From Stieleria varia (GTDB taxonomy: Bacteria; Planctomycetota; Planctomycetia; Pirellulales; Pirellulaceae): DNA of 64,000 nt. The notes beneath the pieces were generated by a model, which ran no database searches, had not been told where the DNA came from, and worked only from the letters and a program-made list of their open reading frames with translations. Location of the stretch: assembly GCF_038443385.1 (NCBI RefSeq), contig NZ_CP151726.1, positions 1,054,001 through 1,118,000 on the forward strand. The letters are read 5' to 3'. A program made the translations under genes and the position numbers. Within the stretch, counting starts at the first letter, position 1. Every line of letters begins with the position of its first letter. Shown here in pieces: positions 1 to 64,000 of the stretch.

Positions 1-3000
1 CAACAATCACTAACCCGGTTTCCGGTGATTCGGTTGTCGGGATGACAACCAACACTGGTGCTTCCTCGATCACTTCATCGGCGGCATCGGCTTCTCTCAA
101 TGAGTCGCCCTCGCCCGGATCGATAGGCTCGGTCGGTGCTGCGGCGATCGCATTGACTGGTGGGGCGATGACGATTGTGACCGTTGCAACATTACTGCTG
201 AGGGCACCGTCAGAGGCTTGCCATTGAAACGTGACGTTTCCAAAAAAGTTGTCTTGCGGCGTGAAGGTAAACGAACCATCCGGACTGAGCTGCAAACTCC
301 CCGTCTCGGGAGCCGTTACCAGTGCGGCGATCAAGTTGGTTGAATCGACATCCGAGCTGGCATTCTGAAACAGCGAGGGTCCGACGACAATCCTGTCTGT
401 GAAGGGCACCGTACGACGGCTGTCTCTGAGCTGAGGCGCGTCATTGACATTGGAAACGGTGATGTCGAATGTCGTCGATGCGAACTGGGGAGGACCGTCG
501 CTGGCGAGGACTTCAATGCTGACGGTCCCCACCGCCGCATTGCCAGGGGTTCCACTAAAGGTTTGCGTGGCAGCATTGAATGTGAGCCAACCAGGCAACC
601 CGCCTCCACCGACGGTGCGTGCGTAGTAGGTGATGGGATCACCATCGGGATCGACGAAGGTTCCAGCCGGTAGAGTGAAGCCAAACGGTTGGTCTTCCAC
701 CGCAAACTGATCACTGGGTGCCGTTTGCAGTTGAACGGGTTGATTGGGGGCCGCGATGGTTGGAGTCGGAGCCGATGTCATCTGTTCCGTCGTTCCCTGT
801 CCATCGAGATAGGTGATTTCAACGGTGATCTGCTGACCGCCATCCGCAGTGGTCAGCACGTAAGTTTGATTGGTCGCCCCGCCGATGATCGTACCGCCGC
901 GATACCACTGAAAACTTGGCGGGGATAAACCGTCGACATCCTGGACGGCTGAGATCACCGCAGTCAACGTCTGTCCAATCTCGATGTTTCCAGAGATAGT
1001 CACGTTCCCCGTGGGGACATCGTTCACACTGGCCACCGGCGGCGTTGATGCAGATGTGAGCGTTTCGGTGAATCCCTGACCGTCCACAAAGCTGACCGTC
1101 ACCGCGATCACTTGTGCCACGTCAGGGTCATCAAGCAAATAAGTCGGGGACGTTGACACGACGGTTCCGCCACGCGTCCATTGAAATCCGAAAGTGCCCA
1201 GTCCATCAGCATCAGTGACTCCAGACGTATCGACCGAAAGAGTCTGATCCTCCGTCGCGGTACCAATGATTAGCGGAGCACCGGTCGCAGCGTCATTCCC
1301 AGCCGTCACATTGCCCGTCGCAGCCGATGTCAGCGATTCGTTGAATCCCTGTCCGTCGGTGAAGTTCAACTCGACACTGATCGGCTGTCCCACATCGTCA
1401 TCACTCAGCGTGTAGGTCGAAGCGGTTGAAACCACTGTCGCGCCGCGTCTCCACTGATAGGTGAATGCGCCCAATCCGTCCGCGTCGGAGATACCAGACG
1501 TATCGACCGAAAGGGTTTGGTTCTCTGCCGCTGAGCCGACAATCACGGGAGCCCCGGTGGCTGGATCATTCACGGCGGTGACGTTACCCGTCGCGGCCGA
1601 CGTCAGCGATTCGCTGAACCCTTGCCCGTCCACGTAGTTCACCACGGCTTGGATGGACTGCCCGACGTCGATGTCGCTCAGAGTGTAAGTCGATGCGGTG
1701 GAGACGACCGTTGTGCCACGCTTCCACAGAAAACTAAAGGTCCCCAATCCGTCCGCGTCAGCGATCGCAGATGTGTTCAGCGAAAGCGTTTCGTTCTCGG
1801 CAATCGTGCCGACGATTACCGGTGCACCGGTTGGAGCATCGTTGGTTTTGGAGACCGAAACACTGCGAGACAGAACGTTGCTCGTGTCGGTACCGTCAAA
1901 GACAGTCACATTCAACGTTCGCGAAGTCAGATCAGGCGTGTCACTGGTGTTTTGAAAGGTGACGTTTCGTAGGGCCGCTTGGTATGCCGCCACGGTGGCA
2001 TTGCCGGATAGGGTCAAGATGCCGGAAACCGCATCCCATGACTTTGTGATCTGAGCGGTGTTCGTGAAATCCAAAATGTCTTGACCGGCCACAAAACCGA
2101 CTAGGCTGATGCTTGCGGATTGCAGATTGGCATCGTCGGAATCGGAAACAGAAAGTGTGGATGAGATCGAAACGGGAATACTGTCTTCCGCAAAACTCAA
2201 CGTCGTCGACTCGATGCCCGAGAGCACGGGCGGTACATTGGCATTGGCATTGGCAATGGAGACGTTGGCTGCAAATTCGGACGTGTTGCCGTTTTGGTCG
2301 GTGACGGTGACGGTGACCGAATCGCCTGACGTGATTCCGGTGCCAGCCAATGTGTGAGAGAAATTCCCCACGCCACCAGGCGTCGTTGTCGTGCTGGTGG
2401 ATCCGAGCCATCGAGACGCTTCGCCGTGACCCGAGAGATCGTTGGTCGAGAGATAAAAGTCGACCACAAAGGTGCTGCTGCCGGTGCTTTTGAACTGCGC
2501 ACTGATATCGAGATCGCCGGACGTATTGATTGCTGCTGATTGAATCTCCGGATAGTTCTGCAATGTATTCGCGCCAGTGTCACTGTCACTGCTGCCATTG
2601 TCATTATTCGTGATCCCGTCATCACCCAGGTCGATTCCAAGATCGCCATTGTCCCGGATCACGTTGAATCGAATCGTGTTGTTGATTCCGGTGCCTGCAA
2701 TCGTGACCCCGTCGGCTTGATTGTTGGCAATCAAGTTCGCATCAGCGAGGCTGCCACCGATCGTCGTCCCATTTCCCAGGACATAAATCCCCGATCCTCC
2801 GTTGGCTTGATCACCCGAATCCGCTCCGGTGAGGGCGTCCAGTCCACCAATCCAGTTGCCCTGAATCGTGTGATTCGCTGAACTGGACGCCGCGATGGTG
2901 ATCCCATTGAGTCCAAAGTCACGGATGACCAAGCCTCGAATCGTGCTGCCGCTGGAGCCATCGGCGAGGACGAGTCCGCTGGCAGCGATGTCGTTGCCCC

Positions 3001-6000
3001 TGAGCACGATGATGGGGCGGTCAACAAAGCTCGGATCGGTGGTGCCGTCGATCATCACCGCACCAGTGATTTCTGGTAGTGCCGCGTTGAGACTGATGAT
3101 GTGCTGAGGACCACCAGCGATGTCAAAAACGATTCGGTCCACGCCGTCTTCATTGGCGGTGTTGTTCGCAGCGATGATGGCTTCGCGTAGCGAAATCTTT
3201 CCATCGGTTCCCTTGTTGGATTCCAACCAGGAAATATCAAAGTCGCTGCGTCCGGTGTCGTTCAGATCGCTGGTCGTATCGACCGTGATGAGTCCTTGAG
3301 ATCGATCCGTCACGGTGATGGTGAATGTTTCATCGAATTGACCGCCGCTGGCATCGGTGACGCGTACAATCACTTCGTAGGAACTCTTGGACTCAAAATC
3401 CAGTACACCAGTCGTCAGAGTCAACTGGTTTCCGTCTGGGCCACCGATTGAAAAGACGGCGGCATCGCCTCCACCAGCGATTTGATAGTTCGCCGTGTCC
3501 AATGCATCAGCATCGGTGGAGGATAGTGTTCCCACCGACAGGCCGCCGGAGGAATCGATTCCTTCACTGACCACAGTATTGCTTAATGAGATCGCAGTCG
3601 GTGCCGAGTTGTTGATGGTCACAGCGACGCCTGCAGAGAACTCTGAGGTGCTGCCATCGGGATGGGTGGCAGTGGCCACTACGAATTGTCCAGCGGCTAC
3701 AGAAGCATCGGTCAAAGTCGCATTGAATGCCTCGTAGCCGAGAAGATCAGGGTTCACGACGATGAACCCCAAGTATGTTTTTCCCTGCCTGTTGTCGGAA
3801 TCGCTCAAGTAGAAATCGATGATGACACCCGGATCCAATTCACCGAAGAACTCTCCCGCCACACTGAGTGTCCCATTGTTGACGGTTGCCGACGTGAGGA
3901 CAGGAAAGTTCTCTAGTCGGTTGACTCCGTCGTCTGTGTCATGGAGGACACCGTAGTCGTTGTCCGTCACGCCATCAGCACCGAGATCGATTCCGATGCC
4001 GCCGTTGTTGTACATCGAGTTTCCGACGATTTCGGCCGCATACAGATCGCCAGACGAAGCGGAGAATCGAATGGCTTCGTTTTGACTGAACGCGATCGTA
4101 TTTGCTTCGCCGGCGCCGATGCCGCCGATCGTGATGTTGCCCCGTAGAAGCATCACCCCACGTGTGTTGCCTAGATCCACCGTTCCTGACTCGTCGGTGC
4201 CGATCCAGTTGCCCTGAACCACCGTTCCGTTCAAAGCGTCTGCCGCATAGCGAATGCCAGTACTGAAACCGCCGATCACATTGCCCGCTCCGGGGGCGGT
4301 TCCACCGATGAGCAAGTTTTCCACGTCTTTCCCGACATGGATGCCGGTGATCGAACCTCGTGCGATACTCTGACCTGTCAGGTCGGGGCCGATCCAGTTC
4401 CCTTGAATCACTGTGTTATTGGATGTGTCATCGACAACGATCCCGGCGATCGAGTTGCCACTGACGACATTTCGATCGGCGATGTCGGTGCCACCGATTC
4501 TCACGTTGTCCGATTTGACGACGTAGATACCGGTTGTGTTCCCACCTGCGTGAACACCGGAAACGTCAATGCCGAGCACGTTGCCTACGATCGTGCTGCG
4601 GTCTGAGATGTCCAGTTTGATTGCGTTCAGATCGGCGCCCACCATGGAGAAACCGCGAACGATGCTGTCGCTACCTTTGAGAACCAACAGATCGGTCAAG
4701 AATGCGTCGGATACATCGAGCACTATGACGGGGGAGCCAATCGCGTATCCGACCTGTGTCGATGCGTCCAGGATGATTTCGCGAGTGACTGTCAAGGTAC
4801 TGCCGAGTTCGATGCGATGAAATCCAGATCCTGCGATGTCAAAGTGGACCTCCTGGATCTGGCCAACGTCATGGGCGTTGATCGCCTGGATTGCTTCGCG
4901 AAGCGAGACACCACCGTCAGAGCCTTGATTGCTCTTGAGAGCTGCAATCGAGCTGACGTCTCCATCGACCACATCGCTGATGTTGGTCACGACGATGATA
5001 TGACTGGTGTCACGTTCCAGTTCAAACGCTCCGATGTCTGCTTCGTCGATCGTGTCACCGTCACCATCGCGTGCTCGAGTTTCACCACGGGCATCGACGG
5101 TCTCGGAGGAAGTCACCGCTGCGTCAATTGCAAAGCTACGAGCGTTCAACGCATGGGTCTGAACAAATCCACCGTTGTCCGCAAGCGTTTCCAGAAGTGC
5201 AGAGTGACCGAGAATGTCGCTGGCTTGAAAACCTGTGACCCCCGCCGTGTCGGCGATCAGGTTGAAACCCAAGGAGTTGTACGTGCTGCCATACACGTCG
5301 TTGGATTGAGAAGCGGAGTTGTCAGAAACGATGGTCGACGTCAGCGTGACGCTTGCTCCCTGAACCGAGATACCGCCACCAATCGCCGCTTGATTGAAGG
5401 CCAGCGTCGTGTGAGTCAAGGACGCGTTGGCTCGGCTGTGAATGCCGCCACCGGAGCCCTGGGCGGTGTTGCCGCTGATGGTGACGTTGGTGAGGTCCAG
5501 GCTTGTGGCCAGTGATCCGTTGGCAATGGCACCGCCATTTGCTTGTGACGCGTTGTCACTGAGTGTGACCGACTGTAGCGTAGCAATGCCTTGGTTTTGA
5601 ATCGCACCCCCATCGTCGACGGCAGTGTTTTGAGACAAAGTCACGTTTGTCAGTGCCAGTGTTCCGGCATTCGAAATCGCGCCGCCGACACCAGCGGCGT
5701 GGTTACCATCGATCACGACTTGGTCGGCAACCACACCTCCCGCCGCAGCAACTCGTACCGCCCCGCCATCGGACGACGCATTGCCGCTGATTAGTTTCAG
5801 GTTTTCAATCTCCAATGTGCCCGAGTGCACATCAAAGATTCGATCGATTCCCTGACCAGAGATCGCTGTGTCCAGAGTACCGGTCCCGGCGATGGTCAAG
5901 TCGTGAGAGATGTCAAAGTCGCCTGCGAAATCACCTTCACCCCCGATCGCCAATCCATGGGTGCCAGCGCCAAGTTCGATCCTGTCGCCACTGCTGCTCT

Positions 6001-6868
6001 GCAAGATCGCTTCGCGAAGTGACAACAGGCCGTCACCCGCGTCGACCACGTCCGCTGTGGTTGTCACCGTGATGGTGTTGAGTTTGATCAGCAAGTCGTC
6101 TTGCAGAGACTGAGAGACAACAACGGTTGTGGCGACGTTGCCGGTGGCGTACTCGAGCAACCAGTCGGCACCGTAGCTGTCGTGTCCGGTATCGTTGGTG
6201 CTGGCGTTGACATCGGCATCGGTCAACGCAGCGATCGAGTCGAGGAACGTTCGTCCCGAATCATTTCCGGCCAAGTCGCAGCCGTAAAAGAGCAAATCCG
6301 CGCCACTAGACAACGCGGCGTTCCAGGATGCGATCTCGCCCGCATAGCCGCTTAAGTTAGATTCACCCAGCCACACGTTGCCGAGCTTGACTTGACCACT
6401 CTCGCCGTGCGAGATCACGTGCAGCGAATCGATCGAGTTTCGTCCGTCCAAAATGTCGCTGATCTGTTGAACTCCGTCCTGACGGGAGTCCAACACGAAT
6501 ACCTCCAGGTCTCGATCCGAGCCGGCAAAGTCATCGAGCAACTGCTGCAGGTGAGGGACGGACGCGTCAATGATCACGATCTCGCGGAGATGCTGACTCG
6601 TCTGCGCATCCGAGAGTAATGAATCCGTCTGAGAAGCAATGGTGCTGTCGATTTCCGCAACCATTGCACCGCAGTCGCTTTCGGCGGAATCCATCAACGC
6701 AGGATCAATGGGCGTCGCGCTGAAAAGCACCCGTGGCTCCAACGCATCGAGTCGCGGCGCATTTTGGACGTCCGACAAAGAACGAGGATTCCAAGGTCCG
6801 ATTGCCCAAAAGAGACGATCAAGGGAAGTCACGCAGCGCTGCATCCAGGGAGCTGGGGTGCGGGTCAT
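1..6868 (-). CDS. Giant LEPR-x-LL / DUF4347 surface protein with beta-helix and repeat modules (3' end outside window)
   Basis: One minus-strand frame stays open from the ATG at 6866-6868 to the left edge, at least 2,289 codons, so the protein is C-terminally partial. Residues about 43-49 read LEPRVLF, the planctomycete LEPR-x-LL N-terminal motif. Residues about 95-250 match DUF4347 (HVISHGESG, FYGCDLAG). Then follow long right-handed beta-helix-like stretches (repeated GNxIG, xxVxGNW, NNTI patterns) with three SLREAI motifs as in CSLREA domains, cadherin-like segments, and near-identical 91-residue repeats close to the left edge. Low lysine, high Asp/Thr/Ser/Gly suits a secreted or cell-surface adhesin. 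An in-frame ATG at 6923-6925 could add 19 residues; neither start has a clear Shine-Dalgarno site. It is divergent from the putative export operon at 7180-15960. Domain assignment is by pattern recognition; function (surface or adhesive) is inferred. Confidence 0.85.
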   Translation of the reverse strand, partial: MTRTPAPWMQRCVTSLDRLFWAIGPWNPRSLSDVQNAPRLDALEPRVLFSATPIDPALMDSAESDCGAMVAEIDSTIASQTDSLLSDAQTSQHLREIVIIDASVPHLQQLLDDFAGSDRDLEVFVLDSRQDGVQQISDILDGRNSIDSLHVISHGESGQVKLGNVWLGESNLSGYAGEIASWNAALSSGADLLFYGCDLAGNDSGRTFLDSIAALTDADVNASTNDTGHDSYGADWLLEYATGNVATTVVVSQSLQDDLLIKLNTITVTTTADVVDAGDGLLSLREAILQSSSGDRIELGAGTHGLAIGGEGDFAGDFDISHDLTIAGTGTLDTAISGQGIDRIFDVHSGTLEIENLKLISGNASSDGGAVRVAAAGGVVADQVVIDGNHAAGVGGAISNAGTLALTNVTLSQNTAVDDGGAIQNQGIATLQSVTLSDNASQANGGAIANGSLATSLDLTNVTISGNTAQGSGGGIHSRANASLTHTTLAFNQAAIGGGISVQGASVTLTSTIVSDNSASQSNDVYGSTYNSLGFNLIADTAGVTGFQASDILGHSALLETLADNGGFVQTHALNARSFAIDAAVTSSETVDARGETRARDGDGDTIDEADIGAFELERDTSHIIVVTNISDVVDGDVSSIAALKSNQGSDGGVSLREAIQAINAHDVGQIQEVHFDIAGSGFHRIELGSTLTVTREIILDASTQVGYAIGSPVIVLDVSDAFLTDLLVLKGSDSIVRGFSMVGADLNAIKLDISDRSTIVGNVLGIDVSGVHAGGNTTGIYVVKSDNVRIGGTDIADRNVVSGNSIAGIVVDDTSNNTVIQGNWIGPDLTGQSIARGSITGIHVGKDVENLLIGGTAPGAGNVIGGFSTGIRYAADALNGTVVQGNWIGTDESGTVDLGNTRGVMLLRGNITIGGIGAGEANTIAFSQNEAIRFSASSGDLYAAEIVGNSMYNNGGIGIDLGADGVTDNDYGVLHDTDDGVNRLENFPVLTSATVNNGTLSVAGEFFGELDPGVIIDFYLSDSDNRQGKTYLGFIVVNPDLLGYEAFNATLTDASVAAGQFVVATATHPDGSTSEFSAGVAVTINNSAPTAISLSNTVVSEGIDSSGGLSVGTLSSTDADALDTANYQIAGGGDAAVFSIGGPDGNQLTLTTGVLDFESKSSYEVIVRVTDASGGQFDETFTITVTDRSQGLITVDTTSDLNDTGRSDFDISWLESNKGTDGKISLREAIIAANNTANEDGVDRIVFDIAGGPQHIISLNAALPEITGAVMIDGTTDPSFVDRPIIVLRGNDIAASGLVLADGSSGSTIRGLVIRDFGLNGITIAASSSANHTIQGNWIGGLDALTGADSGDQANGGSGIYVLGNGTTIGGSLADANLIANNQADGVTIAGTGINNTIRFNVIRDNGDLGIDLGDDGITNNDNGSSDSDTGANTLQNYPEIQSAAINTSGDLDISAQFKSTGSSTFVVDFYLSTNDLSGHGEASRWLGSTSTTTTPGGVGNFSHTLAGTGITSGDSVTVTVTDQNGNTSEFAANVSIANANANVPPVLSGIESTTLSFAEDSIPVSISSTLSVSDSDDANLQSASISLVGFVAGQDILDFTNTAQITKSWDAVSGILTLSGNATVAAYQAALRNVTFQNTSDTPDLTSRTLNVTVFDGTDTSNVLSRSVSVSKTNDAPTGAPVIVGTIAENETLSLNTSAIADADGLGTFSFLWKRGTTVVSTASTYTLSDIDVGQSIQAVVNYVDGQGFSESLTSAATGNVTAVNDPATGAPVIVGSAAENQTLSVDTSGISDADGLGAFTYQWRRGATVVSTASTYTLSDDDVGQPISVELNFTDGQGFNESLTSAATGNVTAGNDAATGAPLIIGTATEDQTLSVDTSGVTDADGLGTFGFQWTRGGTVVSTSPTYLLDDPDVAQVIAVTVSFVDGQGFTETLTSASTPPVASVNDVPTGNVTISGNIEIGQTLTAVISAVQDVDGLSPPSFQWYRGGTIIGGATNQTYVLTTADGGQQITVEITYLDGQGTTEQMTSAPTPTIAAPNQPVQLQTAPSDQFAVEDQPFGFTLPAGTFVDPDGDPITYYARTVGGGGLPGWLTFNAATQTFSGTPGNAAVGTVSIEVLASDGPPQFASTTFDITVSNVNDAPQLRDSRRTVPFTDRIVVGPSLFQNASSDVDSTNLIAALVTAPETGSLQLSPDGSFTFTPQDNFFGNVTFQWQASDGALSSNVATVTIVIAPPVNAIAAAPTEPIDPGEGDSLREADAADEVIEEAPVLVVIPTTESPETGLVIV
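755..1834 (-). repeat. Tandem 91-residue (273-bp) protein repeats in the giant gene
   Basis: Three consecutive units, 1562-1834, 1289-1561 and 1016-1288, are each exactly 273 bp and encode a module beginning (P/A)TGAP(V/L)I(V/I)G and containing DADGLG, a Q/L-W-x-RG segment, VVST.STY.L and DGQGF.E(S/T)LTSA. A fourth, diverged unit lies at about 755-1015 (DVDGLSPPSFQWYRGG). The exact period and high identity point to recent tandem duplication of an Ig-like/cadherin-like module. Confidence 0.9.
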
Positions 6869-7179
6869 GGCGAATATGCGGAGTGGGCTGTTTGAGCGTT
6901 CAGGAGTGATCGGAATGCAACGCATCGTTCGGCTGCTGATGCAACAGCTGAATCGTAGGTAATGGCAATGATGCACCCTGGATCGTTCACTTCGCATTTG
7001 CCGCTACAGACCACCAACCAATCTGAATCTTCCGGTTGAAGCGTTTTTCTGTGCCCGTCAGTCAACGGACACTCGCTTTGGCTGAAACCGGCTGTACGTA
7101 ATCCGACACGGAGGTCGATCCTCCGACCATCGGGTCTGTCCATCGGATCGGCTCGTTTTCCCGGTTTTGCTGTGTCAGG
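6869..7179. promoter_or_regulatory. Divergent intergenic region between giant gene and export operon
   Basis: About 310 bp separate the start of the minus-strand giant gene from the plus-strand TolC-like gene. Promoters for both units should lie here. I see no convincing -35/-10 pair, operator palindrome or RNA gene. A minus-strand open frame (6865-7209) has no recognisable protein features and I treat it as chance. Confidence 0.4.
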
Positions 7180-9240
7180 ATGACCCACTACAGGCCGGCG
7201 AACGCTCAATTGTTGTCATTGGATGGAATCTTGACTGGGCCACTGTGCTTGCCTATCGACCAAACCCAGAGGGGACCGGTGCGCCGGAACACCCCCGACG
7301 GTGGCGCTGCGTCCCGGCAACCCCGCAATGGGATTCGCCAGAATTCCCTTCCCAAGCTCTCTTGGCCGTTCGCGTTGGCACTCACCCTGTTCCTCAACGC
7401 AACAGCGTGCCCTCACGTGACCGGTCAATATTCGCTACCCCAACCACTAGCCGAACCATCTGACCTGATGGTGCAGCATCATGGCACCAGCACGATGCTG
7501 CCCAACGTGCCTGTTCCGATCCCCCACGGACCCTACGACGGATACTTGGACTCGTATCGAAGCCGGGCATTCGAGTTGCCAAACGATGCCCCCAATCAAA
7601 TCGATTGGGGACAAATCATCGGCAGTCAACAGTCGGACGATGTTTCAGGCTTGTCGACCATCGACGCTGTGATTGAATCGTTGCCACTGCAGATGTGGTG
7701 GGACGAGCGAATGCAGAATCAGATCGGCTTGTCCGATCAAACCTATCCGGTGGATGTCGGCACCCTGGCTCAAATCGCGTTGCTTTCGTCTCCACGAGTG
7801 CAATCACTGTTGGCCACACCACACATTCGACAGTCGGATGTCGTGGTGGCTGATGCTGAGTTTGATCCAACGTTGTTTTTGGAGGGCAAGTACAGCGACG
7901 CCAATGACCCTGTCGGTAGCACCCTGACGACCGGAGACGGCTCGACACGTTTTCGTGATGAAACGCTGACTTCTGCGTTGGGTGTCCGCAGCAAGAACCG
8001 AGCGGGTGGCGAGCTGGATCTTTCACAGCGCGGTGGGTTTCAAGAAAACAACTCGTTGTTTTTGACGCCCAATCCGCAAGGCACCACACGACTGGAGCTG
8101 AACTACACGCACCCGCTGATGCGTGACGGTGGCCAAGCCGTCAACCGAACACGGATCGTTCTGGCTCAATTGGATTGGAAGGTCAGCCGGACGGAAACAC
8201 GCCAGGAGCTGGAGAATCACCTGCTGGCGGTAACGGAAGCATATTGGAATCTCTACGAAGCACGCGTTCATTGGTTGCAGCAACAGAAGCTGATCGCCAG
8301 TGCCAGCCGGCTTTATGAAATATTGTGGGCGCGTCGCGATGTGGATTCTCATCAACGTCAGATCTTGCGTGCACAGTCGGCACTGACGAGCCGCAAGTCC
8401 GAGTTGGCACGTGCGGCAACTCGAATCAAGAACGCTCAGGCGCAGATCCGGATGCTGACAGGCAGCGCAGAATTGCTGAATGTTTCGTCATGGGAATGGA
8501 CGCCGATCGATCGTCCTTTGGCGATTCCGGTCGCGGCCAACGTCCGTCAATCGGTGATCGAAGCGTTGGAGAATCGCGCCGATGTCACGCAAGCGATTCG
8601 AAAGATTCAAGCGGTATCGACAAAAGTCGGCGCGGCAAAGAACCAGGTGCTGCCACGTTTGGATTTGATCCTCGGTGCCTACGTGGCCGGACTGGACAGT
8701 GATCGAAACACCTTCGGCGCGTTTGGCAACCAATTCAGCGAAGGCCGTCCGGGCTACTCGATGGGGATGCTCTACGAGTTGCCCGCCGGCAGACGTGCTT
8801 CGCTGGCCCGCCTGAACCGAACCCGCTGGGAGATGACGCAGGCGATCGCGGACTTTCAACAGACCACTGAAACGGTGTTCACGGAGGTCGAGATTGCGGT
8901 TCGCGAAACCGAAACGCTCTACAACGAGATGGTAGCTAAAAAACTCGCGATCGACGCGGCCGAATCAGAAGTCAGCTTTCTGACACAGCGTTGGGAGCAA
9001 CTGCCCAATCCTAATGAGTCCGCCATCGTCTTGATAGAAAGTCTGTTGACCGCGCAAGAAAGGTTAGCAGACGAAGAATCAGCAATGATTGAGGCGCAGA
9101 TCGATTACGCCATGGCGTGGGTTCGTTTACGAAAGGTCAGCGGCATCCTGTTGCGTGTCGACACGATGATGCCAGAAACGGGACAAGCCGAAATCGTCGC
9201 CCAAGATACTTCCTGCTCAGAGACCGGGGGCCAACCATGA
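7180..9240 (+). CDS. TolC-like outer membrane efflux protein
   Basis: A 686-residue protein expected to form an outer-membrane, periplasm-spanning channel. After a long N-terminal stretch there is a hydrophobic segment at about residues 64-80 (LSWPFALALTLFLNATA) resembling a signal peptide, so the true start may be a downstream alternative codon. The rest has the OEP pattern: two long helical hairpins rich in Ala/Glu/Arg/Gln (TRQELENHLLAVTEAYWNLY; ETLYNEMVAKKLAIDAAES) and short beta segments such as RLELNYTHPLMRDGG. Its TGA overlaps the ATG of the SecA-like gene (ATGA). It is the first gene of a five-gene operon with three HlyD-type proteins, which fits a tripartite exporter. The family call is firm; the substrate is unknown. 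Confidence 0.85.
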   Translation: MTHYRPANAQLLSLDGILTGPLCLPIDQTQRGPVRRNTPDGGAASRQPRNGIRQNSLPKLSWPFALALTLFLNATACPHVTGQYSLPQPLAEPSDLMVQHHGTSTMLPNVPVPIPHGPYDGYLDSYRSRAFELPNDAPNQIDWGQIIGSQQSDDVSGLSTIDAVIESLPLQMWWDERMQNQIGLSDQTYPVDVGTLAQIALLSSPRVQSLLATPHIRQSDVVVADAEFDPTLFLEGKYSDANDPVGSTLTTGDGSTRFRDETLTSALGVRSKNRAGGELDLSQRGGFQENNSLFLTPNPQGTTRLELNYTHPLMRDGGQAVNRTRIVLAQLDWKVSRTETRQELENHLLAVTEAYWNLYEARVHWLQQQKLIASASRLYEILWARRDVDSHQRQILRAQSALTSRKSELARAATRIKNAQAQIRMLTGSAELLNVSSWEWTPIDRPLAIPVAANVRQSVIEALENRADVTQAIRKIQAVSTKVGAAKNQVLPRLDLILGAYVAGLDSDRNTFGAFGNQFSEGRPGYSMGMLYELPAGRRASLARLNRTRWEMTQAIADFQQTTETVFTEVEIAVRETETLYNEMVAKKLAIDAAESEVSFLTQRWEQLPNPNESAIVLIESLLTAQERLADEESAMIEAQIDYAMAWVRLRKVSGILLRVDTMMPETGQAEIVAQDTSCSETGGQP

Positions 9241-11204
9241 GACGATTCGATGAGCCTTTGGATCGGACAGAAGTCGCCACGCGTGTCGCCCGAAATCTGA
9301 GTCGCGACAGATGGTTGGAATCGATCATCTCACTGGCTCGGCAGCGTGCAAAGGTGATCCGAGGCATGTCCGCCGAGCAGCTCAGACAAGAAACCGTTCG
9401 GCTCAGAATTCCGGGTACCGTCCTGGACGTTCAACGCGTTGCCATGGCGACTGCTGCGGTGATCGAGGCGGTTCGCCGTGTTCAGGCAGTGGAGCTATTC
9501 GACACGCAACTGAGAGCCGGTTTGATCGTCGGGTGCGGCGCGATCGCGGAGATGCAAACCGGCGAAGGAAAGACGTTGGCCGGGGTCATTCCCGCTTACC
9601 TCCACTCGCTCTCCGGACGTGGTGTGCATGTTGCCACGACCAACGCCTATCTTGCTCGGCGGGATCATCAGCTACTCAGCCCGATCTTTCAATGTTTGGA
9701 TGTGTCCGCTGGGTTGGTGGAGGATGAAGCAGACTTTCGAACGACTCAAATGGCTTATCGATGTGATGTGACCTTCGGATCAGGTTATGCATTTGGTTTT
9801 GATTACATGCGCGACCAACTTGCCCTGCGAGCGGCTTCCGCGGTGGAGTTGGGCACCACCACGCTCCATCGCATCCACGGCTTTGATACCCACGAACTGC
9901 TACGGCAACGTGGATTGAATGTGGCGATCATTGACGAAGCCGATCAGGTGATGATCGACGACGCCGTCTCGCCCCTATTGCTCAGCGGTCCACGTTCGCA
10001 GAAGCCCGCCGATGCCGAGGTCCATCTCGCGGCGTTGACGATGGTTGAAAAAATGCGATTCGGAGACGACTTTCGCATCGATCAGTTGGTGCGAGCGATC
10101 ACCTTGACCGATGAAGGTCACCGAAAGGTGTACAGCAACAGACGAATGACGATGCATCATGCCTTGATGCGTCCTTGGCACGAGTACGTTGCCTTGGCAT
10201 TGAAGGCCAAGCATCTGGTACACCGAGACGTCCACTACATCGTCAGTGGTCAAGAAATCCAAATCGTCGATGAATCCACCGGCAGGATCTTTAGCGATCG
10301 CACTTGGTCTGACGGACTGCATCAGGCAGTCCAAGCCGCAGAGGAGTTGCCGATCACGGCCGAAACACGCGCGTTGGCAAAGATCACCCGCCAACGCTTC
10401 TTTCGCCTCTACGGAACACTGGGCGGCATGACCGGGACGGCAGATGGCTGTCAGACGGAGTTCGAATCGATCTATGGAACGCCCGTGGTTCGGGTGCCTA
10501 CTCGCAACCCCAATCGTCGCGTGGTTTTCCCGACCCGCATCTGTCGCAATGCCAACGAAAAGGCGATCGCAATCGCTGCGGAAACAGAAGAAATGCTGCG
10601 TGCAGGTCGGGCGGTGTTGATCGGGACGCACAGCATCGCGCAAAGTGAGTTGATCGTCGCGGCGATGACGCAACGATCCATTCCGGTGCGGTTGCTCAAT
10701 GGCGTGCAGGATGAAAGCGAAGCGGAGATCATCGCCCGAGCTGGCGTCGAGGGAGCCGTCACGGTGGCCACAAACTTGGCCGGACGCGGTACCGACATTC
10801 GGCTCGATGATGCGGTTGCACGACGCGGCGGTTTGCATGTGATTGTTTCTCAACACCACCCGATGGCTCGGGTGGATCGCCAGATGATCGGTCGGGCCGC
10901 CAGATGCGGAGACCCCGGCAGCGCCAGCTTCTACATAGCTGCAGATGACGAATGGATCCAACAGCACGCACCTTGGTTGGCTCGGACCGTTCGTCACATC
11001 ACCGACAGCGGGATGGTGCCTGGTCAGTCGTTGGATCGCCATGTCGCACGTGCACAACGTCGCTGCGAGATCGCTGCTGCACAAGCCCGGCATCAACTGC
11101 TCAAACGTGACGAAGAAGCGATCGCGTTGATGCGAGCGCCGACTTTCCTTTCCAGGCTCCTGTCCAAATTCGGTGTCAAAGAGTCAGATCGGAGCGCCCG
11201 ATGA
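9237..11204 (+). CDS. Short SecA-like preprotein translocase ATPase (accessory SecA paralogue)
   Basis: 655 residues from the ATG at 9237, chosen because it forms an ATGA overlap with the preceding stop; the frame is open further upstream. SecA motifs appear in order: MQTGEGKT (Walker A, about 106-113), TFGSGYAFGFDYMRD, IDEADQVMIDDA (DEAD-like Walker B, about 232), GGMTGTA, VATNLAGRGTDI, and an IGRAARCGDPGS arginine-finger region. Canonical SecA is about 830-900 residues. Here the chain ends shortly after the second nucleotide-binding domain, so most of the helical wing/scaffold and the C-terminal zinc-binding CxC motif are missing, and the preprotein cross-linking region looks short. Sitting between TolC and HlyD genes is unusual for SecA. 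I infer a specialised motor for export of particular substrates. Confidence 0.9.
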   Translation: MRRFDEPLDRTEVATRVARNLSRDRWLESIISLARQRAKVIRGMSAEQLRQETVRLRIPGTVLDVQRVAMATAAVIEAVRRVQAVELFDTQLRAGLIVGCGAIAEMQTGEGKTLAGVIPAYLHSLSGRGVHVATTNAYLARRDHQLLSPIFQCLDVSAGLVEDEADFRTTQMAYRCDVTFGSGYAFGFDYMRDQLALRAASAVELGTTTLHRIHGFDTHELLRQRGLNVAIIDEADQVMIDDAVSPLLLSGPRSQKPADAEVHLAALTMVEKMRFGDDFRIDQLVRAITLTDEGHRKVYSNRRMTMHHALMRPWHEYVALALKAKHLVHRDVHYIVSGQEIQIVDESTGRIFSDRTWSDGLHQAVQAAEELPITAETRALAKITRQRFFRLYGTLGGMTGTADGCQTEFESIYGTPVVRVPTRNPNRRVVFPTRICRNANEKAIAIAAETEEMLRAGRAVLIGTHSIAQSELIVAAMTQRSIPVRLLNGVQDESEAEIIARAGVEGAVTVATNLAGRGTDIRLDDAVARRGGLHVIVSQHHPMARVDRQMIGRAARCGDPGSASFYIAADDEWIQQHAPWLARTVRHITDSGMVPGQSLDRHVARAQRRCEIAAAQARHQLLKRDEEAIALMRAPTFLSRLLSKFGVKESDRSAR

Positions 11205-12094
11205 AATTCCTGAAGGGCAATTCTTTGATTCCCCGGCTCGCGATCGTGTTGGCTGTCGTCTGTGTGACGTACACCGGTTCCCGTACGATAGCCGCCGATC
11301 TGGAGGGCTACACCGAACCCTATCGCAACGTTGCCGTCGCCTCACCAGAGATCGGAGTGATCGAGTCGTTGGCGGTAGAGGAAGGCGATCATGTCGGCAA
11401 AGGACAATTATTGATTCAGATGGAGGACTCCGTGCTACGGGCCAGTATGGCTGTCGCGCGCGCTGCGATGGACTCCACCGGTCGCGTCAGCGAGGCCGAA
11501 GCTGATCTGCAGGCCAAGCGAGATCAACTGGACAGCTACAAGGCCTTGATCGAGCGCGGAAATGCCACTCAGCGAGAGCTCGATCGTGCCAAGGAAGCGG
11601 TCTTAGTGAGCGAGTCTCGTTTGCAAAGCATCCGCGAAGAAATGCACGTCCGGAAACTGGAATTTCAACGCGCCGAAGCTCAATGGAAACTCCGGCAGAT
11701 CACTTCGCCCCTGGACGGCGTGGTCGTATCGATCGCCAAGCGTTCGGGTGAGTTTGTCGCGCCCACGGATCCGGTGATCCTGCAAGTCGCCCAGTTGGAT
11801 CGGCTGAGCGTCGTTTTCTCCGTTCCCATTTCACAAGCGGATGGATTGGCCGATGATCAAACCGTGTCTCTGCGAGTCGGTCGGGATCTGGTGGTTACCA
11901 AAGGAACGATCGAATACGTGTCGCCGCTGACGGACCCGCAAAGCGGGTCACGCAGAGTTCGAATACGCATCGAAAACTCCGACTTGGCGTTGTCAGGCGG
12001 CGTGGTCTGTCGATGGGATCTCAATCATGCACCTTCGACAGATCCGAGTATCCGACGTCAAGCAACTCGTGGCCCCGTTCGATCGCTCTGGTAG
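11201..12094 (+). CDS. HlyD-family periplasmic adaptor
   Basis: 297 residues, ATG at 11201 overlapping the previous stop (ATGA). An N-terminal signal or anchor (LIPRLAIVLAVVCVTYTGS) is followed by a biotinyl-lipoyl-like half (GVIESLAVEEGDHVGKGQLL), a coiled-coil hairpin (about residues 75-155, SEAEADLQAKRDQLDSYKAL), the second lipoyl half (ITSPLDGVVVS) and a beta-barrel. This is the layout of RND/ABC membrane-fusion proteins, joining an inner-membrane component to a TolC-type channel. It is short for the family, and the C-terminal tail is basic and probably disordered. The neighbours supply the matching outer-membrane protein and two further HlyD-type proteins, but no ABC or RND transporter. 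Confidence 0.85.
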   Translation: MKFLKGNSLIPRLAIVLAVVCVTYTGSRTIAADLEGYTEPYRNVAVASPEIGVIESLAVEEGDHVGKGQLLIQMEDSVLRASMAVARAAMDSTGRVSEAEADLQAKRDQLDSYKALIERGNATQRELDRAKEAVLVSESRLQSIREEMHVRKLEFQRAEAQWKLRQITSPLDGVVVSIAKRSGEFVAPTDPVILQVAQLDRLSVVFSVPISQADGLADDQTVSLRVGRDLVVTKGTIEYVSPLTDPQSGSRRVRIRIENSDLALSGGVVCRWDLNHAPSTDPSIRRQATRGPVRSLW

Positions 12095-12100
12095 TCCAGC

Positions 12101-13588
12101 ATGACTCTCGATTCGGACAACACGACTCACGGCGGTTCCGGCGATCACAAGATCGCATCGGAACCGTTGTTCGTTTTGCCGACGGGACACACAACAGGTC
12201 GCAAAACGGGTGACGCCAAGTCGACCGGGGCACCCTCACCGATGGCGGACTCGGAGGCTGCCAAGCTGCTCGCAGCGGCACTGGAGTTGATCAGCAGTCT
12301 GGATCAACATGACCAGTTCGCATCCGCGGCGTCGACCACCGCTGCATCCATTGCGAATTGGCTCAGTTGTCCTCGCGTCGTGCTTGCTTGGCAGCCCCGT
12401 CCCGATTCGCCTCTGCAAATTTGCGGTGACACGGCGACTGCGGACAGTACTACACTGCTGGCCGCGGCGGACGAGATCTCGGCGCGTGGATCGTTAACGG
12501 ATTCTGGTTCGACCGATCCGAGCCAACGCCATTCGCTGATGGCCGTCAAACAGTTCGCAAAGGCCGCGGCCTGCAAACGCGTCTTGGGTGTCGCGTTGCA
12601 GGATCGAGATCAGCGTGGCGGCGCGTTGTTGCTGTGTTATGACCGTGCGATCTCGGAGAGCCAAGCCGCCACGACGCTACGTTGTCTCGACGCGGTGCGA
12701 GTGCCGTTGGCGGGAAAGCTGGCGGCGATCGATCGAAATCAGCCCGGTCGATTTCGACAATGGATGCTTGCCTGGTCCGATGCAAAGTATCATGAGAAAC
12801 ACAAGTGGTTGATCGCAGGAATCGTGCTCGTCGGTACCCTGCTGTGCTTTCCAGTCACCTATCACGTCGCGGCAGATTGTCGGCTGCAACCCGTGCTGCG
12901 TCGCTACGTAGCGACGCCGATCGACGGACCGTTAGAAAAGGTCTATGTGCGACCTGGTGACGAAGTCCAGTCGGGTGACTTGTTGGCTAAGATCAATTCA
13001 CGAGAAATCAACTATCAACTGGCGGCCAAGGAAGCAGACCGCGAACGATTGGCGGCCAAGCTGAAGGGACAACGCGCCCGTCAGGAGTTCGCAGAGAGCA
13101 CGCTGACCGAGCTGGAACTGCAAAGCGTGCAACTGGAGATTGATCTGCTGTTGCATCAACGCTCACATTTGGAGATCAGAAGCCCTCTGTCGGGAATGGT
13201 GGTCAGCGGCGATCTGGAACGCAGCGAAGGGATTCCGCTTCGCAAAGGTGACACGTTGATGGAGATCGCTCCGTTGACACAGATGGTCGTCGAAATCTCA
13301 GTTCCCGAAAGCGAGTTGACTCACGTCGAGTCGGGAATGCTCGCTCGATTTCAGCTCTACGCGTTGCCCGGTCAATCGTTGGACGCGACCATTGGCACCG
13401 TTCATCCGGCGGCGGAGTTGATTGACAACGAAAACGTTTTTGTCGCCGAAGCCGTGGTCGAGGACTCGGATGGCTTGCTCCGTCCTGGGATGAAGGGGCG
13501 TGTGTGGGTACGCAGTGATAAGAAAACGATCGCGTGGATCGCCTTCCACAGGGCCTATCATGCGGTCCGCCGCTCAGTGGGGTGGTGA
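12101..13588 (+). CDS. GAF-like domain / transmembrane / HlyD-type adaptor fusion
   Basis: 495 residues. Residues about 52-210 look like a cytoplasmic GAF-type sensor (alternating helices and strands, LEL..SL at the start, GVALQDRDQRGGALLLCYD near the end). One transmembrane helix follows at about 236-253 (WLIAGIVLVGTLLCFPV). The periplasmic part is HlyD-like: a lipoyl half (GPLEKVYVRPGDEVQSGDLL), a short coiled coil (about 315-370) and the second half (IRSPLSGMVVSGDL), then a beta-barrel and a C-terminal basic stretch. The fusion would let a cytoplasmic signal reach a periplasmic adaptor. The start is 6 bp after the previous stop, and the stop overlaps the next gene. HlyD part firm; GAF call moderate. 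Confidence 0.8.
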   Translation: MTLDSDNTTHGGSGDHKIASEPLFVLPTGHTTGRKTGDAKSTGAPSPMADSEAAKLLAAALELISSLDQHDQFASAASTTAASIANWLSCPRVVLAWQPRPDSPLQICGDTATADSTTLLAAADEISARGSLTDSGSTDPSQRHSLMAVKQFAKAAACKRVLGVALQDRDQRGGALLLCYDRAISESQAATTLRCLDAVRVPLAGKLAAIDRNQPGRFRQWMLAWSDAKYHEKHKWLIAGIVLVGTLLCFPVTYHVAADCRLQPVLRRYVATPIDGPLEKVYVRPGDEVQSGDLLAKINSREINYQLAAKEADRERLAAKLKGQRARQEFAESTLTELELQSVQLEIDLLLHQRSHLEIRSPLSGMVVSGDLERSEGIPLRKGDTLMEIAPLTQMVVEISVPESELTHVESGMLARFQLYALPGQSLDATIGTVHPAAELIDNENVFVAEAVVEDSDGLLRPGMKGRVWVRSDKKTIAWIAFHRAYHAVRRSVGW

Positions 13589-13593
13589 CGCCG

Positions 13594-15960
13594 ATGACTC
13601 GTTATGCGAAACGCCAAGGCCGGCCGCCTGAACAAGAGATCTACGTCGAGTATCCTCGCCGATCCGATCACGACCAATCCGACGGACTCTTGGATACCGT
13701 TGATTTGAATCAAAGTCCCGTGCGAGTGGCCGATGACGTCATCGTGTGGCCGACCCTATCGCAAGGCCGGCGTGTGTATCGGCTGGAGATACCGACACTG
13801 CATCGCTACTACGAAATCGGCTCCAGCGAGTATGTCTTTCTGTCGCTCTTGGACGGCAGCAATACGCTGGCGCAGGCTTGTGGGCTCGCCGCCGCACAGC
13901 TTGGTAATGAGGCCATCACGTCAGAGCAAGCCGAGTCAATGGTCCGGTGGTTGCTCGATGAACAACTGGCGTACTTGCCCGACAGCGGCACTCCGACTCG
14001 CGATGCCAAAACGAGCGGCGATGTGCCCCACACAAAATTGTTGATGGGCAAACAGTCGGCGCTGCTGAAACGCTTCAATCCGTTTTGGATCAAGCTGCCG
14101 TTGATGAAACAAGGCGGGCGTGGCGCTGCCGCGTTGCAACGGCTGGGCGGGACCTTTGGTTGGTTGTTTGCAACCATCCCATTGCTGTTCGGATGCGTGT
14201 TGATCGTGATCGCTGGCATCAGCTTGTGGATTCACGGATTGAGCGTCCTGCAACCGGCCAAAACGCTGTTCAGTCCTGACAACTGGTTTTGGCTGCTGGT
14301 GACATGGGTGTTGCTGAAACTGATTCACGAAACCGCTCACGCAGCAGCATGTCATCGTGTCGGTGGCGTGGTTCGTGAAATGGGTGTCGTGTTGGTCTTG
14401 CTGGCGCCGATGGCCTACGTCGATGTCAGCAGTGTTTGGCGAATCGCGTCACGCCGCAAGCGAATGTTGGTCTCCGCCGCGGGCGTGTATGTCGAATGGG
14501 TCATCGCGTCGGTTGCCCTGATGCTGTTGCTGAGCATCGACGCACCGCATTGGCAATGGATGCTCAACAACATTGCGTTGACCGCCGGGGTGTCGACTTT
14601 TTTATTCAACGCAAACGTCTTGATGAGGTTCGATGGTTACTACGTGCTGTCGGATTGGGTTCAGATCCCCAACTTGTACACGCAATCACAGGGCGAGTTG
14701 AAGCGGTTGGTACAGCGTTACGCGTTTGACATGCCGACGCACTCTGGGCGGACCAGTGGCTGGCGATGGTGGTTTTGTGTTTTTTACGGGATTGCCGCGT
14801 TGATTTGGAAAGTGTTGGTGTGCACCACGCTGATCATCGCTGCGTCGACGATGTTTGCCGGCGCGGGCGTGGTGCTGGCAGTCTTGGGCGGCGGCATGTG
14901 GATTGGGCAACCCGCGTTCCGCTTCATTCGATTCGCGCGAGAACAATGGCGTTTTGATCGAGCCCGGTTGGTGCGAGCAGCGGCGGCTGTGGTGGGGTGC
15001 TGTGTCATGACCATGGCGATCTTGCTCTGGATGCCGATCCCGACGTCGGTTCGGTTTCACGGGGTCGTCACGTACGCCAGCCAAACGATCGTCCGCAGCG
15101 GCGTGGATGGATTTGTGACCGACGTTCACGTTGCGGATCGACAACGGGTGCGCAGCGGCGACTTGCTGCTTGAGATCGAGAACCAAAGTTTGTTGACCGA
15201 GATCTCTCAGTTGAAACTCTTGCTGGAGGAGAACCAGTGGCGACGTCGAGCGGCCAACGATCGACACGATCCCTCGACGTTGGGAGTCTTGGATGCCAAA
15301 GCGGATTCCTTGGAAAAGCAAATCGCGGAATTGCAAGCAAAAGCGGCGACCTTGCGTTTGCTGGCACCGCGAGACGGGATCGTGGTTGCACGCAATTTGC
15401 GTTCACGATTGGCGACGTTTGTCCGAGAAGGTGACGAGTTGATGGCAATCGTCGGCGAGGGTGAACGCGAAGTCACCGCTTTGATTCATCAGGACGATAT
15501 CCATTTGGTCAGAGCACAGTTGGGCAAACCGGTTCTGGTGACCGATCCCGGCGACACGCTGTATCAAGGCACTTTGGTGAGGATTGAGCCGCGGGCCTCA
15601 CACCGGTTGACGCATCCTGCATTGGCGGCGACCCGGAACGGTCCACTGAGCGTGGAGCAAGCCGATCAGGAGCCCGATCAGGAGCCCGATCAGCGGGCCG
15701 ATCAGCAGGCTGAGTTGCAGTTGAGCGACGCGTACTTTACGGCCCGCGTGACGCTGGATTCCAGACCTGATGGCGTCGCTTCGCGGCTCGATTGGCCAGC
15801 AGAGCATTCCATGGATGACGTCATCGGATCACAAAAAGCCTTGGCATCTGGGATGCGAACCGTTATTCATGCGGGATACCGTAGTGATTCTCTGAGTCGA
15901 CGATTGCAAATCGCGATCGAGCGGCTTTGGTATCAGGCTGCGCAACGGGAGGAAAGATAG
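13594..15960 (+). CDS. PqqD-like / M50 site-2-type metalloprotease / HlyD fusion
   Basis: About 788 residues from ATG 13594; a GTG at 13585 overlapping the previous stop (GTGA) would add three residues and is equally plausible. Residues about 45-125 resemble a PqqD/winged-helix peptide-binding domain (LHRYYEIGSSEYVFLSLLDG). Several membrane segments carry the M50 zinc site HETAH (residues 245-249) and the second motif FDGYY (346-350). After more membrane helices the C-terminal periplasmic part is HlyD-like (GFVTDVHVADRQRVRSGDLL; LRLLAPRDGIVVA). This architecture is known from proteins linked to peptide modification and export. I infer intramembrane processing of the substrate coupled to the adaptor. 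A Gln/Asp/Pro-rich loop built from 12-bp repeats interrupts the barrel. Last gene of the operon. Confidence 0.88.
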   Translation: MTRYAKRQGRPPEQEIYVEYPRRSDHDQSDGLLDTVDLNQSPVRVADDVIVWPTLSQGRRVYRLEIPTLHRYYEIGSSEYVFLSLLDGSNTLAQACGLAAAQLGNEAITSEQAESMVRWLLDEQLAYLPDSGTPTRDAKTSGDVPHTKLLMGKQSALLKRFNPFWIKLPLMKQGGRGAAALQRLGGTFGWLFATIPLLFGCVLIVIAGISLWIHGLSVLQPAKTLFSPDNWFWLLVTWVLLKLIHETAHAAACHRVGGVVREMGVVLVLLAPMAYVDVSSVWRIASRRKRMLVSAAGVYVEWVIASVALMLLLSIDAPHWQWMLNNIALTAGVSTFLFNANVLMRFDGYYVLSDWVQIPNLYTQSQGELKRLVQRYAFDMPTHSGRTSGWRWWFCVFYGIAALIWKVLVCTTLIIAASTMFAGAGVVLAVLGGGMWIGQPAFRFIRFAREQWRFDRARLVRAAAAVVGCCVMTMAILLWMPIPTSVRFHGVVTYASQTIVRSGVDGFVTDVHVADRQRVRSGDLLLEIENQSLLTEISQLKLLLEENQWRRRAANDRHDPSTLGVLDAKADSLEKQIAELQAKAATLRLLAPRDGIVVARNLRSRLATFVREGDELMAIVGEGEREVTALIHQDDIHLVRAQLGKPVLVTDPGDTLYQGTLVRIEPRASHRLTHPALAATRNGPLSVEQADQEPDQEPDQRADQQAELQLSDAYFTARVTLDSRPDGVASRLDWPAEHSMDDVIGSQKALASGMRTVIHAGYRSDSLSRRLQIAIERLWYQAAQREER
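15664..15711 (+). repeat. Four 12-bp in-frame tandem repeats
   Basis: Four consecutive 12-bp units beginning GATCAG encode DQEP, DQEP, DQRA, DQQA inside the HlyD-like part of the M50 fusion. In-frame expansion gives a hydrophilic loop and is probably length-variable between strains. Confidence 0.9.
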
Positions 15961-16100
15961 AGGGACTCGGAATAGGTTTTGCCAGTCATTTCGGTTGATT
16001 GCCCTGGCGACCCGGCAGGGAGGCTGCCGATGACAACGAGGAATCGCTTGATTGCCCCGAACCGATGGTTCTGAACCGATTGCTCTGTACCGACGCATTG

Positions 16101-17021
16101 ATGAATGATCTGGCTGTCGTATTCCTGACCTTCAATCGACCGGATTCGGCTGCGCGAGCATTGCGTCACATTCGGCTGGCCCAGCCGGAGCATCTGTTCT
16201 TTGTCAGCGACGGTGCCCGCGATGACCGGCCCGACGAAGAATCACTGGTCCGTGAAACACGTGCCCTGGTGGACACGGTGGATTGGCCATGTCGGGTTCA
16301 CCGGATCTTTGCACAGCAAAACATGGGATGTGCACAGCGTGTGAGTTCGGCCGTCACCAAGGCCTTGGAAACGGTTGACCGTGTGGTCGTCTTGGAAGAT
16401 GACTGCGTGCCCGATCCCACGTTTTTCGGCTACTGTCAAACCTTGTTGGATCGTTATGCCGATGACCAGCGGGTAATGTCGATCACGGGCAACAATTTTC
16501 AGTTGGGACGCAGCCGGACGGAATGTAGCTACTATTTTTCTAAGTATGCTCATTGCTGGGGCTGGGCGACATGGCGGCGAGCTTGGCAACACTTTGATCT
16601 TTCACTCTCGCGTTGGCCTGACATCCGTGACTCAGGGCAACTGGCCGCGATTTGTCCTGATCCGTATGAACTGGAGTATTGGACGGACAATTTCGATCGA
16701 GTCTTCGCCGGGCAGATCAATAGCTGGGCGTTCCCGTGGAATCTTGCTTGCTGGCTGAACCATGGGTTGGTCGCGACGCCGAACGTGAACTTGGTATCGA
16801 ACGTCGGATGTGGTGACGATGCAACGCACACGCGGAAACGCACTTCGGTGATCGGGCTTCCCACGCAAGCGTTGGGTTCGATGCGTCACCCTGAACGCGT
16901 GATGCAGAACGTCGCCGCCGACCGCTTCGTCGATCACTGGGTGTTCAGTGGCATCCATCGGCCTGGACCGCTGAAACGACTGCGCCGCCGGTTGGGAATC
17001 ACCCGGCGTCGAGCAGCGTAG
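16101..17021 (+). CDS. Glycosyltransferase of the GT-A/GNT-like family
   Basis: 307 residues if started at the ATG at 16101, which places the conserved VVFLTFNRPDSAARAL strand at the N-terminus; the frame is open to ATG 16065 and 15999. VVVLEDDCVPDPTFF holds an acidic DxD-like metal-binding region at about residue 100. YCWGWATWRRAW-type residues (HCWGWATWRRAW) and the W-rich middle match a family of nucleotide-sugar transferases often annotated as HlpA-like or sugar transferase. The C-terminus is Arg-rich. It follows the export operon by about 140 bp, so co-transcription with it is possible, which could mean glycosylation of an exported protein; that link is inference. Confidence 0.7.
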   Translation: MNDLAVVFLTFNRPDSAARALRHIRLAQPEHLFFVSDGARDDRPDEESLVRETRALVDTVDWPCRVHRIFAQQNMGCAQRVSSAVTKALETVDRVVVLEDDCVPDPTFFGYCQTLLDRYADDQRVMSITGNNFQLGRSRTECSYYFSKYAHCWGWATWRRAWQHFDLSLSRWPDIRDSGQLAAICPDPYELEYWTDNFDRVFAGQINSWAFPWNLACWLNHGLVATPNVNLVSNVGCGDDATHTRKRTSVIGLPTQALGSMRHPERVMQNVAADRFVDHWVFSGIHRPGPLKRLRRRLGITRRRAA

Positions 17022-17051
17022 TTGGCTTCACCTGGGTTTTAGATCACAGGA

Positions 17052-17630
17052 TCAGATCTCGGTATCGATCAATTCCCAGGAGGCGGAATCGGTTTCGCGT
17101 CGCCACAGGTCTTCGATCGGCTGGCCGTTGAGCAAGCTGGTCACGACGCTGGCCATCGGCTCGGGGATCACGAGGGCGACGATCTCGTCGCGTCCTTTCC
17201 GAACGCATTTGTTGAGGGCCTTCAGCACACGTGCTTTGGCCTCCATCAAGCCTTCGCCTCCGGGGGCACAGAACTCTTCCGCGTGATCGATTCCCTGTCG
17301 GTAGACGCGGGGGTGATTTCGGCGGACTTCCTCGATCAGTTTGCCATGCCACAGGCCGTGATCGACGTTCTTAAAGGCATCGACCACTTTGACTTTGACG
17401 TCATGAGCTTCGGATAAACGATCGGCGGTCGCGCGTGCGGATTCGCTGGGGCAGCAATAAATGGTTTTGAAGGGAATATCCGCCAAGGCCGCTGCTAGGG
17501 TTTCGACCTGCTGTTCCCCTCGCTCGCTCAACGGCATGTCAAGCGAACCTTTCATCCGTCCTTGATCATCAAAGTCCGTCGCGCCGGGGCGAATCACCAT
17601 CACGCGAGTCAGTGTTGCGGTCCGTGACAT
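17052..17630 (-). CDS. Histidine-phosphatase-fold protein lacking both catalytic histidines (probable pseudoenzyme)
   Basis: 192 residues with the layout of the phosphoglycerate-mutase/histidine phosphatase family: an N-terminal strand, GRMKGSLDMPLSERG, CPSESARATAD, a GLWHG segment, PGGEG and a late hydrophobic strand. The defining RHG motif reads RPG (codons CGC CCC GGC), so the phospho-accepting histidine is proline. The second histidine, normally in a V-x-H-G-G context, is also absent (ALVIPEP). Catalysis by the family mechanism is therefore unlikely. The start codon overlaps the stop of rpe by one base, so the two are translated together; a regulatory or binding role is a guess. Confidence 0.8.
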   Translation of the reverse strand: MSRTATLTRVMVIRPGATDFDDQGRMKGSLDMPLSERGEQQVETLAAALADIPFKTIYCCPSESARATADRLSEAHDVKVKVVDAFKNVDHGLWHGKLIEEVRRNHPRVYRQGIDHAEEFCAPGGEGLMEAKARVLKALNKCVRKGRDEIVALVIPEPMASVVTSLLNGQPIEDLWRRETDSASWELIDTEI

Positions 17631-18319
17631 CAGACGCCTCCCCTCTGGATCTCGGCGTTCAAGCCTCCGATGGCGGCCCCGTAGTCGTCGTGATTGAAAA
17701 TCGCCGACCCGACCACGAACAGGTCACATCCGGCGGCACGGGCCGATGCGATCGTATCCAAGTTGATCCCGCCATCGATCTGCAGCAGCAGGTCAGGATA
17801 CTGGTTCCGCAAGATCTGCAACTTGTCCAAAGCGACCGGATCGAACTTCTGCCCGCCAAAGCCGGCTTTCACGCTCATCACCAGCACCATGTCGACGAAC
17901 TCGATGCATGGCTCCACATCGGTCACTTGCGTGCCTGGGTTCAAGGCAACTCCGACCGCGACGCCCAAGTCCCGGATTCGTTTGGCAGTGTCGATCGGGT
18001 TGGGGACCGCCTCGACGTGAAACGTGAGCGAATCCGCACCGGCCTTGACCATCGGCTCGGCGAAGGCCAGCGGGTCTTGGATCATCAAATGAACGTCCAG
18101 TGGCATTTCGGTGTGACGCTTCAGGCCTTCGACGATCGGCATGCCGTAGGTCAGGTTGGGAACAAAATTCCCGTCCATGACATCCAGATGCAGTACCTTC
18201 GCGCCGGCCTGTTCGAGCCGGGTCACTTCGCTTTTCAGATCACCGAAATCGCACATCAACAGGCTCGGTAAAACACCGGGCGCTGCGTGGCGTATCAATT
18301 CTAGCTTGTCTCGCGACAT
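17630..18319 (-). CDS. rpe: Ribulose-phosphate 3-epimerase
   Basis: 229 residues from ATG 18317-18319, interconverting ribulose 5-phosphate and xylulose 5-phosphate in the cytoplasmic pentose phosphate pathway. Family motifs are plain: LPSLLMCDFGDL, VLHLDVMDGNFVPNLTYG (metal-binding His and Asp), DVHLMIQDP, MSVKAGFGGQKF and LQIDGGINLDTI, followed by VVGSAIF. The frame could extend to 18358, but the shorter start matches the usual N-terminus and has an AAGAGA stretch upstream. It is first in a two-gene unit with the phosphatase-like protein. Confidence 0.95.
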   Translation of the reverse strand: MSRDKLELIRHAAPGVLPSLLMCDFGDLKSEVTRLEQAGAKVLHLDVMDGNFVPNLTYGMPIVEGLKRHTEMPLDVHLMIQDPLAFAEPMVKAGADSLTFHVEAVPNPIDTAKRIRDLGVAVGVALNPGTQVTDVEPCIEFVDMVLVMSVKAGFGGQKFDPVALDKLQILRNQYPDLLLQIDGGINLDTIASARAAGCDLFVVGSAIFNHDDYGAAIGGLNAEIQRGGV

Positions 18320-18766
18320 GCAATTTTTTTCTCTTGAAGTCAACAATGGTGCCAACACCGCTCGTACCGTTCTGCCGAAATGAGACTAACCTGCCAGCAG
18401 AACTCAGGTGGCATCGCCTCCCGAGCGGGCAAGAATGTCTCAAGTCGGAGTCGGTCGAGCATCCCGCTAGCGTTCGCCTGCGGAGGTGCCAGTCAGACCG
18501 TCATCTCGATTGAGCAGGTTGGTCTCAAGGACGGTGGGTTGTCAATCACTTGAGAATCCCTGGCCGGCCAACTAATCTCCGATTCCCCCGCATCAACGAA
18601 CACAAAACACCGTAAAAACCAATTTTTGGTTCCTTCCAGCGTGCCTTTATCCACCACAAAAAATTGTCGCCAAATCGCAAGAAAGCCACCATTGTTGTGC
18701 TTTGCTGAGCAACCCGAATTGGTGGTTGTCAGCCGCTTTGATTCTCGTTCCCAGGGGCAGTGAACG
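18320..18766. other. Divergent intergenic region, no gene recognised
   Basis: About 450 bp between rpe and the SDR gene. It is AT-richer around 18590-18720, with A/T runs consistent with promoters in both directions. Overlapping short open frames here show no protein-like features. No RNA gene or clear terminator seen. Confidence 0.4.
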
Positions 18767-19876
18767 ATGCGTGTTTTCGTCACGGGTGCAACGGGTCTGT
18801 TGGGCAACACCATCACCCGACAGCTTGATGCCGACGGACATACCGTCGTGGCCTTGGTTCGCAATCCACCCCACAGTGAGATCTTTGACGGGCTGAATGT
18901 CGAGTTTGTGCAGGGTGATTTGACCGATCTGGCCGGCGATGTTGCAAATTCATCGCCTGATCGAATCGATCAGGCGATTGCCGGCTGCGACGCGGTGATC
19001 CATGCGGCCGGCTTCATTCATCTTGGCTGGACAAAGATGGAGCAGTCGATGGGAGTCAATGTCGGGGGCACACATCGGATCATGCGATCCTGCGTGCGTC
19101 ATGACAAGAAACTCGTTTATGTCGGCACGTTGAATTCGATTGCCGTTGGCACACGCGAGCAACCCGCGGACGAAACCACTCCGATCGACAACGCGGGCGG
19201 CCAAATTCAGTCCGCGTACGTGGTCAGCAAATCAGTAGCCCTGTCGGCCGTCATGGCCGGAGTCAAGCAAGGATTGCGAGCGGTGGTCGTTCATCCAGGC
19301 TTCATGCTCGGCCCGTGGGACTGGAAACCCAGCAGCGGGCAGATGATGTTGGAGCTTTCAGTGGGCTGGAAACCGCTCTGCCCGGCGGGCGGTTGCAGCA
19401 TCTGTGATTCGCGTGATGTTGCCGCCGCGACAATCCGGGCGATCGACTATGACGGACCCTCCGGTCGTCAGTTCATCCTGGCGGGCGAAAACTGGACGTA
19501 CAAGAAACTTTGGACGGTCATCACACGACACTTCGATCGGTCGCCGCCCATCGTTGCACCGGGACCCATCATTCGGGCCATTGGTGGAGTCTGGGGCGAC
19601 TTGGTTACCAAGGTCACCGGAAACGAGGGATTTCTGAACACGGCGGCGGTCGCCATGAGTCGCCAATTCCATTGGTACAGCAGCGAGCGTGCAAAGGCCG
19701 AATTGGGATACGAGTCCCGGGATGCCCATGAGTCGATCCAAGCGTCGGTGGATTGGATCCGCCAGAGATTCATTGACATCGATCCGCCCACGAGAGCGGA
19801 AACCCCTCGATTCGCTGATGCGTCCTGCTTTCCAAGCGGCTACGATCTTCCGGGGACGTGCGGTAAACAAAAGTAG
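18767..19876 (+). CDS. NAD(P)-dependent extended SDR epimerase/reductase
   Basis: 369 residues with the N-terminal Rossmann motif VTGATGLLGNTITRQL (TGxxGxxG) of the extended SDR family, as in dihydroflavonol-4-reductase and nucleoside-sugar epimerases. VIHAAGFIHLGW is the conserved NAAG-like strand. YVVSKSVA at about residue 150 is the YxxxK catalytic pair, and VVVHPGFMLGPWDW the substrate-side motif. An AGGGGCAG stretch lies about 5 bases before the ATG. The C-terminal 40 residues are extra. Substrate cannot be told from sequence. A palindromic element starts at its stop codon. Confidence 0.85.
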   Translation: MRVFVTGATGLLGNTITRQLDADGHTVVALVRNPPHSEIFDGLNVEFVQGDLTDLAGDVANSSPDRIDQAIAGCDAVIHAAGFIHLGWTKMEQSMGVNVGGTHRIMRSCVRHDKKLVYVGTLNSIAVGTREQPADETTPIDNAGGQIQSAYVVSKSVALSAVMAGVKQGLRAVVVHPGFMLGPWDWKPSSGQMMLELSVGWKPLCPAGGCSICDSRDVAAATIRAIDYDGPSGRQFILAGENWTYKKLWTVITRHFDRSPPIVAPGPIIRAIGGVWGDLVTKVTGNEGFLNTAAVAMSRQFHWYSSERAKAELGYESRDAHESIQASVDWIRQRFIDIDPPTRAETPRFADASCFPSGYDLPGTCGKQK

Positions 19877-19928
19877 GATGGGAGCTCTTGCCCGTCCGTG
19901 ATCTCTCGGGCACGAGTGCCCAAGCTAC
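19873..19928. repeat. Imperfect hairpin element at the SDR stop codon
   Basis: Two 21-bp arms, 19873-19893 and 19908-19928, are near-complementary (GTAG..TGGG...CTC.TGCCC) with a 14-base loop. The first arm includes the TAG stop of the SDR gene. It may end transcription or be a dispersed palindromic repeat; no T-run follows. Confidence 0.65.
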
Positions 19929-19963
19929 CTTCGTTATTTTCCGAACGTCCCGAGGAGATGTCC

Positions 19964-20626
19964 ATGGGAAAATCGATCTGGCCTGCCGACGATCAAACCG
20001 AATCGCTGCTCAGTGCTGCGCGCGGGGGCGATACTGAGGCGATCAATCGATTGCTGGAAAAACATCGTGACGCGATCCGACGGCTGGTCCAATTGCGACT
20101 GGATCGCAAAGTCCAACGTCGTGTCGATGTCAGCGACGTCGTGCAAGACGTGATGGTGGAAGCCAGCGGGCGGTTGCAAAAGTATCTCGATGACCCTGCC
20201 ATGGCATTTCACCTCTGGCTGCGACAGATCGCTTGGGATCGCATCATTGATACCTATCGGCGGCATCGTGTCAGTGCCAAACGGAACATGGATCGTGAGC
20301 AGCCGATGGCGGCACCGGCCGGTTCCGACCAGTCCACGATGGAGTTGGCGGTTCAGCTTTGCGATCCCGCCATGACTCCGGCGACCGCAGCGACCCAGCG
20401 GGAGATCACCGAGAAAGTCGAGGAGGCCATCGATCGACTTGGCGAGCAGGATCAGGAGATCATCGTGATGCGTCACTACGAGCATCTTTCTAATCAAGAG
20501 ATTGCCGAAGCACTCGGGCTCAATCCTCCGGCGGCCAGCATGAGATACTTGCGTGCCTTGCGACGTTTGAAAGAGTTGCTCCAAGACGGCGATCATCACG
20601 AGGCTTTCAGTGAGATCCAACTGTGA
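19964..20626 (+). CDS. ECF-type RNA polymerase sigma factor
   Basis: 220 residues from ATG 19964, chosen because GAGGAG lies six bases upstream. Sigma region 2 is at about residues 25-95 (DVSDVVQDVMVEASGRLQKY, then LWLRQIAWDRIIDTYRRH). Region 4 is at about 150-205 (EQDQEIIVMRHYEHLSNQEIAEALGLNP with an HTH ending in MRYLRALRRLKELL). Its TGA overlaps the GTG of the next gene, a membrane-anchored Ser/Thr kinase. Such sigma/kinase pairs are a described planctomycete ECF subgroup in which the kinase is presumed to control the sigma factor; no anti-sigma gene is present. Confidence 0.9.
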   Translation: MGKSIWPADDQTESLLSAARGGDTEAINRLLEKHRDAIRRLVQLRLDRKVQRRVDVSDVVQDVMVEASGRLQKYLDDPAMAFHLWLRQIAWDRIIDTYRRHRVSAKRNMDREQPMAAPAGSDQSTMELAVQLCDPAMTPATAATQREITEKVEEAIDRLGEQDQEIIVMRHYEHLSNQEIAEALGLNPPAASMRYLRALRRLKELLQDGDHHEAFSEIQL

Positions 20627-22302
20627 CGATCGATGAAGGTCATCCGGTCCATGGTCCCGCCACCGATAACGCCACCGATCATGAACAACGACTGGCCGAC
20701 ATCCTCTCCGAATTGACCGACGCGATTTGCCAAGGTGAACACGTCGACTTTGACGCCGTCTGCGCCGAGCATCCCGATCTGGCCGCTGACCTGAGGCAAT
20801 TGTGGGGCGCCGTCCTGGTGACCGACACCGCCGGCAGCGGCTCATCTGGACAAGAACCCGGCAGACTCTCCGGTGGCAGCGGTCAATGGCGTGGCATCAG
20901 TTTGCCGACACGACTGGGCGACTATGAGTTGATCGAAGAAGTCGGGCGTGGTGGGATGGGCGTCGTGTTCCGATCACGCCAACTCAGTTTGGATCGCGAA
21001 GTCGCGGTGAAGATGATTCTGCGTGGTCGGCTGGCCAGCGATGCCGATCTGCAACGTTTCTTGGCCGAAGCCGCTGCGACCGCCCGACTGGAACATCGCA
21101 ACATCGTGCCGGTTTATGAAGTCGGCAACATTGATGGTCGACCATTCTTTTCGATGCAGTACATCGAGGGCGAAACGTTGGCCGATCGAGTCGCCAATGG
21201 TCCGCTGCCGCAGCGGGAAGCCGCGCGGATCATCGCCGCCGTCGCGCGTGCGGTTCACTTTGCCCACCAAGAAGGAGTCCTGCACCGAGATCTCAAACCC
21301 AGCAACATCCTGATCGGACACGACAATCAGCCGATGATCACCGATTTCGGACTGGCCAAGCAAGCCAACTCTCAAGCCGATTTGACAAAGAGCGGGATGC
21401 TCGTGGGGACTCCCGCCTACATGTCGCCCGAACAAGCCGGCGGGCGCAAGAATTTGGTCGGTCCGGCCAGCGATGTCTACAGCCTGGGCTGCATGCTTTA
21501 CTTCACGCTGACCGGACGCTCGCCTTTCGTCGCCGAGAATCCTGTTGAGATGGTGATGTTGGTCATCGAACAAGATCCCACGCCGCCGCGTGCTTTGCGT
21601 CCGAGCCTGGACCGCGACTTGGAAATGATCGTCGTTCGCTGTTTGCAAAAGCCGATCGATCTACGTTATGCCTCCGCCGCCGCGTTGGCCGACGACCTCG
21701 ATGCTTTCCTGGCCGACGAAAGAGTTGCGGCGCGCAGCGGCAGATTCGCTCAAGTCCTGGCGAGGCTGTTTCGCGAAACCCATCACGCCGGTGTCCTTGA
21801 GAAATGGGGTGTGTTGTGGATGTGGCATTCGCTGGTCCTGCTGCTGGCCAGCCTGTCCACTTGGTACATGGACCAGGTGTTGCACATCGAGGACCGCGCC
21901 AGTTATGCCGCCGTGTGGACATTGGGCTTGGGGGCCTGGGCGACCGTGTTCTGGAAACTCCGCCAGCGAATGGGACCGGTCACCTTTATCGAACGACAGA
22001 TCGCCCACGTTTGGGGTGCCAGTTTGATCGCCATCGGTTTGCTCAGTCCGATGGAATGGTGGCTCGGCCTGACGGTGTTGAAGCTTTCACCGCTGTTGGG
22101 AATCATCAGCGCGATGGTGTTCATCATCAAAGCGGGGATGCTGACGGGCGCGTTTTATTTTCAATCGATTGCGCTGCTGGCCGCATCCCTGTTGATGGCG
22201 TTGATGCCGCAATGGGCGCACCTCATCTTTGGCTTCGTCTCGGCCGCCTGCTTTTTCATCCCCGGAGTTCAATACTACCGACGTAGCCGTAGTCAGTCCT
22301 GA
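20623..22302 (+). CDS. Membrane-anchored Ser/Thr protein kinase coupled to ECF sigma factor
   Basis: 559 residues, GTG start at 20623 in a GTGA overlap with the sigma gene. A regulatory N-terminal region (about 1-95) precedes a complete Hanks-type kinase domain (about 98-370): GRGGMGVVF P-loop, VAVKMI lysine, HRDLKPSNIL catalytic loop, ITDFGLAK, GTPAYMSPEQ and DVYSLGCML. The C-terminal third is hydrophobic with about five or six membrane segments (WMWHSLVLLLASLSTWYM onward), so the kinase faces the cytoplasm. It probably phosphorylates and controls the co-encoded sigma factor. The 3' end overlaps the convergent rnd gene by 10 bp, so no terminator separates them. Confidence 0.92.
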   Translation: MTIDEGHPVHGPATDNATDHEQRLADILSELTDAICQGEHVDFDAVCAEHPDLAADLRQLWGAVLVTDTAGSGSSGQEPGRLSGGSGQWRGISLPTRLGDYELIEEVGRGGMGVVFRSRQLSLDREVAVKMILRGRLASDADLQRFLAEAAATARLEHRNIVPVYEVGNIDGRPFFSMQYIEGETLADRVANGPLPQREAARIIAAVARAVHFAHQEGVLHRDLKPSNILIGHDNQPMITDFGLAKQANSQADLTKSGMLVGTPAYMSPEQAGGRKNLVGPASDVYSLGCMLYFTLTGRSPFVAENPVEMVMLVIEQDPTPPRALRPSLDRDLEMIVVRCLQKPIDLRYASAAALADDLDAFLADERVAARSGRFAQVLARLFRETHHAGVLEKWGVLWMWHSLVLLLASLSTWYMDQVLHIEDRASYAAVWTLGLGAWATVFWKLRQRMGPVTFIERQIAHVWGASLIAIGLLSPMEWWLGLTVLKLSPLLGIISAMVFIIKAGMLTGAFYFQSIALLAASLLMALMPQWAHLIFGFVSAACFFIPGVQYYRRSRSQS

Positions 22303-23480
22303 ACGGGACAGTCGATGAACTCAAGCGGTTGGTCTTTGTGGACGTCGGCGACCCTCAGTCCGACTTGACCACCAAGGATGCGTTGGAACTGACGGCCGAC
22401 GATTTCACCTCGCCAACCCTTGAGCAGCGCCGGCAGTGTGGCCGATTTGGAATCGCCCAATTCGTATCCGACCAACTCTTTGACGTCATCCGAATTGCCG
22501 ACGATCGACGGAGCGATCTTGTTTTGGCGGCTGATGCACGCCATCGAGGTGGACAAGAACTGGCTAAGCATGGGCGAGACGACCGAGCGAGATCCTCGCG
22601 GGCGTCGCGGCAGCTCATCGTCGGGAACCGCCAACGCCGTGCGGATGGCTTCGGCCAGCTCGTCGTGATGTTGAGCCAGTCCACGCCAGTCCAAGCCGCG
22701 AATGCTGCGGATTTTTTTGGCGTCGGCCGATCCTCGCTTGGCCAACTCGATGATCAAGTCATCTCGCATCACGCGTTTGGCTGGTCGGTCCAAGGCCTGG
22801 GCCCGTTGGTCACGCCAACGCCAAAGGTGTCGCACTGTTTCCAGTTGACGCGGAGAAAGTCCGGCGGAGCCACTGACACGACGCCAGTTTTCACTGTTCT
22901 CGGCGTCGATCACGGCCATTTGTCGCGTCTCAGTTTCTTCGTCCAGCCACTCTCGGCGATCCAGTTTGCGGACCTTGGCGTCCAGTTTTTGATACAACGT
23001 CTCCAGGTCCGTCACGTCCTGCAGGGCGTACTGCAACTGATCGTTGGAAAGCGGACGGTGACGCCAGTTCGTCCGCGTTTCGCCTTTGGCCAACGTCTTG
23101 TTGACAATCCGCTGGATCAAGTTCCCCAGGGACGCGGGATACTCCATCCCGACAAAACCTGCGGCCAACTGTGTGTCAAAGAGTCCCGCGATGGGTTTGC
23201 CCGAGTACCGGTAACAAAAGCGGGATTCTTCCCTCGCCGCGTGCGCGATGATCGTCTTTCCCGGGGTGGTCAGAATCTCCCAAAAAGCCTCGGTCGAATC
23301 CATGTCCATCGGATCAATGATGGCCAGCAAGTCTCCGGCGGCGACCTGGATCAAGCACAATTCCGGCTTGTATCGGTCCTCAGACACAAACTCCGTGTCA
23401 AATCCGATCACGTCGTGCTTTCTCAACTCACCGCAAAATTCGCGGAGATGGTCAGTTGTCGTTATCGACTCGTATTGCAA
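22293..23480 (-). CDS. rnd: Ribonuclease D (3'-5' exonuclease with HRDC domain)
   Basis: 395 residues, trimming tRNA and other RNA 3' ends. The DEDD exonuclease core is complete: FDTEFV (motif I), LFDTQLAAGFVG (motif II) and QYALQDVTDL (motif III). An HRDC-like domain follows at about 215-290 (LSPRQLETVRHLWRWRDQRA...). The TTG at 23480 is taken as start because the predicted N-terminus QYESITTTDHLREFC fits the family exactly and no better ATG or GTG exists. The C-terminal 100 residues include a second HRDC-like stretch. Convergent 10-bp overlap with the kinase gene. Confidence 0.92.
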   Translation of the reverse strand: MQYESITTTDHLREFCGELRKHDVIGFDTEFVSEDRYKPELCLIQVAAGDLLAIIDPMDMDSTEAFWEILTTPGKTIIAHAAREESRFCYRYSGKPIAGLFDTQLAAGFVGMEYPASLGNLIQRIVNKTLAKGETRTNWRHRPLSNDQLQYALQDVTDLETLYQKLDAKVRKLDRREWLDEETETRQMAVIDAENSENWRRVSGSAGLSPRQLETVRHLWRWRDQRAQALDRPAKRVMRDDLIIELAKRGSADAKKIRSIRGLDWRGLAQHHDELAEAIRTALAVPDDELPRRPRGSRSVVSPMLSQFLSTSMACISRQNKIAPSIVGNSDDVKELVGYELGDSKSATLPALLKGWRGEIVGRQFQRILGGQVGLRVADVHKDQPLEFIDCPVQD

Positions 23481-23630
23481 CGGAACCGTCCTGGTGCGGG
23501 TCGCTAAGATAGAAAAGGGTCTTGATGAGCTTAGAACTTAACCCTCCGTCGGCTTGTCGGCTATCGGAGTGCACCCCACAATTCGGTCTATCTTGCCCAT
23601 TTCGTCGAGTTTCAGCAAAACCTGATCGCC

Positions 23631-24380
23631 ATGTCCCTGACAAGTCTGTCCGAATCCGCAGCCCATTCACAGCGTGGGCTCTCTCAGGAGTGGTTGGTCA
23701 GCGTTTCCAGTGAATCCGAGATGGCGATGGTCTTGGGTTATCCGGTCGATATTCTGGATTTCAAAGACCCGTCGTCCGGGCCGCTCGCTCCTTCTGAACC
23801 CTCCCTTTGGGGACTCGCTGTGGAAAGGCTAGCCTCAGGTGGGCCCGCACTCTCGGCCGCGTTGGGCGAAGGCGGCGAAGCCGTTCGCTTGGCAGGCCAA
23901 GTGCCACGCGAGTTTGGGTTCGCCAAAGTCGGCCCCAGTGGCTGCCAGACAAGCATGCAGGTGTGCGACCTGTGGCAGTCCGTTCGCAAGCCGCTTGCCG
24001 ACTCAGTGAAGCTGGTCGGCGTCGCCTACGCAGACAGCGCAGCAGCACACAGTCTGTCACCCGAGGAAGTGTTTTCCAACGCGGCTCGCTTCGGACTACG
24101 ACACGTATTGGTCGACACATGGAGCAAGTCCGGCCAGTCTTCGCTAGACATCCTCGGCTGGGATCGAATTCGGGAACTCTCATCGCTCGCCCGGCGGCAC
24201 CGACTGTGGTGGTCCCTGGCGGGTTCACTCACTTTGGACATCGCGATGGCGATCAATGAGCGACGAATCCCAGTGGATTGTCTGGGCGTGCGAGGCGATT
24301 TGTGCGAAGGAGGCCGCGCCGGGACGCTCAGCGAAACGCGACTGAATGCTTGGTCGGCGATGCTTCCATCGCGTCAATAG
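23631..24380 (+). CDS. MfnB-like (5-formylfuran-3-yl)methyl phosphate synthase (UPF0264/DUF556)
   Basis: 249 residues. Motifs of the family are seen in order: WLVSVSSESEM, DILDFKDPSSGPLAP (with the Schiff-base-type lysine), FAKVGPSGC (second lysine), LVGVAYAD, VLVDTWSKSG, LWWSLAGSLT and LGVRGDLC. The enzyme makes the furan precursor of methanofuran from glyceraldehyde 3-phosphate. Planctomycetes carry tetrahydromethanopterin-linked C1 enzymes, and the family is part of that gene set. No other C1 gene is adjacent here. The N-terminal 20 residues are variable and the ATG at 23631 was taken. Confidence 0.8.
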   Translation: MSLTSLSESAAHSQRGLSQEWLVSVSSESEMAMVLGYPVDILDFKDPSSGPLAPSEPSLWGLAVERLASGGPALSAALGEGGEAVRLAGQVPREFGFAKVGPSGCQTSMQVCDLWQSVRKPLADSVKLVGVAYADSAAAHSLSPEEVFSNAARFGLRHVLVDTWSKSGQSSLDILGWDRIRELSSLARRHRLWWSLAGSLTLDIAMAINERRIPVDCLGVRGDLCEGGRAGTLSETRLNAWSAMLPSRQ

Positions 24381-24616
24381 CCATCAAGTCGATAACCGCA
24401 TCACAGTTCTTCGGAGGCAGAATGACCAACTGACGCCCTCCGATATCGGTGCTCGACCGTTCCCCGTCACGAATGCAATGGCAGCATGGGGATAGAACGC
24501 CTGCCCCATGGTGTGCTACCGACGAGACTCGCAACACCTCAAAAACGCCTCCGCGACCGCCACTGCCGACACAAATGCAGGTACGATGAGTGTAGGCACA
24601 CTTACTGCGTCCTCAA

Positions 24617-25105
24617 GTGGAGTCTTGCTCCAGAGACCCCATTGGGTTTGAGGATGGGTGGAATCTCTATTCCAGCTATATGGTCTTATCACTTACCGAT
24701 CCGTCTGGCCACACGATCAGAGGGCATTGCAGTTGTTACCTTCTGGCCCTGAGCTGCCCCGATGTACTTGGGGCATCCCTTTTCATATCCAGGGATAGTA
24801 TCATAAAAGAACTCATGGAGAGCTATCCAGAAGTTCCAGGCTGGATCAAAAGACCTCCATTCGGATTTGGCGTCGTTGATGGCTCCGACGCAAACGCACT
24901 TGTTCACTGTACGGCAGCATGTCGTTTAACAAAGATGATTGGCCCTCGATGCGCCAAACTCGCCTCACAGTGCCGAGAGCGAGCGGGCGGAGAACCCGAG
25001 ACCTTTGATCTCGGAAACGATGCTACTGGAATTGTATGCGGATTGAGTTGGGATTGCGCTTCGTGCTGCATAGGAAAACTCGGTTTAGACAAATTAGGGG
25101 AATGA
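24617..25105 (+). CDS. Orphan RHS-core remnant with C-terminal tip domain
   Basis: 162 residues from GTG 24617. The first residues, SRDPIGFEDGWNLYSSYMV, are the end of an RHS repeat-associated core (usual form DPIGFxxGxxNLYxYV). Upstream, a neighbouring frame carries a degraded RHS-like stretch (RYDEC), so the core has been truncated and probably frameshifted. The remainder is a short Cys-rich module with NALVHCTAACRLTKMIG and DLGNDATGIVCG, resembling domains at the variable tips of RHS/polymorphic toxins. The stop overlaps the next ATG (ATGA), a typical toxin-immunity spacing. Base composition is AT-richer than the flanking genes. Toxin activity is inferred only. Confidence 0.6.
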   Translation: MESCSRDPIGFEDGWNLYSSYMVLSLTDPSGHTIRGHCSCYLLALSCPDVLGASLFISRDSIIKELMESYPEVPGWIKRPPFGFGVVDGSDANALVHCTAACRLTKMIGPRCAKLASQCRERAGGEPETFDLGNDATGIVCGLSWDCASCCIGKLGLDKLGE

Positions 25106-25836
25106 GTCCATTGAAGCTTTCACGAATCTGCTGGACAGTCTGTGTCCTACTAATCATTGTGGCGATTCTGCAACACGAACGCGCTCATCTTAAGGAGTCA
25201 CGGTCTCGTGCCGCGATTGCCTCAAGAGCTGCTGAGTGTAAAGTCAGCACAGCAAAAATAACTGACGGCTACGGAATCCTGTGGGGTATTCGATTTGGAA
25301 GCGATTCATACACACAGAAGCAGGTCGTTGATTTCCTTAAGTTTTCCAGCTCATCTTCCCAGATCGAATTCATCTCACTATCGAATGTAACACTAACCGA
25401 AAGTATTGTTACTTCGCTGGCAGAATTTCCAAACCTAAGGTATCTGGATGTTTCTGAAACAAATATTGGTGATGCAGACCTTGTTGTGCTGGCACGTCTA
25501 GATAGGCTAAGGACTCTTGACCTGAGGAACTCAGCTGTGAGCAACGAGTCAATTCCAACTCTGGTCCATTGGCCTTCGTTGGTGCAGGTTGACTTAAGCA
25601 ATACTCGTATTGATGCAGATGGACTGCAAGACTTGTCCAGAGCACGACCTGATGTGTCCATTCTGAGTCGCAAGGATTCGACGAGGCAAATCAAAGGGGT
25701 CAGAGGCAAATCAAAGGGGTCAGGCCTCTTTGATTGGTGGGTCGGAGTGGGTACAATGGTGCCGGAAAGGCTTCGCCGGGGTCAGACTCGGGATTCGGGA
25801 TTCGGGATTCGGGATTCGGGATTCAACCGAACTTGA
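25102..25836 (+). CDS. Small membrane-anchored leucine-rich-repeat protein
   Basis: About 244 residues from ATG 25102 (ATGA overlap; AGGGGA just upstream). An N-terminal transmembrane segment (ICWTVCVLLIIVAILQ) is followed by a region of about 60 residues and then four to five LRR units (FPNLRYLDVSETNIGDADL, LDRLRTLDLRNSAVSNESI, WPSLVQVDLSNTRIDADGL). Since it is translationally coupled to an RHS-tip module it could be a cognate immunity protein, but LRR proteins are common here. The last 50 or so residues are translated repeats (25683 onward), so an earlier natural end was probably replaced by repeat sequence. Confidence 0.65.
   Translation: MSPLKLSRICWTVCVLLIIVAILQHERAHLKESRSRAAIASRAAECKVSTAKITDGYGILWGIRFGSDSYTQKQVVDFLKFSSSSSQIEFISLSNVTLTESIVTSLAEFPNLRYLDVSETNIGDADLVVLARLDRLRTLDLRNSAVSNESIPTLVHWPSLVQVDLSNTRIDADGLQDLSRARPDVSILSRKDSTRQIKGVRGKSKGSGLFDWWVGVGTMVPERLRRGQTRDSGFGIRDSGFNRT
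25683..25735 (+). repeat. Doubled 20-bp unit plus hairpin arm ('AAAGGGGTCA' element)
   Basis: A 20-bp unit ending CAAAGGGGTCA occurs at 25683-25702 and again at 25703-25722, followed by GGCCTCTTTGATT, which pairs with AATCAAAG of the second unit. A sister element with the same structure is at 28935-28982, and a related one ends at 35069. Confidence 0.85.
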
Positions 25837-26118
25837 CTTCTTAATTCCCGAACCCTCCCGCGAGCGCGCGGACGTTGATTGAGGGTTTCTTTCTTTGGGG
25901 TGCTACCAGCTAGATTTTGCTGGTTTACCTGGTTGCCGAGATTGCCCAGTGGGAAAGGCTTCGCCGGGGTCAGACTCGGGATTCGGGATTCAACCGCAGT
26001 TCACTTCTTAAATCCCGAACCCTCCTGCGAGCGCGCAGACGTTGAGTGAGGGTTTCTTTCTTTGGGACGCTGCCAGCTAGATTTTGCTGGTTTAGCTGAT
26101 TGCCGAGATTGCCCAGTG
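25764..26118 (+). repeat. Tandem direct repeat (188 bp and 167 bp) with 7-bp microsatellite
   Basis: Copy 1 is 25764-25951 and copy 2 is 25952-26118; both start GGAAAGGCTTCGCCGGGG and end GCCCAGTG, with scattered substitutions. Copy 1 has five GGGATTC units, copy 2 has two; the 21-bp difference equals three units, which accounts exactly for the length difference. It overlaps the end of the LRR open frame. Confidence 0.9.
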
Positions 26119-26339
26119 TGACTTGGGTAAGCAACGCGGTGTCTTGCTCTTGGTTGGTTCGATTGCTGGTGATGCGATCACTCTTGGCGACGCGAAACGG
26201 TCTCGTCTTGGCGGTTGAACTTACTGTTTGGTGCCAATTTCATCGTGATGCGAGTGCATCGACGATTGATGAGCCTGATCGGTTTGTGTTTGAAAACCGA
26301 TGGGTGCGGGACGACGAGATTGATGATTCGAACTCGATG
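26119..26339. other. Flank of the IS91-type pseudogene, no gene recognised
   Basis: Between the tandem repeat and the transposase remnant. Probably the terminal, non-coding part of the transposon, but I could not identify the ori or ter end. Confidence 0.35.
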
Positions 26340-27850
26340 TCACGGTGGTCTCGCGGTTGCTTCGGGCCACTCCACTCCTTCGCTCACCAATTCGATCGCC
26401 TGCTCGATCAAGCTCAACCAATGAGCATCAGGCTGAATCAGTCCAGATCGCATGCCATTGATGAAAGCGTTCTTGCTTGGCATCGATATCCGCTGTCCGA
26501 TCACCGCAGCCAGTGCCCGTCGCCAATGGGGAACAACCTGAGTCGTTGTGGCTTGCGCTTGCTGCCATGTCACCACCCAGTGCGCGACCGCCAACAGCGA
26601 GACCGTCAGCGATCCTTCCAACTGGCCGGCCGGGTCGACCAAGCCGTTGCACTTCTTGCAGCGATAGTCGTGAGGTTCCTTGGTTGTTGATTCTTCCAAA
26701 GGCGATTGCGAATCCAACTCCATCGGGTCTTCGGATTCGGGATGCGATTGTTTCCACAACTTGCGGCACAACTCCAGACACTTTTACGCACGTTGGGGGC
26801 GAAGCAGCCTGCGTAGCGGGTGCGTGGCATTCCATGCGGCAGAATGTGCCTGGAGAACGCATAACAGAACTCTTTTGGCGACATCGATACTTCCACACGC
26901 GACTGGTCGCGATAGTCCTTCGCGTCGAACACCACCTCATCATCGTTTACACGGATCAATCGCCCGTCACCGATCGCCACGCCCGCCACGTACTTGGCCA
27001 AGTATCCGAAGACGTGTTGATTCTCACTCTGCCCACGATACTCAGGCGGTGTCCCCTGGATGTCGGCGATCCAGTCTTTGTTTTGCACGATTGCCAAAAC
27101 GGACTGCAAAGCCGACTCGTCCGCAAGGTTTATCGGCAATCGCAATTCTCCTTTTTCCCATTGCCCTCGCAGCCCCTTCAAGAACAGCGTTTTGAAATCC
27201 GCTGCTAACTCTTCGGTGCGAGTCTCCGCGTCGTCCAAGTCGACATCGACCCACTGGGCGGAGGATGCATCGACCTTGCCTTTTTCATTGACGGACAGGC
27301 CGCCGCCGGTCAACACGGTGTGGACATGAAAGCGATGATTCAGTCGTTGTCCCCACGTATGGATGACTTGCACCAGACCCGGCATGCAGCGGTAGCGATT
27401 ACAAAACAGTTTCAAATTGGCTTCGCGGGACGCGCTTGCCAGCAACCGCAACAGTTGATCCGGGTTGGCGGCGATCAGATCGTTGAGTTCATGCGGCACG
27501 GTGACGACTTGGTGCAAGTAGTCACAGCCGATCGCCCAGGAGAGCAGTTGCTCGTGCCAGCGATAGCGACTGGTCGCCGAGCAGGTCGGGCAGTGCCGGT
27601 CGCCACAGGATTTGAGGACCAATTGACTGGCGTCACAATCACGGCACTGCCACGTGCATCCGCCCAGGGCACCGGTACGGCACCTGGGGATCAAGCTCAT
27701 CACTTTGGCGGTGCGGTCACCGGCACGTCTCGGCAGACCATCGCGGTAGTCGACGTCGCCACCGTATTCAGCGATGACTTTCGCGATGGACAGCCGTCTT
27801 GCGGCAGTCTCACGTTGTCGATTCGCTGCCTTTCGATCAAACACGATCAA
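26340..27850 (-). pseudogene. IS91-family (Y2/HUH-type) transposase, frameshifted
   Basis: The 5' portion (27850 to about 26780) carries a zinc-binding N-terminus (CRDCDASQLVLKSCGDRHCPTC), the HUH-type HRFHVHTVLTGG and the tyrosine segment FGYLAKYVAGVAI of IS91-like rolling-circle transposases. After APNVRK the frame diverges. A second minus frame continues with LCRKLWKQSHPESEDPMELD, including a CKKC pair, to 26340. A loss of one A in the run at 26782-26785 (AAAA; AAAAA would read RKKCLELCRK) restores the frame. So this is either an inactivated copy or, less likely, a sequencing error. Exact element ends were not found. Confidence 0.88.
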
Positions 27851-27881
27851 TTGTCCATCTCGATCCTTTTTCCGTAAAAGG

Positions 27882-28206
27882 TTCCGTGGGTCATGCTGTT
27901 AATTCTGCCAATGTTATTGTTCCAAGAGTCGCAATCAAAGTGAGCCTCAGGCGCTAGCCGTGGGCCGGCACCACAATCCGCTTCAGGCCCACGGCTAGCG
28001 CCTGAGGCTCACAGGGGGCACCAGTTCCCGTGGGTCATGCTGTGTATGACGCAATCCTTCTCTTCAGCCAATGTTATTGCTCCACGTATCGCAATCAAAG
28101 TGAGCCTCAGGCGCTAGCCGTGGGCCGGCACCACAATCCGCTTCAGGCCCACGGCTAGCGCCTGAGGCTCACAGGGGGGCAACAGTTCCGTAGGTCATGC
28201 TGTGCA
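27882..28206. repeat. 161-bp direct repeat carrying 27-bp perfect-stem palindromes
   Basis: Two copies, offset by 161 bp, of a block that begins TTCCGTGGGTCATGCTGT-like and contains a hairpin with 27-bp arms: 27939-27965 with 27986-28012, and 28100-28126 with 28146-28172 (GTGAGCCTCAGGCG.../...CGCCTGAGGCTCAC, 20- and 19-base loops). A third copy of the leading segment (GTTCCGTAGGTCATGCTGTG) follows at about 28187. This resembles REP/BIME-type repeats. They lie directly upstream of the IS91-like transposase 5' end. Confidence 0.88.
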
Positions 28207-28560
28207 TGGCCGTGATCAGGTAGCTGCGGAGCAGCGATAGCGTAAAGCATGGGGTGTTAACCCCATGCTCGTAAAAAACACTGCCCCGCAAGCTGCGGAG
28301 CAGCGACAGCATCACGCATACGGCGTTAACCAATCGAAGCCGGACGGCCCTGCTCGGGTCTGTCGCCGCTTCGCGGCTTGCTGGTCTGTGTTCGCCATAA
28401 CAACCTGGGGCTTTCGCCCCAGGCTGTATGCTGCCGTCGCATTCGCGACTGAGTTCCCGCATGACCAACTTTTTCCTTAAAAGGTCTCTCGTCGCGCCAC
28501 TGAAAGTGAAACACGCCGAAGAGCCGGATCGTTCGCTGACGGCCGGCGAGAACCAGTGAT
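28207..28560. repeat. Second repeat cluster (AGCTGCGGAGCAGCGA units)
   Basis: The sequence AGCTGCGGAGCAGCGA(T/C)AGC occurs at about 28224 and 28290, separated by the palindrome GCATGGGGTGTTAACCCCATGC. Long open frames on both strands here are by-products of repeat composition and I do not call them genes. Confidence 0.7.
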
Positions 28561-28621
28561 GCCCGTTGGATGACAATAACCGTTGACGGTCAACGAAACC
28601 ATCAACGACCGTCGAAGGCGC

Positions 28622-28737
28622 GTTGGAGTCCAGGCTTCAGCCGCTCAAGCGCAACTTCCATCTACCATGCACTCCCTGCCGTATTCCGGCTGAAGCCGGT
28701 GCACCAACACTCAATCGCGTGAACGCTAGACTCCAAC
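28622..28737. repeat. Interrupted inverted repeat (TTGGAGTC...GACTCCAA)
   Basis: Outer arms 28622-28633 and 28726-28737 (GTTGGAGTCCAG / CTAGACTCCAAC) and inner arms 28633-28643 and 28687-28697 (GGCTTCAGCCG / CGGCTGAAGCC) form a nested palindrome. No protein-like frame. Probably a small non-autonomous repeat. Confidence 0.7.
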
Positions 28738-28934
28738 AACGATCGTTGTAGGTTCCCATTCGCCCCATCGGACCTGCATCGCGTGCACCTACGACGATCG
28801 CTTACCCGCACAGCTTAACACCACCGCGAAAACTTTTTCAAGAAATCGCCAACGCCCCTCTATCATCAGCACCGCTTGGCGATCCATATTCGGCTGATCG
28901 GTCAGTGGACGCTTCCATCACCTCATCGCTCGAC

Positions 28935-28982
28935 GCCCGGTCAAAGGGGTCAGCCCGGTCAAAGGGGTCAGGCCTCTTTGAT
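28935..28982 (+). repeat. Doubled 18-bp unit ('AAAGGGGTCA' element), second copy
   Basis: GCCCGGTCAAAGGGGTCA occurs at 28935-28952 and 28953-28970, followed by GGCCTCTTTGAT, the same layout as 25683-25735 with a different leading half. No gene is recognised in the remaining bases between 28738 and 29391. Confidence 0.85.
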
Positions 28983-29391
28983 GATCTAAACGAGGCGGCC
29001 AAACCTAGCCATCGACTTGCGAATCGCACACTGCGTCCACCAATTGACGACTCGAAAATGTGAAGCGTACAGGTGGAACGGGTCATTTTCGAGTCCACTC
29101 ACGATTGAGTCCCTACGCATTTTTTCCGTCGACTGGAACCTGAAAAGGTGCGAAACCGTCGCAACGATCGCCGGGCAGGCACTGGCAAAAGTACCCCAGA
29201 AGTACCCATCTGGTTTGACACCGGGAGTGTCGATTGAGATAGAATCATTTTGAGGCGGATTGGGTGCTCCGATTCAAGCCCTACGGGATCGTCAACCTCC
29301 GACAAAGCTCAACGCACGATCTATGCATGCACGTTCGGTGCCTCCACAGATCGCATTTCGATATTTGCTATCTGGAAGAATGGAGTCACTC

Positions 29392-29955
29392 ATGCGTATC
29401 GTTTTGCTCGCGAGCATATCTCTGCTGTTCGCGGTCAACGGTTGCAAGCGTCAAGGTGTAGTGTCACCGCACGCAGAAATCGTCGCTCATCCCGTCTCAC
29501 CAGCTTTTGAGCTTGCAGGTACTTGGGAAACCCTTCCTGATCCAAATTTGCCAACGGAATCAAAAACCCGAATGTCGGTGCGAAAGCTACGCGATGGCGT
29601 ATACGCAATCGACATCGAATCACACGGTAAGATTTCCATTGAATGCCGGACAACCCCGCTGGTCAAATCAGATGATTGTGTTATCGCCGACATCGTTGCT
29701 TCGTCGGCAAATGAACCGCCGCTTCGATTGATTGGTGTCGTCAAAAGACAGGGAGAATCGCTCAGTGTGTGGTGGATCGAGTCCACGAACCTCGCCAAGT
29801 TGTTGCATGAGGACAGTTACTCAGCGGTTATCGAGCATGGACTACTCTACAGCAAGGTGTATGCGGACGCCGAGGACCTTCTCAAGTGTATACAGAAACA
29901 CTCTCGCGAGTTGGTGGGTGACCCAGCATATTCGCTGAGACGTCGAATTAACTAA
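29392..29955 (+). CDS. Putative lipoprotein of unknown function
   Basis: 187 residues from ATG 29392, chosen because GGAG lies six bases upstream and the N-terminus MRIVLLASISLLFAVNGCKR is a lipoprotein signal with a lipobox-like VNGC (cysteine 18). The ATG at 29380 is the alternative. The mature part is hydrophilic with a beta-rich pattern (FELAGTWETLPDPNLP, VRKLRDGVYAIDIES), reminiscent of small lipocalin-like or META-like sensor domains, but I do not recognise the family. It stands alone among repeat sequences. Confidence 0.65.
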   Translation: MRIVLLASISLLFAVNGCKRQGVVSPHAEIVAHPVSPAFELAGTWETLPDPNLPTESKTRMSVRKLRDGVYAIDIESHGKISIECRTTPLVKSDDCVIADIVASSANEPPLRLIGVVKRQGESLSVWWIESTNLAKLLHEDSYSAVIEHGLLYSKVYADAEDLLKCIQKHSRELVGDPAYSLRRRIN

Positions 29956-30756
29956 GCGTTGGTTGTTGATCCGCCTATGTGCCGTTTTGAAGGTGATTTT
30001 ATCGATTCGTCAGTTCCATGGCTCGTGTAGAACTTCTGGGGACAGAACTTCTGGGGACAGAGCACTTTGTCACTCGTCCTAGCTTGCCTCAACTCAACCG
30101 TACGATGCGCAACCATGCCTGCTCATGCCCATCCACCGGATTGTGTCTACGACAGTGAGACAACCATCGGATACGCGTTTGACGCTGCATCCCGTGTGGT
30201 CAGGGGCCAGTCCCTGAAACCCCGGTATTCTTTCAGGCATGGCTCGGGTGTTCAAAGTGCTTGTTACTGTTACGCCGATGATGCTCGCCGCCTCGACATA
30301 AGTGACGGTGATTTTCTCTTCTTGCAGGAACTCATTTGACGAAGCGCTCCGCCCGAGCATCGGCTACAATCCGAGCCGGGCGAAGTCACCACTCACCCAA
30401 CACATCAACAACCCTCGCCACCTTCATAAACGGCTCCCCTCTCCTCCAGGATTTCCGGGAGACGAGCCAACCATCTCCAACGACGACGTCGCGAAAATCT
30501 TGGGGCAGGAGTGAGGGGGCATGCCACACTGCGATTCATGCGTCTGAACACTCCATCGGTGAGACTGCAGCATGACCTACAGGATTTCGTCATGCACGGC
30601 ATGACCTACGGTTACTGACCGGGAATCGTCGGACAACAAGCGTTCTCTACGACCGCCTTCGGGGTCGGCTTGGGCGAGGCTCTGCTCACCGTCGGTGCGC
30701 TGTCGCGACCGACGGCTACCTTCTGTGACCGGCTTCGCGGTCGGAGGGCAAGCATT
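29956..30756. other. Repeat-rich non-coding stretch
   Basis: Contains a 15-bp tandem duplication AACTTCTGGGGACAG at 30031-30045 and 30046-30060 and several short open frames (for example 30094-30360 minus) without recognisable domains. I see no supported gene. Around 30630-30750 there are CGGTCGG/CCGACCG-type inverted segments. Confidence 0.5.
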
Positions 30757-31533
30757 TCAATTTGGCGTTGTCGTTGCGGCGTCGATGCGTCGCACGGCTG
30801 TGCTGTCAATGACGTCGGCTTCTTGATCATCGTCCATGTCGTCGTCCCACTCCGGACCTTCGAAATCGCCAGGCAGCAAAATCGACGCCTGTCCTTCAGC
30901 CATGAAGAGGGAAAACTTGTACGCGCCAGGCTCACAGTTTGCTCGCAGCAGTGACATGACCTTCCGCACAAACTCCGGAGAATCATGCGGGCCTTGGATG
31001 AAATGCGGCTGACCATCGATCCCAAAGCGATATTGCTGTTGGCTGGCCGAACCATCGATGTCGGCAAAGATGGGGTAGATCCTCGCAAAGTCTCCTTTCG
31101 GAATCATCCCAAAACCACTCGCCCAATCAACGAGTTGATCAAGGTAGTTCTTGGCCACCGAAGGTTCACAGCGAACAAGCTTGGAGGGGCCACGAGCGCG
31201 GTCCAGATAATCGCCGAAATCACTGGGCGAGCAAAGACGAACAAAAGAATCCTTGACACCCAAGCAATCTCCGTCCAACAGCACCACAACGAGAGCCCAT
31301 TGTGCGGCCGAGATTTCCCTGGCAAACAACATGCTTCCCATTCCACTGCCGTCACCGCGAATCAAATCCGAAGAGATCCAACAATGCTTGATCGCTCCTC
31401 CCTGTGCCTTTCGGATCAGGCCCGGAACCGATTTGAGTGAGTTCTTTTCGGCGACCATCTGCTTTCGCTTCGATCGTTCCTTGGTCTTCTTTTTTGCTAG
31501 TTTTTTCTGGCGTTGATTTTCTTTGATTGACAC
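30757..31533 (-). CDS. Hypothetical protein with Lys/Arg-rich N-terminus
   Basis: 258 residues from the GTG at 31533, chosen because GGAG stands six bases upstream; the frame opens at 31578. Residues about 3-30 are very basic (KKLAKKKTKERSKRKQ). The folded part follows (CWISSDLIRGDGSGMGSMLFAR, WALVVVLLDGDCLGVKDSFVRL, YRFGIDGQPHFIQGPHDSPEF), and the tail is acidic (PEWDDDMDDDQEADV). No family recognised. It appears cytoplasmic: no signal peptide or membrane segment. The basic start with acidic end suggests nucleic-acid or ribosome association, which is speculative. Confidence 0.6.
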   Translation of the reverse strand: MSIKENQRQKKLAKKKTKERSKRKQMVAEKNSLKSVPGLIRKAQGGAIKHCWISSDLIRGDGSGMGSMLFAREISAAQWALVVVLLDGDCLGVKDSFVRLCSPSDFGDYLDRARGPSKLVRCEPSVAKNYLDQLVDWASGFGMIPKGDFARIYPIFADIDGSASQQQYRFGIDGQPHFIQGPHDSPEFVRKVMSLLRANCEPGAYKFSLFMAEGQASILLPGDFEGPEWDDDMDDDQEADVIDSTAVRRIDAATTTPN

Positions 31534-32234
31534 GGGGAACTCCTTTTTGACGGTGCTACGATCGGGAAAACCTAACAAGACCCATTCTGGTCACCGATCG
31601 GTATCATGTGGAAGGGGACTTTGTCAGACGAATCCCTGAATCACTTTCAGGCCTGGGCTGCTCACGCGACTCACTACAGTCTTCACAAAACGCTTGCATG
31701 AAACGGTTTGCGCGGATTGGCACGTCGTTACTGGCACGTAGCGCAAGCGAGTGAATCGTCATTTGTGTTTCTGTTCACTCGCTTGCGCGTCGTGCTGGTA
31801 TTTTGCGTGCAATTCAACGTGAAACCATGCATCCCGGTTAGCATGTTGCGTTACCAAATGTTCGGTGGTGTCATACGCCCTGAGCCGCTGGCCGTCAGGC
31901 CACGGGTTTTACGCACTGAAATGGATGCTTGACACGTGCAAGCCCTGGCCGCTCACGCGTCACGTCGGTTGGTAGCGTCATCCGGGGAAAAAAAGTGGCG
32001 GAAAAGTAAGCGAATTCGCGAAAAAATCTGCAAGCATTGTTTCGGTGGTGCGTTTGATGAGAAGTGAACCGATTTGCGAGTGCGGAAGGTCGATCGAGAC
32101 AGGCTAAACTGGTCCGGCGGGTGAGCTACTTTCCGCAAGCAATCTCGCCCATCGAGACGACTTTTTGCGAACCGTCGACGCCCCGAGTCTCGCTACCCGT
32201 CGCGAGCGTCCCCAATGAATCATTGACTTGCACC
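31534..32234. other. Non-coding region upstream of the caspase-like gene
   Basis: No supported gene. Includes the hairpin at 31734-31795 and an A-rich stretch at about 31987-32030 that may belong to the promoter of the secreted caspase-like gene. Up to 57 codons upstream of 32235 remain open in the same frame but lack signal-peptide logic. Confidence 0.45.
31734..31795. repeat. Palindromic repeat with 22-bp arms
   Basis: Arms 31734-31755 (GCACGTAGCGCAAGCGAGTGAA) and 31774-31795 are complementary except for two bases, with an 18-base loop. REP-like; no T-run after it. Confidence 0.8.
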
Positions 32235-34754
32235 ATGAAGCTCACATCGAAACCAATCGTTCTTTGGGCGACGGCGATGTTCCTTTTTTGCCCTGGATCG
32301 CTTGCGATCGCCCAATGGATTGACTTGCGTAGTGAAGCATCGCGATTGGTTAACCAGGAGAACATCCATTCAGGTGATGCGTTCGCCTTCGAGCGGATCG
32401 CTTTCGAAAACTCCCAACGTGTGGCCGTCCAAGCCGAGATGGACGTGAATTACACTCAGCCGTTTACCGGCGAGACGACTGCGTACAGTGCGTCAGGAAC
32501 ATTTGGGGCTTGGTTTCTGAAACACAGTCCGCCGATTTTGCACGATGGTAGCGTTGCCATCAGAACCATGTACGGCATATGCCTGTGGAACTTTCGCAGT
32601 GGCGAAGAGTATCTCAGGCTGCCAATCAGCGTTTCCAACCCGGGAGGCGGAGCCACGGTCAATCATTCACCTGTCTTCGTCAGCCTGCACACGGCCAAGT
32701 CATCCAGTTCACAAAGTGGCGATTGTGTCTTGGCTCAATGGGATCTTCGGACAGGTGAATTGGTCGGCAAGACAACTGTGAAGGAGGTCCGCTCGTTTCC
32801 AATCTTCGCAACCTGCAACGAGGCGAGCTATGTCGCGTTGACCGTCCATCCTCAAGACGCAGACCGCAACACAGAGCATTTGGTCATGGTCGACATCGCG
32901 ACCGGAGAAACGGTGCAGCTCGGCGAGTGTCGAGACGATCCGGATGTGATTGCAATTAACTCGCAACAACACGTCGCAGCCTCGATGGGTGGAGAAACTT
33001 GGGTCTATCAAAAAGTTGACGGAACGGTCCGCTCCACACAACTGAACCATCCAACGGCAGCGCGAGCGATGCGATTCAGTCGCGATGGTTCTCGCTTTGC
33101 GACCGCTCACCGCGGGGGTCAAATCGTTCTTTGGGACACCGCCGACTACACACCACTGAGAACATGGACGCTGCGCGATGTCGAAGCCGGCGCGTTTGAC
33201 TTTTCAGAGAACAACAGGCAACTGCTCATTTCGATCGACGCCGATGTGAATAGCCATGTGTATTCTCTCATCTTGGATTGCGAGACAGGTGACTCGGGCT
33301 TTGGTTTTCCGCTTGAGTACGCACACTATGTGCCCGGAACTTCATTGGTGGTGGGCAACGGCGGCTACCAAGCAACCGATGGTGTGCAGCTCTGGTCAGC
33401 GGTGAAAGGCAAACCGGTTGCCCAGCCGATCCTTTTCTCGGCCCAACGACACTTCGCCATCAAGACAACTGTGGGGCAATACAAAGCGTCTCCGGAGATG
33501 TTCCAGTTTCTCAAGTCGCACGCTCAACACGTATCGACCGATGGCAAGCTTGAGACGTTGGAAGCATTGCATCAACCGAAAACCGTCCAATTCATCTTGG
33601 CCGGTGTTTCGCCAGAAATCGCGACTCAACTGCCGGAGGACTATTCCGCTCCGACCGCGTCGCTCCGTTTGGTCAGTAGCGACAAACGTTCGGCCAAGGT
33701 AGAAGTTTCAGCGAACGTCGGCGGATCCGGGATTTCATTGTCACAGGTTTCTCTCTCACGCTTGGAACGTCCGTTGCCAGAGTCGGTGGCACCAGCGCTC
33801 TCCGCGAAGCGTCCTGATCCCCAAATCGTTGACGTTCCATTTCCACCCGGCAAGAACAGCATGACGTTGCAAGCGACAGCCACCGACAGCCTGGGAGTCC
33901 ACAGCGCGGCAGCGACTCTGGAAATCCAACGTCCGGAAAAGGTGACAGAGCTCAGTGGCCGTTTGTTCGTACTGGCCGCTGGAGTTTCTGACCATCAGTT
34001 TTCCGAGTACAACCTGGATTTCCCAGCAAAGGATGCGCAGGCGGTTGCCGAGAGGTTCAGTAAAGAAGAAGGGTTGACGTTCGGTGAAGTGCACACGCAG
34101 GTGTATACCGATGGAGAAGCCAGCTTACAGAACCTAAAGAATGGACTGACTTGGCTTCGGCAGGTTTGCACACCGGATGACACCGCTGTGCTTTTCTTTT
34201 CTGGGCATGGGATCAAGGGGCGGAGAGGGCTGTACTATGTGACTCACGAGGGCGATGCCGAGGCCATGCAGTACACCTGTCTCAATTGGGAAGACGTTGC
34301 CCAGACTTTATCGGGTGTCAAAGCAAGGCAAGTGGTATTTCTGTGTGACGCGTGCTATGCCGGTGGTTTTGCAGAATCACAACTCGCCACTCAAAAAGAA
34401 TTGGCTGAAGGGCTCAGTCGAGTCAATGACCTGCTCATTTTTGCATCATCGGGTCCTGAAGAATTGTCACGGGAAGATCCGCAATGGAAACATGGAGCGT
34501 TCACAAAAAGCCTGCTGGAGGCACTCGATGGCCAAGCCGATGAAGATGCAGATCAGCGACTCTCCCTTGCGGAGATCGTTCAATACACCACCTCAAGAAC
34601 GCGTGATCTGACTGATGGATCACAGAATCCCTTCATCGCTTCGAAAGGTACCTATGATGAAGAGCTTTGCTTCGCGACTTCGATGCAGCGGAGTGCAGAA
34701 AACACGACGAACAAACCTGGAGTCTCAATTTCTCCCCTCACGGACGGAAAATAG
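32235..34754 (+). CDS. Secreted beta-propeller / caspase-like (peptidase C14, metacaspase-type) protein
   Basis: 839 residues from ATG 32235, which gives a clean signal peptide (KPIVLWATAMFLFCPGSLAIAQ). Residues about 60-420 are WD40-like repeats (CVLAQWDLRTGELVG, MRFSRDGSRFATAHRGGQIVLWDTA). An Ig-like middle follows at about 470-570. The caspase-like domain runs from about 577: RLFVLAAGVSDH, the catalytic histidine in LFFSGHGI (H658) and the catalytic cysteine in LCDACYAGG (C707), then LLIFASSGPEELS. Such bacterial caspase homologues usually cleave after basic residues. An export signal on a caspase-like protease suggests an extracytoplasmic role. It is bounded by palindromic repeats and may be horizontally acquired. 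Confidence 0.88.
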   Translation: MKLTSKPIVLWATAMFLFCPGSLAIAQWIDLRSEASRLVNQENIHSGDAFAFERIAFENSQRVAVQAEMDVNYTQPFTGETTAYSASGTFGAWFLKHSPPILHDGSVAIRTMYGICLWNFRSGEEYLRLPISVSNPGGGATVNHSPVFVSLHTAKSSSSQSGDCVLAQWDLRTGELVGKTTVKEVRSFPIFATCNEASYVALTVHPQDADRNTEHLVMVDIATGETVQLGECRDDPDVIAINSQQHVAASMGGETWVYQKVDGTVRSTQLNHPTAARAMRFSRDGSRFATAHRGGQIVLWDTADYTPLRTWTLRDVEAGAFDFSENNRQLLISIDADVNSHVYSLILDCETGDSGFGFPLEYAHYVPGTSLVVGNGGYQATDGVQLWSAVKGKPVAQPILFSAQRHFAIKTTVGQYKASPEMFQFLKSHAQHVSTDGKLETLEALHQPKTVQFILAGVSPEIATQLPEDYSAPTASLRLVSSDKRSAKVEVSANVGGSGISLSQVSLSRLERPLPESVAPALSAKRPDPQIVDVPFPPGKNSMTLQATATDSLGVHSAAATLEIQRPEKVTELSGRLFVLAAGVSDHQFSEYNLDFPAKDAQAVAERFSKEEGLTFGEVHTQVYTDGEASLQNLKNGLTWLRQVCTPDDTAVLFFSGHGIKGRRGLYYVTHEGDAEAMQYTCLNWEDVAQTLSGVKARQVVFLCDACYAGGFAESQLATQKELAEGLSRVNDLLIFASSGPEELSREDPQWKHGAFTKSLLEALDGQADEDADQRLSLAEIVQYTTSRTRDLTDGSQNPFIASKGTYDEELCFATSMQRSAENTTNKPGVSISPLTDGK

Positions 34755-34983
34755 ACACTTCACGGACGGCAATATGCTCGTCAGGGACGGCAAATCGATC
34801 ACGACCAATCTGCAGTTGCGTCTGCACCCCTTGGTGAAACCGACTTCCAAAAACTCCCTAAAGATGGCGTTTACGCTACCAGTTCCTCCCTCGGCTTTTG
34901 GAGCAATGGTAAAATCGTCTCTGAACTTTTCTAGTGGCCGGAGACGGCGCTCACCCTACCAATCATCGTTAGGCTAACAGCCT

Positions 34984-35069
34984 GTTGAAAAAGGGGGCTG
35001 ACCCTCTCCGACCTCTCGATTTCTCCGTGTTTCAGCGAGGTCTCCAAAGGGTCAGACCCCTTTTTCAAC
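34984..35069. repeat. Inverted repeat with 24-bp arms after the caspase-like gene
   Basis: Arms 34984-35007 and 35046-35069 (GTTGAAAAAGGGGGCTGACC.. / ..GGTCAGACCCCTTTTTCAAC) differ at two positions. The core GGGTCAG and the flanking A/T run relate it to the AAAGGGGTCA elements at 25683 and 28935. The right arm ends in CCCCTTTTT, so it could also act as a terminator for plus-strand transcription. Confidence 0.8.
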
Positions 35070-35099
35070 ACTCAACCCGGCTGCAGGATCCATCGCATC

Positions 35100-35354
35100 A
35101 TGAGCGATCGCAAGAAGAACAAAGAGAGTCGAACGGACCCTCACGAACACTGGTCGTATCGCATGATTTCCGCTTTGTGCGGATGTCTTCTCGGTGCTTG
35201 TTTTGGATCGACATGCTTGTTCTTGATCGGCATCGCTGCGATTCCGCTGGTTTTGACCGTGATAGGAGTCTCTGCCATAACGGGCGCCATCATTGCCTAT
35301 CGATTCCCGTACGCGCCCAATCTTCTGCACATGATCGCAGACTGGCTCAAATAG
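35100..35354 (+). CDS. Small two-helix membrane protein
   Basis: 84 residues. A charged N-terminus (SDRKKNKESRTDPHEH) is followed by two long hydrophobic stretches (ISALCGCLLGACFGSTCLFL and IAAIPLVLTVIGVSAITGAIIA) and a short tail. No family recognised. Coding is supported by the hydrophobic organisation and the ATG start; 13 bp separate it from the convergent oxidoreductase gene. Confidence 0.55.
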   Translation: MSDRKKNKESRTDPHEHWSYRMISALCGCLLGACFGSTCLFLIGIAAIPLVLTVIGVSAITGAIIAYRFPYAPNLLHMIADWLK

Positions 35355-35366
35355 CGGGAAAAATGG

Positions 35367-36728
35367 TCAGACACGTGCCAGGAAATCCGGCCAGACTTCG
35401 TCGGCCATTTTGTTTTGGCCCAGCAAGAGTGTTTCATTGACGTTGAGGTTGCCTTCCAGAATGTGGGCCGAATTCAACGCGTAGAATCCAGGCACACTTG
35501 TCACGATCGGTGGCAACTTGGTGCTGTAGTTCAGCGTGGAGAGCGCCGCAACGTACTTCGCCCGGGCCACCTTGAAATCCAAGACGTTGTCTCTGGAAAA
35601 GTGACCATACATTTTTTCCAACGTGGACAGACAACGCTCTTTGTAGTCCTCGTCAGGCTCACGCAGCCCCTCGTGGTCGTCGGTCATGTACTTGGGTAAG
35701 TACACCAAATGGTTGCCGCCGAGCTGGGTTTCCGAATTGACGATGGTCGACATTTCAATCACAGCCGTCAATGGAACCCAAGTGTCCGTGATGTTGGTGA
35801 CGTAATACGGGCTGATCGGCTTGCGCAATAGCATGGACGCACACACCACGCCCAAATACTTGATCGCACGCAGTTTGGCTTTCTCATCATCGGTCAGTTC
35901 ATCGCACTGGCCGGCGATCAACGGCGACGCGATGGTATTGACGACATTGTCAAAGGATTCGACACGGTCACTGCCAAAGTCCACGAGCAGACGTCCCGAC
36001 GAGGTGCTTGTTGACGCGGGATCTTGTGGGCTGATTTTGATGACCGGGTGATCGGTCAACATACGAGCACCGGCCTCTTTGAGCTTGGTCACCCAGGTGT
36101 CCAAGATTCGGGCGTAGCCACCGGGAACGTATCCGAACATTTCTTTCTTGGCACCGCTACGGCGAGCTTTGTACATCCGCTGGGTATGCGCCCAGATGAA
36201 TGCCGCAGACGTTTCCTTGTACGCGTCGCCCAATTTGGCTTTTAGCAGGGGCAGCCAGACTTTTTCGAACGCCCCATTACCTGACCAGCGACGCAACCAT
36301 TTTTCGACGGTCAACTTTTCCATGCCGCGAAAGTCGCGGATTTTGGAGGCGAGAAAAATGGTGCCACCCAGCCGCAAACGCTCGATCATGGAGAGCGGAG
36401 GGAACCGCAGGAATTCCATCGTGTTGCTCATCGAGAGCAGTTTGCCATCGGAATAGAAACCGGTCTTGGTTTCGACCCACTCGATTTCTTGTTCGAGGTT
36501 CAACTCGGTGAGCAAGTCACGCAGAACAGAGTCGCTCAACAGTGTGACGTGATAAAAGCGATCCCAAACGGTATCGCCCAGTTGCCATGCGCTGGTCAAA
36601 CCGCCGAACGTGGGCGCGGATTCGGCGACGGTGACATCTTGGCCTCGGGCGATCAGATCCCGTGCGATCTGCAGCCCCATGACGCCGCCGCCGACGACAA
36701 GCCATTTCCTGCGAGGAGTCTCTGGCAC
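35367..36728 (-). CDS. FAD-dependent amine-oxidase-like oxidoreductase
   Basis: 453 residues from the GTG at 36728, two bases after the stop of the upstream gene and directly before the dinucleotide-binding motif WLVVGGGVMGLQIARDL (GxGxxG type). GGLTSAWQLGD, GYARILDTW (substrate-domain region) and a C-terminal LNSAHILEGNLNVNETLLLG flavin-binding segment match the protoporphyrinogen-oxidase/amine-oxidase superfamily, close to sugar-lipid or carotenoid-type flavoenzymes. The frame is open up to 36899 through the preceding gene, but that part is a shadow. Paired with a GT2 glycosyltransferase, it may act in cell-envelope glycolipid synthesis; that is inference. Confidence 0.85.
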   Translation of the reverse strand: MPETPRRKWLVVGGGVMGLQIARDLIARGQDVTVAESAPTFGGLTSAWQLGDTVWDRFYHVTLLSDSVLRDLLTELNLEQEIEWVETKTGFYSDGKLLSMSNTMEFLRFPPLSMIERLRLGGTIFLASKIRDFRGMEKLTVEKWLRRWSGNGAFEKVWLPLLKAKLGDAYKETSAAFIWAHTQRMYKARRSGAKKEMFGYVPGGYARILDTWVTKLKEAGARMLTDHPVIKISPQDPASTSTSSGRLLVDFGSDRVESFDNVVNTIASPLIAGQCDELTDDEKAKLRAIKYLGVVCASMLLRKPISPYYVTNITDTWVPLTAVIEMSTIVNSETQLGGNHLVYLPKYMTDDHEGLREPDEDYKERCLSTLEKMYGHFSRDNVLDFKVARAKYVAALSTLNYSTKLPPIVTSVPGFYALNSAHILEGNLNVNETLLLGQNKMADEVWPDFLARV

Positions 36729-36730
36729 GC

Positions 36731-37585
36731 TTAGTTTTTCCCGACGCGGTGTCGACCGAGCAGTTTGAGGGTCAACCAGATTGTCTTGAAGACTTGCATC
36801 TTGCTCGCGCCGCCCTTTTGGTCGTATCGCAGTCGCAGCGGAGCTTCGCCGAACAGCACGCCTTGCTTTCGCAATTTCAGCAGGATGTCCGCCATGCAAG
36901 AGAAACCGGTTTCGCCGACCAATGCGTCGCCATGATCGGCAAAGCCTTGTCGAATGACGGATGCGCGATACGCTCGGAATCCGGAGGTGTAATCACGCAC
37001 GCCACGGGTTGGAAAGAGGACCGTGAAGAGGACGCGTGCTCCGATGCTCAAGAAGTGTCGTTCGATGGGAACGCCGATCGCGCAGCCGCCGCGTTCAAAA
37101 CGCGACGCGATCACAACATCGCATCCTTCGTGTATCATTCGGACCATGCGGTCGATCAAGCCCGGTGGGTGAGTGTTGTCGGCGTCCATCGTGACGATGA
37201 TGTCCCGTTCGCCGGCACGATCGATCGCTTCACGCAACCCATCGCGGATCGTTGTCCCCAGGCCTTGATTGACTTTGTGTTGAACCAGATGAATGGGCAT
37301 TTGGAATGACATCTGAGCAGCGATCTTGGCAGTGTCATCGCTGCTGCCGTCATCGACAATGATGACTTCATAGGGCAAACCATTATCCGCAAACGCTTCA
37401 CCGACTCGCTCCAGCAATTCGGGAAGCGATTCTTGTTCGTTGTAGGCGGGCAGCGTCAAGATGACTCGGGAGGGGCGAAACCGCATCGATTCGCGGCTAT
37501 CGTTTCCGGCGGGAGAGGTTTCAGCAGATCGCTGCATCAGGTCTGCCGGGGAGCCTGTCAAATCGCTCGCGGGGAGGTCGCTCAT
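36731..37585 (-). CDS. GT2-family glycosyltransferase (dolichyl/polyprenyl-phosphate sugar synthase-like)
   Basis: 284 residues. After a disordered N-terminus (about 38 residues) the GT-A fold starts with ILTLPAYNEQESLPELLERV. YEVIIVDDGSSDDTAKIA, the catalytic VTMDADNTHPPGLI (DxD) and RGVRDYTSGFRAYR match DPM1-like synthases. The absence of C-terminal membrane helices suits a soluble, membrane-associated form. It probably transfers a sugar from a nucleotide donor to polyprenyl phosphate. First gene of a pair with the flavoenzyme. Confidence 0.9.
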   Translation of the reverse strand: MSDLPASDLTGSPADLMQRSAETSPAGNDSRESMRFRPSRVILTLPAYNEQESLPELLERVGEAFADNGLPYEVIIVDDGSSDDTAKIAAQMSFQMPIHLVQHKVNQGLGTTIRDGLREAIDRAGERDIIVTMDADNTHPPGLIDRMVRMIHEGCDVVIASRFERGGCAIGVPIERHFLSIGARVLFTVLFPTRGVRDYTSGFRAYRASVIRQGFADHGDALVGETGFSCMADILLKLRKQGVLFGEAPLRLRYDQKGGASKMQVFKTIWLTLKLLGRHRVGKN

Positions 37586-37925
37586 GGATATATTTGTCTG
37601 GGGGGCTGGGTGCGTTTCACGATGACAGCGTCAGTCTAACCGCCGCTGCACGTTGGGCAACCTACGCAGCGTTTATGTTTATGGTGGCTCTCGCGAATAA
37701 CTCTGGTTGTGGGGATTAAGCACAATTTGCGGCAACCTTGAGTCCCTTAGGCGAGAGGCAGATTCATCTGTAGTGGACGAGGTCACGAGTCCTGGAAACG
37801 GTTTTCGCTACAGGGGACTCGTGACCTCGTCCACTACGGTGGATTGCCGCGAAGGATTTCTGGCGAAATCCACTACGACTCGTGTCGCTGGGGGCGGCAA
37901 TGCATTCTCAGCAAAGACTTTCCGG
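37586..37925. other. Intergenic region with palindromic repeat
   Basis: About 340 bp without a supported gene. It contains a 23-bp-arm hairpin, described separately, and otherwise nothing I recognise. Confidence 0.5.
37770..37837. repeat. Palindrome with perfect 23-bp arms
   Basis: Arms 37770-37792 and 37815-37837 (GTAGTGGACGAGGTCACGAG.. and its complement) with a 22-base loop. A related short inverted fragment, GGATTTCTGGCGAAATCC, follows at about 37853. REP-like mobile repeat. Confidence 0.85.
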
Positions 37926-38558
37926 CTATCTCTCCGACTCCTCGATGTGTTTCTCCTCGTCCCGCTGCATGGCTTCGAGACACAATTTCAATTGTCGTCT
38001 GGCCCGGCTCAGACGACTTCGAACGGTCCCGATCGAAATCGATAGCAGGTCTGCAATGGACTCATAGGAGTGTTCCTCCATTTCCCTCAGCACCAGGATG
38101 TCGCGATGCTCGTCCGTCAATCGGGTCATGGCTTCGCGAACCATCCGGACTCGCTCGATACGTAGCATCGGCTCGTCGACGGCTTCGTTGTCCGATGCGA
38201 TTTCGACGCCACTGTTCTCCCGCATGTCGTCGAGTGACACACGAGCCTTTTTACGTCGTCGCCGAGTCAGCGCACTGTTGAACGCAATTCTATACAGCCA
38301 GGTAAAGAATTGGCTATTCCGCTGAAAGGAATCCAGTTTCACGAACGCGCGAATGAACGCATCCTGGACGACTTCCTCGGCTTCCTCGGGCGAGCCGGTC
38401 ACCTGCATCATGGAGGCGAACAAGCGATCTTGGTTGCGAACCACCAGGACAGCGAAGGCACCGCGATCTCCGGCCAACGCATCCTGGATCAACGCGTTTT
38501 CGTCACGACTATCCTTGTCGTAGTCTGTATCGAATTGGCCCAAGCCTTGGTTGTTCAC
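37926..38558 (-). CDS. ECF-family RNA polymerase sigma factor (RpoE-like)
   Basis: 210 residues, GTG start at 38558. Sigma region 2 is clear (LFASMMQVTGSPEEAEEVVQDAFIRAF, then FFTWLYRIAFNSALTRRRR), and region 4 is typical (LTDEHRDILVLREMEEHSYESIADLLSISIGTVRSRLSRARRQL). The linker is acidic. No anti-sigma gene is adjacent, so its control is not visible from this window. Confidence 0.93.
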   Translation of the reverse strand: MNNQGLGQFDTDYDKDSRDENALIQDALAGDRGAFAVLVVRNQDRLFASMMQVTGSPEEAEEVVQDAFIRAFVKLDSFQRNSQFFTWLYRIAFNSALTRRRRKKARVSLDDMRENSGVEIASDNEAVDEPMLRIERVRMVREAMTRLTDEHRDILVLREMEEHSYESIADLLSISIGTVRSRLSRARRQLKLCLEAMQRDEEKHIEESER

Positions 38559-38611
38559 AGACGAATCCGCTTCCGCTTTCAGACGATCGACGAGGGCTGA
38601 GTGACAAAGAA

Positions 38612-38650
38612 AAACCGCAGCCTCGATTTTACGTCACGAGGCTGCGGTTG
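38612..38650 (-). terminator. Rho-independent terminator of hsp20
   Basis: Hairpin with 13-bp arms, 38613-38625 and 38637-38649 (AACCGCAGCCTCG / CGAGGCTGCGGTT), followed on the minus strand by TTTTTCTTT. It lies about 60 bp downstream of the hsp20 stop. Confidence 0.8.
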
Positions 38651-38708
38651 TTGTCACTGGTGTGTAAAACGTGCCGGATTTTTCGGCAATCCGGACGAAT
38701 CGACGGAG

Positions 38709-39290
38709 TCAGTTCGCGTTCTGGCGGATGACTTCCACGCGTCGTGCGGTGTTCTTTTCGACCAACTTGGGCAAGGTCACGCTCAGCACGCCGTCGACGT
38801 ACGTAGCCGTCACGGCGTCTTGGTCGACCGGGGCGGGCAATTGGAACACTCGGCGATACTCGCCGAATCGTCGTTCGGACCTCAGGCGGGTATACATCTT
38901 GCTTGGCTCGTTGCCTAGCTGACCCTCGGTGGGCTGACCCTCGGTGGGCTCACCCTCGGCTGGTTCACCCTCGGCGGGCTCGACCGGTACCACTGCGTTT
39001 GGTCGGTTCGCAACCAACGTCACCTGCTCGTCTTGGACTTCCAGTTCGATCGCGGCGGCGTCAACGCCGGGCAGATCGGCGAGAATTTGAAAATCCGTTT
39101 CGGTTTCGATGACGTCCACGGGGACTGGCCATCGGGGCTGGGGCTTGGAGTCTTCGCTGGTGGCTCCCGTCCTTCGTGAAGCCCCGCCATTGCGTGCGTC
39201 CCCGAGGAGTGTTTCGACCAAGTTGCTCATATCGGAAGCCAACTCATCCATGAAACGACCGGATACCGAGTGAGGAAATACCATTCGCAT
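38709..39290 (-). CDS. Hsp20/alpha-crystallin small heat-shock protein
   Basis: 193 residues from ATG 39290; GGAG is nine bases upstream. The alpha-crystallin domain starts at PRWPVPVDVIETETDFQILADLPGV and ends with ATYVDGVLSVTLPKLVEK. The canonical I-x-I/V C-terminal tail is reduced (RRVEVIRQNAN). Between beta strands there is an insert of a Pro/Glu/Gly repeat (EPAEGEPAEGEPTEGQ), which is unusual in the loop that normally forms the dimerisation strand. It lies downstream of mcsA-mcsB on the same strand with 118 bp between, and a terminator follows; a holdase role in the same stress response is likely. Confidence 0.9.
   Translation of the reverse strand: MRMVFPHSVSGRFMDELASDMSNLVETLLGDARNGGASRRTGATSEDSKPQPRWPVPVDVIETETDFQILADLPGVDAAAIELEVQDEQVTLVANRPNAVVPVEPAEGEPAEGEPTEGQPTEGQLGNEPSKMYTRLRSERRFGEYRRVFQLPAPVDQDAVTATYVDGVLSVTLPKLVEKNTARRVEVIRQNAN
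38919..38978 (-). repeat. Four 15-bp tandem repeats in hsp20
   Basis: Four consecutive 15-bp units (core CACCCTCGG) encode repeated PAEGE/PTEGQ pentapeptides. Slippage of such units would change the loop length. Confidence 0.9.
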
Positions 39291-39408
39291 CGCATCAATC
39301 TCCACAAACAGGTTGGTTTGAATTACTGGTTCAAACCATTCCACCGTACTGACAGCATGGCAGTTTGGTTTGATGGAGACAGTGAAATGCAAACGCGATG
39401 CCAAATGG

Positions 39409-40497
39409 TCAATTCAGCGAGCTGCTGCCATTTCCGGTGATCAGATGTCGCTGCAGGTAGGAGGCTCGTTCGGCATGGCGATCGGAGGAGCTGAGGATGC
39501 GTCCGTAGAGTTTTTGCAGGTGAGCCGGCTGGGTTTGCAGGAACAGCTTGTTGACCGTGCCGACCTCGACGTCGTCGATCAAGCCCAAGCTGATCCCCAT
39601 GCGGACTTTGGAGAGGTAGTGCATCGTCTCATCGCTACTGATCTTGCGCGCGGTGCTCAGAATCCCCAGGGCGCGGGAGACTTCGTCGTGCAGATCCTCA
39701 TGACTCTTGTCGACCAGGAACGCTCGGGCCTTGCGTTCGTATTCGATGATTCGCGGCACGACATCTTCGCCGACCAGGGTGACCAATTCCTTTTCGCTGT
39801 GTCCCAAAGTGATCTGGTTGCTGACTTGATAGAAGTCACCTGTGTACTGCGAGCCTTCACCGTAAAGTCCACGGACAGTGACATTGATCTTTTGCATGCT
39901 GCGAAAGACCTTTTCGATCTGGTCGGTGATCACCAGGGCCGGCAGGTGCAGCATCACGCTGACTCGCAAGCCCGTGCCGACGTTGGTTGGGCACGCCGTG
40001 AGGTATCCGTACTTGGGATGAAACGCGTACAAGATCACGCCTTCGAGCGTGTCATCCAGTTCGTTGATCGACTCCCACGCAGACTGCAGATCGAGACCGC
40101 TGTTCATCACTTGGATGCGCAAGTGGTCTTCTTCGTTGATCATCACGCTGTAGCGTTCGCTGGGATGCACGGCGACGGCGCGTGCACCATCGGAGTCAGC
40201 GATTTCGCGACTGATCAGTTGGCGTTCGACGAGGAACAAGCGATCGATGTCAGACAACTGTTCCAGATCGACGTACTGAATGTCGTCCCAACCAGCGATG
40301 GATTCCATTCGCGCGCGGACGGTGCGTTCGATGCTCAAACGGTCTTCGTCGGTGCAACGTCGAATGAAAGGAAAATCGGCCAGATTTCGCGCCAAGCGGA
40401 TGCGGCTGCTGATCACGATGTCGGATTCGGACCCTGTCCCTCGCAACCATTCGCCCGGTGCTTTGGCCATAGCGTCAAAGTCGGTGTCACGTTTCAC
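39409..40497 (-). CDS. mcsB: Protein-arginine kinase McsB
   Basis: 362 residues, GTG start at 40497 in a GTGA overlap with the mcsA stop. It is a phosphagen-kinase-fold enzyme that phosphorylates protein arginines. IVISSRIRLARNLADFPF, the INEEDHLRI loop and LTACPTNVGTGLRVSVMLHLP (conserved cysteine and arginine) are diagnostic. In Firmicutes McsB marks proteins for ClpCP degradation with McsA as activator. The neighbouring McsA and Hsp20 make a protein quality-control cluster; no ctsR or clpC is nearby. Confidence 0.95.
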   Translation of the reverse strand: MKRDTDFDAMAKAPGEWLRGTGSESDIVISSRIRLARNLADFPFIRRCTDEDRLSIERTVRARMESIAGWDDIQYVDLEQLSDIDRLFLVERQLISREIADSDGARAVAVHPSERYSVMINEEDHLRIQVMNSGLDLQSAWESINELDDTLEGVILYAFHPKYGYLTACPTNVGTGLRVSVMLHLPALVITDQIEKVFRSMQKINVTVRGLYGEGSQYTGDFYQVSNQITLGHSEKELVTLVGEDVVPRIIEYERKARAFLVDKSHEDLHDEVSRALGILSTARKISSDETMHYLSKVRMGISLGLIDDVEVGTVNKLFLQTQPAHLQKLYGRILSSSDRHAERASYLQRHLITGNGSSSLN

Positions 40498-41054
40498 GAA
40501 AGGGTTCCTCGTTGTTCTTGCTGGTCGTCCGTGTCACCATCATCTGAGCCTGCCCCCGGCGTTTGCACCGATTCCATGCTTCGCAACTCATCGCGGATTT
40601 TCGAGGCTCGCTCGTAGTCTTCTCGCTCGATCGCCTCTTCCATCTCTCGCCGCAACTGGATCATCTTTGCCTGAGAGTCGGCCGAGGCCGCGGCACGCTT
40701 GGGGCGTTTGCCCACATGCTCCAATTTGTCATGGACGTTCCGCAACAGGGGCTGCAAATCCGTTTCAAAGTGCGTGTAGTCGTAGGGGCAGCCCAAACGC
40801 CCTGAATTACGGAACTCGAAAAAGCTGATCCCACACACCGGACACTCCTTTTGGTCCAACTCCTCCAGTTCTTCCTTGGATTGTCCGAGCTGATTGGCCA
40901 GGACACCGGCGATCGAAGCGACGCCGCTGCTGGGGTCCTTGTTCAGGAAAGTCTTGGCGTGCTCCTCGCACAAATGCATCACTTGAGGACCGGTGGGCTC
41001 GGTCAGCTCCGTGATGTGGAACGTTGCCGGCTTTTCGCAATACTGGCACTTCAT
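40494..41054 (-). CDS. mcsA: McsA, UvrB/UvrC-motif zinc protein, activator of McsB
   Basis: 186 residues from ATG 41054. Two zinc-binding motifs are visible: CQYC...CEEH at the start and CPVC...GCPYDY at about residues 72-92. A UVR motif follows (about 125-165: QLRREMEEAIEREDYERASKIRDELR). The tail is Asp/Gln-rich. McsA stimulates McsB and is its adaptor. First gene of mcsA-mcsB-hsp20 and divergent from trpE. Confidence 0.93.
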   Translation of the reverse strand: MKCQYCEKPATFHITELTEPTGPQVMHLCEEHAKTFLNKDPSSGVASIAGVLANQLGQSKEELEELDQKECPVCGISFFEFRNSGRLGCPYDYTHFETDLQPLLRNVHDKLEHVGKRPKRAAASADSQAKMIQLRREMEEAIEREDYERASKIRDELRSMESVQTPGAGSDDGDTDDQQEQRGTLS

Positions 41055-41371
41055 AGACAACGCCAAGGACTATCGGGAGAGGGGGGGACACCGAACGGTG
41101 GTGCCGACGGGAAGTTGTGCCGTCGGGGATGTGCACACATCGGCATGCTGGCAGGAGATACTGGTTAAGGGGACACTGGGTAGCCGATCGTGCCGTAAAT
41201 CTTTACAAAGCAACAACTAAACGACCTGCAAGGCGATTCTATCGATGCCCATCAGGGTGTCAACGTGAACCCCTCCGGGTATTCAAGTCTCCTTCGCATT
41301 CGGCGGCACATTCCGTTGTGCTCTGGTGTGGCAATCCCGTCCATTTCAACGATCCCCGCGACCAAAGATCG
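41055..41371. promoter_or_regulatory. Divergent mcsA / trpE intergenic region
   Basis: About 317 bp with promoters expected for both. The trpE frame is open back to 41117, but the extension is basic and unconserved, so I treat it as leader. I looked for a Trp-rich leader peptide plus terminator/antiterminator stems and did not find a convincing attenuator. Confidence 0.4.
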
Positions 41372-42925
41372 ATGCACTCACCGTCCCTCAGCGACTTCAC
41401 CCGCCTGGCAATCGAAAATGATTTTGTGCCCGTCTATCGTCGACTCTTGAGTGATCGGCTAACACCAGTCACCGCGTTTCGACTACTCGATCAGGGGGCC
41501 GCAGAACGTTCCGGGGCATGCTTGTTCGAAAGCGTCATCGGCGGTGAAAAGGTCGGTCGCTACAGTTTCTTGGCCGCCAGCCCCTTTCAGCGTTTCAGCG
41601 CCACTCGCGAAGAAGTCTCGGTGACCCACTTTGATGACCAGGGCAATCCGATTCCAGTTGAGTCGTTTTCAGACCCGGATCCGCTCAACGCGTTTCGCAA
41701 GTACTTTTGTTATCAAGTCGCTCAACTGCCCGGTTTGCCGCCTTTCGTGGGCGGTGCGATTGGCTACGCCGGGTACGACGTCGTGCGTTACGTCGAGCAT
41801 CTGCCCAACGCTCCTGAGGACGACCGAAGTCTGCCCGATCTGGATTTTGCCTTTTATCACACGCTCTGCGTCTTTGATCACGTCGCCAAGACGATTTGCG
41901 TGATCGCATTGGCAGATTGCCGCGATGTGACGACGCAAGGGCAAGCCACAGAGGCCTACAACAAAGCGATGGAGAACGTCGACGCCACGGTCGCCAAGCT
42001 TGCCGAGCCATCCGAATCCGGGCATCCGATCAGCGGCGCCGACGAATGGAACCCCGAGGTCTGGCAAGCACAGTCCGCGGCGTCTCCGCTGACCGTTCAG
42101 TCCAACTTCACTCGCGAATCGTTTTGCAAGGCCGTCGAGGACTGCGTTCAATACATTCGCGCCGGTGACATCTTTCAGGTCGTCCCCAGTCAACGCATGT
42201 CGGTTCACACGGATGTCGATCCGCTGGAGATCTATCGCTCACTCCGCGTGGTCAATCCCAGTCCCTTCATGTTCTTTGTCCGTACGCCTGATTGCGTCCT
42301 GGTGGGATGTTCACCGGAAATCATGTGCCGAGTCTCCGACCGCATCGTGACGGTGCGACCCTTGGCCGGCACACGCAAACGTGGCAAAACGGAAAAGGAA
42401 GACAAGGCACTGGAGAAAGAACTGCTGGCCGACCCCAAGGAACGCGCCGAGCATGTCATGCTGGTCGACCTGGGACGAAACGACGTCGGACGCGTTGCGA
42501 AATTCGGCACCGTGGAACTGACCGAGGTGATGGTGATCGAACGCTACAGTCACGTCATGCACATCAGCAGCGAAGTCCAGGGTGAACTCCGCGATGACTT
42601 GGACGCGTTCGATGCTCTCAAAGCATGCCTGCCCGCGGGAACCGTATCCGGCGCTCCCAAGGTCCGGGCGATGGAAGTCATCGACTCGATCGAACCGCAT
42701 CGACGCGGTCCCTACGGCGGTGCCGTCGGCTACATCGACTATCGTGGCAACATGGATACCTGCATCGCCCTCCGCACGATGGTAGTCAAAGACGGCATTG
42801 TTCACGTCCAAGCCGGTTGCGGCGTCGTCGCCGATAGCGACCCCAATTCCGAATACGAGGAAACACTCAACAAAGCCAAAGCATTGATCTCCGCCATCGA
42901 AATGACGGCACAAAGATTGTCGTAG
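41372..42925 (+). CDS. trpE: Anthranilate synthase component I
   Basis: 517 residues from ATG 41372, giving the standard N-terminus (FTRLAIENDFVPVYRRLLSDRLTPVTAF). The Trp-feedback site LLES-equivalent is LFESVIGGEKVGRYSFLA. The chorismate-binding domain is complete: PSQRMSV, PSPFMFF, GCSPEIM, RPLAGTRKRGKTEKED, LVDLGRNDVGRVA, LPAGTVSGAPKVRAMEVID, GPYGGAVGY and QAGCGVVADS. It makes anthranilate from chorismate with the TrpG glutaminase. trpG is not adjacent, so the trp genes look dispersed. Confidence 0.95.
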   Translation: MHSPSLSDFTRLAIENDFVPVYRRLLSDRLTPVTAFRLLDQGAAERSGACLFESVIGGEKVGRYSFLAASPFQRFSATREEVSVTHFDDQGNPIPVESFSDPDPLNAFRKYFCYQVAQLPGLPPFVGGAIGYAGYDVVRYVEHLPNAPEDDRSLPDLDFAFYHTLCVFDHVAKTICVIALADCRDVTTQGQATEAYNKAMENVDATVAKLAEPSESGHPISGADEWNPEVWQAQSAASPLTVQSNFTRESFCKAVEDCVQYIRAGDIFQVVPSQRMSVHTDVDPLEIYRSLRVVNPSPFMFFVRTPDCVLVGCSPEIMCRVSDRIVTVRPLAGTRKRGKTEKEDKALEKELLADPKERAEHVMLVDLGRNDVGRVAKFGTVELTEVMVIERYSHVMHISSEVQGELRDDLDAFDALKACLPAGTVSGAPKVRAMEVIDSIEPHRRGPYGGAVGYIDYRGNMDTCIALRTMVVKDGIVHVQAGCGVVADSDPNSEYEETLNKAKALISAIEMTAQRLS

Positions 42926-43325
42926 TCGATGCCTCAGCAACGGTCGGTGCAGTGGATTTCGCCAGAAATTCGCTCCAAGAGGAACCCTGGCGAACCCACC
43001 ACCTAGTGAGCAACGCTGGCATATGGGGCGTTGCCGACGTCGCTGCACCCGGTTGAAAACGCAAATGCGAAGAGCGAGGAAATACTGCGTCCGCAACCCA
43101 AATAAGGGGCACAAGTCGCAAAATAAAGACTGCGCCCTTCGCGAATGTCTACAATTACGTTCCGTTCGTCCCGTTGTGACACTCGATCGAGAAAAAAATT
43201 CTGGCCGCAGCCGATTCGATGCCACATCGAGATCGAATACCGATCACTGCAGGTGACCGCCATCCAGAGCGATTGGGACAGCGAACCCTTTCACGCTCGT
43301 TCCTCCAATCCGAACCTCACCGGGC
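42926..43325. other. Intergenic region after trpE, nothing recognised
   Basis: About 400 bp without protein-like frames, tRNA or a strong palindrome. It must hold the promoter of the sigma-like gene at 43326. Confidence 0.4.
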
Positions 43326-44048
43326 ATGCCAAGCCTTCCGCACCAAGAACCTGATCGCCTCAGTCAGATCCAAACGAATTGGGCAGAGGTGTTTCGTGCC
43401 AACGATGATCAGTCCAGCGGATTCTCCAACGCCCAGCACGAAATGCTGCTGCGCTACGCAGGTGCCGTCTATCGCTATCTGCTGTCGGCTGTTCGCGACC
43501 CGAATATCGCCGATGAATTGGCTCAAGAATTCGCATTGAAGGTCGTCCGCGGCGACTTCCGCAATGCCGACCCCCAACGCGGACGCTTTCGCGATTTCGT
43601 GAAACGGTCTTTGTTCAATTTGGTCACCGATTTTCACCGCAAACGCCAAAAACAATCGATCTCGCTCGGGACCGAGGTGGAAACGTTGGCCTGGCAGCCC
43701 ACGGAACCATTCTCGCGGACCTTTGACGAAAACTGGCGCATCGAGATCCTGAACCGGACATGGAAGGCACTCGATGAAGCCGACGTGGCAAGCAAGAGTT
43801 GTTATTCCGCCGTGCTGAAGCAGAGAGCGCAAAACCCAGACCTAGACTCAAACGCTCTCGCGGAAAGAGTCTCAACAGAGCTCGGCTGCGAGAGAAACGC
43901 AGCTTGGGTACGACAGACATTGCACCGAGCCCGGAGCCGCTTTTGCCAATTGCTGCGAATCGAGGTCGGCAAGACGCTTGGGTCCCACAACGATGACGAA
44001 ATCGATGAAGAACTGGCGAGTCTCAGATTGTTGAAATACAGCCGATGA
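43326..44048 (+). CDS. ECF-like sigma factor
   Basis: 240 residues. Region 2-like sequence appears at about 40-105 (MLLRYAGAVYRYLLSAVRDPNIADELAQEFALKVV, FRDFVKRSLFNLVTDFHRKRQ). The C-terminal part is more divergent but ends in an HTH-like RNAAWVRQTLHRARSRFCQLLR. The spacing between regions is long and the Region 4 match is weak compared with classical ECF factors, as in planctomycete-specific subgroups. It is convergent with the giant kinase fusion at 44093, 44 bp away, and may be functionally linked to it. Confidence 0.75.
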   Translation: MPSLPHQEPDRLSQIQTNWAEVFRANDDQSSGFSNAQHEMLLRYAGAVYRYLLSAVRDPNIADELAQEFALKVVRGDFRNADPQRGRFRDFVKRSLFNLVTDFHRKRQKQSISLGTEVETLAWQPTEPFSRTFDENWRIEILNRTWKALDEADVASKSCYSAVLKQRAQNPDLDSNALAERVSTELGCERNAAWVRQTLHRARSRFCQLLRIEVGKTLGSHNDDEIDEELASLRLLKYSR

Positions 44049-44092
44049 GACCTGCAAACGTCGCCGCGACCGTGCACCAGCGTGTCGGCCCT

Positions 44093-46882
44093 TCATGACA
44101 AGTCCGGCTCCATCGACTCCAACACTCGGACTTCCCCCGCGGGAACGCTCCTACAGAAATCTAGGGCTCGGTCCAGTGTTTCGCCAAAGTACTCCAGACG
44201 CTCGGCAACGGTTGCCAGCACGGCGGATCCACTGTGAATGGCAATCCTGAGTTGTAGCGAGTCTTGAGTATCGGCCAACAAGCAATCGCCTGCAGCCAAA
44301 GCCGACGGTTGGTCATGAAATACGCAAACGATTGTACGGCCTAAGGATTTCACACAGACGCCTCCCAGAGCCGAAACGGATCCAGGCAATCGATTGAGAT
44401 ACTGGTGGACTGATGCATAAGTCCGAGCAATTGAATCGTCCACCGCTGAATGATCCAACAAGATCTCGCAGACCATGAAAGTGATTTGATCGATCAACGC
44501 CGGCACATCGACGGACAAAATTTCACGGGGAAAAAGTTCTCGGAACAATGCCAGTGACGTGACATAGGCAGCCGTCAGAACCGTCTTTGACTCTGAGTTG
44601 CGTTCGATCCTGACGAGGAGTTCTCGAGAAAACCGGTTGACAATTGTCACTCGCTGACCTTCGTCACTCAACTCGATCCACTCGCCTCCGAATCGTTCGC
44701 TCAATTCGACCCGGCATCGGTGCTGCTTCGCATCTGACCTCACCCTTAACGATACCGACTTGGGCAACATCGGACTGCTGATACGATAATCGCCTTCACA
44801 CAGCGACATCGTGATTTCATCTTGCTGCAACGATTCCAAACGACGCTGGGCAACGACGTGCGGCAAATGAAAGGGACCACCGACGCAGTAGGTTTTCGTT
44901 TCAACGTCTCGAATCGAGTGGTTGACGCAAAACACGAGTTCCACGTCGTGCGCCGCGTCGCAACGAAACTCGGCGTCGCAGACGTCACAGCGACCGTGGG
45001 ATTGCACATCCCTGAGCGTGTCGACTTGCGATGTGGGAACTCGGCAGTGGGGACAATGGATGTCCCAACGCAGAATCAACAATCCGACGTGAGCGGCGTG
45101 CAGACAAGCGTCGATCACTTTGGTGCGACTAACGCCCCAGCGCTCGGCAAGTTCAAACGGACGGATGCGAGCGACTTCCTGCGGCGCCGCATGACTTAGA
45201 AAATCAGAAAACAGCAACATGATATTGGCGTCCACACCACGTGCGCCCAGTTGCGAAATGCTCTCATCCAGTTGCCTGCTCTTTTCATTTCCCAGATTTT
45301 TGCTGGGCTCGAAAGCGTCGTAGCGATAGGCCTGTTGCTGCGATGCACCGACGATGGTGTCGATGCGACGATACACTCGCTCAAACTCTTTGACCGATCG
45401 CCTACCGACTTGGAAGTCCGCGAAAGCGATCCCGAGCAGCCCCCTGGGTTTCACCTCAATGCGGTGCACGAGTGTGGTGCCACCGTCGCTGCGAGGCGTC
45501 AAGTCGACCGTACTGAGCACCCATTGCAACGGTCCCTTGGACAGCTTTCTCAAGACCGACATGCGTTTCGCTTCGATCCACTCATAGGGATGCTCCGTCC
45601 AACAAAGCCGCATGCCCAAGAAACGAAGGCTTGCGTGGAGCCGAAGCTCGCCGTCAACGCCACGCTGAAACTCGAAATTGGCCGGCGGCAAATGAGTTGC
45701 CCGATTGATTCGATCGGTGTTGGACACGAACGGCCACAATGCCTCCGCCGACGAATTCAACTCGCATCGAATTTCATACTCCCGAACATCGGCATATTCT
45801 CGACTTTCGATCGTCGTCAGCTCATTGGTTCCTGTGGGCTGACCGTCAAGGATCCGTTGGATTTCGGCCAACAATTCCGCAGCATCGGCAAATCGATCCA
45901 GCGGATTTTTTTCCAGAGTCCGCGTGACCAAGCGGCTGACCGGTTCACTGATGCTTGGGCAAACCGAAGAGAGCGATGCCGGTTTCTCATGGCGATGCTT
46001 TTCAATCAGTTCGATGAAACTGTTTGACTGCAGAGGAGAGTGTCCTGAAAGCATCTCGTAGAGCGTCGCCCCCATGGAGTAAATGTCTGCCGACGCATCG
46101 ATTCGATCACCGTGCAAGCATTGCTCCGGCGCCATGTACTGAGGTGTTCCCAGCAACGCATGAGTACGTGTCAAATCCTGTGACTCCGACTGGTCGATCT
46201 CTCGAGCCAGTCCAAAATCAGTCAGCTTGACATCGCCGATCACCACGTCGGGCCAGTCACGAGGATCGGCGTCGCATTGTCGGTCCAGCAATGTTGAGGC
46301 GATCATGATGTTCGCCGGTTTGATGTCACGGTGCACGATCCCCAGTTGGTGCAACTCATCCAGCCCCATCAAGAGCAACGAAACCAATTGCAACGACAAT
46401 CGTTCGGGCAACGGGGCATGAATCTCAAGCATCTGCTTGAGGCTCAGTCCATCGACAAAGTCAGTGACGATGAATCGAACACCGGATTCATCGCCGACCT
46501 CGTGCAATCGAGCAATCGACGCGTGCGTCGAGCGAGCGAGAATCCGAGCCTCTTTAGCGAACCTCTCCGATGCGTCGGCACGCTGGGCAACATCAGCCCG
46601 CAATACCTTGACGGCGACGACTTGACCGGCATCGTCCGTGCCGCGATAGACCGTGCCCATTCCGCCGGACCCGACACACTGACCGATGGTGTATTTCCCC
46701 AATCGCACGGGCCTTACTACGGGCCTTACTACGGGGCTTGCCGAGGAATCTCCGAGCGACTCTTGAAACTTCTGAACGCCATTGCTGCCCTGTGTCTCGG
46801 CATCCCCGTACCAACTCGGTGCCTCAGCAAGCAGTTCATGCTCGGCTACATCTTGCTCGGACGGGTTGGCTTCGAAGTTCAA
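44093..46882 (-). CDS. Ser/Thr kinase fused to SRPBCC, DUF5939 and a degenerate adenylate/guanylate cyclase domain
   Basis: 929 residues; TTG at 46882 is taken because an in-frame TGA lies just upstream. Kinase domain about 62-345: GSGGMGTVY, VAVKVL, HRDIKPANIM, LTDFGLAR, GTPQYMAPEQ, DIYSMGATLYEM. Residues about 365-515 resemble an SRPBCC/polyketide-cyclase-like fold (YEIRCELNSSAEALWPFVSNTD). Residues about 540-770 match DUF5939, with Cys pairs CPHC and CDVCDAEFRC and an HTH-like AERWGVSRTKV. The end, about 780-929, resembles a class III cyclase homology domain (RIAIHSGSAVLA, EYFGETLDRA), but the metal-binding aspartates are not evident. A kinase coupled to a cyclase-like sensor is highly unusual; roles beyond the kinase are inference. 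Confidence 0.85.
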   Translation of the reverse strand: MNFEANPSEQDVAEHELLAEAPSWYGDAETQGSNGVQKFQESLGDSSASPVVRPVVRPVRLGKYTIGQCVGSGGMGTVYRGTDDAGQVVAVKVLRADVAQRADASERFAKEARILARSTHASIARLHEVGDESGVRFIVTDFVDGLSLKQMLEIHAPLPERLSLQLVSLLLMGLDELHQLGIVHRDIKPANIMIASTLLDRQCDADPRDWPDVVIGDVKLTDFGLAREIDQSESQDLTRTHALLGTPQYMAPEQCLHGDRIDASADIYSMGATLYEMLSGHSPLQSNSFIELIEKHRHEKPASLSSVCPSISEPVSRLVTRTLEKNPLDRFADAAELLAEIQRILDGQPTGTNELTTIESREYADVREYEIRCELNSSAEALWPFVSNTDRINRATHLPPANFEFQRGVDGELRLHASLRFLGMRLCWTEHPYEWIEAKRMSVLRKLSKGPLQWVLSTVDLTPRSDGGTTLVHRIEVKPRGLLGIAFADFQVGRRSVKEFERVYRRIDTIVGASQQQAYRYDAFEPSKNLGNEKSRQLDESISQLGARGVDANIMLLFSDFLSHAAPQEVARIRPFELAERWGVSRTKVIDACLHAAHVGLLILRWDIHCPHCRVPTSQVDTLRDVQSHGRCDVCDAEFRCDAAHDVELVFCVNHSIRDVETKTYCVGGPFHLPHVVAQRRLESLQQDEITMSLCEGDYRISSPMLPKSVSLRVRSDAKQHRCRVELSERFGGEWIELSDEGQRVTIVNRFSRELLVRIERNSESKTVLTAAYVTSLALFRELFPREILSVDVPALIDQITFMVCEILLDHSAVDDSIARTYASVHQYLNRLPGSVSALGGVCVKSLGRTIVCVFHDQPSALAAGDCLLADTQDSLQLRIAIHSGSAVLATVAERLEYFGETLDRALDFCRSVPAGEVRVLESMEPDLS

Positions 46883-46988
46883 ACGAAACGACTCTCAAAT
46901 GGACAAGATTCGATACACAGCTCAGCGGACGCAACTCAGAGCTCCCTGCGTCAGTCTACCTACTATGGCGAGCCGATCTCCTTATCAC

Positions 46989-47321
46989 TCATTTATCCCG
47001 CTCAAAAAAACGCTTGGCACGCTCCGTTGCGGCGTCCATCAGTTGATCCGTTTTCTCGGTTGCGGTTTCTGAGAGCCGCTGCGAGTCCATCCCTTTGATC
47101 GCGTCGATCGCCTTGTCGGCACTGGCAGAGAGGACAGGTTGGACTTCGTCGGCAAAGCTTTGGAATCGAGTCTCCACTCGCTCGGTTGCTTGGATCGCTC
47201 GCTCCATTTTGGGCAGCAAGCCGAACAACAGCCCTCCGGCCCCAGCGGTCAGTACCACCAAGTTTCCCGCCAGCAGCCAAGTGATGGTCGTCAGTTTTTT
47301 TGTACTATCGGAATCGTTCAT
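46989..47321 (-). CDS. Small single-pass membrane protein with coiled tail
   Basis: 110 residues from ATG 47321; AGGA is about six bases upstream. One membrane helix (ITWLLAGNLVVLTAGAGGLLFGLL) is followed by a polar helical segment with charged heptads (KMERAIQATERVETRFQSFADEV) and a C-terminal amphipathic stretch (TEKTDQLMDAATERAKRFFE). No family recognised. The 206-residue reading back to 47609 is less likely. Confidence 0.6.
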   Translation of the reverse strand: MNDSDSTKKLTTITWLLAGNLVVLTAGAGGLLFGLLPKMERAIQATERVETRFQSFADEVQPVLSASADKAIDAIKGMDSQRLSETATEKTDQLMDAATERAKRFFERDK

Positions 47322-47482
47322 GTTGATCCTGTTGAGTGGGGATGGATGACGCCAGTGACATTGTAGAACGCCCGCCAGAGGGGTGCACGGCCACCAAACA
47401 CGCGTCCCACTACGGTTTCGTGTAGGATTAAAGCCATCGGATCGTGGAAAAATCGGGACAAACCCGGCAGACGAGGCATGAA

Positions 47483-47827
47483 ATGAAGAGCGGCGACTAT
47501 CACGGCTGGGACGCTGAAGGCGACAACTGGCGTTTTGCCAACGTGATCGGACATCCTCAAGGAGAACGCGTTTTCTTGATCGAAGACTTTGGTCGCGACA
47601 CGACGCCACGCGAAGCCCTGTCGGCCATCATGTCCGCGACCGCTCAGTTCCAAGGACGAGTTCAAGTCGTTTGCACGGAAACCAATCGCCGATTGATCGA
47701 AAAACTCAAGGCGGCGTCGCTGCTGAAGGTGGCCCCGATGACCGTCGGAGGTCAAGAACAATGGGGGATCTTGGGTGTCCGCAGCAAGTCTCCGCCCAAG
47801 AAAACATCCTGGTGGAAGTTTTGGTGA
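47483..47827 (+). CDS. Hypothetical protein
   Basis: 114 residues from ATG 47483; GAGG is seven bases upstream. A mixed alpha/beta pattern (DNWRFANVIGHPQGERVFLIEDFG; FQGRVQVVCTETNRRLIEKLKAASLLKVAPM) ends in a basic, Trp-rich tail (KKTSWWKFW). It is soluble. Family not recognised; divergent from the small membrane protein at 47321. Confidence 0.55.
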   Translation: MKSGDYHGWDAEGDNWRFANVIGHPQGERVFLIEDFGRDTTPREALSAIMSATAQFQGRVQVVCTETNRRLIEKLKAASLLKVAPMTVGGQEQWGILGVRSKSPPKKTSWWKFW

Positions 47828-48064
47828 AATCGAGCGGACATCGCTTTGTGACTGTTTTAGAGATCTTAGGGAGAATGACCGCCCCAGGAACTTCGCTTGC
47901 GCAAGGTTGCCTTCGTGACGATACGCTAAAGAATTAGACTGACGCGTCGGAGGTTTGGCGGGACTTCATTTGGGCGCGAGACTCCGTTGAGGCAAGCGTA
48001 TCGGAGTCTCTGATCGGGCAACAATCGAGACACCCAAATTGATTCGTGTGACCTTGGACGAGTG

Positions 48065-49243
48065 ATGAGCGACGTTTCCGATCAAGCCGAGCTGCATCGC
48101 GACCTGCGCGGAGAGTCCAAGTTCCAGCGCGCGCCGCTGAAGACATCCGCGATCGCGGCGACAGCAGTCGCATTGATCACATTGGGCATCGCCCTTTCCG
48201 ATCAAGGGGAGCCCGTCGTGGTTCCGGCGAAAGAAAACTCTTCCGCGTCTGCTGCACCTGCCGAGACAATCCAAGATACCGACACCCCTTTGGCGGCGCG
48301 TGTCTATCGAGCCGGATTCTTTGATGAATATGTCCAGCCGGAGATCGCAAGAGCGGATCAACTCAACCGTGAGTCGGCTGAACGTTGCTTGAAACGCATC
48401 GACACGCTGATCGATCAATACCACCGCGGCGTCGATCCCTTCGTTCGCGACCTGACGAGCTTGTCGACTCGTTTCGGGATCGTTCGTCGCATGCCGGGCG
48501 GATGGTGGAATCAAGACGATCGGGTGCAAACGTACGTACGTGACAAGTTTGAACAACACTTGTTTTCGCAAGAAACGCTACTGGCCGATGTCTCCGCCGT
48601 CTTGAACGAATTCAAACAAGAGATCGACACCAACCAGCGACGCATGCTGGTCAGCATCAAGGCAGCCCTGTCCGAATCCGACCTGCCCAGTGTTTTGACC
48701 CAGGAGTATCCGGAATTCTTTGACGGTGTCTCCAAAAGTCTGCAAGGCTATGCAGCCGACCAAGGAACCAGTAGCGTGCACAACATGGTCGGTGCCTTCG
48801 TGCTCGGCGAAGCGGGAGCCTTTGCCGCCCGCTCTCTGCTGGGCGGATTGCTGGCTCGATTCGCACCATCGGCTGCCGTTGCGGCCGCGTCGGGTGCGAC
48901 GGCAGCGGCTGGCTCATCCGCCGCCGGTGCGGGGAGTGGTTCTCTGGGCGGTCCGGTGGGCGCGGTGGTCGGGTTTGGCGTCGGCCTGGCCGTCGGGTTA
49001 GTGATCGATTGGTGGATGACTGAACGATTCGAAGCCGAATTGAGCAGCCAAATGCACGGATACTTGGACGATCTGAACCGGGCTTTGATCTCCGGCCCTG
49101 ACGCGTCCATGGCCGGATCGGTTAAAACGGATACTCCGTCGGTCGGACTTGCCGTCGCATTGCCTCAGCTCTGTGATGGGTTGGCCGATGCCTATCGCGA
49201 ACGTTTCTTTGAACAGATTGTCTCCGGAGCCCCCACGCCGTGA
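48065..49243 (+). CDS. Membrane-associated hypothetical protein with Gly/Ala-rich hydrophobic hairpin
   Basis: 392 residues from ATG 48065 (GTG at 48062 is possible). An N-terminal hydrophobic segment lies at about 27-45. A long helical, charged ectodomain follows (about 75-220: RADQLNRESAERCLKRIDTL). Then comes a long Gly/Ala/Ser-rich hydrophobic segment with zipper spacing (GAVVGFGVGLAVGLVIDWWM) at about 290-320. The tail is mixed. No family recognised. Its TGA overlaps the GTG of the next gene, so the two form an operon. Confidence 0.6.
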   Translation: MSDVSDQAELHRDLRGESKFQRAPLKTSAIAATAVALITLGIALSDQGEPVVVPAKENSSASAAPAETIQDTDTPLAARVYRAGFFDEYVQPEIARADQLNRESAERCLKRIDTLIDQYHRGVDPFVRDLTSLSTRFGIVRRMPGGWWNQDDRVQTYVRDKFEQHLFSQETLLADVSAVLNEFKQEIDTNQRRMLVSIKAALSESDLPSVLTQEYPEFFDGVSKSLQGYAADQGTSSVHNMVGAFVLGEAGAFAARSLLGGLLARFAPSAAVAAASGATAAAGSSAAGAGSGSLGGPVGAVVGFGVGLAVGLVIDWWMTERFEAELSSQMHGYLDDLNRALISGPDASMAGSVKTDTPSVGLAVALPQLCDGLADAYRERFFEQIVSGAPTP

Positions 49244-50316
49244 CCCAAACAACCAGCCGCAGATCAATCAACCGAACTATGCCTCAAGCCTCACGCCAAG
49301 CCTCTGGTCTCGGGGTGAATACAAAGCTGATCGCGATCCTACTGACAACGTTGACGCTGCTGGCACCGGGCAATCTTCCGTCTGCCAATGCAGCGCCCGT
49401 GCCCGCCGTCAGCACTTCGGTCGCCAAGGCAGTGGCCAAGTTCTTTGGCAAGGAAGGCGTCGAGGAAGCCTCTGAGTTTCTAGCAAAGAAAGGTGGCCGC
49501 GAACTGGTCGAACGCGTCAGCAGCGCCGCGGCTCGCGAAGGTGGCGAAGAAGCAGTGGAACAGGTCGCCTTGCTGACATCAAAGTACGGTCCCGAAGCAC
49601 TTGCCGCACTGGACAACGCACCCTCGATTGCTCCTCTCTTGTCAGCCGTTTCGGAACTTTCGGAGACGCAGGCCAAGTCCGCGTTGGCGCGTTTGGCCGC
49701 CGGGACGACCGGCAAGGAACTGGCAGAGACCGTTGTCAAACATGGCTCATCCGCTTTGCGAAGCGAACTGCTGCATCCCGGCGTCGGCGGCATGCTGGTC
49801 CGCGTCTTTGGCGAGGAAGGTGCCGAATTGGCGACCAGCCTGACCAGCAAGCAAGCAATTGCGATGGGACGTCATGCCGATGAACTCGCGCAACTGCCGA
49901 TCACTCAACGCAACGGAATCTTGTCGCTGATGCGAAACGACGCCGAACGGATGGTCGGTTTCATGGGCCGATTCGTCGAAGCCAATCCGGGCAAGACGTT
50001 GTTCACCGCCGCGACCACCACTGTGATCTTGGCCGAACCGGATCGAATCCTAGGCGGCGAAGAAATCGTGTTCGATGCCGATGGCAATCCGATCGTTGTC
50101 AGCAAGTCCGGAATCGCCGGTCGTACACTGCAGGCAGGTGGAGAAGCCGTTGCACATGCTTCGACGAATTACCTCCGCCCGCTTTTCCTGACCGTATTGG
50201 CGTTCATCAGTGTCTTCGCAACTCTTTGGATCGCGTTAAAACTGATGCACATCAATCGACGCGAAAAACTCAAGACGGCCATGCTGCAGGAAAAAACCAC
50301 CAAGCATTTGGAGTGA
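49240..50316 (+). CDS. Secreted/anchored hypothetical protein, partner of the preceding gene
   Basis: 358 residues, GTG start in a GTGA overlap. A signal-like segment (LIAILLTTLTLLAPGNLPSANAAP, about 30-52) precedes a long all-helical region rich in Ala/Glu/Leu with repeated motifs (FLAKKGGRELVERV, GEEAVEQVALLTSKYG, LARLAAGTTGKEL). One membrane helix sits near the C-terminus (FLTVLAFISVFATLWIALKLM), followed by basic residues. So the helical part is extracytoplasmic. Family not recognised; translationally coupled with the upstream membrane protein. Confidence 0.6.
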   Translation: MTQTTSRRSINRTMPQASRQASGLGVNTKLIAILLTTLTLLAPGNLPSANAAPVPAVSTSVAKAVAKFFGKEGVEEASEFLAKKGGRELVERVSSAAAREGGEEAVEQVALLTSKYGPEALAALDNAPSIAPLLSAVSELSETQAKSALARLAAGTTGKELAETVVKHGSSALRSELLHPGVGGMLVRVFGEEGAELATSLTSKQAIAMGRHADELAQLPITQRNGILSLMRNDAERMVGFMGRFVEANPGKTLFTAATTTVILAEPDRILGGEEIVFDADGNPIVVSKSGIAGRTLQAGGEAVAHASTNYLRPLFLTVLAFISVFATLWIALKLMHINRREKLKTAMLQEKTTKHLE

Positions 50317-50317
50317 T

Positions 50318-52474
50318 TCAGTTCGGCCGTTCACCGATTCGCCAAACACCTTCCCGCAACCGCTGGCCGGGGATACTGGTTGCGGTCAACAACGACTCAA
50401 AGTAGTCGTCGGCGCCACCGCGAAAATCGACCAATAGCGTCACCTGTTTCTCGGCAAGCCATTCCGATAGATCGATCGACTGCTTTGAACTCTCCTGTAA
50501 AGCAACACGATCCAGAATCGCATAGAAATGTTCGCGATCTCTCAAGAACGCATCACCACGATGGTGCAACGCGAAAGCTTCGGCGTACGAATCACTCCAA
50601 AAGATTCCTTGCTTGATCCACCAATACGATTCGTTTTCTTTGGCGTCGACGTAGAGAACCACGTCATCATGTTTCAAATACTCCGGCCTTGTCTTGGCCA
50701 AAGTGTCGTCCAGTGATTTCGTTGATGCGTCTTCTGCACGCTGTTTCAAGTAAGGCAGGTCAAAATCCAGCAAACTGTTGACGCCGCGCAGACCTGTCAG
50801 CGGGCTGCGTCGTCTCATCGAATAGAAAACGCAACTCACCAAGATCAGCACGAGCACGGCCGACATCGCAAATCGATGAACAAACGGGCGATGATGCTCG
50901 GCGAGCCATCCGTTGACGATCCACGACAGGCTGCACGAGACAGCGACCAAGCCTGGCAAAAAGGCGAACCAATGCAATCGCTCGACACCTCCTGAGAGAT
51001 GGGGCGCAGCGGTCAAGACGAAACGTGAAGCGAACCAGAGCAACCACAGGGCTGCAATCGTGTAACTGGCGGCAAGCCACTGCCTGATGGCGTTGGATGA
51101 TCGATTCTTGCTGATGAGTCTGAACGTCAACAATAGCCAAGCACCATGAAGCGTCAGCAGCAGAGCGTCACCTGATATCACGGATGCCTTGAGCGAAAAT
51201 GTTTCCCCGACCCATTGCGTGGTGTCCAACTCCAACCCATTGTCCTGCAGCCCCGCATACAGACCGGTCCAGTAATGCAGGGGGCGTCCTGATTGATGGT
51301 CGACAAAATCGATATCGACGATTTCCCGAATTTGGTCGTGATGGCTTTGCGCATCACCCAACAACAGGACCACGACAAACAAAAGGACGGACGCGACAGA
51401 AATTGCCGCAACCCGGCGCAGGCAACCGAAGGTGGCTTTCGCACTCAACAGGGCAACCCAAGGACATAGCATCACCAGATAGACCGCCGTCATCGGATGA
51501 AATTTGACGATCGCTGGAGCGAGGAACAACAGCGGCCACAGCGAATGACGGGAACCGCGTATCCAACGATAGGCAAGCAGTGCCACTGCCGGAATCAAAA
51601 CGAACAGACAAACGTCTTTGTCGAGCAGAAAGGTGTTGGTCAAACGAAACGAGTAATTGAAAGCGGTGTAGTTTCGATACCAGAGCAGCACGGGGCCGAA
51701 CATCGCCAACATCGTGATCCACGGTGCCCGGCGTGTTCTGGAGAGTTGGCTGACCACGTACCAAAACACTAGAAGTGCCGTTGCCGCCAACGGGATGGGA
51801 GCGTAGATCCGCAATGTTTGATCGACCGGCACGCCGGCGGCGTCGGCCATCAGACAGGGCAGCATGTGCCAAAGATGCGCGTTCCATCTTGGCATCGCTT
51901 CGTCAACGCCCATCCCCTTCATCCCGATCGCGCTGACAGACAAACTGTCCTCCGCGACCATGTCCTGCTGCTGCAGAACAAACTGTCCGATGTCGTTTGA
52001 TCTCGACACCCGATAAACGGACACTGAGAAAACGATGATTCCCGCAATGATACCCATCGTGGGCAGCGACCATGATTGAGTCACGGGCATTCGTCCTGAA
52101 TCTTTCCTAAGCCGACGCGCGCGATCGATGATGACAAACAGCAGAAACAACAAGAAGACGATCTGGTAGGTCGCAAGTCTCCAACCCAACGACGATGCGA
52201 TCACTCCTAGTGTCGAATGAATCCCAAGACTACTGACCGCTGCGGCAAAATAGCGTGACAGAAATGAGCATCGCCGTCCGGTCCAACGCGCAGAGACCAG
52301 CCAACCTGGCACCAGAAAGATGGCCCAAACGGCCTGCACCCTCAGGTCACCGGCGATCCCATCGGTCACACCATTCCAAAACACCCAGGTGAGGACGACA
52401 GTGGCAACCGCCAGCAAGGTCTGCATCACCAAGAGGGGACGCAGGTCACGAAAGAGCATACGAGCAAGATTCAT
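50318..52474 (-). CDS. Polytopic membrane protein (GT39/GT87-like)
   Basis: 718 residues from ATG 52474 (the TTG at 52546 is less likely). About twelve hydrophobic segments run from residue 15 to 550 (LLVMQTLLAVATVVLTWVFW, IVFLLFLLFVIIDRA, LWPLLFLAPAIVKFHPMTAV). A periplasmic-type loop with MKGMGVDEAMPRWNAHLWHM precedes helix 5. The C-terminal 160 residues are soluble with YLKHDDVVLYVDAKENE. This resembles membrane glycosyltransferases acting on polyprenyl sugars, but a specific family is not certain. It is convergent with the preceding gene (one base between). Confidence 0.65.
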   Translation of the reverse strand: MNLARMLFRDLRPLLVMQTLLAVATVVLTWVFWNGVTDGIAGDLRVQAVWAIFLVPGWLVSARWTGRRCSFLSRYFAAAVSSLGIHSTLGVIASSLGWRLATYQIVFLLFLLFVIIDRARRLRKDSGRMPVTQSWSLPTMGIIAGIIVFSVSVYRVSRSNDIGQFVLQQQDMVAEDSLSVSAIGMKGMGVDEAMPRWNAHLWHMLPCLMADAAGVPVDQTLRIYAPIPLAATALLVFWYVVSQLSRTRRAPWITMLAMFGPVLLWYRNYTAFNYSFRLTNTFLLDKDVCLFVLIPAVALLAYRWIRGSRHSLWPLLFLAPAIVKFHPMTAVYLVMLCPWVALLSAKATFGCLRRVAAISVASVLLFVVVLLLGDAQSHHDQIREIVDIDFVDHQSGRPLHYWTGLYAGLQDNGLELDTTQWVGETFSLKASVISGDALLLTLHGAWLLLTFRLISKNRSSNAIRQWLAASYTIAALWLLWFASRFVLTAAPHLSGGVERLHWFAFLPGLVAVSCSLSWIVNGWLAEHHRPFVHRFAMSAVLVLILVSCVFYSMRRRSPLTGLRGVNSLLDFDLPYLKQRAEDASTKSLDDTLAKTRPEYLKHDDVVLYVDAKENESYWWIKQGIFWSDSYAEAFALHHRGDAFLRDREHFYAILDRVALQESSKQSIDLSEWLAEKQVTLLVDFRGGADDYFESLLTATSIPGQRLREGVWRIGERPN

Positions 52475-52614
52475 AACGGAAGATTCTAACGACCAAGAAC
52501 ACGCTGAACGATCGGGGAATCGGTTACGATAATGATTGAAGTCCAACTCATCGGGATTTTGCTCGCGATCTCTCCTCTCCCTTCTCTTCTTCGCTCGTCT
52601 CTGGAGGCACTCTG

Positions 52615-53484
52615 ATGGATTTGATCATTGCATGCATCGTGGTGGCGACCATTTGCGTTCTGGCCTATTGGCGTGTTCCCATTTGGATCGGGAAGCCCAA
52701 GCCTTTGGCCAGTTGGATCGTTGTGGTCACGGCGCTTTCCGCTTTGGCATTTGTCTTTTTGGTAAAAGACCGTTTGTTCTTGGCAAATGGGTTTCCCTTT
52801 TCAACAGCCATCATCGCAACCAACCTGACGCCTGTCTTGCTCAGCATTGCGGCTGCCGGCGCGTTGAAGATGGCCGGTCGTCCGTTCTATCGACGCGTGG
52901 GGCTTTCCATCATCCTGCTGTTGTTTGCGGCCGTCTCGTTGGCTCAGCCCATCATGCAACCGATCATTCGCCCGGTGCAGTCCAGCGAACATACCATTTG
53001 GTATCGCGGCGGCGTTTGCCAACAATCCAGCACCGTCACCTGCAGCCCGGCTGCGGCCGTCACGTTGATGAAAGCTCATGAAATCGATTCCAACGAACGT
53101 GAGATGATCGACCTTTGCTTGACGGACCGAAATGGCACGGCGACCCTTGGCCTGTGGCGGGGAATCTGTTTGGCGACCAAGGAAACGCCGCACCGCCCGG
53201 TGATCTTGGACGCGGAACTAGCGGACTTGCTCGGGCAAACAGACCGAAAAGAAGTTTTCCCCTGCTTGATCCTAGTTGGCTTTCCCCAATTTGCCCCGCC
53301 GGATCCGGTTTATACAAAACAATATGGCTGGCCACCGGGGTTCAGGCACAGCGTGGTTCTCTTTGGGCCACATCCCGATGGCGGCCTCGATATCGGTGAC
53401 CCATCGATTGGTCGCGAACGATGGAGCGAGCAGGACTTGAGCGTGTTATGGCGAGGCGAAGGAATACGATTGGTCAATCGATGA
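52615..53484 (+). CDS. Membrane-anchored C39-like cysteine protease
   Basis: 289 residues. Three or four membrane helices occupy about 1-110. Then comes a C39-like fold: QQSSTVTCSPAAAVTLM with the catalytic cysteine at about C143 and glutamines 136-137, RHSVVLFG with the histidine at about 245, and a DIGDPSIG aspartate. Peptidase C39 enzymes cut leader peptides (after GG) during export or process cell-wall peptides. Without an ABC transporter it is not the usual bacteriocin exporter; substrate unknown. It is convergent with the TlpA-like gene. Confidence 0.8.
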   Translation: MDLIIACIVVATICVLAYWRVPIWIGKPKPLASWIVVVTALSALAFVFLVKDRLFLANGFPFSTAIIATNLTPVLLSIAAAGALKMAGRPFYRRVGLSIILLLFAAVSLAQPIMQPIIRPVQSSEHTIWYRGGVCQQSSTVTCSPAAAVTLMKAHEIDSNEREMIDLCLTDRNGTATLGLWRGICLATKETPHRPVILDAELADLLGQTDRKEVFPCLILVGFPQFAPPDPVYTKQYGWPPGFRHSVVLFGPHPDGGLDIGDPSIGRERWSEQDLSVLWRGEGIRLVNR

Positions 53485-53487
53485 CGC

Positions 53488-54816
53488 TCACTCCGTTTCA
53501 ATGAGATGTTTGCCTTGCACGAGCACGTCCAGATCTTTCTCAAGTTGCTCGGCGAGATTTTTCGGTTCCCACAGCCCTGGATACGCTGCTTCGACCACGC
53601 CGTCGTTGCCGATCACGATCACCATGGGGATTGTCAGTAATCCGAAACCCGATGCGATCTTGGACTCGGTATCCAGCAGCGGTTGGATTTCCCAACCCTT
53701 TTGCTTGACAAAGTCGTTGATCAAGTCGGCGGGCTCGCCCACGTCAACCGGCACGTGCACCACGCCTTTGGCCGCATACTTCTTTGTCATCTCGATCACC
53801 GGTGACATGTTGTCAATGCAGCCGTCGCAATTGGTCGCCCAAAAATTGATCACTTGGATTTTTCCTTTCAGGTCTGCACTGTCAAAATCCTTGTCGTCAG
53901 CGGTTTTGGTGCGGAACTGGGGGGCGACTTTGCCGAGCAACGGATAGCGACTGGCCTCCTCGGCCAGCTTGGTGTAATACGCCTCCACCGTTTCATACTT
54001 TGTGGCGTCCTTTTCAGGTGAAAACTGAAACATTTTCGTGTCGATGCTGCCTGTCACTCGCCAGGAAAGAAAGTCGAATCTCAGTTGGTACTGATACCCG
54101 GCAGGCATTTCCAGCTCGCCGTTGGCGCGCAGCATTTCGGTCAAGTCGACGATCAATCGCAGCGGCTTGGGGTCATCGCCTTGCGTGATCCAAAAGTCCC
54201 AAGCAACGTTGTCGTCCTGGACGCCTCGAAAGTGGATCGCGTCGGTCCGTCCGCGAAATTGATCGCGATCGACGATCTCCATCGATTTCATCCCGGTCGC
54301 CAACGTCAAGGACGGATCGACTCCGGCCAGGGTCAATGCCAGGACGGCTTCTGGATACGGGCCCATGGTAACGGGCAATTGGAACACAGCAGCCTGATTC
54401 TCTTGCGTCTCCGACAGATGGACATACGCATCGGGCGCGAGCGCGACACTCATCTGTTTGCCGTCGTTGTAGATCCGCGTCCTTCGCTCGGTCTCTTTCA
54501 AATAGATCGTGTACTCGGCGGGTGCCTTGGATGCGATTTGGTAAGTCGATGTCTGCGTATCAACCACTGCTCCGTCCACGATTGTCTCGGCCGCCAGTTC
54601 GACCGTCGCGCGAGACACACTCGCCTTTCGGATCGACTCAAAGAATGGATTGAGCAGCGCCGCGACTTCGCGACTCATCTCAAACGGTTTCTCCGCTTTC
54701 GCCGTTTTCTCCGCTTCGCCGTTGGTTTTGTCTTCTTGCCCAAAGCAAATCGATGACGCTGTCATCACAGCGAGAACAAGGCAAAAAACAGCACGTGAAT
54801 TCCAAGTTCGCGACAT
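53488..54816 (-). CDS. Periplasmic TlpA-like thioredoxin protein with DUF2092-like domain
   Basis: 442 residues from ATG 54816. Signal peptide (RAVFCLVLAVMTASSICFGQ). Residues about 50-280 match the LolA-like/DUF2092 fold (FFESIRKASVSRATVELAAE, AIHFRGVQDDNVAWDFWIT). A thioredoxin-like domain follows: FRTKTADDKDFDSADLKGK, INFWATNCDGCIDNM (CxxC as CDGC) and FGLLTIPMVIVIGNDG with the cis-proline. It probably acts as a periplasmic disulfide or redox protein. Confidence 0.85.
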   Translation of the reverse strand: MSRTWNSRAVFCLVLAVMTASSICFGQEDKTNGEAEKTAKAEKPFEMSREVAALLNPFFESIRKASVSRATVELAAETIVDGAVVDTQTSTYQIASKAPAEYTIYLKETERRTRIYNDGKQMSVALAPDAYVHLSETQENQAAVFQLPVTMGPYPEAVLALTLAGVDPSLTLATGMKSMEIVDRDQFRGRTDAIHFRGVQDDNVAWDFWITQGDDPKPLRLIVDLTEMLRANGELEMPAGYQYQLRFDFLSWRVTGSIDTKMFQFSPEKDATKYETVEAYYTKLAEEASRYPLLGKVAPQFRTKTADDKDFDSADLKGKIQVINFWATNCDGCIDNMSPVIEMTKKYAAKGVVHVPVDVGEPADLINDFVKQKGWEIQPLLDTESKIASGFGLLTIPMVIVIGNDGVVEAAYPGLWEPKNLAEQLEKDLDVLVQGKHLIETE

Positions 54817-55039
54817 CAAACCAAGTCTTGGAGAGAGAGGAAAAAGCCCACGGGTGCTGAAGCGGATGAACGCACCCCATTAGCTCGATGATAGTTCGGC
54901 GGCTCTGGCCGTGACAGGTCCCAGCGGGTTGAGAACGATGGCGAGCAACTCTCGGGCAATTGCTGGGCGAAACGGTTCCGCTCGCCATCGACGTGGAACG
55001 TCGAGCGACAATTACTCCTTTTGGTCACGATGCGTTCGC

Positions 55040-56626
55040 TCAACCCTTTTCTGACTTGCGAAAGAACTCGCGGGGAAACGGGGCCTGCGGCGCCGCGTCT
55101 GGGTTTCGCCATGGAAAATTCGGGCCACGATCTTCCAGAAGTGGCATTTCCTTGCCATCGGTCTCATGCAGCATTTTCCAGAGCGACTGATTCATTTCGA
55201 TGACACGCTGCGAATGCTCTGGTCGGTCGATCAAGTTGTTCAGCTCATCGGGATCGGATTGCAGATCATAGAGTTCATCGCGGTCCCACAATCCGTGGCA
55301 TCGAATGTATTTCCAACGCCCTCCGATGATCGCGTGCAACGTCGGCGTATGCGGATAGTTGCGTTCCCAGTAGTACTCGTACAACAGTCGCTCTCTGCCA
55401 GTCGCGTTCTCTTCGCCACACAACGCTGGCCAAAGACTTATTCCGTCAGACTCGGGCAACGCGGGAGCCTCGGCAGCGTCGAGCAAAGTCGCGGCGATAT
55501 CGATATTCCCGAACAAGCCTTCGTATTTCTTTCCGGCGGGGATCTTTCCCGGAGCCGTCATCAACAGAGGCACACGCGCGCTGGCTTCGTACGCAGTACG
55601 CTTATCGATCAACCCATGGTCGCCGAACTGAAAACCGTTGTCACCCATGTAGACGAACAACGTATTCTGCTGCAAACCGTTCTGCCGCAAATACTCCGCC
55701 AGTCGCCCCACACTGTCGTCGACGGAGAGCAACGATTCGCAGTAACGCCGATAGTAGACTTCTGCGGAGAAGTTCTCGATGTTGTATCCAAAGTCTGCCC
55801 CGTGCCGGCTGTTTCGCTGATTGCGAACCCACATCGGTAATTTGCCTTGGTCCAAGTCCTCGACCGTGGGTGTCTTGATCGGCAAAGGCTGACCGTCGTA
55901 TCGACCACGGTGGCGATCGGCGGGAACAAAATCTGCATGAACCCCTTTGTGACTGACGTAGACAAAGAACGGCTTGCTCGCGTCACGTTGTTCCAACCAC
56001 CGAATCGCATAGTCCGTCAATTCGTCGGTGATGTATCCCTTTTGTTCGACACGTTGGCCGTTGATGTTGAATCCATCATAGGTCGTCTGAGGCACCTCGC
56101 GAGTCGTTCCGTGTCCGTCGGGCCAGTACGTCCCCTGACCCTTGAACGCCAACCAGTGATCGAAACCGCGTTGTGGGTCATCGATGTCGCCTCCCATGTG
56201 CCACTTTCCAAAGAAAGCGGTTTGGTAGCCGGCTGCCTGCAACTGCTGAGGGAAAAACACCAGCTTGGGATCGACGGGATGGTAGTTGTCGACGACGCGA
56301 TGATTGTGGGCGTATTGCCCAGTCAAGATCGATGCACGACTGGGCGAACACAGCGATGTGGTGACGTAGGCGTTGGTCATCATTGCACCGCCAGCGGCCA
56401 TCGCGTCCAGGTTCGGTGTTTCCAGGAACGGATGCCCGGCGGCTCCCAAACAGTCGAACCGATGATCATCACACAGAACAAAAACGATGTTCAATCGATC
56501 GGCGTGAACGGTTTGATTCAGTGACGACAAAGCGAGGGCGATGCACATCAGCATCGCCGTCAGTGGTCTGGCAAACATCGGTCTGGCAAACATCGGTCTG
56601 GCAAACACCACGACTCGATGGCTCAC
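55040..56626 (-). CDS. Type I sulfatase (arylsulfatase family)
   Basis: 528 residues, GTG start at 56626 overlapping the stop of the metalloprotease gene. A signal peptide with tandem FARPM repeats is followed by NIVFVLCDDHR and the maturation signature CSPSRASILTG (formylglycine-type Cys93, C-x-P-S-R). FGKWHMGG, YVSHKGVHADF and FVYMGDNGFQFGDHG complete the metal site. It hydrolyses sulfate esters, probably of algal polysaccharides, in the periplasm or outside the cell. Maturation needs the formylglycine system encoded elsewhere. Confidence 0.95.
   Translation of the reverse strand: MSHRVVVFARPMFARPMFARPLTAMLMCIALALSSLNQTVHADRLNIVFVLCDDHRFDCLGAAGHPFLETPNLDAMAAGGAMMTNAYVTTSLCSPSRASILTGQYAHNHRVVDNYHPVDPKLVFFPQQLQAAGYQTAFFGKWHMGGDIDDPQRGFDHWLAFKGQGTYWPDGHGTTREVPQTTYDGFNINGQRVEQKGYITDELTDYAIRWLEQRDASKPFFVYVSHKGVHADFVPADRHRGRYDGQPLPIKTPTVEDLDQGKLPMWVRNQRNSRHGADFGYNIENFSAEVYYRRYCESLLSVDDSVGRLAEYLRQNGLQQNTLFVYMGDNGFQFGDHGLIDKRTAYEASARVPLLMTAPGKIPAGKKYEGLFGNIDIAATLLDAAEAPALPESDGISLWPALCGEENATGRERLLYEYYWERNYPHTPTLHAIIGGRWKYIRCHGLWDRDELYDLQSDPDELNNLIDRPEHSQRVIEMNQSLWKMLHETDGKEMPLLEDRGPNFPWRNPDAAPQAPFPREFFRKSEKG
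56565..56609 (-). repeat. Three 15-bp tandem repeats in the sulfatase signal peptide
   Basis: Units at 56565-56579, 56580-56594 and 56595-56609 encode MFARP-type repeats before the hydrophobic core. The first two are identical and the third differs by one base. Confidence 0.9.
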
Positions 56627-59600
56627 TTGCCAGCCGGCTCACCCGTCGGCTCGCCCAAGATCAGCATCATCGACGACCGAGAAGCTTGGGTTTCGAACGT
56701 GTATCCGGCACGCAGAGCTTGATCAATGCGATCGCCGACTTCGGTCAGGTGAGCTTTGGTGTAGGAGTCCATCTTGTCACCACATTTCTTCAATCGGTTT
56801 GCGATCTTGTCCTTCAGCTCACGCAGTTCCATACCGGCCAAGTTGCTGATCGGCTTGTTGGCCGCCGTCCGCGTGCTGGGCTGCAATACCAGGTCCATCA
56901 GTCGTTGAACGTGTTCCCGTTGCAGATCACGACGCAATGAAGAGATCATTGGCTTGCGTTCGTTGCGATCGGCAGGGCACTCTTGATCCAGTTCAGACCA
57001 CGCGGCTTGGCTGAGCGTCGAGAGCAGCTCGGGGAGCGTCAGCGTGTCGACATCCGGGTCCAAACGCATTTCGTTGTCGAACACGCGACGCAGGGTGGTC
57101 GGGTTCATCAACCACGTCAGGGCGGAAGACTGTAACCCTAGGACTCGATCATGAATCGGCCAAGTTGCTTCGCCGGAAACGCTGAAGGAGCTGCTGTTGT
57201 CCAGCCACTGATCGGCGCTCATTCGCTCGAGCAGCTTGGGGGTCAGACCGTAGGCTTTGTCGTAGAACGTATTCTCGATCACGAACTGCAGGGCGGCACG
57301 CTGTTGTTTTGCCGGCACGACTTCGACAGGAGCGCGGTCACCGGGGTCACCTTTTTTGTCACGATTAACGAACGCACCGCCGACCCAGTTGGCCATCATG
57401 CTGGCGGATCGGGTTTGCAGCGAAAGCGTCAATTCGTATCCGCGTCGCGCCTTGTCCCAACTGTCGCCGTCTTTGACAAACTTGTCCAAGATCCGTTCCC
57501 GGTAGAGTTTGACCAAACGCATTTGCTCGTTGGCGTAGTCCAGCGGGTCCTTGGAGAAATCGTATCGGCGTGCCAGTGGGTCCGGCCCGCTGGTGTCTTC
57601 GTCAGTGGCGTATTGCAATTCAGGTTCGACGCAACGTTTCAGGATTTCCGGCAGTGTTTTGTCGTCAAAGGTGTATCCGTATTCGATCGCCCAGTAGTCG
57701 TAGGGGCCGATGTCGATCATGGCGTAGTCGCCTTGCACCTCACCGGCTTCGTAACGGAAGTTGATGGGCGAGTAATCCATGACGGATGCCGTGATGGTCT
57801 TCTTGCCTTTGACGTCGTTGCTGTTGATTTCATCGAGAGTCAGCAGCGAGGATGCTTTGAAGTTGTGTCGCAGACCGAGTGTGTGTCCGACTTCGTGTGC
57901 GACCAAGTCGGCCAACAGAGGTCCGACAAACCATTCCGGCATGTCGTCCAGCATGTCCGATTTGTCGACAGACTTCGCTTGGTCGTCTTTGTCGTCGTCC
58001 TTCTTTGCGTCGTCATCTTCCTTGGCTTCGTCCTTTTCAGGTGCCGCGTCGGCTTTGGCATCGGACTTCTTTTCGCCGTCGGCGTCACCTTCAACGGTTT
58101 CGGCAGCGACCTCGGCTTCTTTCTCTTCCTTCTTTTTCTTCTTCTCGGCTTCTTCGTCGGCCATCAGTGTCAGCGCCCAGTCCATGCGGGCAAGCGCCAA
58201 GTCCAATGTTCGGGCGTTGGAAGCCATGCAGAGACCGTTCTTTTGACTGACATGCCCGAGCAATCCGTCGTACTCGTCGTCACCGATCAACGACGGATCG
58301 GCTTGTGCCATTTGGAAACCCGCCAGCGGTTTTTGGGCTTCTCTTGCCAACGCGTTTTGAATCATGTTTGCGTGGGACGGGGAAGCCATTCGGACGCGTG
58401 GGTCCCATGTCGGATTGTCACCGAGCCAAGCAAGCGTTTCGGCGCTGACGCCTTCCATCGCCAGTTTGGGCATCAGGTCTTCGTAATTGAAATTGAAGTG
58501 GCGAATCCAACCGTCGGTCAGAATGATGTCTGCGTCCAAGATCTCGCCGGTCATCGGATGGACGCGACTTGGGCCGATCGCGGTACCGATGTCATTGTTG
58601 AGCCACCGGATGAAGTTGTACCGCACGTCTTCGGGGTCCAGATCCATGAAAGCCGGGTTGGCCGGATCGGCATCTTGATACTCGACCTTGATCGCATCGA
58701 CGATGCCGACCTTTTCAAATGCCTTGTTCCAATAGTCCACGCCGGCCTTGATCCATCGACGGTATCGCACCGGGGTGGTGTGTTCGACGTAGAACCGAAT
58801 CGGCTCCGTCGGCGGACTGAGCTTCAGCTTGGGGTCTCGCTTTTGCAGGTTCCAACGATTGATGTATCGAACCAGCGTCTCGTCTTCTTTGTACTTGCCG
58901 AGGTCCGAATAAGACGTCGTGAAGTATCCGACCCGTTGGTCGGCTTCGCGCGGCTTGTATGTCGACGTGCTGGGGACTTCGCTAAATGAATAGTGCAGCG
59001 TTTGAAAACGACTGGTGCTCCCCACCACCTCAACGGCCACCTCGACATTCTCTGGAAAAACCTTTGCCGACGCGATGCTCGTGATGCGAGAGTTCGTGAT
59101 GCGGACGCTACGACCAAAGAAAGTCGTCGCATTGCCGACCAACAGCGAATCCAGATCGATCACCGGACCGCCCGCTGGTCCCATCGCCAGGATCGGAACG
59201 TCCAGCAGGACTTCGTCTGTGAACAAGCGTTTGACGGATGCCTTGGATTCGGGCTCTCCGGTGGAGCGAATCGAAAAGTTGGGAGCGATCAATGCGAGGC
59301 GATCATCGTACCGCCGCCACTTCACCACCCAATCCCCTGACTGCAAACCGGCGTATCGGTCGCCACTGCTGACCGTCAACGCGATGAAATAAGTCTTGGT
59401 CTCGACGTTCTTGGGAAGCTCGCACAGGAGCTGTGCGTCTTTTTCGCGTTTCCACAGTCCCAAGAGTCCTTTCCGATTCTGTTGATCCGATACGGGGACC
59501 GCGTCAAAGCCCTCCGAGACTTTGTCGAAAGTTGGCAGGTCAGCGTACGCCGGCGTTGCCAGCGATATTGCTGCCAGCAAAATTGCAGCCAGCGAAAAAG

Positions 59601-59637
59601 GGAACAGTGCGGCGGTCAAGACAGTTGGGTATTTCAT
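56623..59637 (-). CDS. Secreted zinc-dependent metalloprotease (DUF5117/DUF4953 type)
   Basis: 1,004 residues. Signal peptide (TVLTAALFPFSLAAILLAAISLATPAYA). The N-terminal half is typical of the DUF5117 family (FSIRSTGEPESKASVKRLF). The zinc motif is HEVGHTLGLRHNFKAS (HExxHxxGxxH). An acidic/Lys-rich insert of about 70 residues (EEAEKKKKKEEKE..., DDDAKKDDDKDD) sits just before it. Its stop overlaps the sulfatase start (GTGA), so protease, sulfatase and perhaps the thioredoxin protein form one unit. Confidence 0.9.
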   Translation of the reverse strand: MKYPTVLTAALFPFSLAAILLAAISLATPAYADLPTFDKVSEGFDAVPVSDQQNRKGLLGLWKREKDAQLLCELPKNVETKTYFIALTVSSGDRYAGLQSGDWVVKWRRYDDRLALIAPNFSIRSTGEPESKASVKRLFTDEVLLDVPILAMGPAGGPVIDLDSLLVGNATTFFGRSVRITNSRITSIASAKVFPENVEVAVEVVGSTSRFQTLHYSFSEVPSTSTYKPREADQRVGYFTTSYSDLGKYKEDETLVRYINRWNLQKRDPKLKLSPPTEPIRFYVEHTTPVRYRRWIKAGVDYWNKAFEKVGIVDAIKVEYQDADPANPAFMDLDPEDVRYNFIRWLNNDIGTAIGPSRVHPMTGEILDADIILTDGWIRHFNFNYEDLMPKLAMEGVSAETLAWLGDNPTWDPRVRMASPSHANMIQNALAREAQKPLAGFQMAQADPSLIGDDEYDGLLGHVSQKNGLCMASNARTLDLALARMDWALTLMADEEAEKKKKKEEKEAEVAAETVEGDADGEKKSDAKADAAPEKDEAKEDDDAKKDDDKDDQAKSVDKSDMLDDMPEWFVGPLLADLVAHEVGHTLGLRHNFKASSLLTLDEINSNDVKGKKTITASVMDYSPINFRYEAGEVQGDYAMIDIGPYDYWAIEYGYTFDDKTLPEILKRCVEPELQYATDEDTSGPDPLARRYDFSKDPLDYANEQMRLVKLYRERILDKFVKDGDSWDKARRGYELTLSLQTRSASMMANWVGGAFVNRDKKGDPGDRAPVEVVPAKQQRAALQFVIENTFYDKAYGLTPKLLERMSADQWLDNSSSFSVSGEATWPIHDRVLGLQSSALTWLMNPTTLRRVFDNEMRLDPDVDTLTLPELLSTLSQAAWSELDQECPADRNERKPMISSLRRDLQREHVQRLMDLVLQPSTRTAANKPISNLAGMELRELKDKIANRLKKCGDKMDSYTKAHLTEVGDRIDQALRAGYTFETQASRSSMMLILGEPTGEPAGK

Positions 59638-60025
59638 TCCGAACGCTCAGTGGGTGGGATAGGGAGTTCGACTGAAGGGTAGGTTACCGACTTTGCGAAA
59701 CAGGCGAATTGACGCACTGCAGGCTCGAAACTCGGTTTTCTGGCAGAGTTTGGCGGGTACTCGGTGCGTTTTTGACAACGAAAACGCCCCTGTCAGCTCT
59801 GCTAAACCTCGCAATCGGCACGATCGACGCCAGCCGGTCATACGGCCAGAGTCCCCGTCCTGCGTATTCTACCCGGCAATCACGTATTCGTGCACGAGAA
59901 TTCGCGGTAAGAGACGGCTTGTTTTTGACGACATTGACGGCGTTTCGTTCCCCGTCAACAATCGGTTCTTCAAGGTACGAGTGCCACTCTCGCCATTTCT
60001 CTCCGCCAATTCGCAACGTTGAACG
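59638..60025. promoter_or_regulatory. Divergent intergenic region upstream of glyA
   Basis: About 388 bp between the metalloprotease and glyA. No supported gene (the 59684-60346 minus frame is a shadow running into glyA). I saw no recognisable riboswitch or clear operator. Confidence 0.4.
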
Positions 60026-61285
60026 ATGAATCCGCTGCAACAGCAAGACCCTCAGATCTGGGACGCCATTCAAGCCGAAGCCACCCGTCAACGTGATGGC
60101 CTCGAGATGATCGCAAGCGAGAACTATACGAGTTTTGCGGTCATGCAAGCGGCCGGCAGCGTGCTGACGAACAAATACGCCGAAGGATACCCGGGTCGAC
60201 GCTACTACGGCGGGTGCGAACACGTCGACGTCGTGGAAACCCTGGCGATCGATCGCGCCAAGGAACTTTTTGGTGCCGAGCACGCAAACGTCCAGCCCCA
60301 CAGTGGTTCGCAAGCCAACACGGCGGTCTACCTGAGCTGCCTGCAACCTGGCGATTCGGTTCTCGGACTCGACCTAGCCCAAGGTGGACACCTGACACAC
60401 GGAATGAAGCTGAACATCAGCGGTCAGCTCTATCAGTTCCACAGCTATGGCGTGGACCCCAAGGATCACCGCTTGGATTTTGACCAAGTGGCGGCCTTGG
60501 CCAAGGAGCACAAGCCGAAGCTGATCGTCGCGGGTGCGAGCGCCTATCCGCGTGAGATTCCACACGAGCGGTTCGCGGAAATCGCTGCCGATGTCGGCGC
60601 AAAACTACTGGTGGACATGGCCCACTACGCCGGGCTGGTCGCCGCGAAACTGCACAACAGCCCTGTTCCATACGCCGACTATGTCACCACCACGACGCAC
60701 AAGACGCTGCGAGGACCGCGTGGCGGCCTGATCATGTGCCGTGAGCAATTCGCCAAGGACATCAACCGCAGCGTGTTCCCGGGAACCCAAGGCGGTCCCT
60801 TGATGCACGTCATTGCGGGCAAGGCGGTGTGCTTTGCCGAAGCCCAGTCGGACGCCTTTGCACGTTACGGACAAGCTGTCATTGACAACGCCCAAGCCTT
60901 GGCCGAAACCCTCATGTCCAATGGCCTTTCCCTGGTCAGCGGCGGGACGGACAACCACTTGATGCTCGTCGATGTGACGTCCCTGGGACTGGGCGGCAAG
61001 AAAGCTGAAGCCGTTCTGGACGAATGCGGCATCACGGTCAACATGAACATGATCCCGTTCGACCAACGCAAACCGATGGACCCCTCGGGTATCCGAATCG
61101 GAACCCCGGCACTGACCACCCGCGGCATGGGCGTGGACGAAATGCGTCGCATCGGAAATTGGATCTATCAATCGCTGGCCAGCAGCGATGACGGTTCGCT
61201 GCACAAGAGCATCCGTGAAGAGATCCGGCAGATGTGCGAATCATTCCCTGTTCCTGCGGCCAGCGAAGCAATCGCGATGGCTTGA
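60026..61285 (+). CDS. glyA: Serine hydroxymethyltransferase
   Basis: 419 residues. PLP-dependent enzyme interconverting serine and glycine with folate C1 units. [51 protein letters not shown] and [15 protein letters not shown] (PLP lysine) are all in place; normal family length. The start ATG at 60026 gives the usual N-terminus. No other gene shares its transcript obviously. Confidence 0.97.
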
Positions 61286-61356
61286 TCCGACGGGCTCGAC
61301 GAAGACTGTTCGTTTCGCCCGAAACCTTAGCCACCTGAATCCTTCCCGAGTACCTG

Positions 61357-61806
61357 ATGCCCAACGCCCCGCACAAGATTTTGATCGCCGACGACAACGC
61401 GGCCAACCGCGAGCTCTTGGAGGCTTACTTGGTCACCGTCGACTGCGACATCGAAACATCGGTCGATGGACAGGACACTTTAGACAAAGTGGCTTCGTTT
61501 CAGCCCGATCTGGTGCTGCTGGACGTGATGATGCCGAAACTCAGCGGCTTTGAAGTCTGCAAGCAGATCAAGGAGACCCCGGCCACCAGTCGCGTCATGG
61601 TCCTGATGGTCACCGCGCTCAACGAACTGGGCGACATCGAACGAGCAGTGACCGCCGGAACGGACGACTTTCTCAGCAAGCCGGTCAACAAAGTCGAACT
61701 GCTCAAGCGTGTCGAGAACATGCTGAAGTTCAAGAATGTCGAAGACGAACTGGTCCGACTGCAGAGATACATCCAAGAAATGGAAGACGGCCAAGCAGCG
61801 GGTTAA
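61357..61806 (+). CDS. Single-domain response regulator
   Basis: 149 residues. A REC domain (about 6-125): ILIADDNAANRELL (acidic pair), VLLDVMMPKLSGFEV with the phospho-accepting aspartate, VTALN and FLSKPVNKVELLKRV (lysine). It ends in a short helical tail (EDELVRLQRYIQEMED) with no output domain. Convergent with the PAS-GAF-REC gene; the two stop codons share TTAA at 61803-61806. Confidence 0.93.
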   Translation: MPNAPHKILIADDNAANRELLEAYLVTVDCDIETSVDGQDTLDKVASFQPDLVLLDVMMPKLSGFEVCKQIKETPATSRVMVLMVTALNELGDIERAVTAGTDDFLSKPVNKVELLKRVENMLKFKNVEDELVRLQRYIQEMEDGQAAG

Positions 61807-63596
61807 CGCTGTGACGTCGACGCGTCGGCTGTCTCGGGAGACTGATTGCCACCGGCCGCTGCGGAATTCTTTTGCTGCTCGATAACGACCTTGACGACAT
61901 CGACCAATTGGTCCAAGCGAAACGGTTTGAACAACAACGCCTTGGGGTGCAATCCGTTCTGGCGAGCCTTGACGATCGAGTGACCAGGGTCGTACCCAAA
62001 ACCCTTCATCAGCACCATGGGGACGTGTTGCATCAGTTGTCGCAATCGCATCATCAACTGAAAACCGCTGTAGTCGGGTAGCTTGATGTCACTGATGATC
62101 ACATCGTACCGATCATCGTCTCGACTGCATTCCCGCACCATCAAGACGGCTTCGTCACCGCTGTGTGCGGTTTCCACGACGCAGCCGTATCGCTCCAGCA
62201 AATGATGGGCGTCCTCACGCACCTTTTCATCTTCGTCGACGACCAAGATACGTCGCCCTCGAAGTGTTTCATGCTCGTGTGAATCCACGCCAGGTGGGAC
62301 GGCCTCCAACGGAGTCAACCGCTGGCCGATTTGCTGAATGGTGCGTTTGATGTCGCGGGCGTTTTGCAGGATGCGGCGGACGCGATCGGCCATGTCGGGA
62401 CTGTGGCCGATGTAGTCCTCCATCACGTTGACGGCGTCGTTAAGGATTTCATCGACAGGCATTGCAACGGCGCTGTGGATCGCGTTGCAACTCTGCTGCG
62501 CCGTGTTCGCTTTCTGCGCCACAAGCAACTCAAGCGTATTCAACGCGTAGCTGATATCGCGTGCAAAGATCTCCAAAAATTGCAGATCGCTCTCATTGAA
62601 CGCTGCGACTTCTGGGCTCTCGACGTTGATCGTACCAAGCACCTGGTCGTTCAGGATCAATGGCACCGTCAATGAGCTTCTCGTATCCGCCACGCCGGGG
62701 ATGAACAACGAGTCGTTGACGACGTCGTAACAGATGTAGCTTGTGCCGCTGGATGCGGCGTATCCGGTGATGCCGTTTCCTTGCGGATGAGCGAAGAGCT
62801 GTCGGTCTGCAGCCTCTTGGTCAATCCCGACGCTCAACAAGGGAACCAGATTGCCCGTCGCGTGCTCAAGCAGGCGAATCTCGATGACTTCAAAATCCAG
62901 CAAGTCCTGCAAGTAGTGACGGATGTTTTCCTTGAGCAACTCGATCCGCTCATCGACCTCCATCATGAAGATCTCAGAAGGTCGCAAGTCCGCCAGCTCA
63001 CGTCCCGCACGATGGATCGCGACGAGCTTCTGCTGCTGCAGGATCTCGTCCGTGATGTCGTTGACCGTGACCACCAACTGAGGCGACTGCTCGGTCCCGA
63101 CGATCGGAGCGGCGCGAAATTGAAAAAATCGATTGTCGTTTGTCTGCAGCGTGCTGCTGCTCTCTTCGCCCGTTGCGAACGCTGTATGAAACGGGCACGC
63201 GTCGGAGCCCACCACATCGGGATCGCCGAACCACTCGTACAAGCTGACACCCACGACGGGATCATCGTCCGACTTACCCACCCACCGCTTCAGACGGCGA
63301 TTGGCCCACAGCACACGGTTTTCTTGGTCGATCAACGCGACTCCCTCGGGCATGTCACGCAGCATCACGCCGCTCTGACAGACCCCACGAAGCTCGCTCA
63401 ATTGCGGCAGTTGCTCGCGGCTGATCCAAACGCCTTCGATGGCAGGCTCGGCGAGCTGGTCAAGTATGACATCGGCTCCAACAAGCTCCATCACGTCGCC
63501 GGGCGTCAAATCGCGAGGCAACGTCTCCGAGGCCCCCACGCAAATAACGCGTTTTGGACTTGCGCTCGGCAAGTTGGCTTCTGCGGAACGATTCAT
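61803..63596 (-). CDS. PAS-GAF-receiver signalling protein without a kinase ATPase domain
   Basis: 597 residues from ATG 63596, with GGAG eight bases upstream; the GTG at 63659 would add 21 residues. A PAS domain is seen at about 85-190 (GVALIDQENRVLWANRRLKRWVG), a GAF domain at about 225-380 (GNGITGYAASSGTSYICYDV, TVPLILNDQVLGTINVES), a dimerisation-like helix pair at about 390-450 and a C-terminal REC domain (RILVVDEDEKVREDAHHLLERYG, VIISDIKLPDYSGFQLM). No HATPase_c domain is visible, so it may relay or scaffold signals. Paired convergently with a lone receiver protein. Confidence 0.88.
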   Translation of the reverse strand: MNRSAEANLPSASPKRVICVGASETLPRDLTPGDVMELVGADVILDQLAEPAIEGVWISREQLPQLSELRGVCQSGVMLRDMPEGVALIDQENRVLWANRRLKRWVGKSDDDPVVGVSLYEWFGDPDVVGSDACPFHTAFATGEESSSTLQTNDNRFFQFRAAPIVGTEQSPQLVVTVNDITDEILQQQKLVAIHRAGRELADLRPSEIFMMEVDERIELLKENIRHYLQDLLDFEVIEIRLLEHATGNLVPLLSVGIDQEAADRQLFAHPQGNGITGYAASSGTSYICYDVVNDSLFIPGVADTRSSLTVPLILNDQVLGTINVESPEVAAFNESDLQFLEIFARDISYALNTLELLVAQKANTAQQSCNAIHSAVAMPVDEILNDAVNVMEDYIGHSPDMADRVRRILQNARDIKRTIQQIGQRLTPLEAVPPGVDSHEHETLRGRRILVVDEDEKVREDAHHLLERYGCVVETAHSGDEAVLMVRECSRDDDRYDVIISDIKLPDYSGFQLMMRLRQLMQHVPMVLMKGFGYDPGHSIVKARQNGLHPKALLFKPFRLDQLVDVVKVVIEQQKNSAAAGGNQSPETADASTSQR

Positions 63597-64000
63597 CAAA
63601 TCTGCTCCAGACACGCTGTAAACGCCGCCTTGGACGTCCGGATTCACGGGTTGCACCACGCGAAAAAAATCTTCCCCGTGATACCTTAATCTAATCTTAC
63701 GCTGCGCGTAATGTCTGATCCATGAAGTCTGCTGAGTCGACCACCGTCTGTGGATCCCAGATGAGGCCCCAGAGGGTCTCCATGCCTTGACTTCCGCTCA
63801 GCACAATCCATCGCACCAGTGATTTGATGAAGGCACACCATGCTCACAACTCAAACGAGCCCACATCTCCACAGAGCCCAGTTCCGGCTCAATCTTGGCA
63901 CATTCACTAGAAGTATCGGCTCTTGCCAATCCCTTCATCAGCTCTGGACATCCAATCCTGACGCATTGAATCACATTGATACCTGCGTATCGAAATGATG
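63597..64000. other. Right-edge region, possible partial minus-strand open frame
   Basis: The first 100 bp include the probable promoter of the PAS-GAF-REC gene. From 64000 down to the TGA at 63798 one minus frame is open for about 66 codons (contains IQCVRIGCPELMKGLARAD). It may be the 3' end of a gene beyond the window, but it has no recognised domain and could be chance. Confidence 0.3.

Follow-up and report, generated by a model that had tools for sequence, protein, structure and literature searches.

The five-gene export-type operon in the window is associated with LEPR-XLL and DUF4347 genes far beyond chance in two unrelated groups of bacteria, as judged both from gene position and from co-occurrence across genomes. 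It probably encodes a one-step exporter for proteins that bear an N-terminal LExR-x-LL leader and lack a Sec signal peptide, with the product of the adjacent giant gene as its local substrate. Because the cluster is linked to leader-tagged giants in very different bacteria, such giants are its likely cargo, and the LExR tag is the likely address label of the module. The operon itself is known, and the new part is its link to the LEPR-XLL giants. The window is the whole stretch of 64,000 nucleotides that was analysed (G000:C1:1054001-1118000), and its source genome of 9.72 Mb forms a single contig. The following features of the window are relevant:

1..6997, minus strand: giant substrate candidate, 2,513 aa in full, with a LEPR-XLL leader, DUF4347 and repeats; its 3' end lies beyond the window at G000 1053456
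6101..6580, minus strand: DUF4347, predicted clan CD/CPD-like cysteine-protease fold (E 6.5e-50)
6723..6742, minus strand: LEPRVLF leader motif DALEPRVLFSATPI, residue 86 of the longest ORF (NF012209, 23.7 bits, cut-off 17)
6998..7179, no strand: intergenic region of 182 bp from which the giant ORF and the operon diverge
7180..9240, plus strand: TolC-family outer-membrane channel (OEP), from the ORF list and Pfam OEP
9237..11204, plus strand: short SecA, 655 aa from ATG 9237, with SecA_DEAD, PPXD and P-loop domains, GEGKT and DExD intact, no SecA_SW match
11201..12094, plus strand: HlyD/CzcB-type periplasmic adaptor, from the ORF list and Pfam/NCBIfam
12101..13588, plus strand: GAF-HlyD-type adaptor (HlyD matched; GAF matched in relatives only)
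13585..15960, plus strand: PqqD-like/M50/HlyD membrane protein (M50-HlyD), with HExxH and the aspartate of a later DG unchanged across 20 aligned members

A sequence-only reading of this DNA had described five tightly coupled genes (TolC, short SecA, HlyD, GAF-HlyD and M50-HlyD) and a divergent giant gene with LEPRVLF near its N-terminus. The ORF list and Pfam confirmed the positions and junctions of the operon, and the 2,513-aa giant was matched by NF012209 and DUF4347. The operon genes are joined by ATGA at 9237-9240, ATGA at 11201-11204, a 6-bp gap and GTGA at 13585-13588, and ATG 13594 is a possible alternative start for M50-HlyD. Pfam matched OEP, SecA_DEAD with P-loop_SecA and SecA_PP_bind, and HlyD. 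The domain names GAF and PqqD were undetectable in the window copies but found in relatives at E <= 0.05, namely GAF in 4/7 relatives of GAF-HlyD, three of these four above the Pfam cut-off, and PqqD in 11/20 aligned members of the M50-HlyD family. No RND or MFS inner-membrane pump was found in the operon by ORFs and Pfam. As claimed, no ABC transporter is among the operon genes according to Pfam, and none was recognised by eye in the large flanking ORFs.

The same reading took an arrangement without an ABC transporter and energised by SecA to be new; such an arrangement was already published in 2015. Kamneva, Poudel and Ward describe a locus of SecA, HlyD, GAF-HlyD and M50 genes without an ABC transporter and propose SecA as the ATPase in its place (PMC4452313). 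They suggest that the M50 protein may form a pore, and they call the biological role "completely unknown"; the sections on the locus name no substrate, and a term search of the main text returned neither LEPR nor DUF4347. The window operon belongs to this secondary SecA_DEAD locus. It shares with it a SecA_DEAD protein without wing-scaffold, neighbouring HlyD, GAF-HlyD and M50 genes, the OEP gene that is sometimes present, and the lack of an ABC transporter, and it differs in the LEPR/DUF4347 partner added here. Neither a link of LEPR-XLL or DUF4347 to this locus nor an export route for LEPR-XLL proteins was found in the open-licence literature. LEPR-XLL is a passing annotation in PMC9611531, and PMC10868602 reports a Vibrio protein of ~8,000 aa with LEPR-XLL at its N-terminus and RTX/serralysin domains at its C-terminus.

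The source genome contains three clade-I copies of the SecA-HlyD-GAFHlyD-M50HlyD module, in the window and at 869659-876316 and 3679164-3686355. A TolC gene adjoins the window module only. All three modules (3/3) directly adjoin a DUF4347 giant, of 2,513, 7,016 or 7,869 aa, with no gene between. The 7,016-aa giant has the leader LESRVLMSA and starts 61 bp after M50-HlyD, and the 7,869-aa giant has the leader LEDRVLFDA and ends at the SecA start. With 11 DUF4347 genes in 9.72 Mb, the chance that 3/3 modules have one within 10 kb is about 3e-5. The other eight of the 11 lie away from the modules; seven carry the variant leader LExRx[ML]LA[GA]D, and one carries LEQRILLSGD. Further LEPR genes of this genome are also located away from the modules.

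For linkage by position, a short-SecA match served to select 43 loci of at most 20 kb, among them the window and three loci below 20 kb. These were compared with 38 random loci, for which a fixed seed and 21 of the genomes concerned were used. A strict pattern, LE[PDSEQTGAKN]R.[LM][LMF] in the first 150 aa of ORFs of at least 250 aa, was composed after the first loci were inspected, and the random loci were drawn afterwards. A gene with this pattern was present in 16/43 short-SecA loci vs 1/38 random loci (p 9e-5) and not in view at 27/43 short-SecA loci. Collapsed by genus, the result was weaker (11/27 vs 1/16, p 0.017), and a looser LExR pattern gave no significant excess (17/43 vs 9/38, p 0.16). 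The comparison is conservative where the N-terminus of a giant falls outside the locus, as with the third copy of the source genome and the G107 giant (LEQRIMLDA), which were scored as misses. Among the best 80 of at least 583 named M50-HlyD loci, 39 had SecA, 16 a strict LEPR gene and 19 DUF4347. These loci come from Planctomycetota, Verrucomicrobiota, Gammaproteobacteria, Desulfobacterota, Saprospiraceae and Fibrobacter. A LEPR or DUF4347 gene lay within about 10 kb in 22/80, many loci ending at contig ends. In Methylomonas sp. LW13, one locus combines DUF4347/LExR, GAF-HlyD, M50-HlyD, SecA and HlyD genes. DUF4347 was found in none of the 38 random loci, which were drawn from planctomycetes and not from the genomes of the 80 loci.

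Co-occurrence of the operon genes with LEPR-XLL across planctomycete genomes, the check suggested with the sequence-only reading, gave a clear positive result. Among 294 Planctomycetota, 26 had both short SecA and LEPR-XLL, 13 short SecA only, 13 LEPR-XLL only and 242 neither (p 3e-18); in the same order, the counts were 23/7/11/169 by genus and 13/3/8/68 by family (p 4e-8), that is 13/16 short-SecA families vs 8/76 others. Forty genomes were above the LEPR-XLL cut-off, of which 39 were identifiable, and counting the fortieth as a miss changes nothing. The NF012209 model misses leaders of the same class: 6/13 short-SecA genomes without a model match (G048, G238, G181, G205, G121, G266) have a gene with the strict LExR pattern in the SecA locus. 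False matches above the cut-off occurred in 1/14 control genomes. The partner named at the outset was LEPR-x-LL together with DUF4347, and this was borne out in part. DUF4347 alone was the weaker partner of short SecA (9/30/10/245). LEPR-XLL, not DUF4347, is the general partner, because only 9/39 short-SecA genomes have DUF4347. For the same reason, DUF4347 was rejected as a defining feature of the substrate.

In these counts, a short SecA was defined by an open-frame length of at most 760 aa, among the matches listed, with G222 and G058 left out (cut or too long). The count of 39/294 is approximate, because the length rule misses cases such as G004, where a SecA in an 880-aa frame lies beside M50-HlyD. 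The bit score was tried as a means of telling short from canonical SecA and was dropped, because SecAs of 870-900 aa from other families match as strongly.

The M50-HlyD gene was found in 27/28 short-SecA genomes, in 15/15 with LEPR and in 12/13 without (G071 being the miss); about a dozen of the 28 had supplied rows of the search alignment. It was also found in 9/13 LEPR genomes without short SecA, the remaining 4/13 lacking both, and in 5/6 genomes that lack short SecA but match DUF4347 strongly. Among genomes without short SecA, LEPR above the cut-off or DUF4347, it was found in 3/54, G024 being one of these. Pooled, 14/19 LEPR- or DUF4347-bearing genomes without short SecA had M50-HlyD vs 3/54 (p 2e-8). 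The LEPR and M50-HlyD genes are about 1 kb apart in both G199 and G173. The DUF4347 loci of G005 and G094 contain TolC, HlyD-type genes and M50-HlyD beside a LEERIVLDA protein. A profile search found no SecA there, and Pfam showed no ABC transporter in the 10 ORFs compared with it. The constant element is thus M50-HlyD, which most LEPR/DUF4347 genomes without short SecA and the G005 and G094 loci keep. SecA is usually, but not always, encoded beside it.

The second group consists of 229 gammaproteobacterial genomes, of which the centre genome G306 was left out of the tables (n=228). M50-HlyD was associated there with LEPR-XLL (19/11/10/188, p 3e-13) and with DUF4347 (17/13/7/191, p 1.5e-12). 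Some of the NF012209 matches fall in frames below 250 aa; with LEPR restricted to frames of at least 500 aa, plus one cut contig, the counts were 19/11/3/195. In 8/18 Gammaproteobacteria with both genes, G306 counted, M50-HlyD and DUF4347 were on one contig. The matches were within about 6 kb of each other in seven of these eight, and in G434 M50-HlyD lay about 13 kb beyond the giant. DUF4347 was above the cut-off in 24/229 Gammaproteobacteria vs 20/35 non-planctomycete genomes of the M50-HlyD set, the latter count not being independent of the 80-locus survey, because some of its loci were already known to have DUF4347.

The leader itself was compared in 41 distinct sequences; one comes from a G051 contig, and the other 40 come from loci that had been selected for a short SecA or M50-HlyD. 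The consensus is h-E-x-L-E-x-R-x-[LM]-[LF]-[SD]-[AG], in which the L, E and R and the following hydrophobic residues are fixed by the search pattern itself. Positions outside that pattern are also conserved, with E at -2 in 33/41, S/D at +7 in 35/41 and A/G at +8 in 40/41. In 37/38 measurable cases, the 45 residues ahead of the motif contain no signal-peptide-like hydrophobic stretch (Kyte-Doolittle, 15 aa, threshold 1.6); because start codons are uncertain, this is a property of the ORF and not of a mapped N-terminus. Downstream, the giant of the window has choice-of-anchor Q and other repeat regions, cadherin/Ig-like domains and a C-terminal hydrophobic segment with an acidic tail. The C-terminal hydrophobic motif was also considered as a general signal. 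It was seen in two giants adjoining modules of the source genome, one unlinked giant of that genome and one G238 giant, and it was absent from the third module giant and from the G107 and G051 giants. As it is present in some giants only, it was kept as an optional feature.

The DUF4347 domain is predicted from its model to have a CPD-like cysteine peptidase fold with a His-Cys dyad. In 39 sequences, neither the His of SHG nor the Cys of YGC varies. The model (pLDDT 94) matched best the fold of Tce1 (TM 0.59), followed by caspase-3 (TM about 0.4), and these two account for the three matches at E <= 0.001. Among the weaker matches, further caspases and legumain stood alongside flavodoxins and dehydrogenases. 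When solved structures were searched with DUF4347, 7 matches were obtained, with de novo barrels ranked first and 9qpe_G as the only one bearing the DUF4347 name. According to two reports, Tce1 is PA0256 and carries DUF4347 (PMC8262886), and this T6SS protein is a proposed cysteine protease whose His-Cys dyad is CPD-like (PMC13323088). The domain family and the proposed dyad are thus common to Tce1 and the giants. In the giants, however, DUF4347 is N-terminal, behind an LExR leader, and not T6SS cargo. The domain may serve the self-processing of the giants.

The M50-HlyD protein of the window scored 20.3 bits with Peptidase_M50, below the cut-off of 27.2; across the family, Pfam M50 matched 19/20 members at E <= 0.05. 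H245, E246 and H249 of HExxH and D347, the M50 catalytic residues, are invariant in the 20 aligned sequences. It is these conserved residues that suggest a cutting of the substrate by the M50 protein. An NCBIfam daptide protease model also matched (138 bits, below its cut-off of 300). The AlphaFold model has a mean pLDDT of 78.5 and long helices, and its fold matches MacA/MexA adaptors. The N-terminal region of the model, strands followed by helices, yielded no fold match and is read as PqqD-like.

For the short SecA of the window, Pfam returned no SecA_SW match. The SecA_SW region holds the two-helix finger used at SecYEG. In a quick tree of 60 SecAs with long branches, the short SecAs branched apart from the 21 canonical rows. 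The ATPase motifs have been retained by 27 short SecAs, which belong to three clades. The sequence-only reading had named the SecA-like ATPase as the energy source of export. A SecA-type ATPase may drive export where it is present, but the SecA-less loci of G005 and G094 exist. A fourth short SecA of the source genome, at 5681218-5683386, lies beside a secretin gene, with no partner genes in the 20 kb inspected.

In the simplest reading, the operon would form a tripartite exporter in which M50-HlyD, the constant core of the module, replaces an ABC or RND pump at the inner membrane, usually together with a SecA-type ATPase. The leader would be bound by the PqqD-like domain of M50-HlyD and/or the PPXD clamp of SecA. 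ATP hydrolysis by the SecA-type protein would then pass the chain, unfolded, on to the membrane region of M50-HlyD, where the M50 site could cut off the leader or another membrane segment. HlyD, GAF-HlyD and TolC would carry the chain across the periplasm and the outer membrane, and DUF4347, where present, may process the exported chain as a protease-like domain. A more far-reaching version can be put forward only tentatively, namely a separate type of one-step secretion. In it, a SecA-derived motor lacking the parts that push at SecY would hand the giants to the protease-adaptor fusion, whose PqqD-like, RiPP-type domain would read the LExR-x-LL leader and whose M50 site would cut it before HlyD/TolC. 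Such a type would span Planctomycetota, Verrucomicrobiota, Gammaproteobacteria and Desulfobacterota.

Other explanations have been weighed against export by the module. The giant might cross via SecYEG and the housekeeping SecA, with the module providing the HlyD/TolC step from the periplasm to the outside and the short SecA acting as a regulator or chaperone. SecA-less loci and short SecAs without a SecA_SW match would suit such general Sec assistance. It is nevertheless unlikely, given the 37/38 leaders without a signal-peptide-like stretch ahead of the motif and the ATPase motifs kept by the short SecAs of three clades. Alternatively, a shared lifestyle of surface attachment and biofilm, with large genomes, might let module and LEPR proteins travel together while the module exports a peptide, glycan or lipid. 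Parts such as PqqD, M50 and HlyD are characteristic of systems that mature and export peptides, as the daptide protease match illustrates, and some LEPR genes lie far from modules. Direct adjacency across distant groups, in the source genome with no gene between, makes this quite improbable, as does genome size: the association of short SecA with LEPR-XLL is stronger, not weaker, in small genomes (15/1/6/176 below 5 Mb, p 7e-17, vs 11/12/7/66 at 5 Mb and above, p 2e-4).

It is also conceivable, with a very low probability, that the LExR leader is recognised by a system outside the module, e.g., a sortase-like one or a chaperone, and marks a shared later step. Four LEPR genomes without M50-HlyD and the LExRx[ML]LA[GA]D variant in 7/8 unlinked DUF4347 proteins of the source genome speak for such recognition, and M50-HlyD in 9/13 LEPR genomes without short SecA, as opposed to 3/54 controls, speaks against it.

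As an exporter of leader-tagged giants, the operon resembles known systems in part. Type I secretion (HlyB-HlyD-TolC) handles very large repeat proteins without an N-terminal Sec signal. The TolC channel and HlyD adaptors of the operon are shared with it, but the operon has no ABC transporter and has an extra M50 protease and SecA-like ATPase. The candidate signal is also N-terminal here and not C-terminal; the element shared among the giants is at the N-terminus, and the C-terminal hydrophobic motif occurs in some of them only. SecA2 accessory Sec systems likewise have a second SecA and dedicated large substrates. The SecA of the window, however, scored 373-480 bits against SecA2 models with cut-offs of 725-1100, matching neither the SecA2 equivalog nor the full SecA domain set; it has no SecA_SW match and no SecY2 in the operon, and it is coupled to HlyD/TolC.

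By joining a locus without a role since 2015 to LEPR-XLL proteins, the analysis provides it with a concrete likely substrate, a candidate signal and a core component. If the proposal is true, the exporter would be powered by neither an ABC nor an RND pump, and a simple sequence tag would allow many giant exported proteins to be predicted. The LEPR-XLL proteins include some of the longest ORFs encountered in the analysis, which reach about 13,000 aa.

Among the eight DUF4347 genes of Stieleria varia that lie away from the modules (L039, L041 and L240-L245), seven encode proteins in which the variant leader LExRx[ML]LA[GA]D stands in place of LExRVL[FM][SD]A, which suggests two leader classes, each with different reading machinery. 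In the LEPR proteins next to clade II SecAs (loci L087 and L104), Golvesin_C and fn3 domains are present and DUF4347 is not; one of the two additionally has an amidase. Thus, the leader is constant here, and the passengers are variable. A LEPR-XLL protein of 10,563 aa is encoded at 7540521-7572212 (-) of the S. varia genome, distant from the modules found; its adjoining genes have, by eye, the appearance of a sigma factor and a kinase.

Four giants share the C-terminal motif W-x-[LV]-[RQ]-GG, followed by [LM]PxW and DPxxxL, with an acidic tail after it in three of the four.

Giants with the C-terminal motif
L006:8456-15997, window giant
876378-897428, S. varia genome
6753071-6760249 (L243), S. 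varia genome
L251:5986-15672, giant of genome G238

In appearance, this motif resembles a membrane hairpin, and it may also be a second processing site.

In two S. varia loci, the giant is directly followed by a sensor gene.

L006:5499-8432 (-), sensor gene behind the window giant
897515-899983 (+), sensor gene of the S. varia genome

The two sensors differ, one being a hybrid histidine kinase with Hpt and the other a PAS-GGDEF-HD protein. Their N-termini are similar by eye, as though a single input fed two different outputs.

Three or more M50-HlyD matches were found in each of eight genomes (G238, G034, G137, G194, G048, G069, G181 and G227), some of them distant from any short SecA, as if a single genome were running several of the predicted exporters. 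The SecAs of modules are perhaps not always short, since genome G004 has, at C263:910-5027, an M50-HlyD gene adjoining a SecA whose open frame is 880 aa long. A fourth short SecA of S. varia (G000:C1:5681218-5683386, equal to L246:9218-11386) has no HlyD or M50 partner within the 20 kb read; a secretin-domain protein of 1,187 aa is encoded 288 bp downstream. A module version without SecA, consisting of TolC, HlyD-type proteins and M50-HlyD, occurs in L249 (genome G005) and L250 (genome G094), in both cases beside a DUF4347 protein bearing LEERIVLDA.
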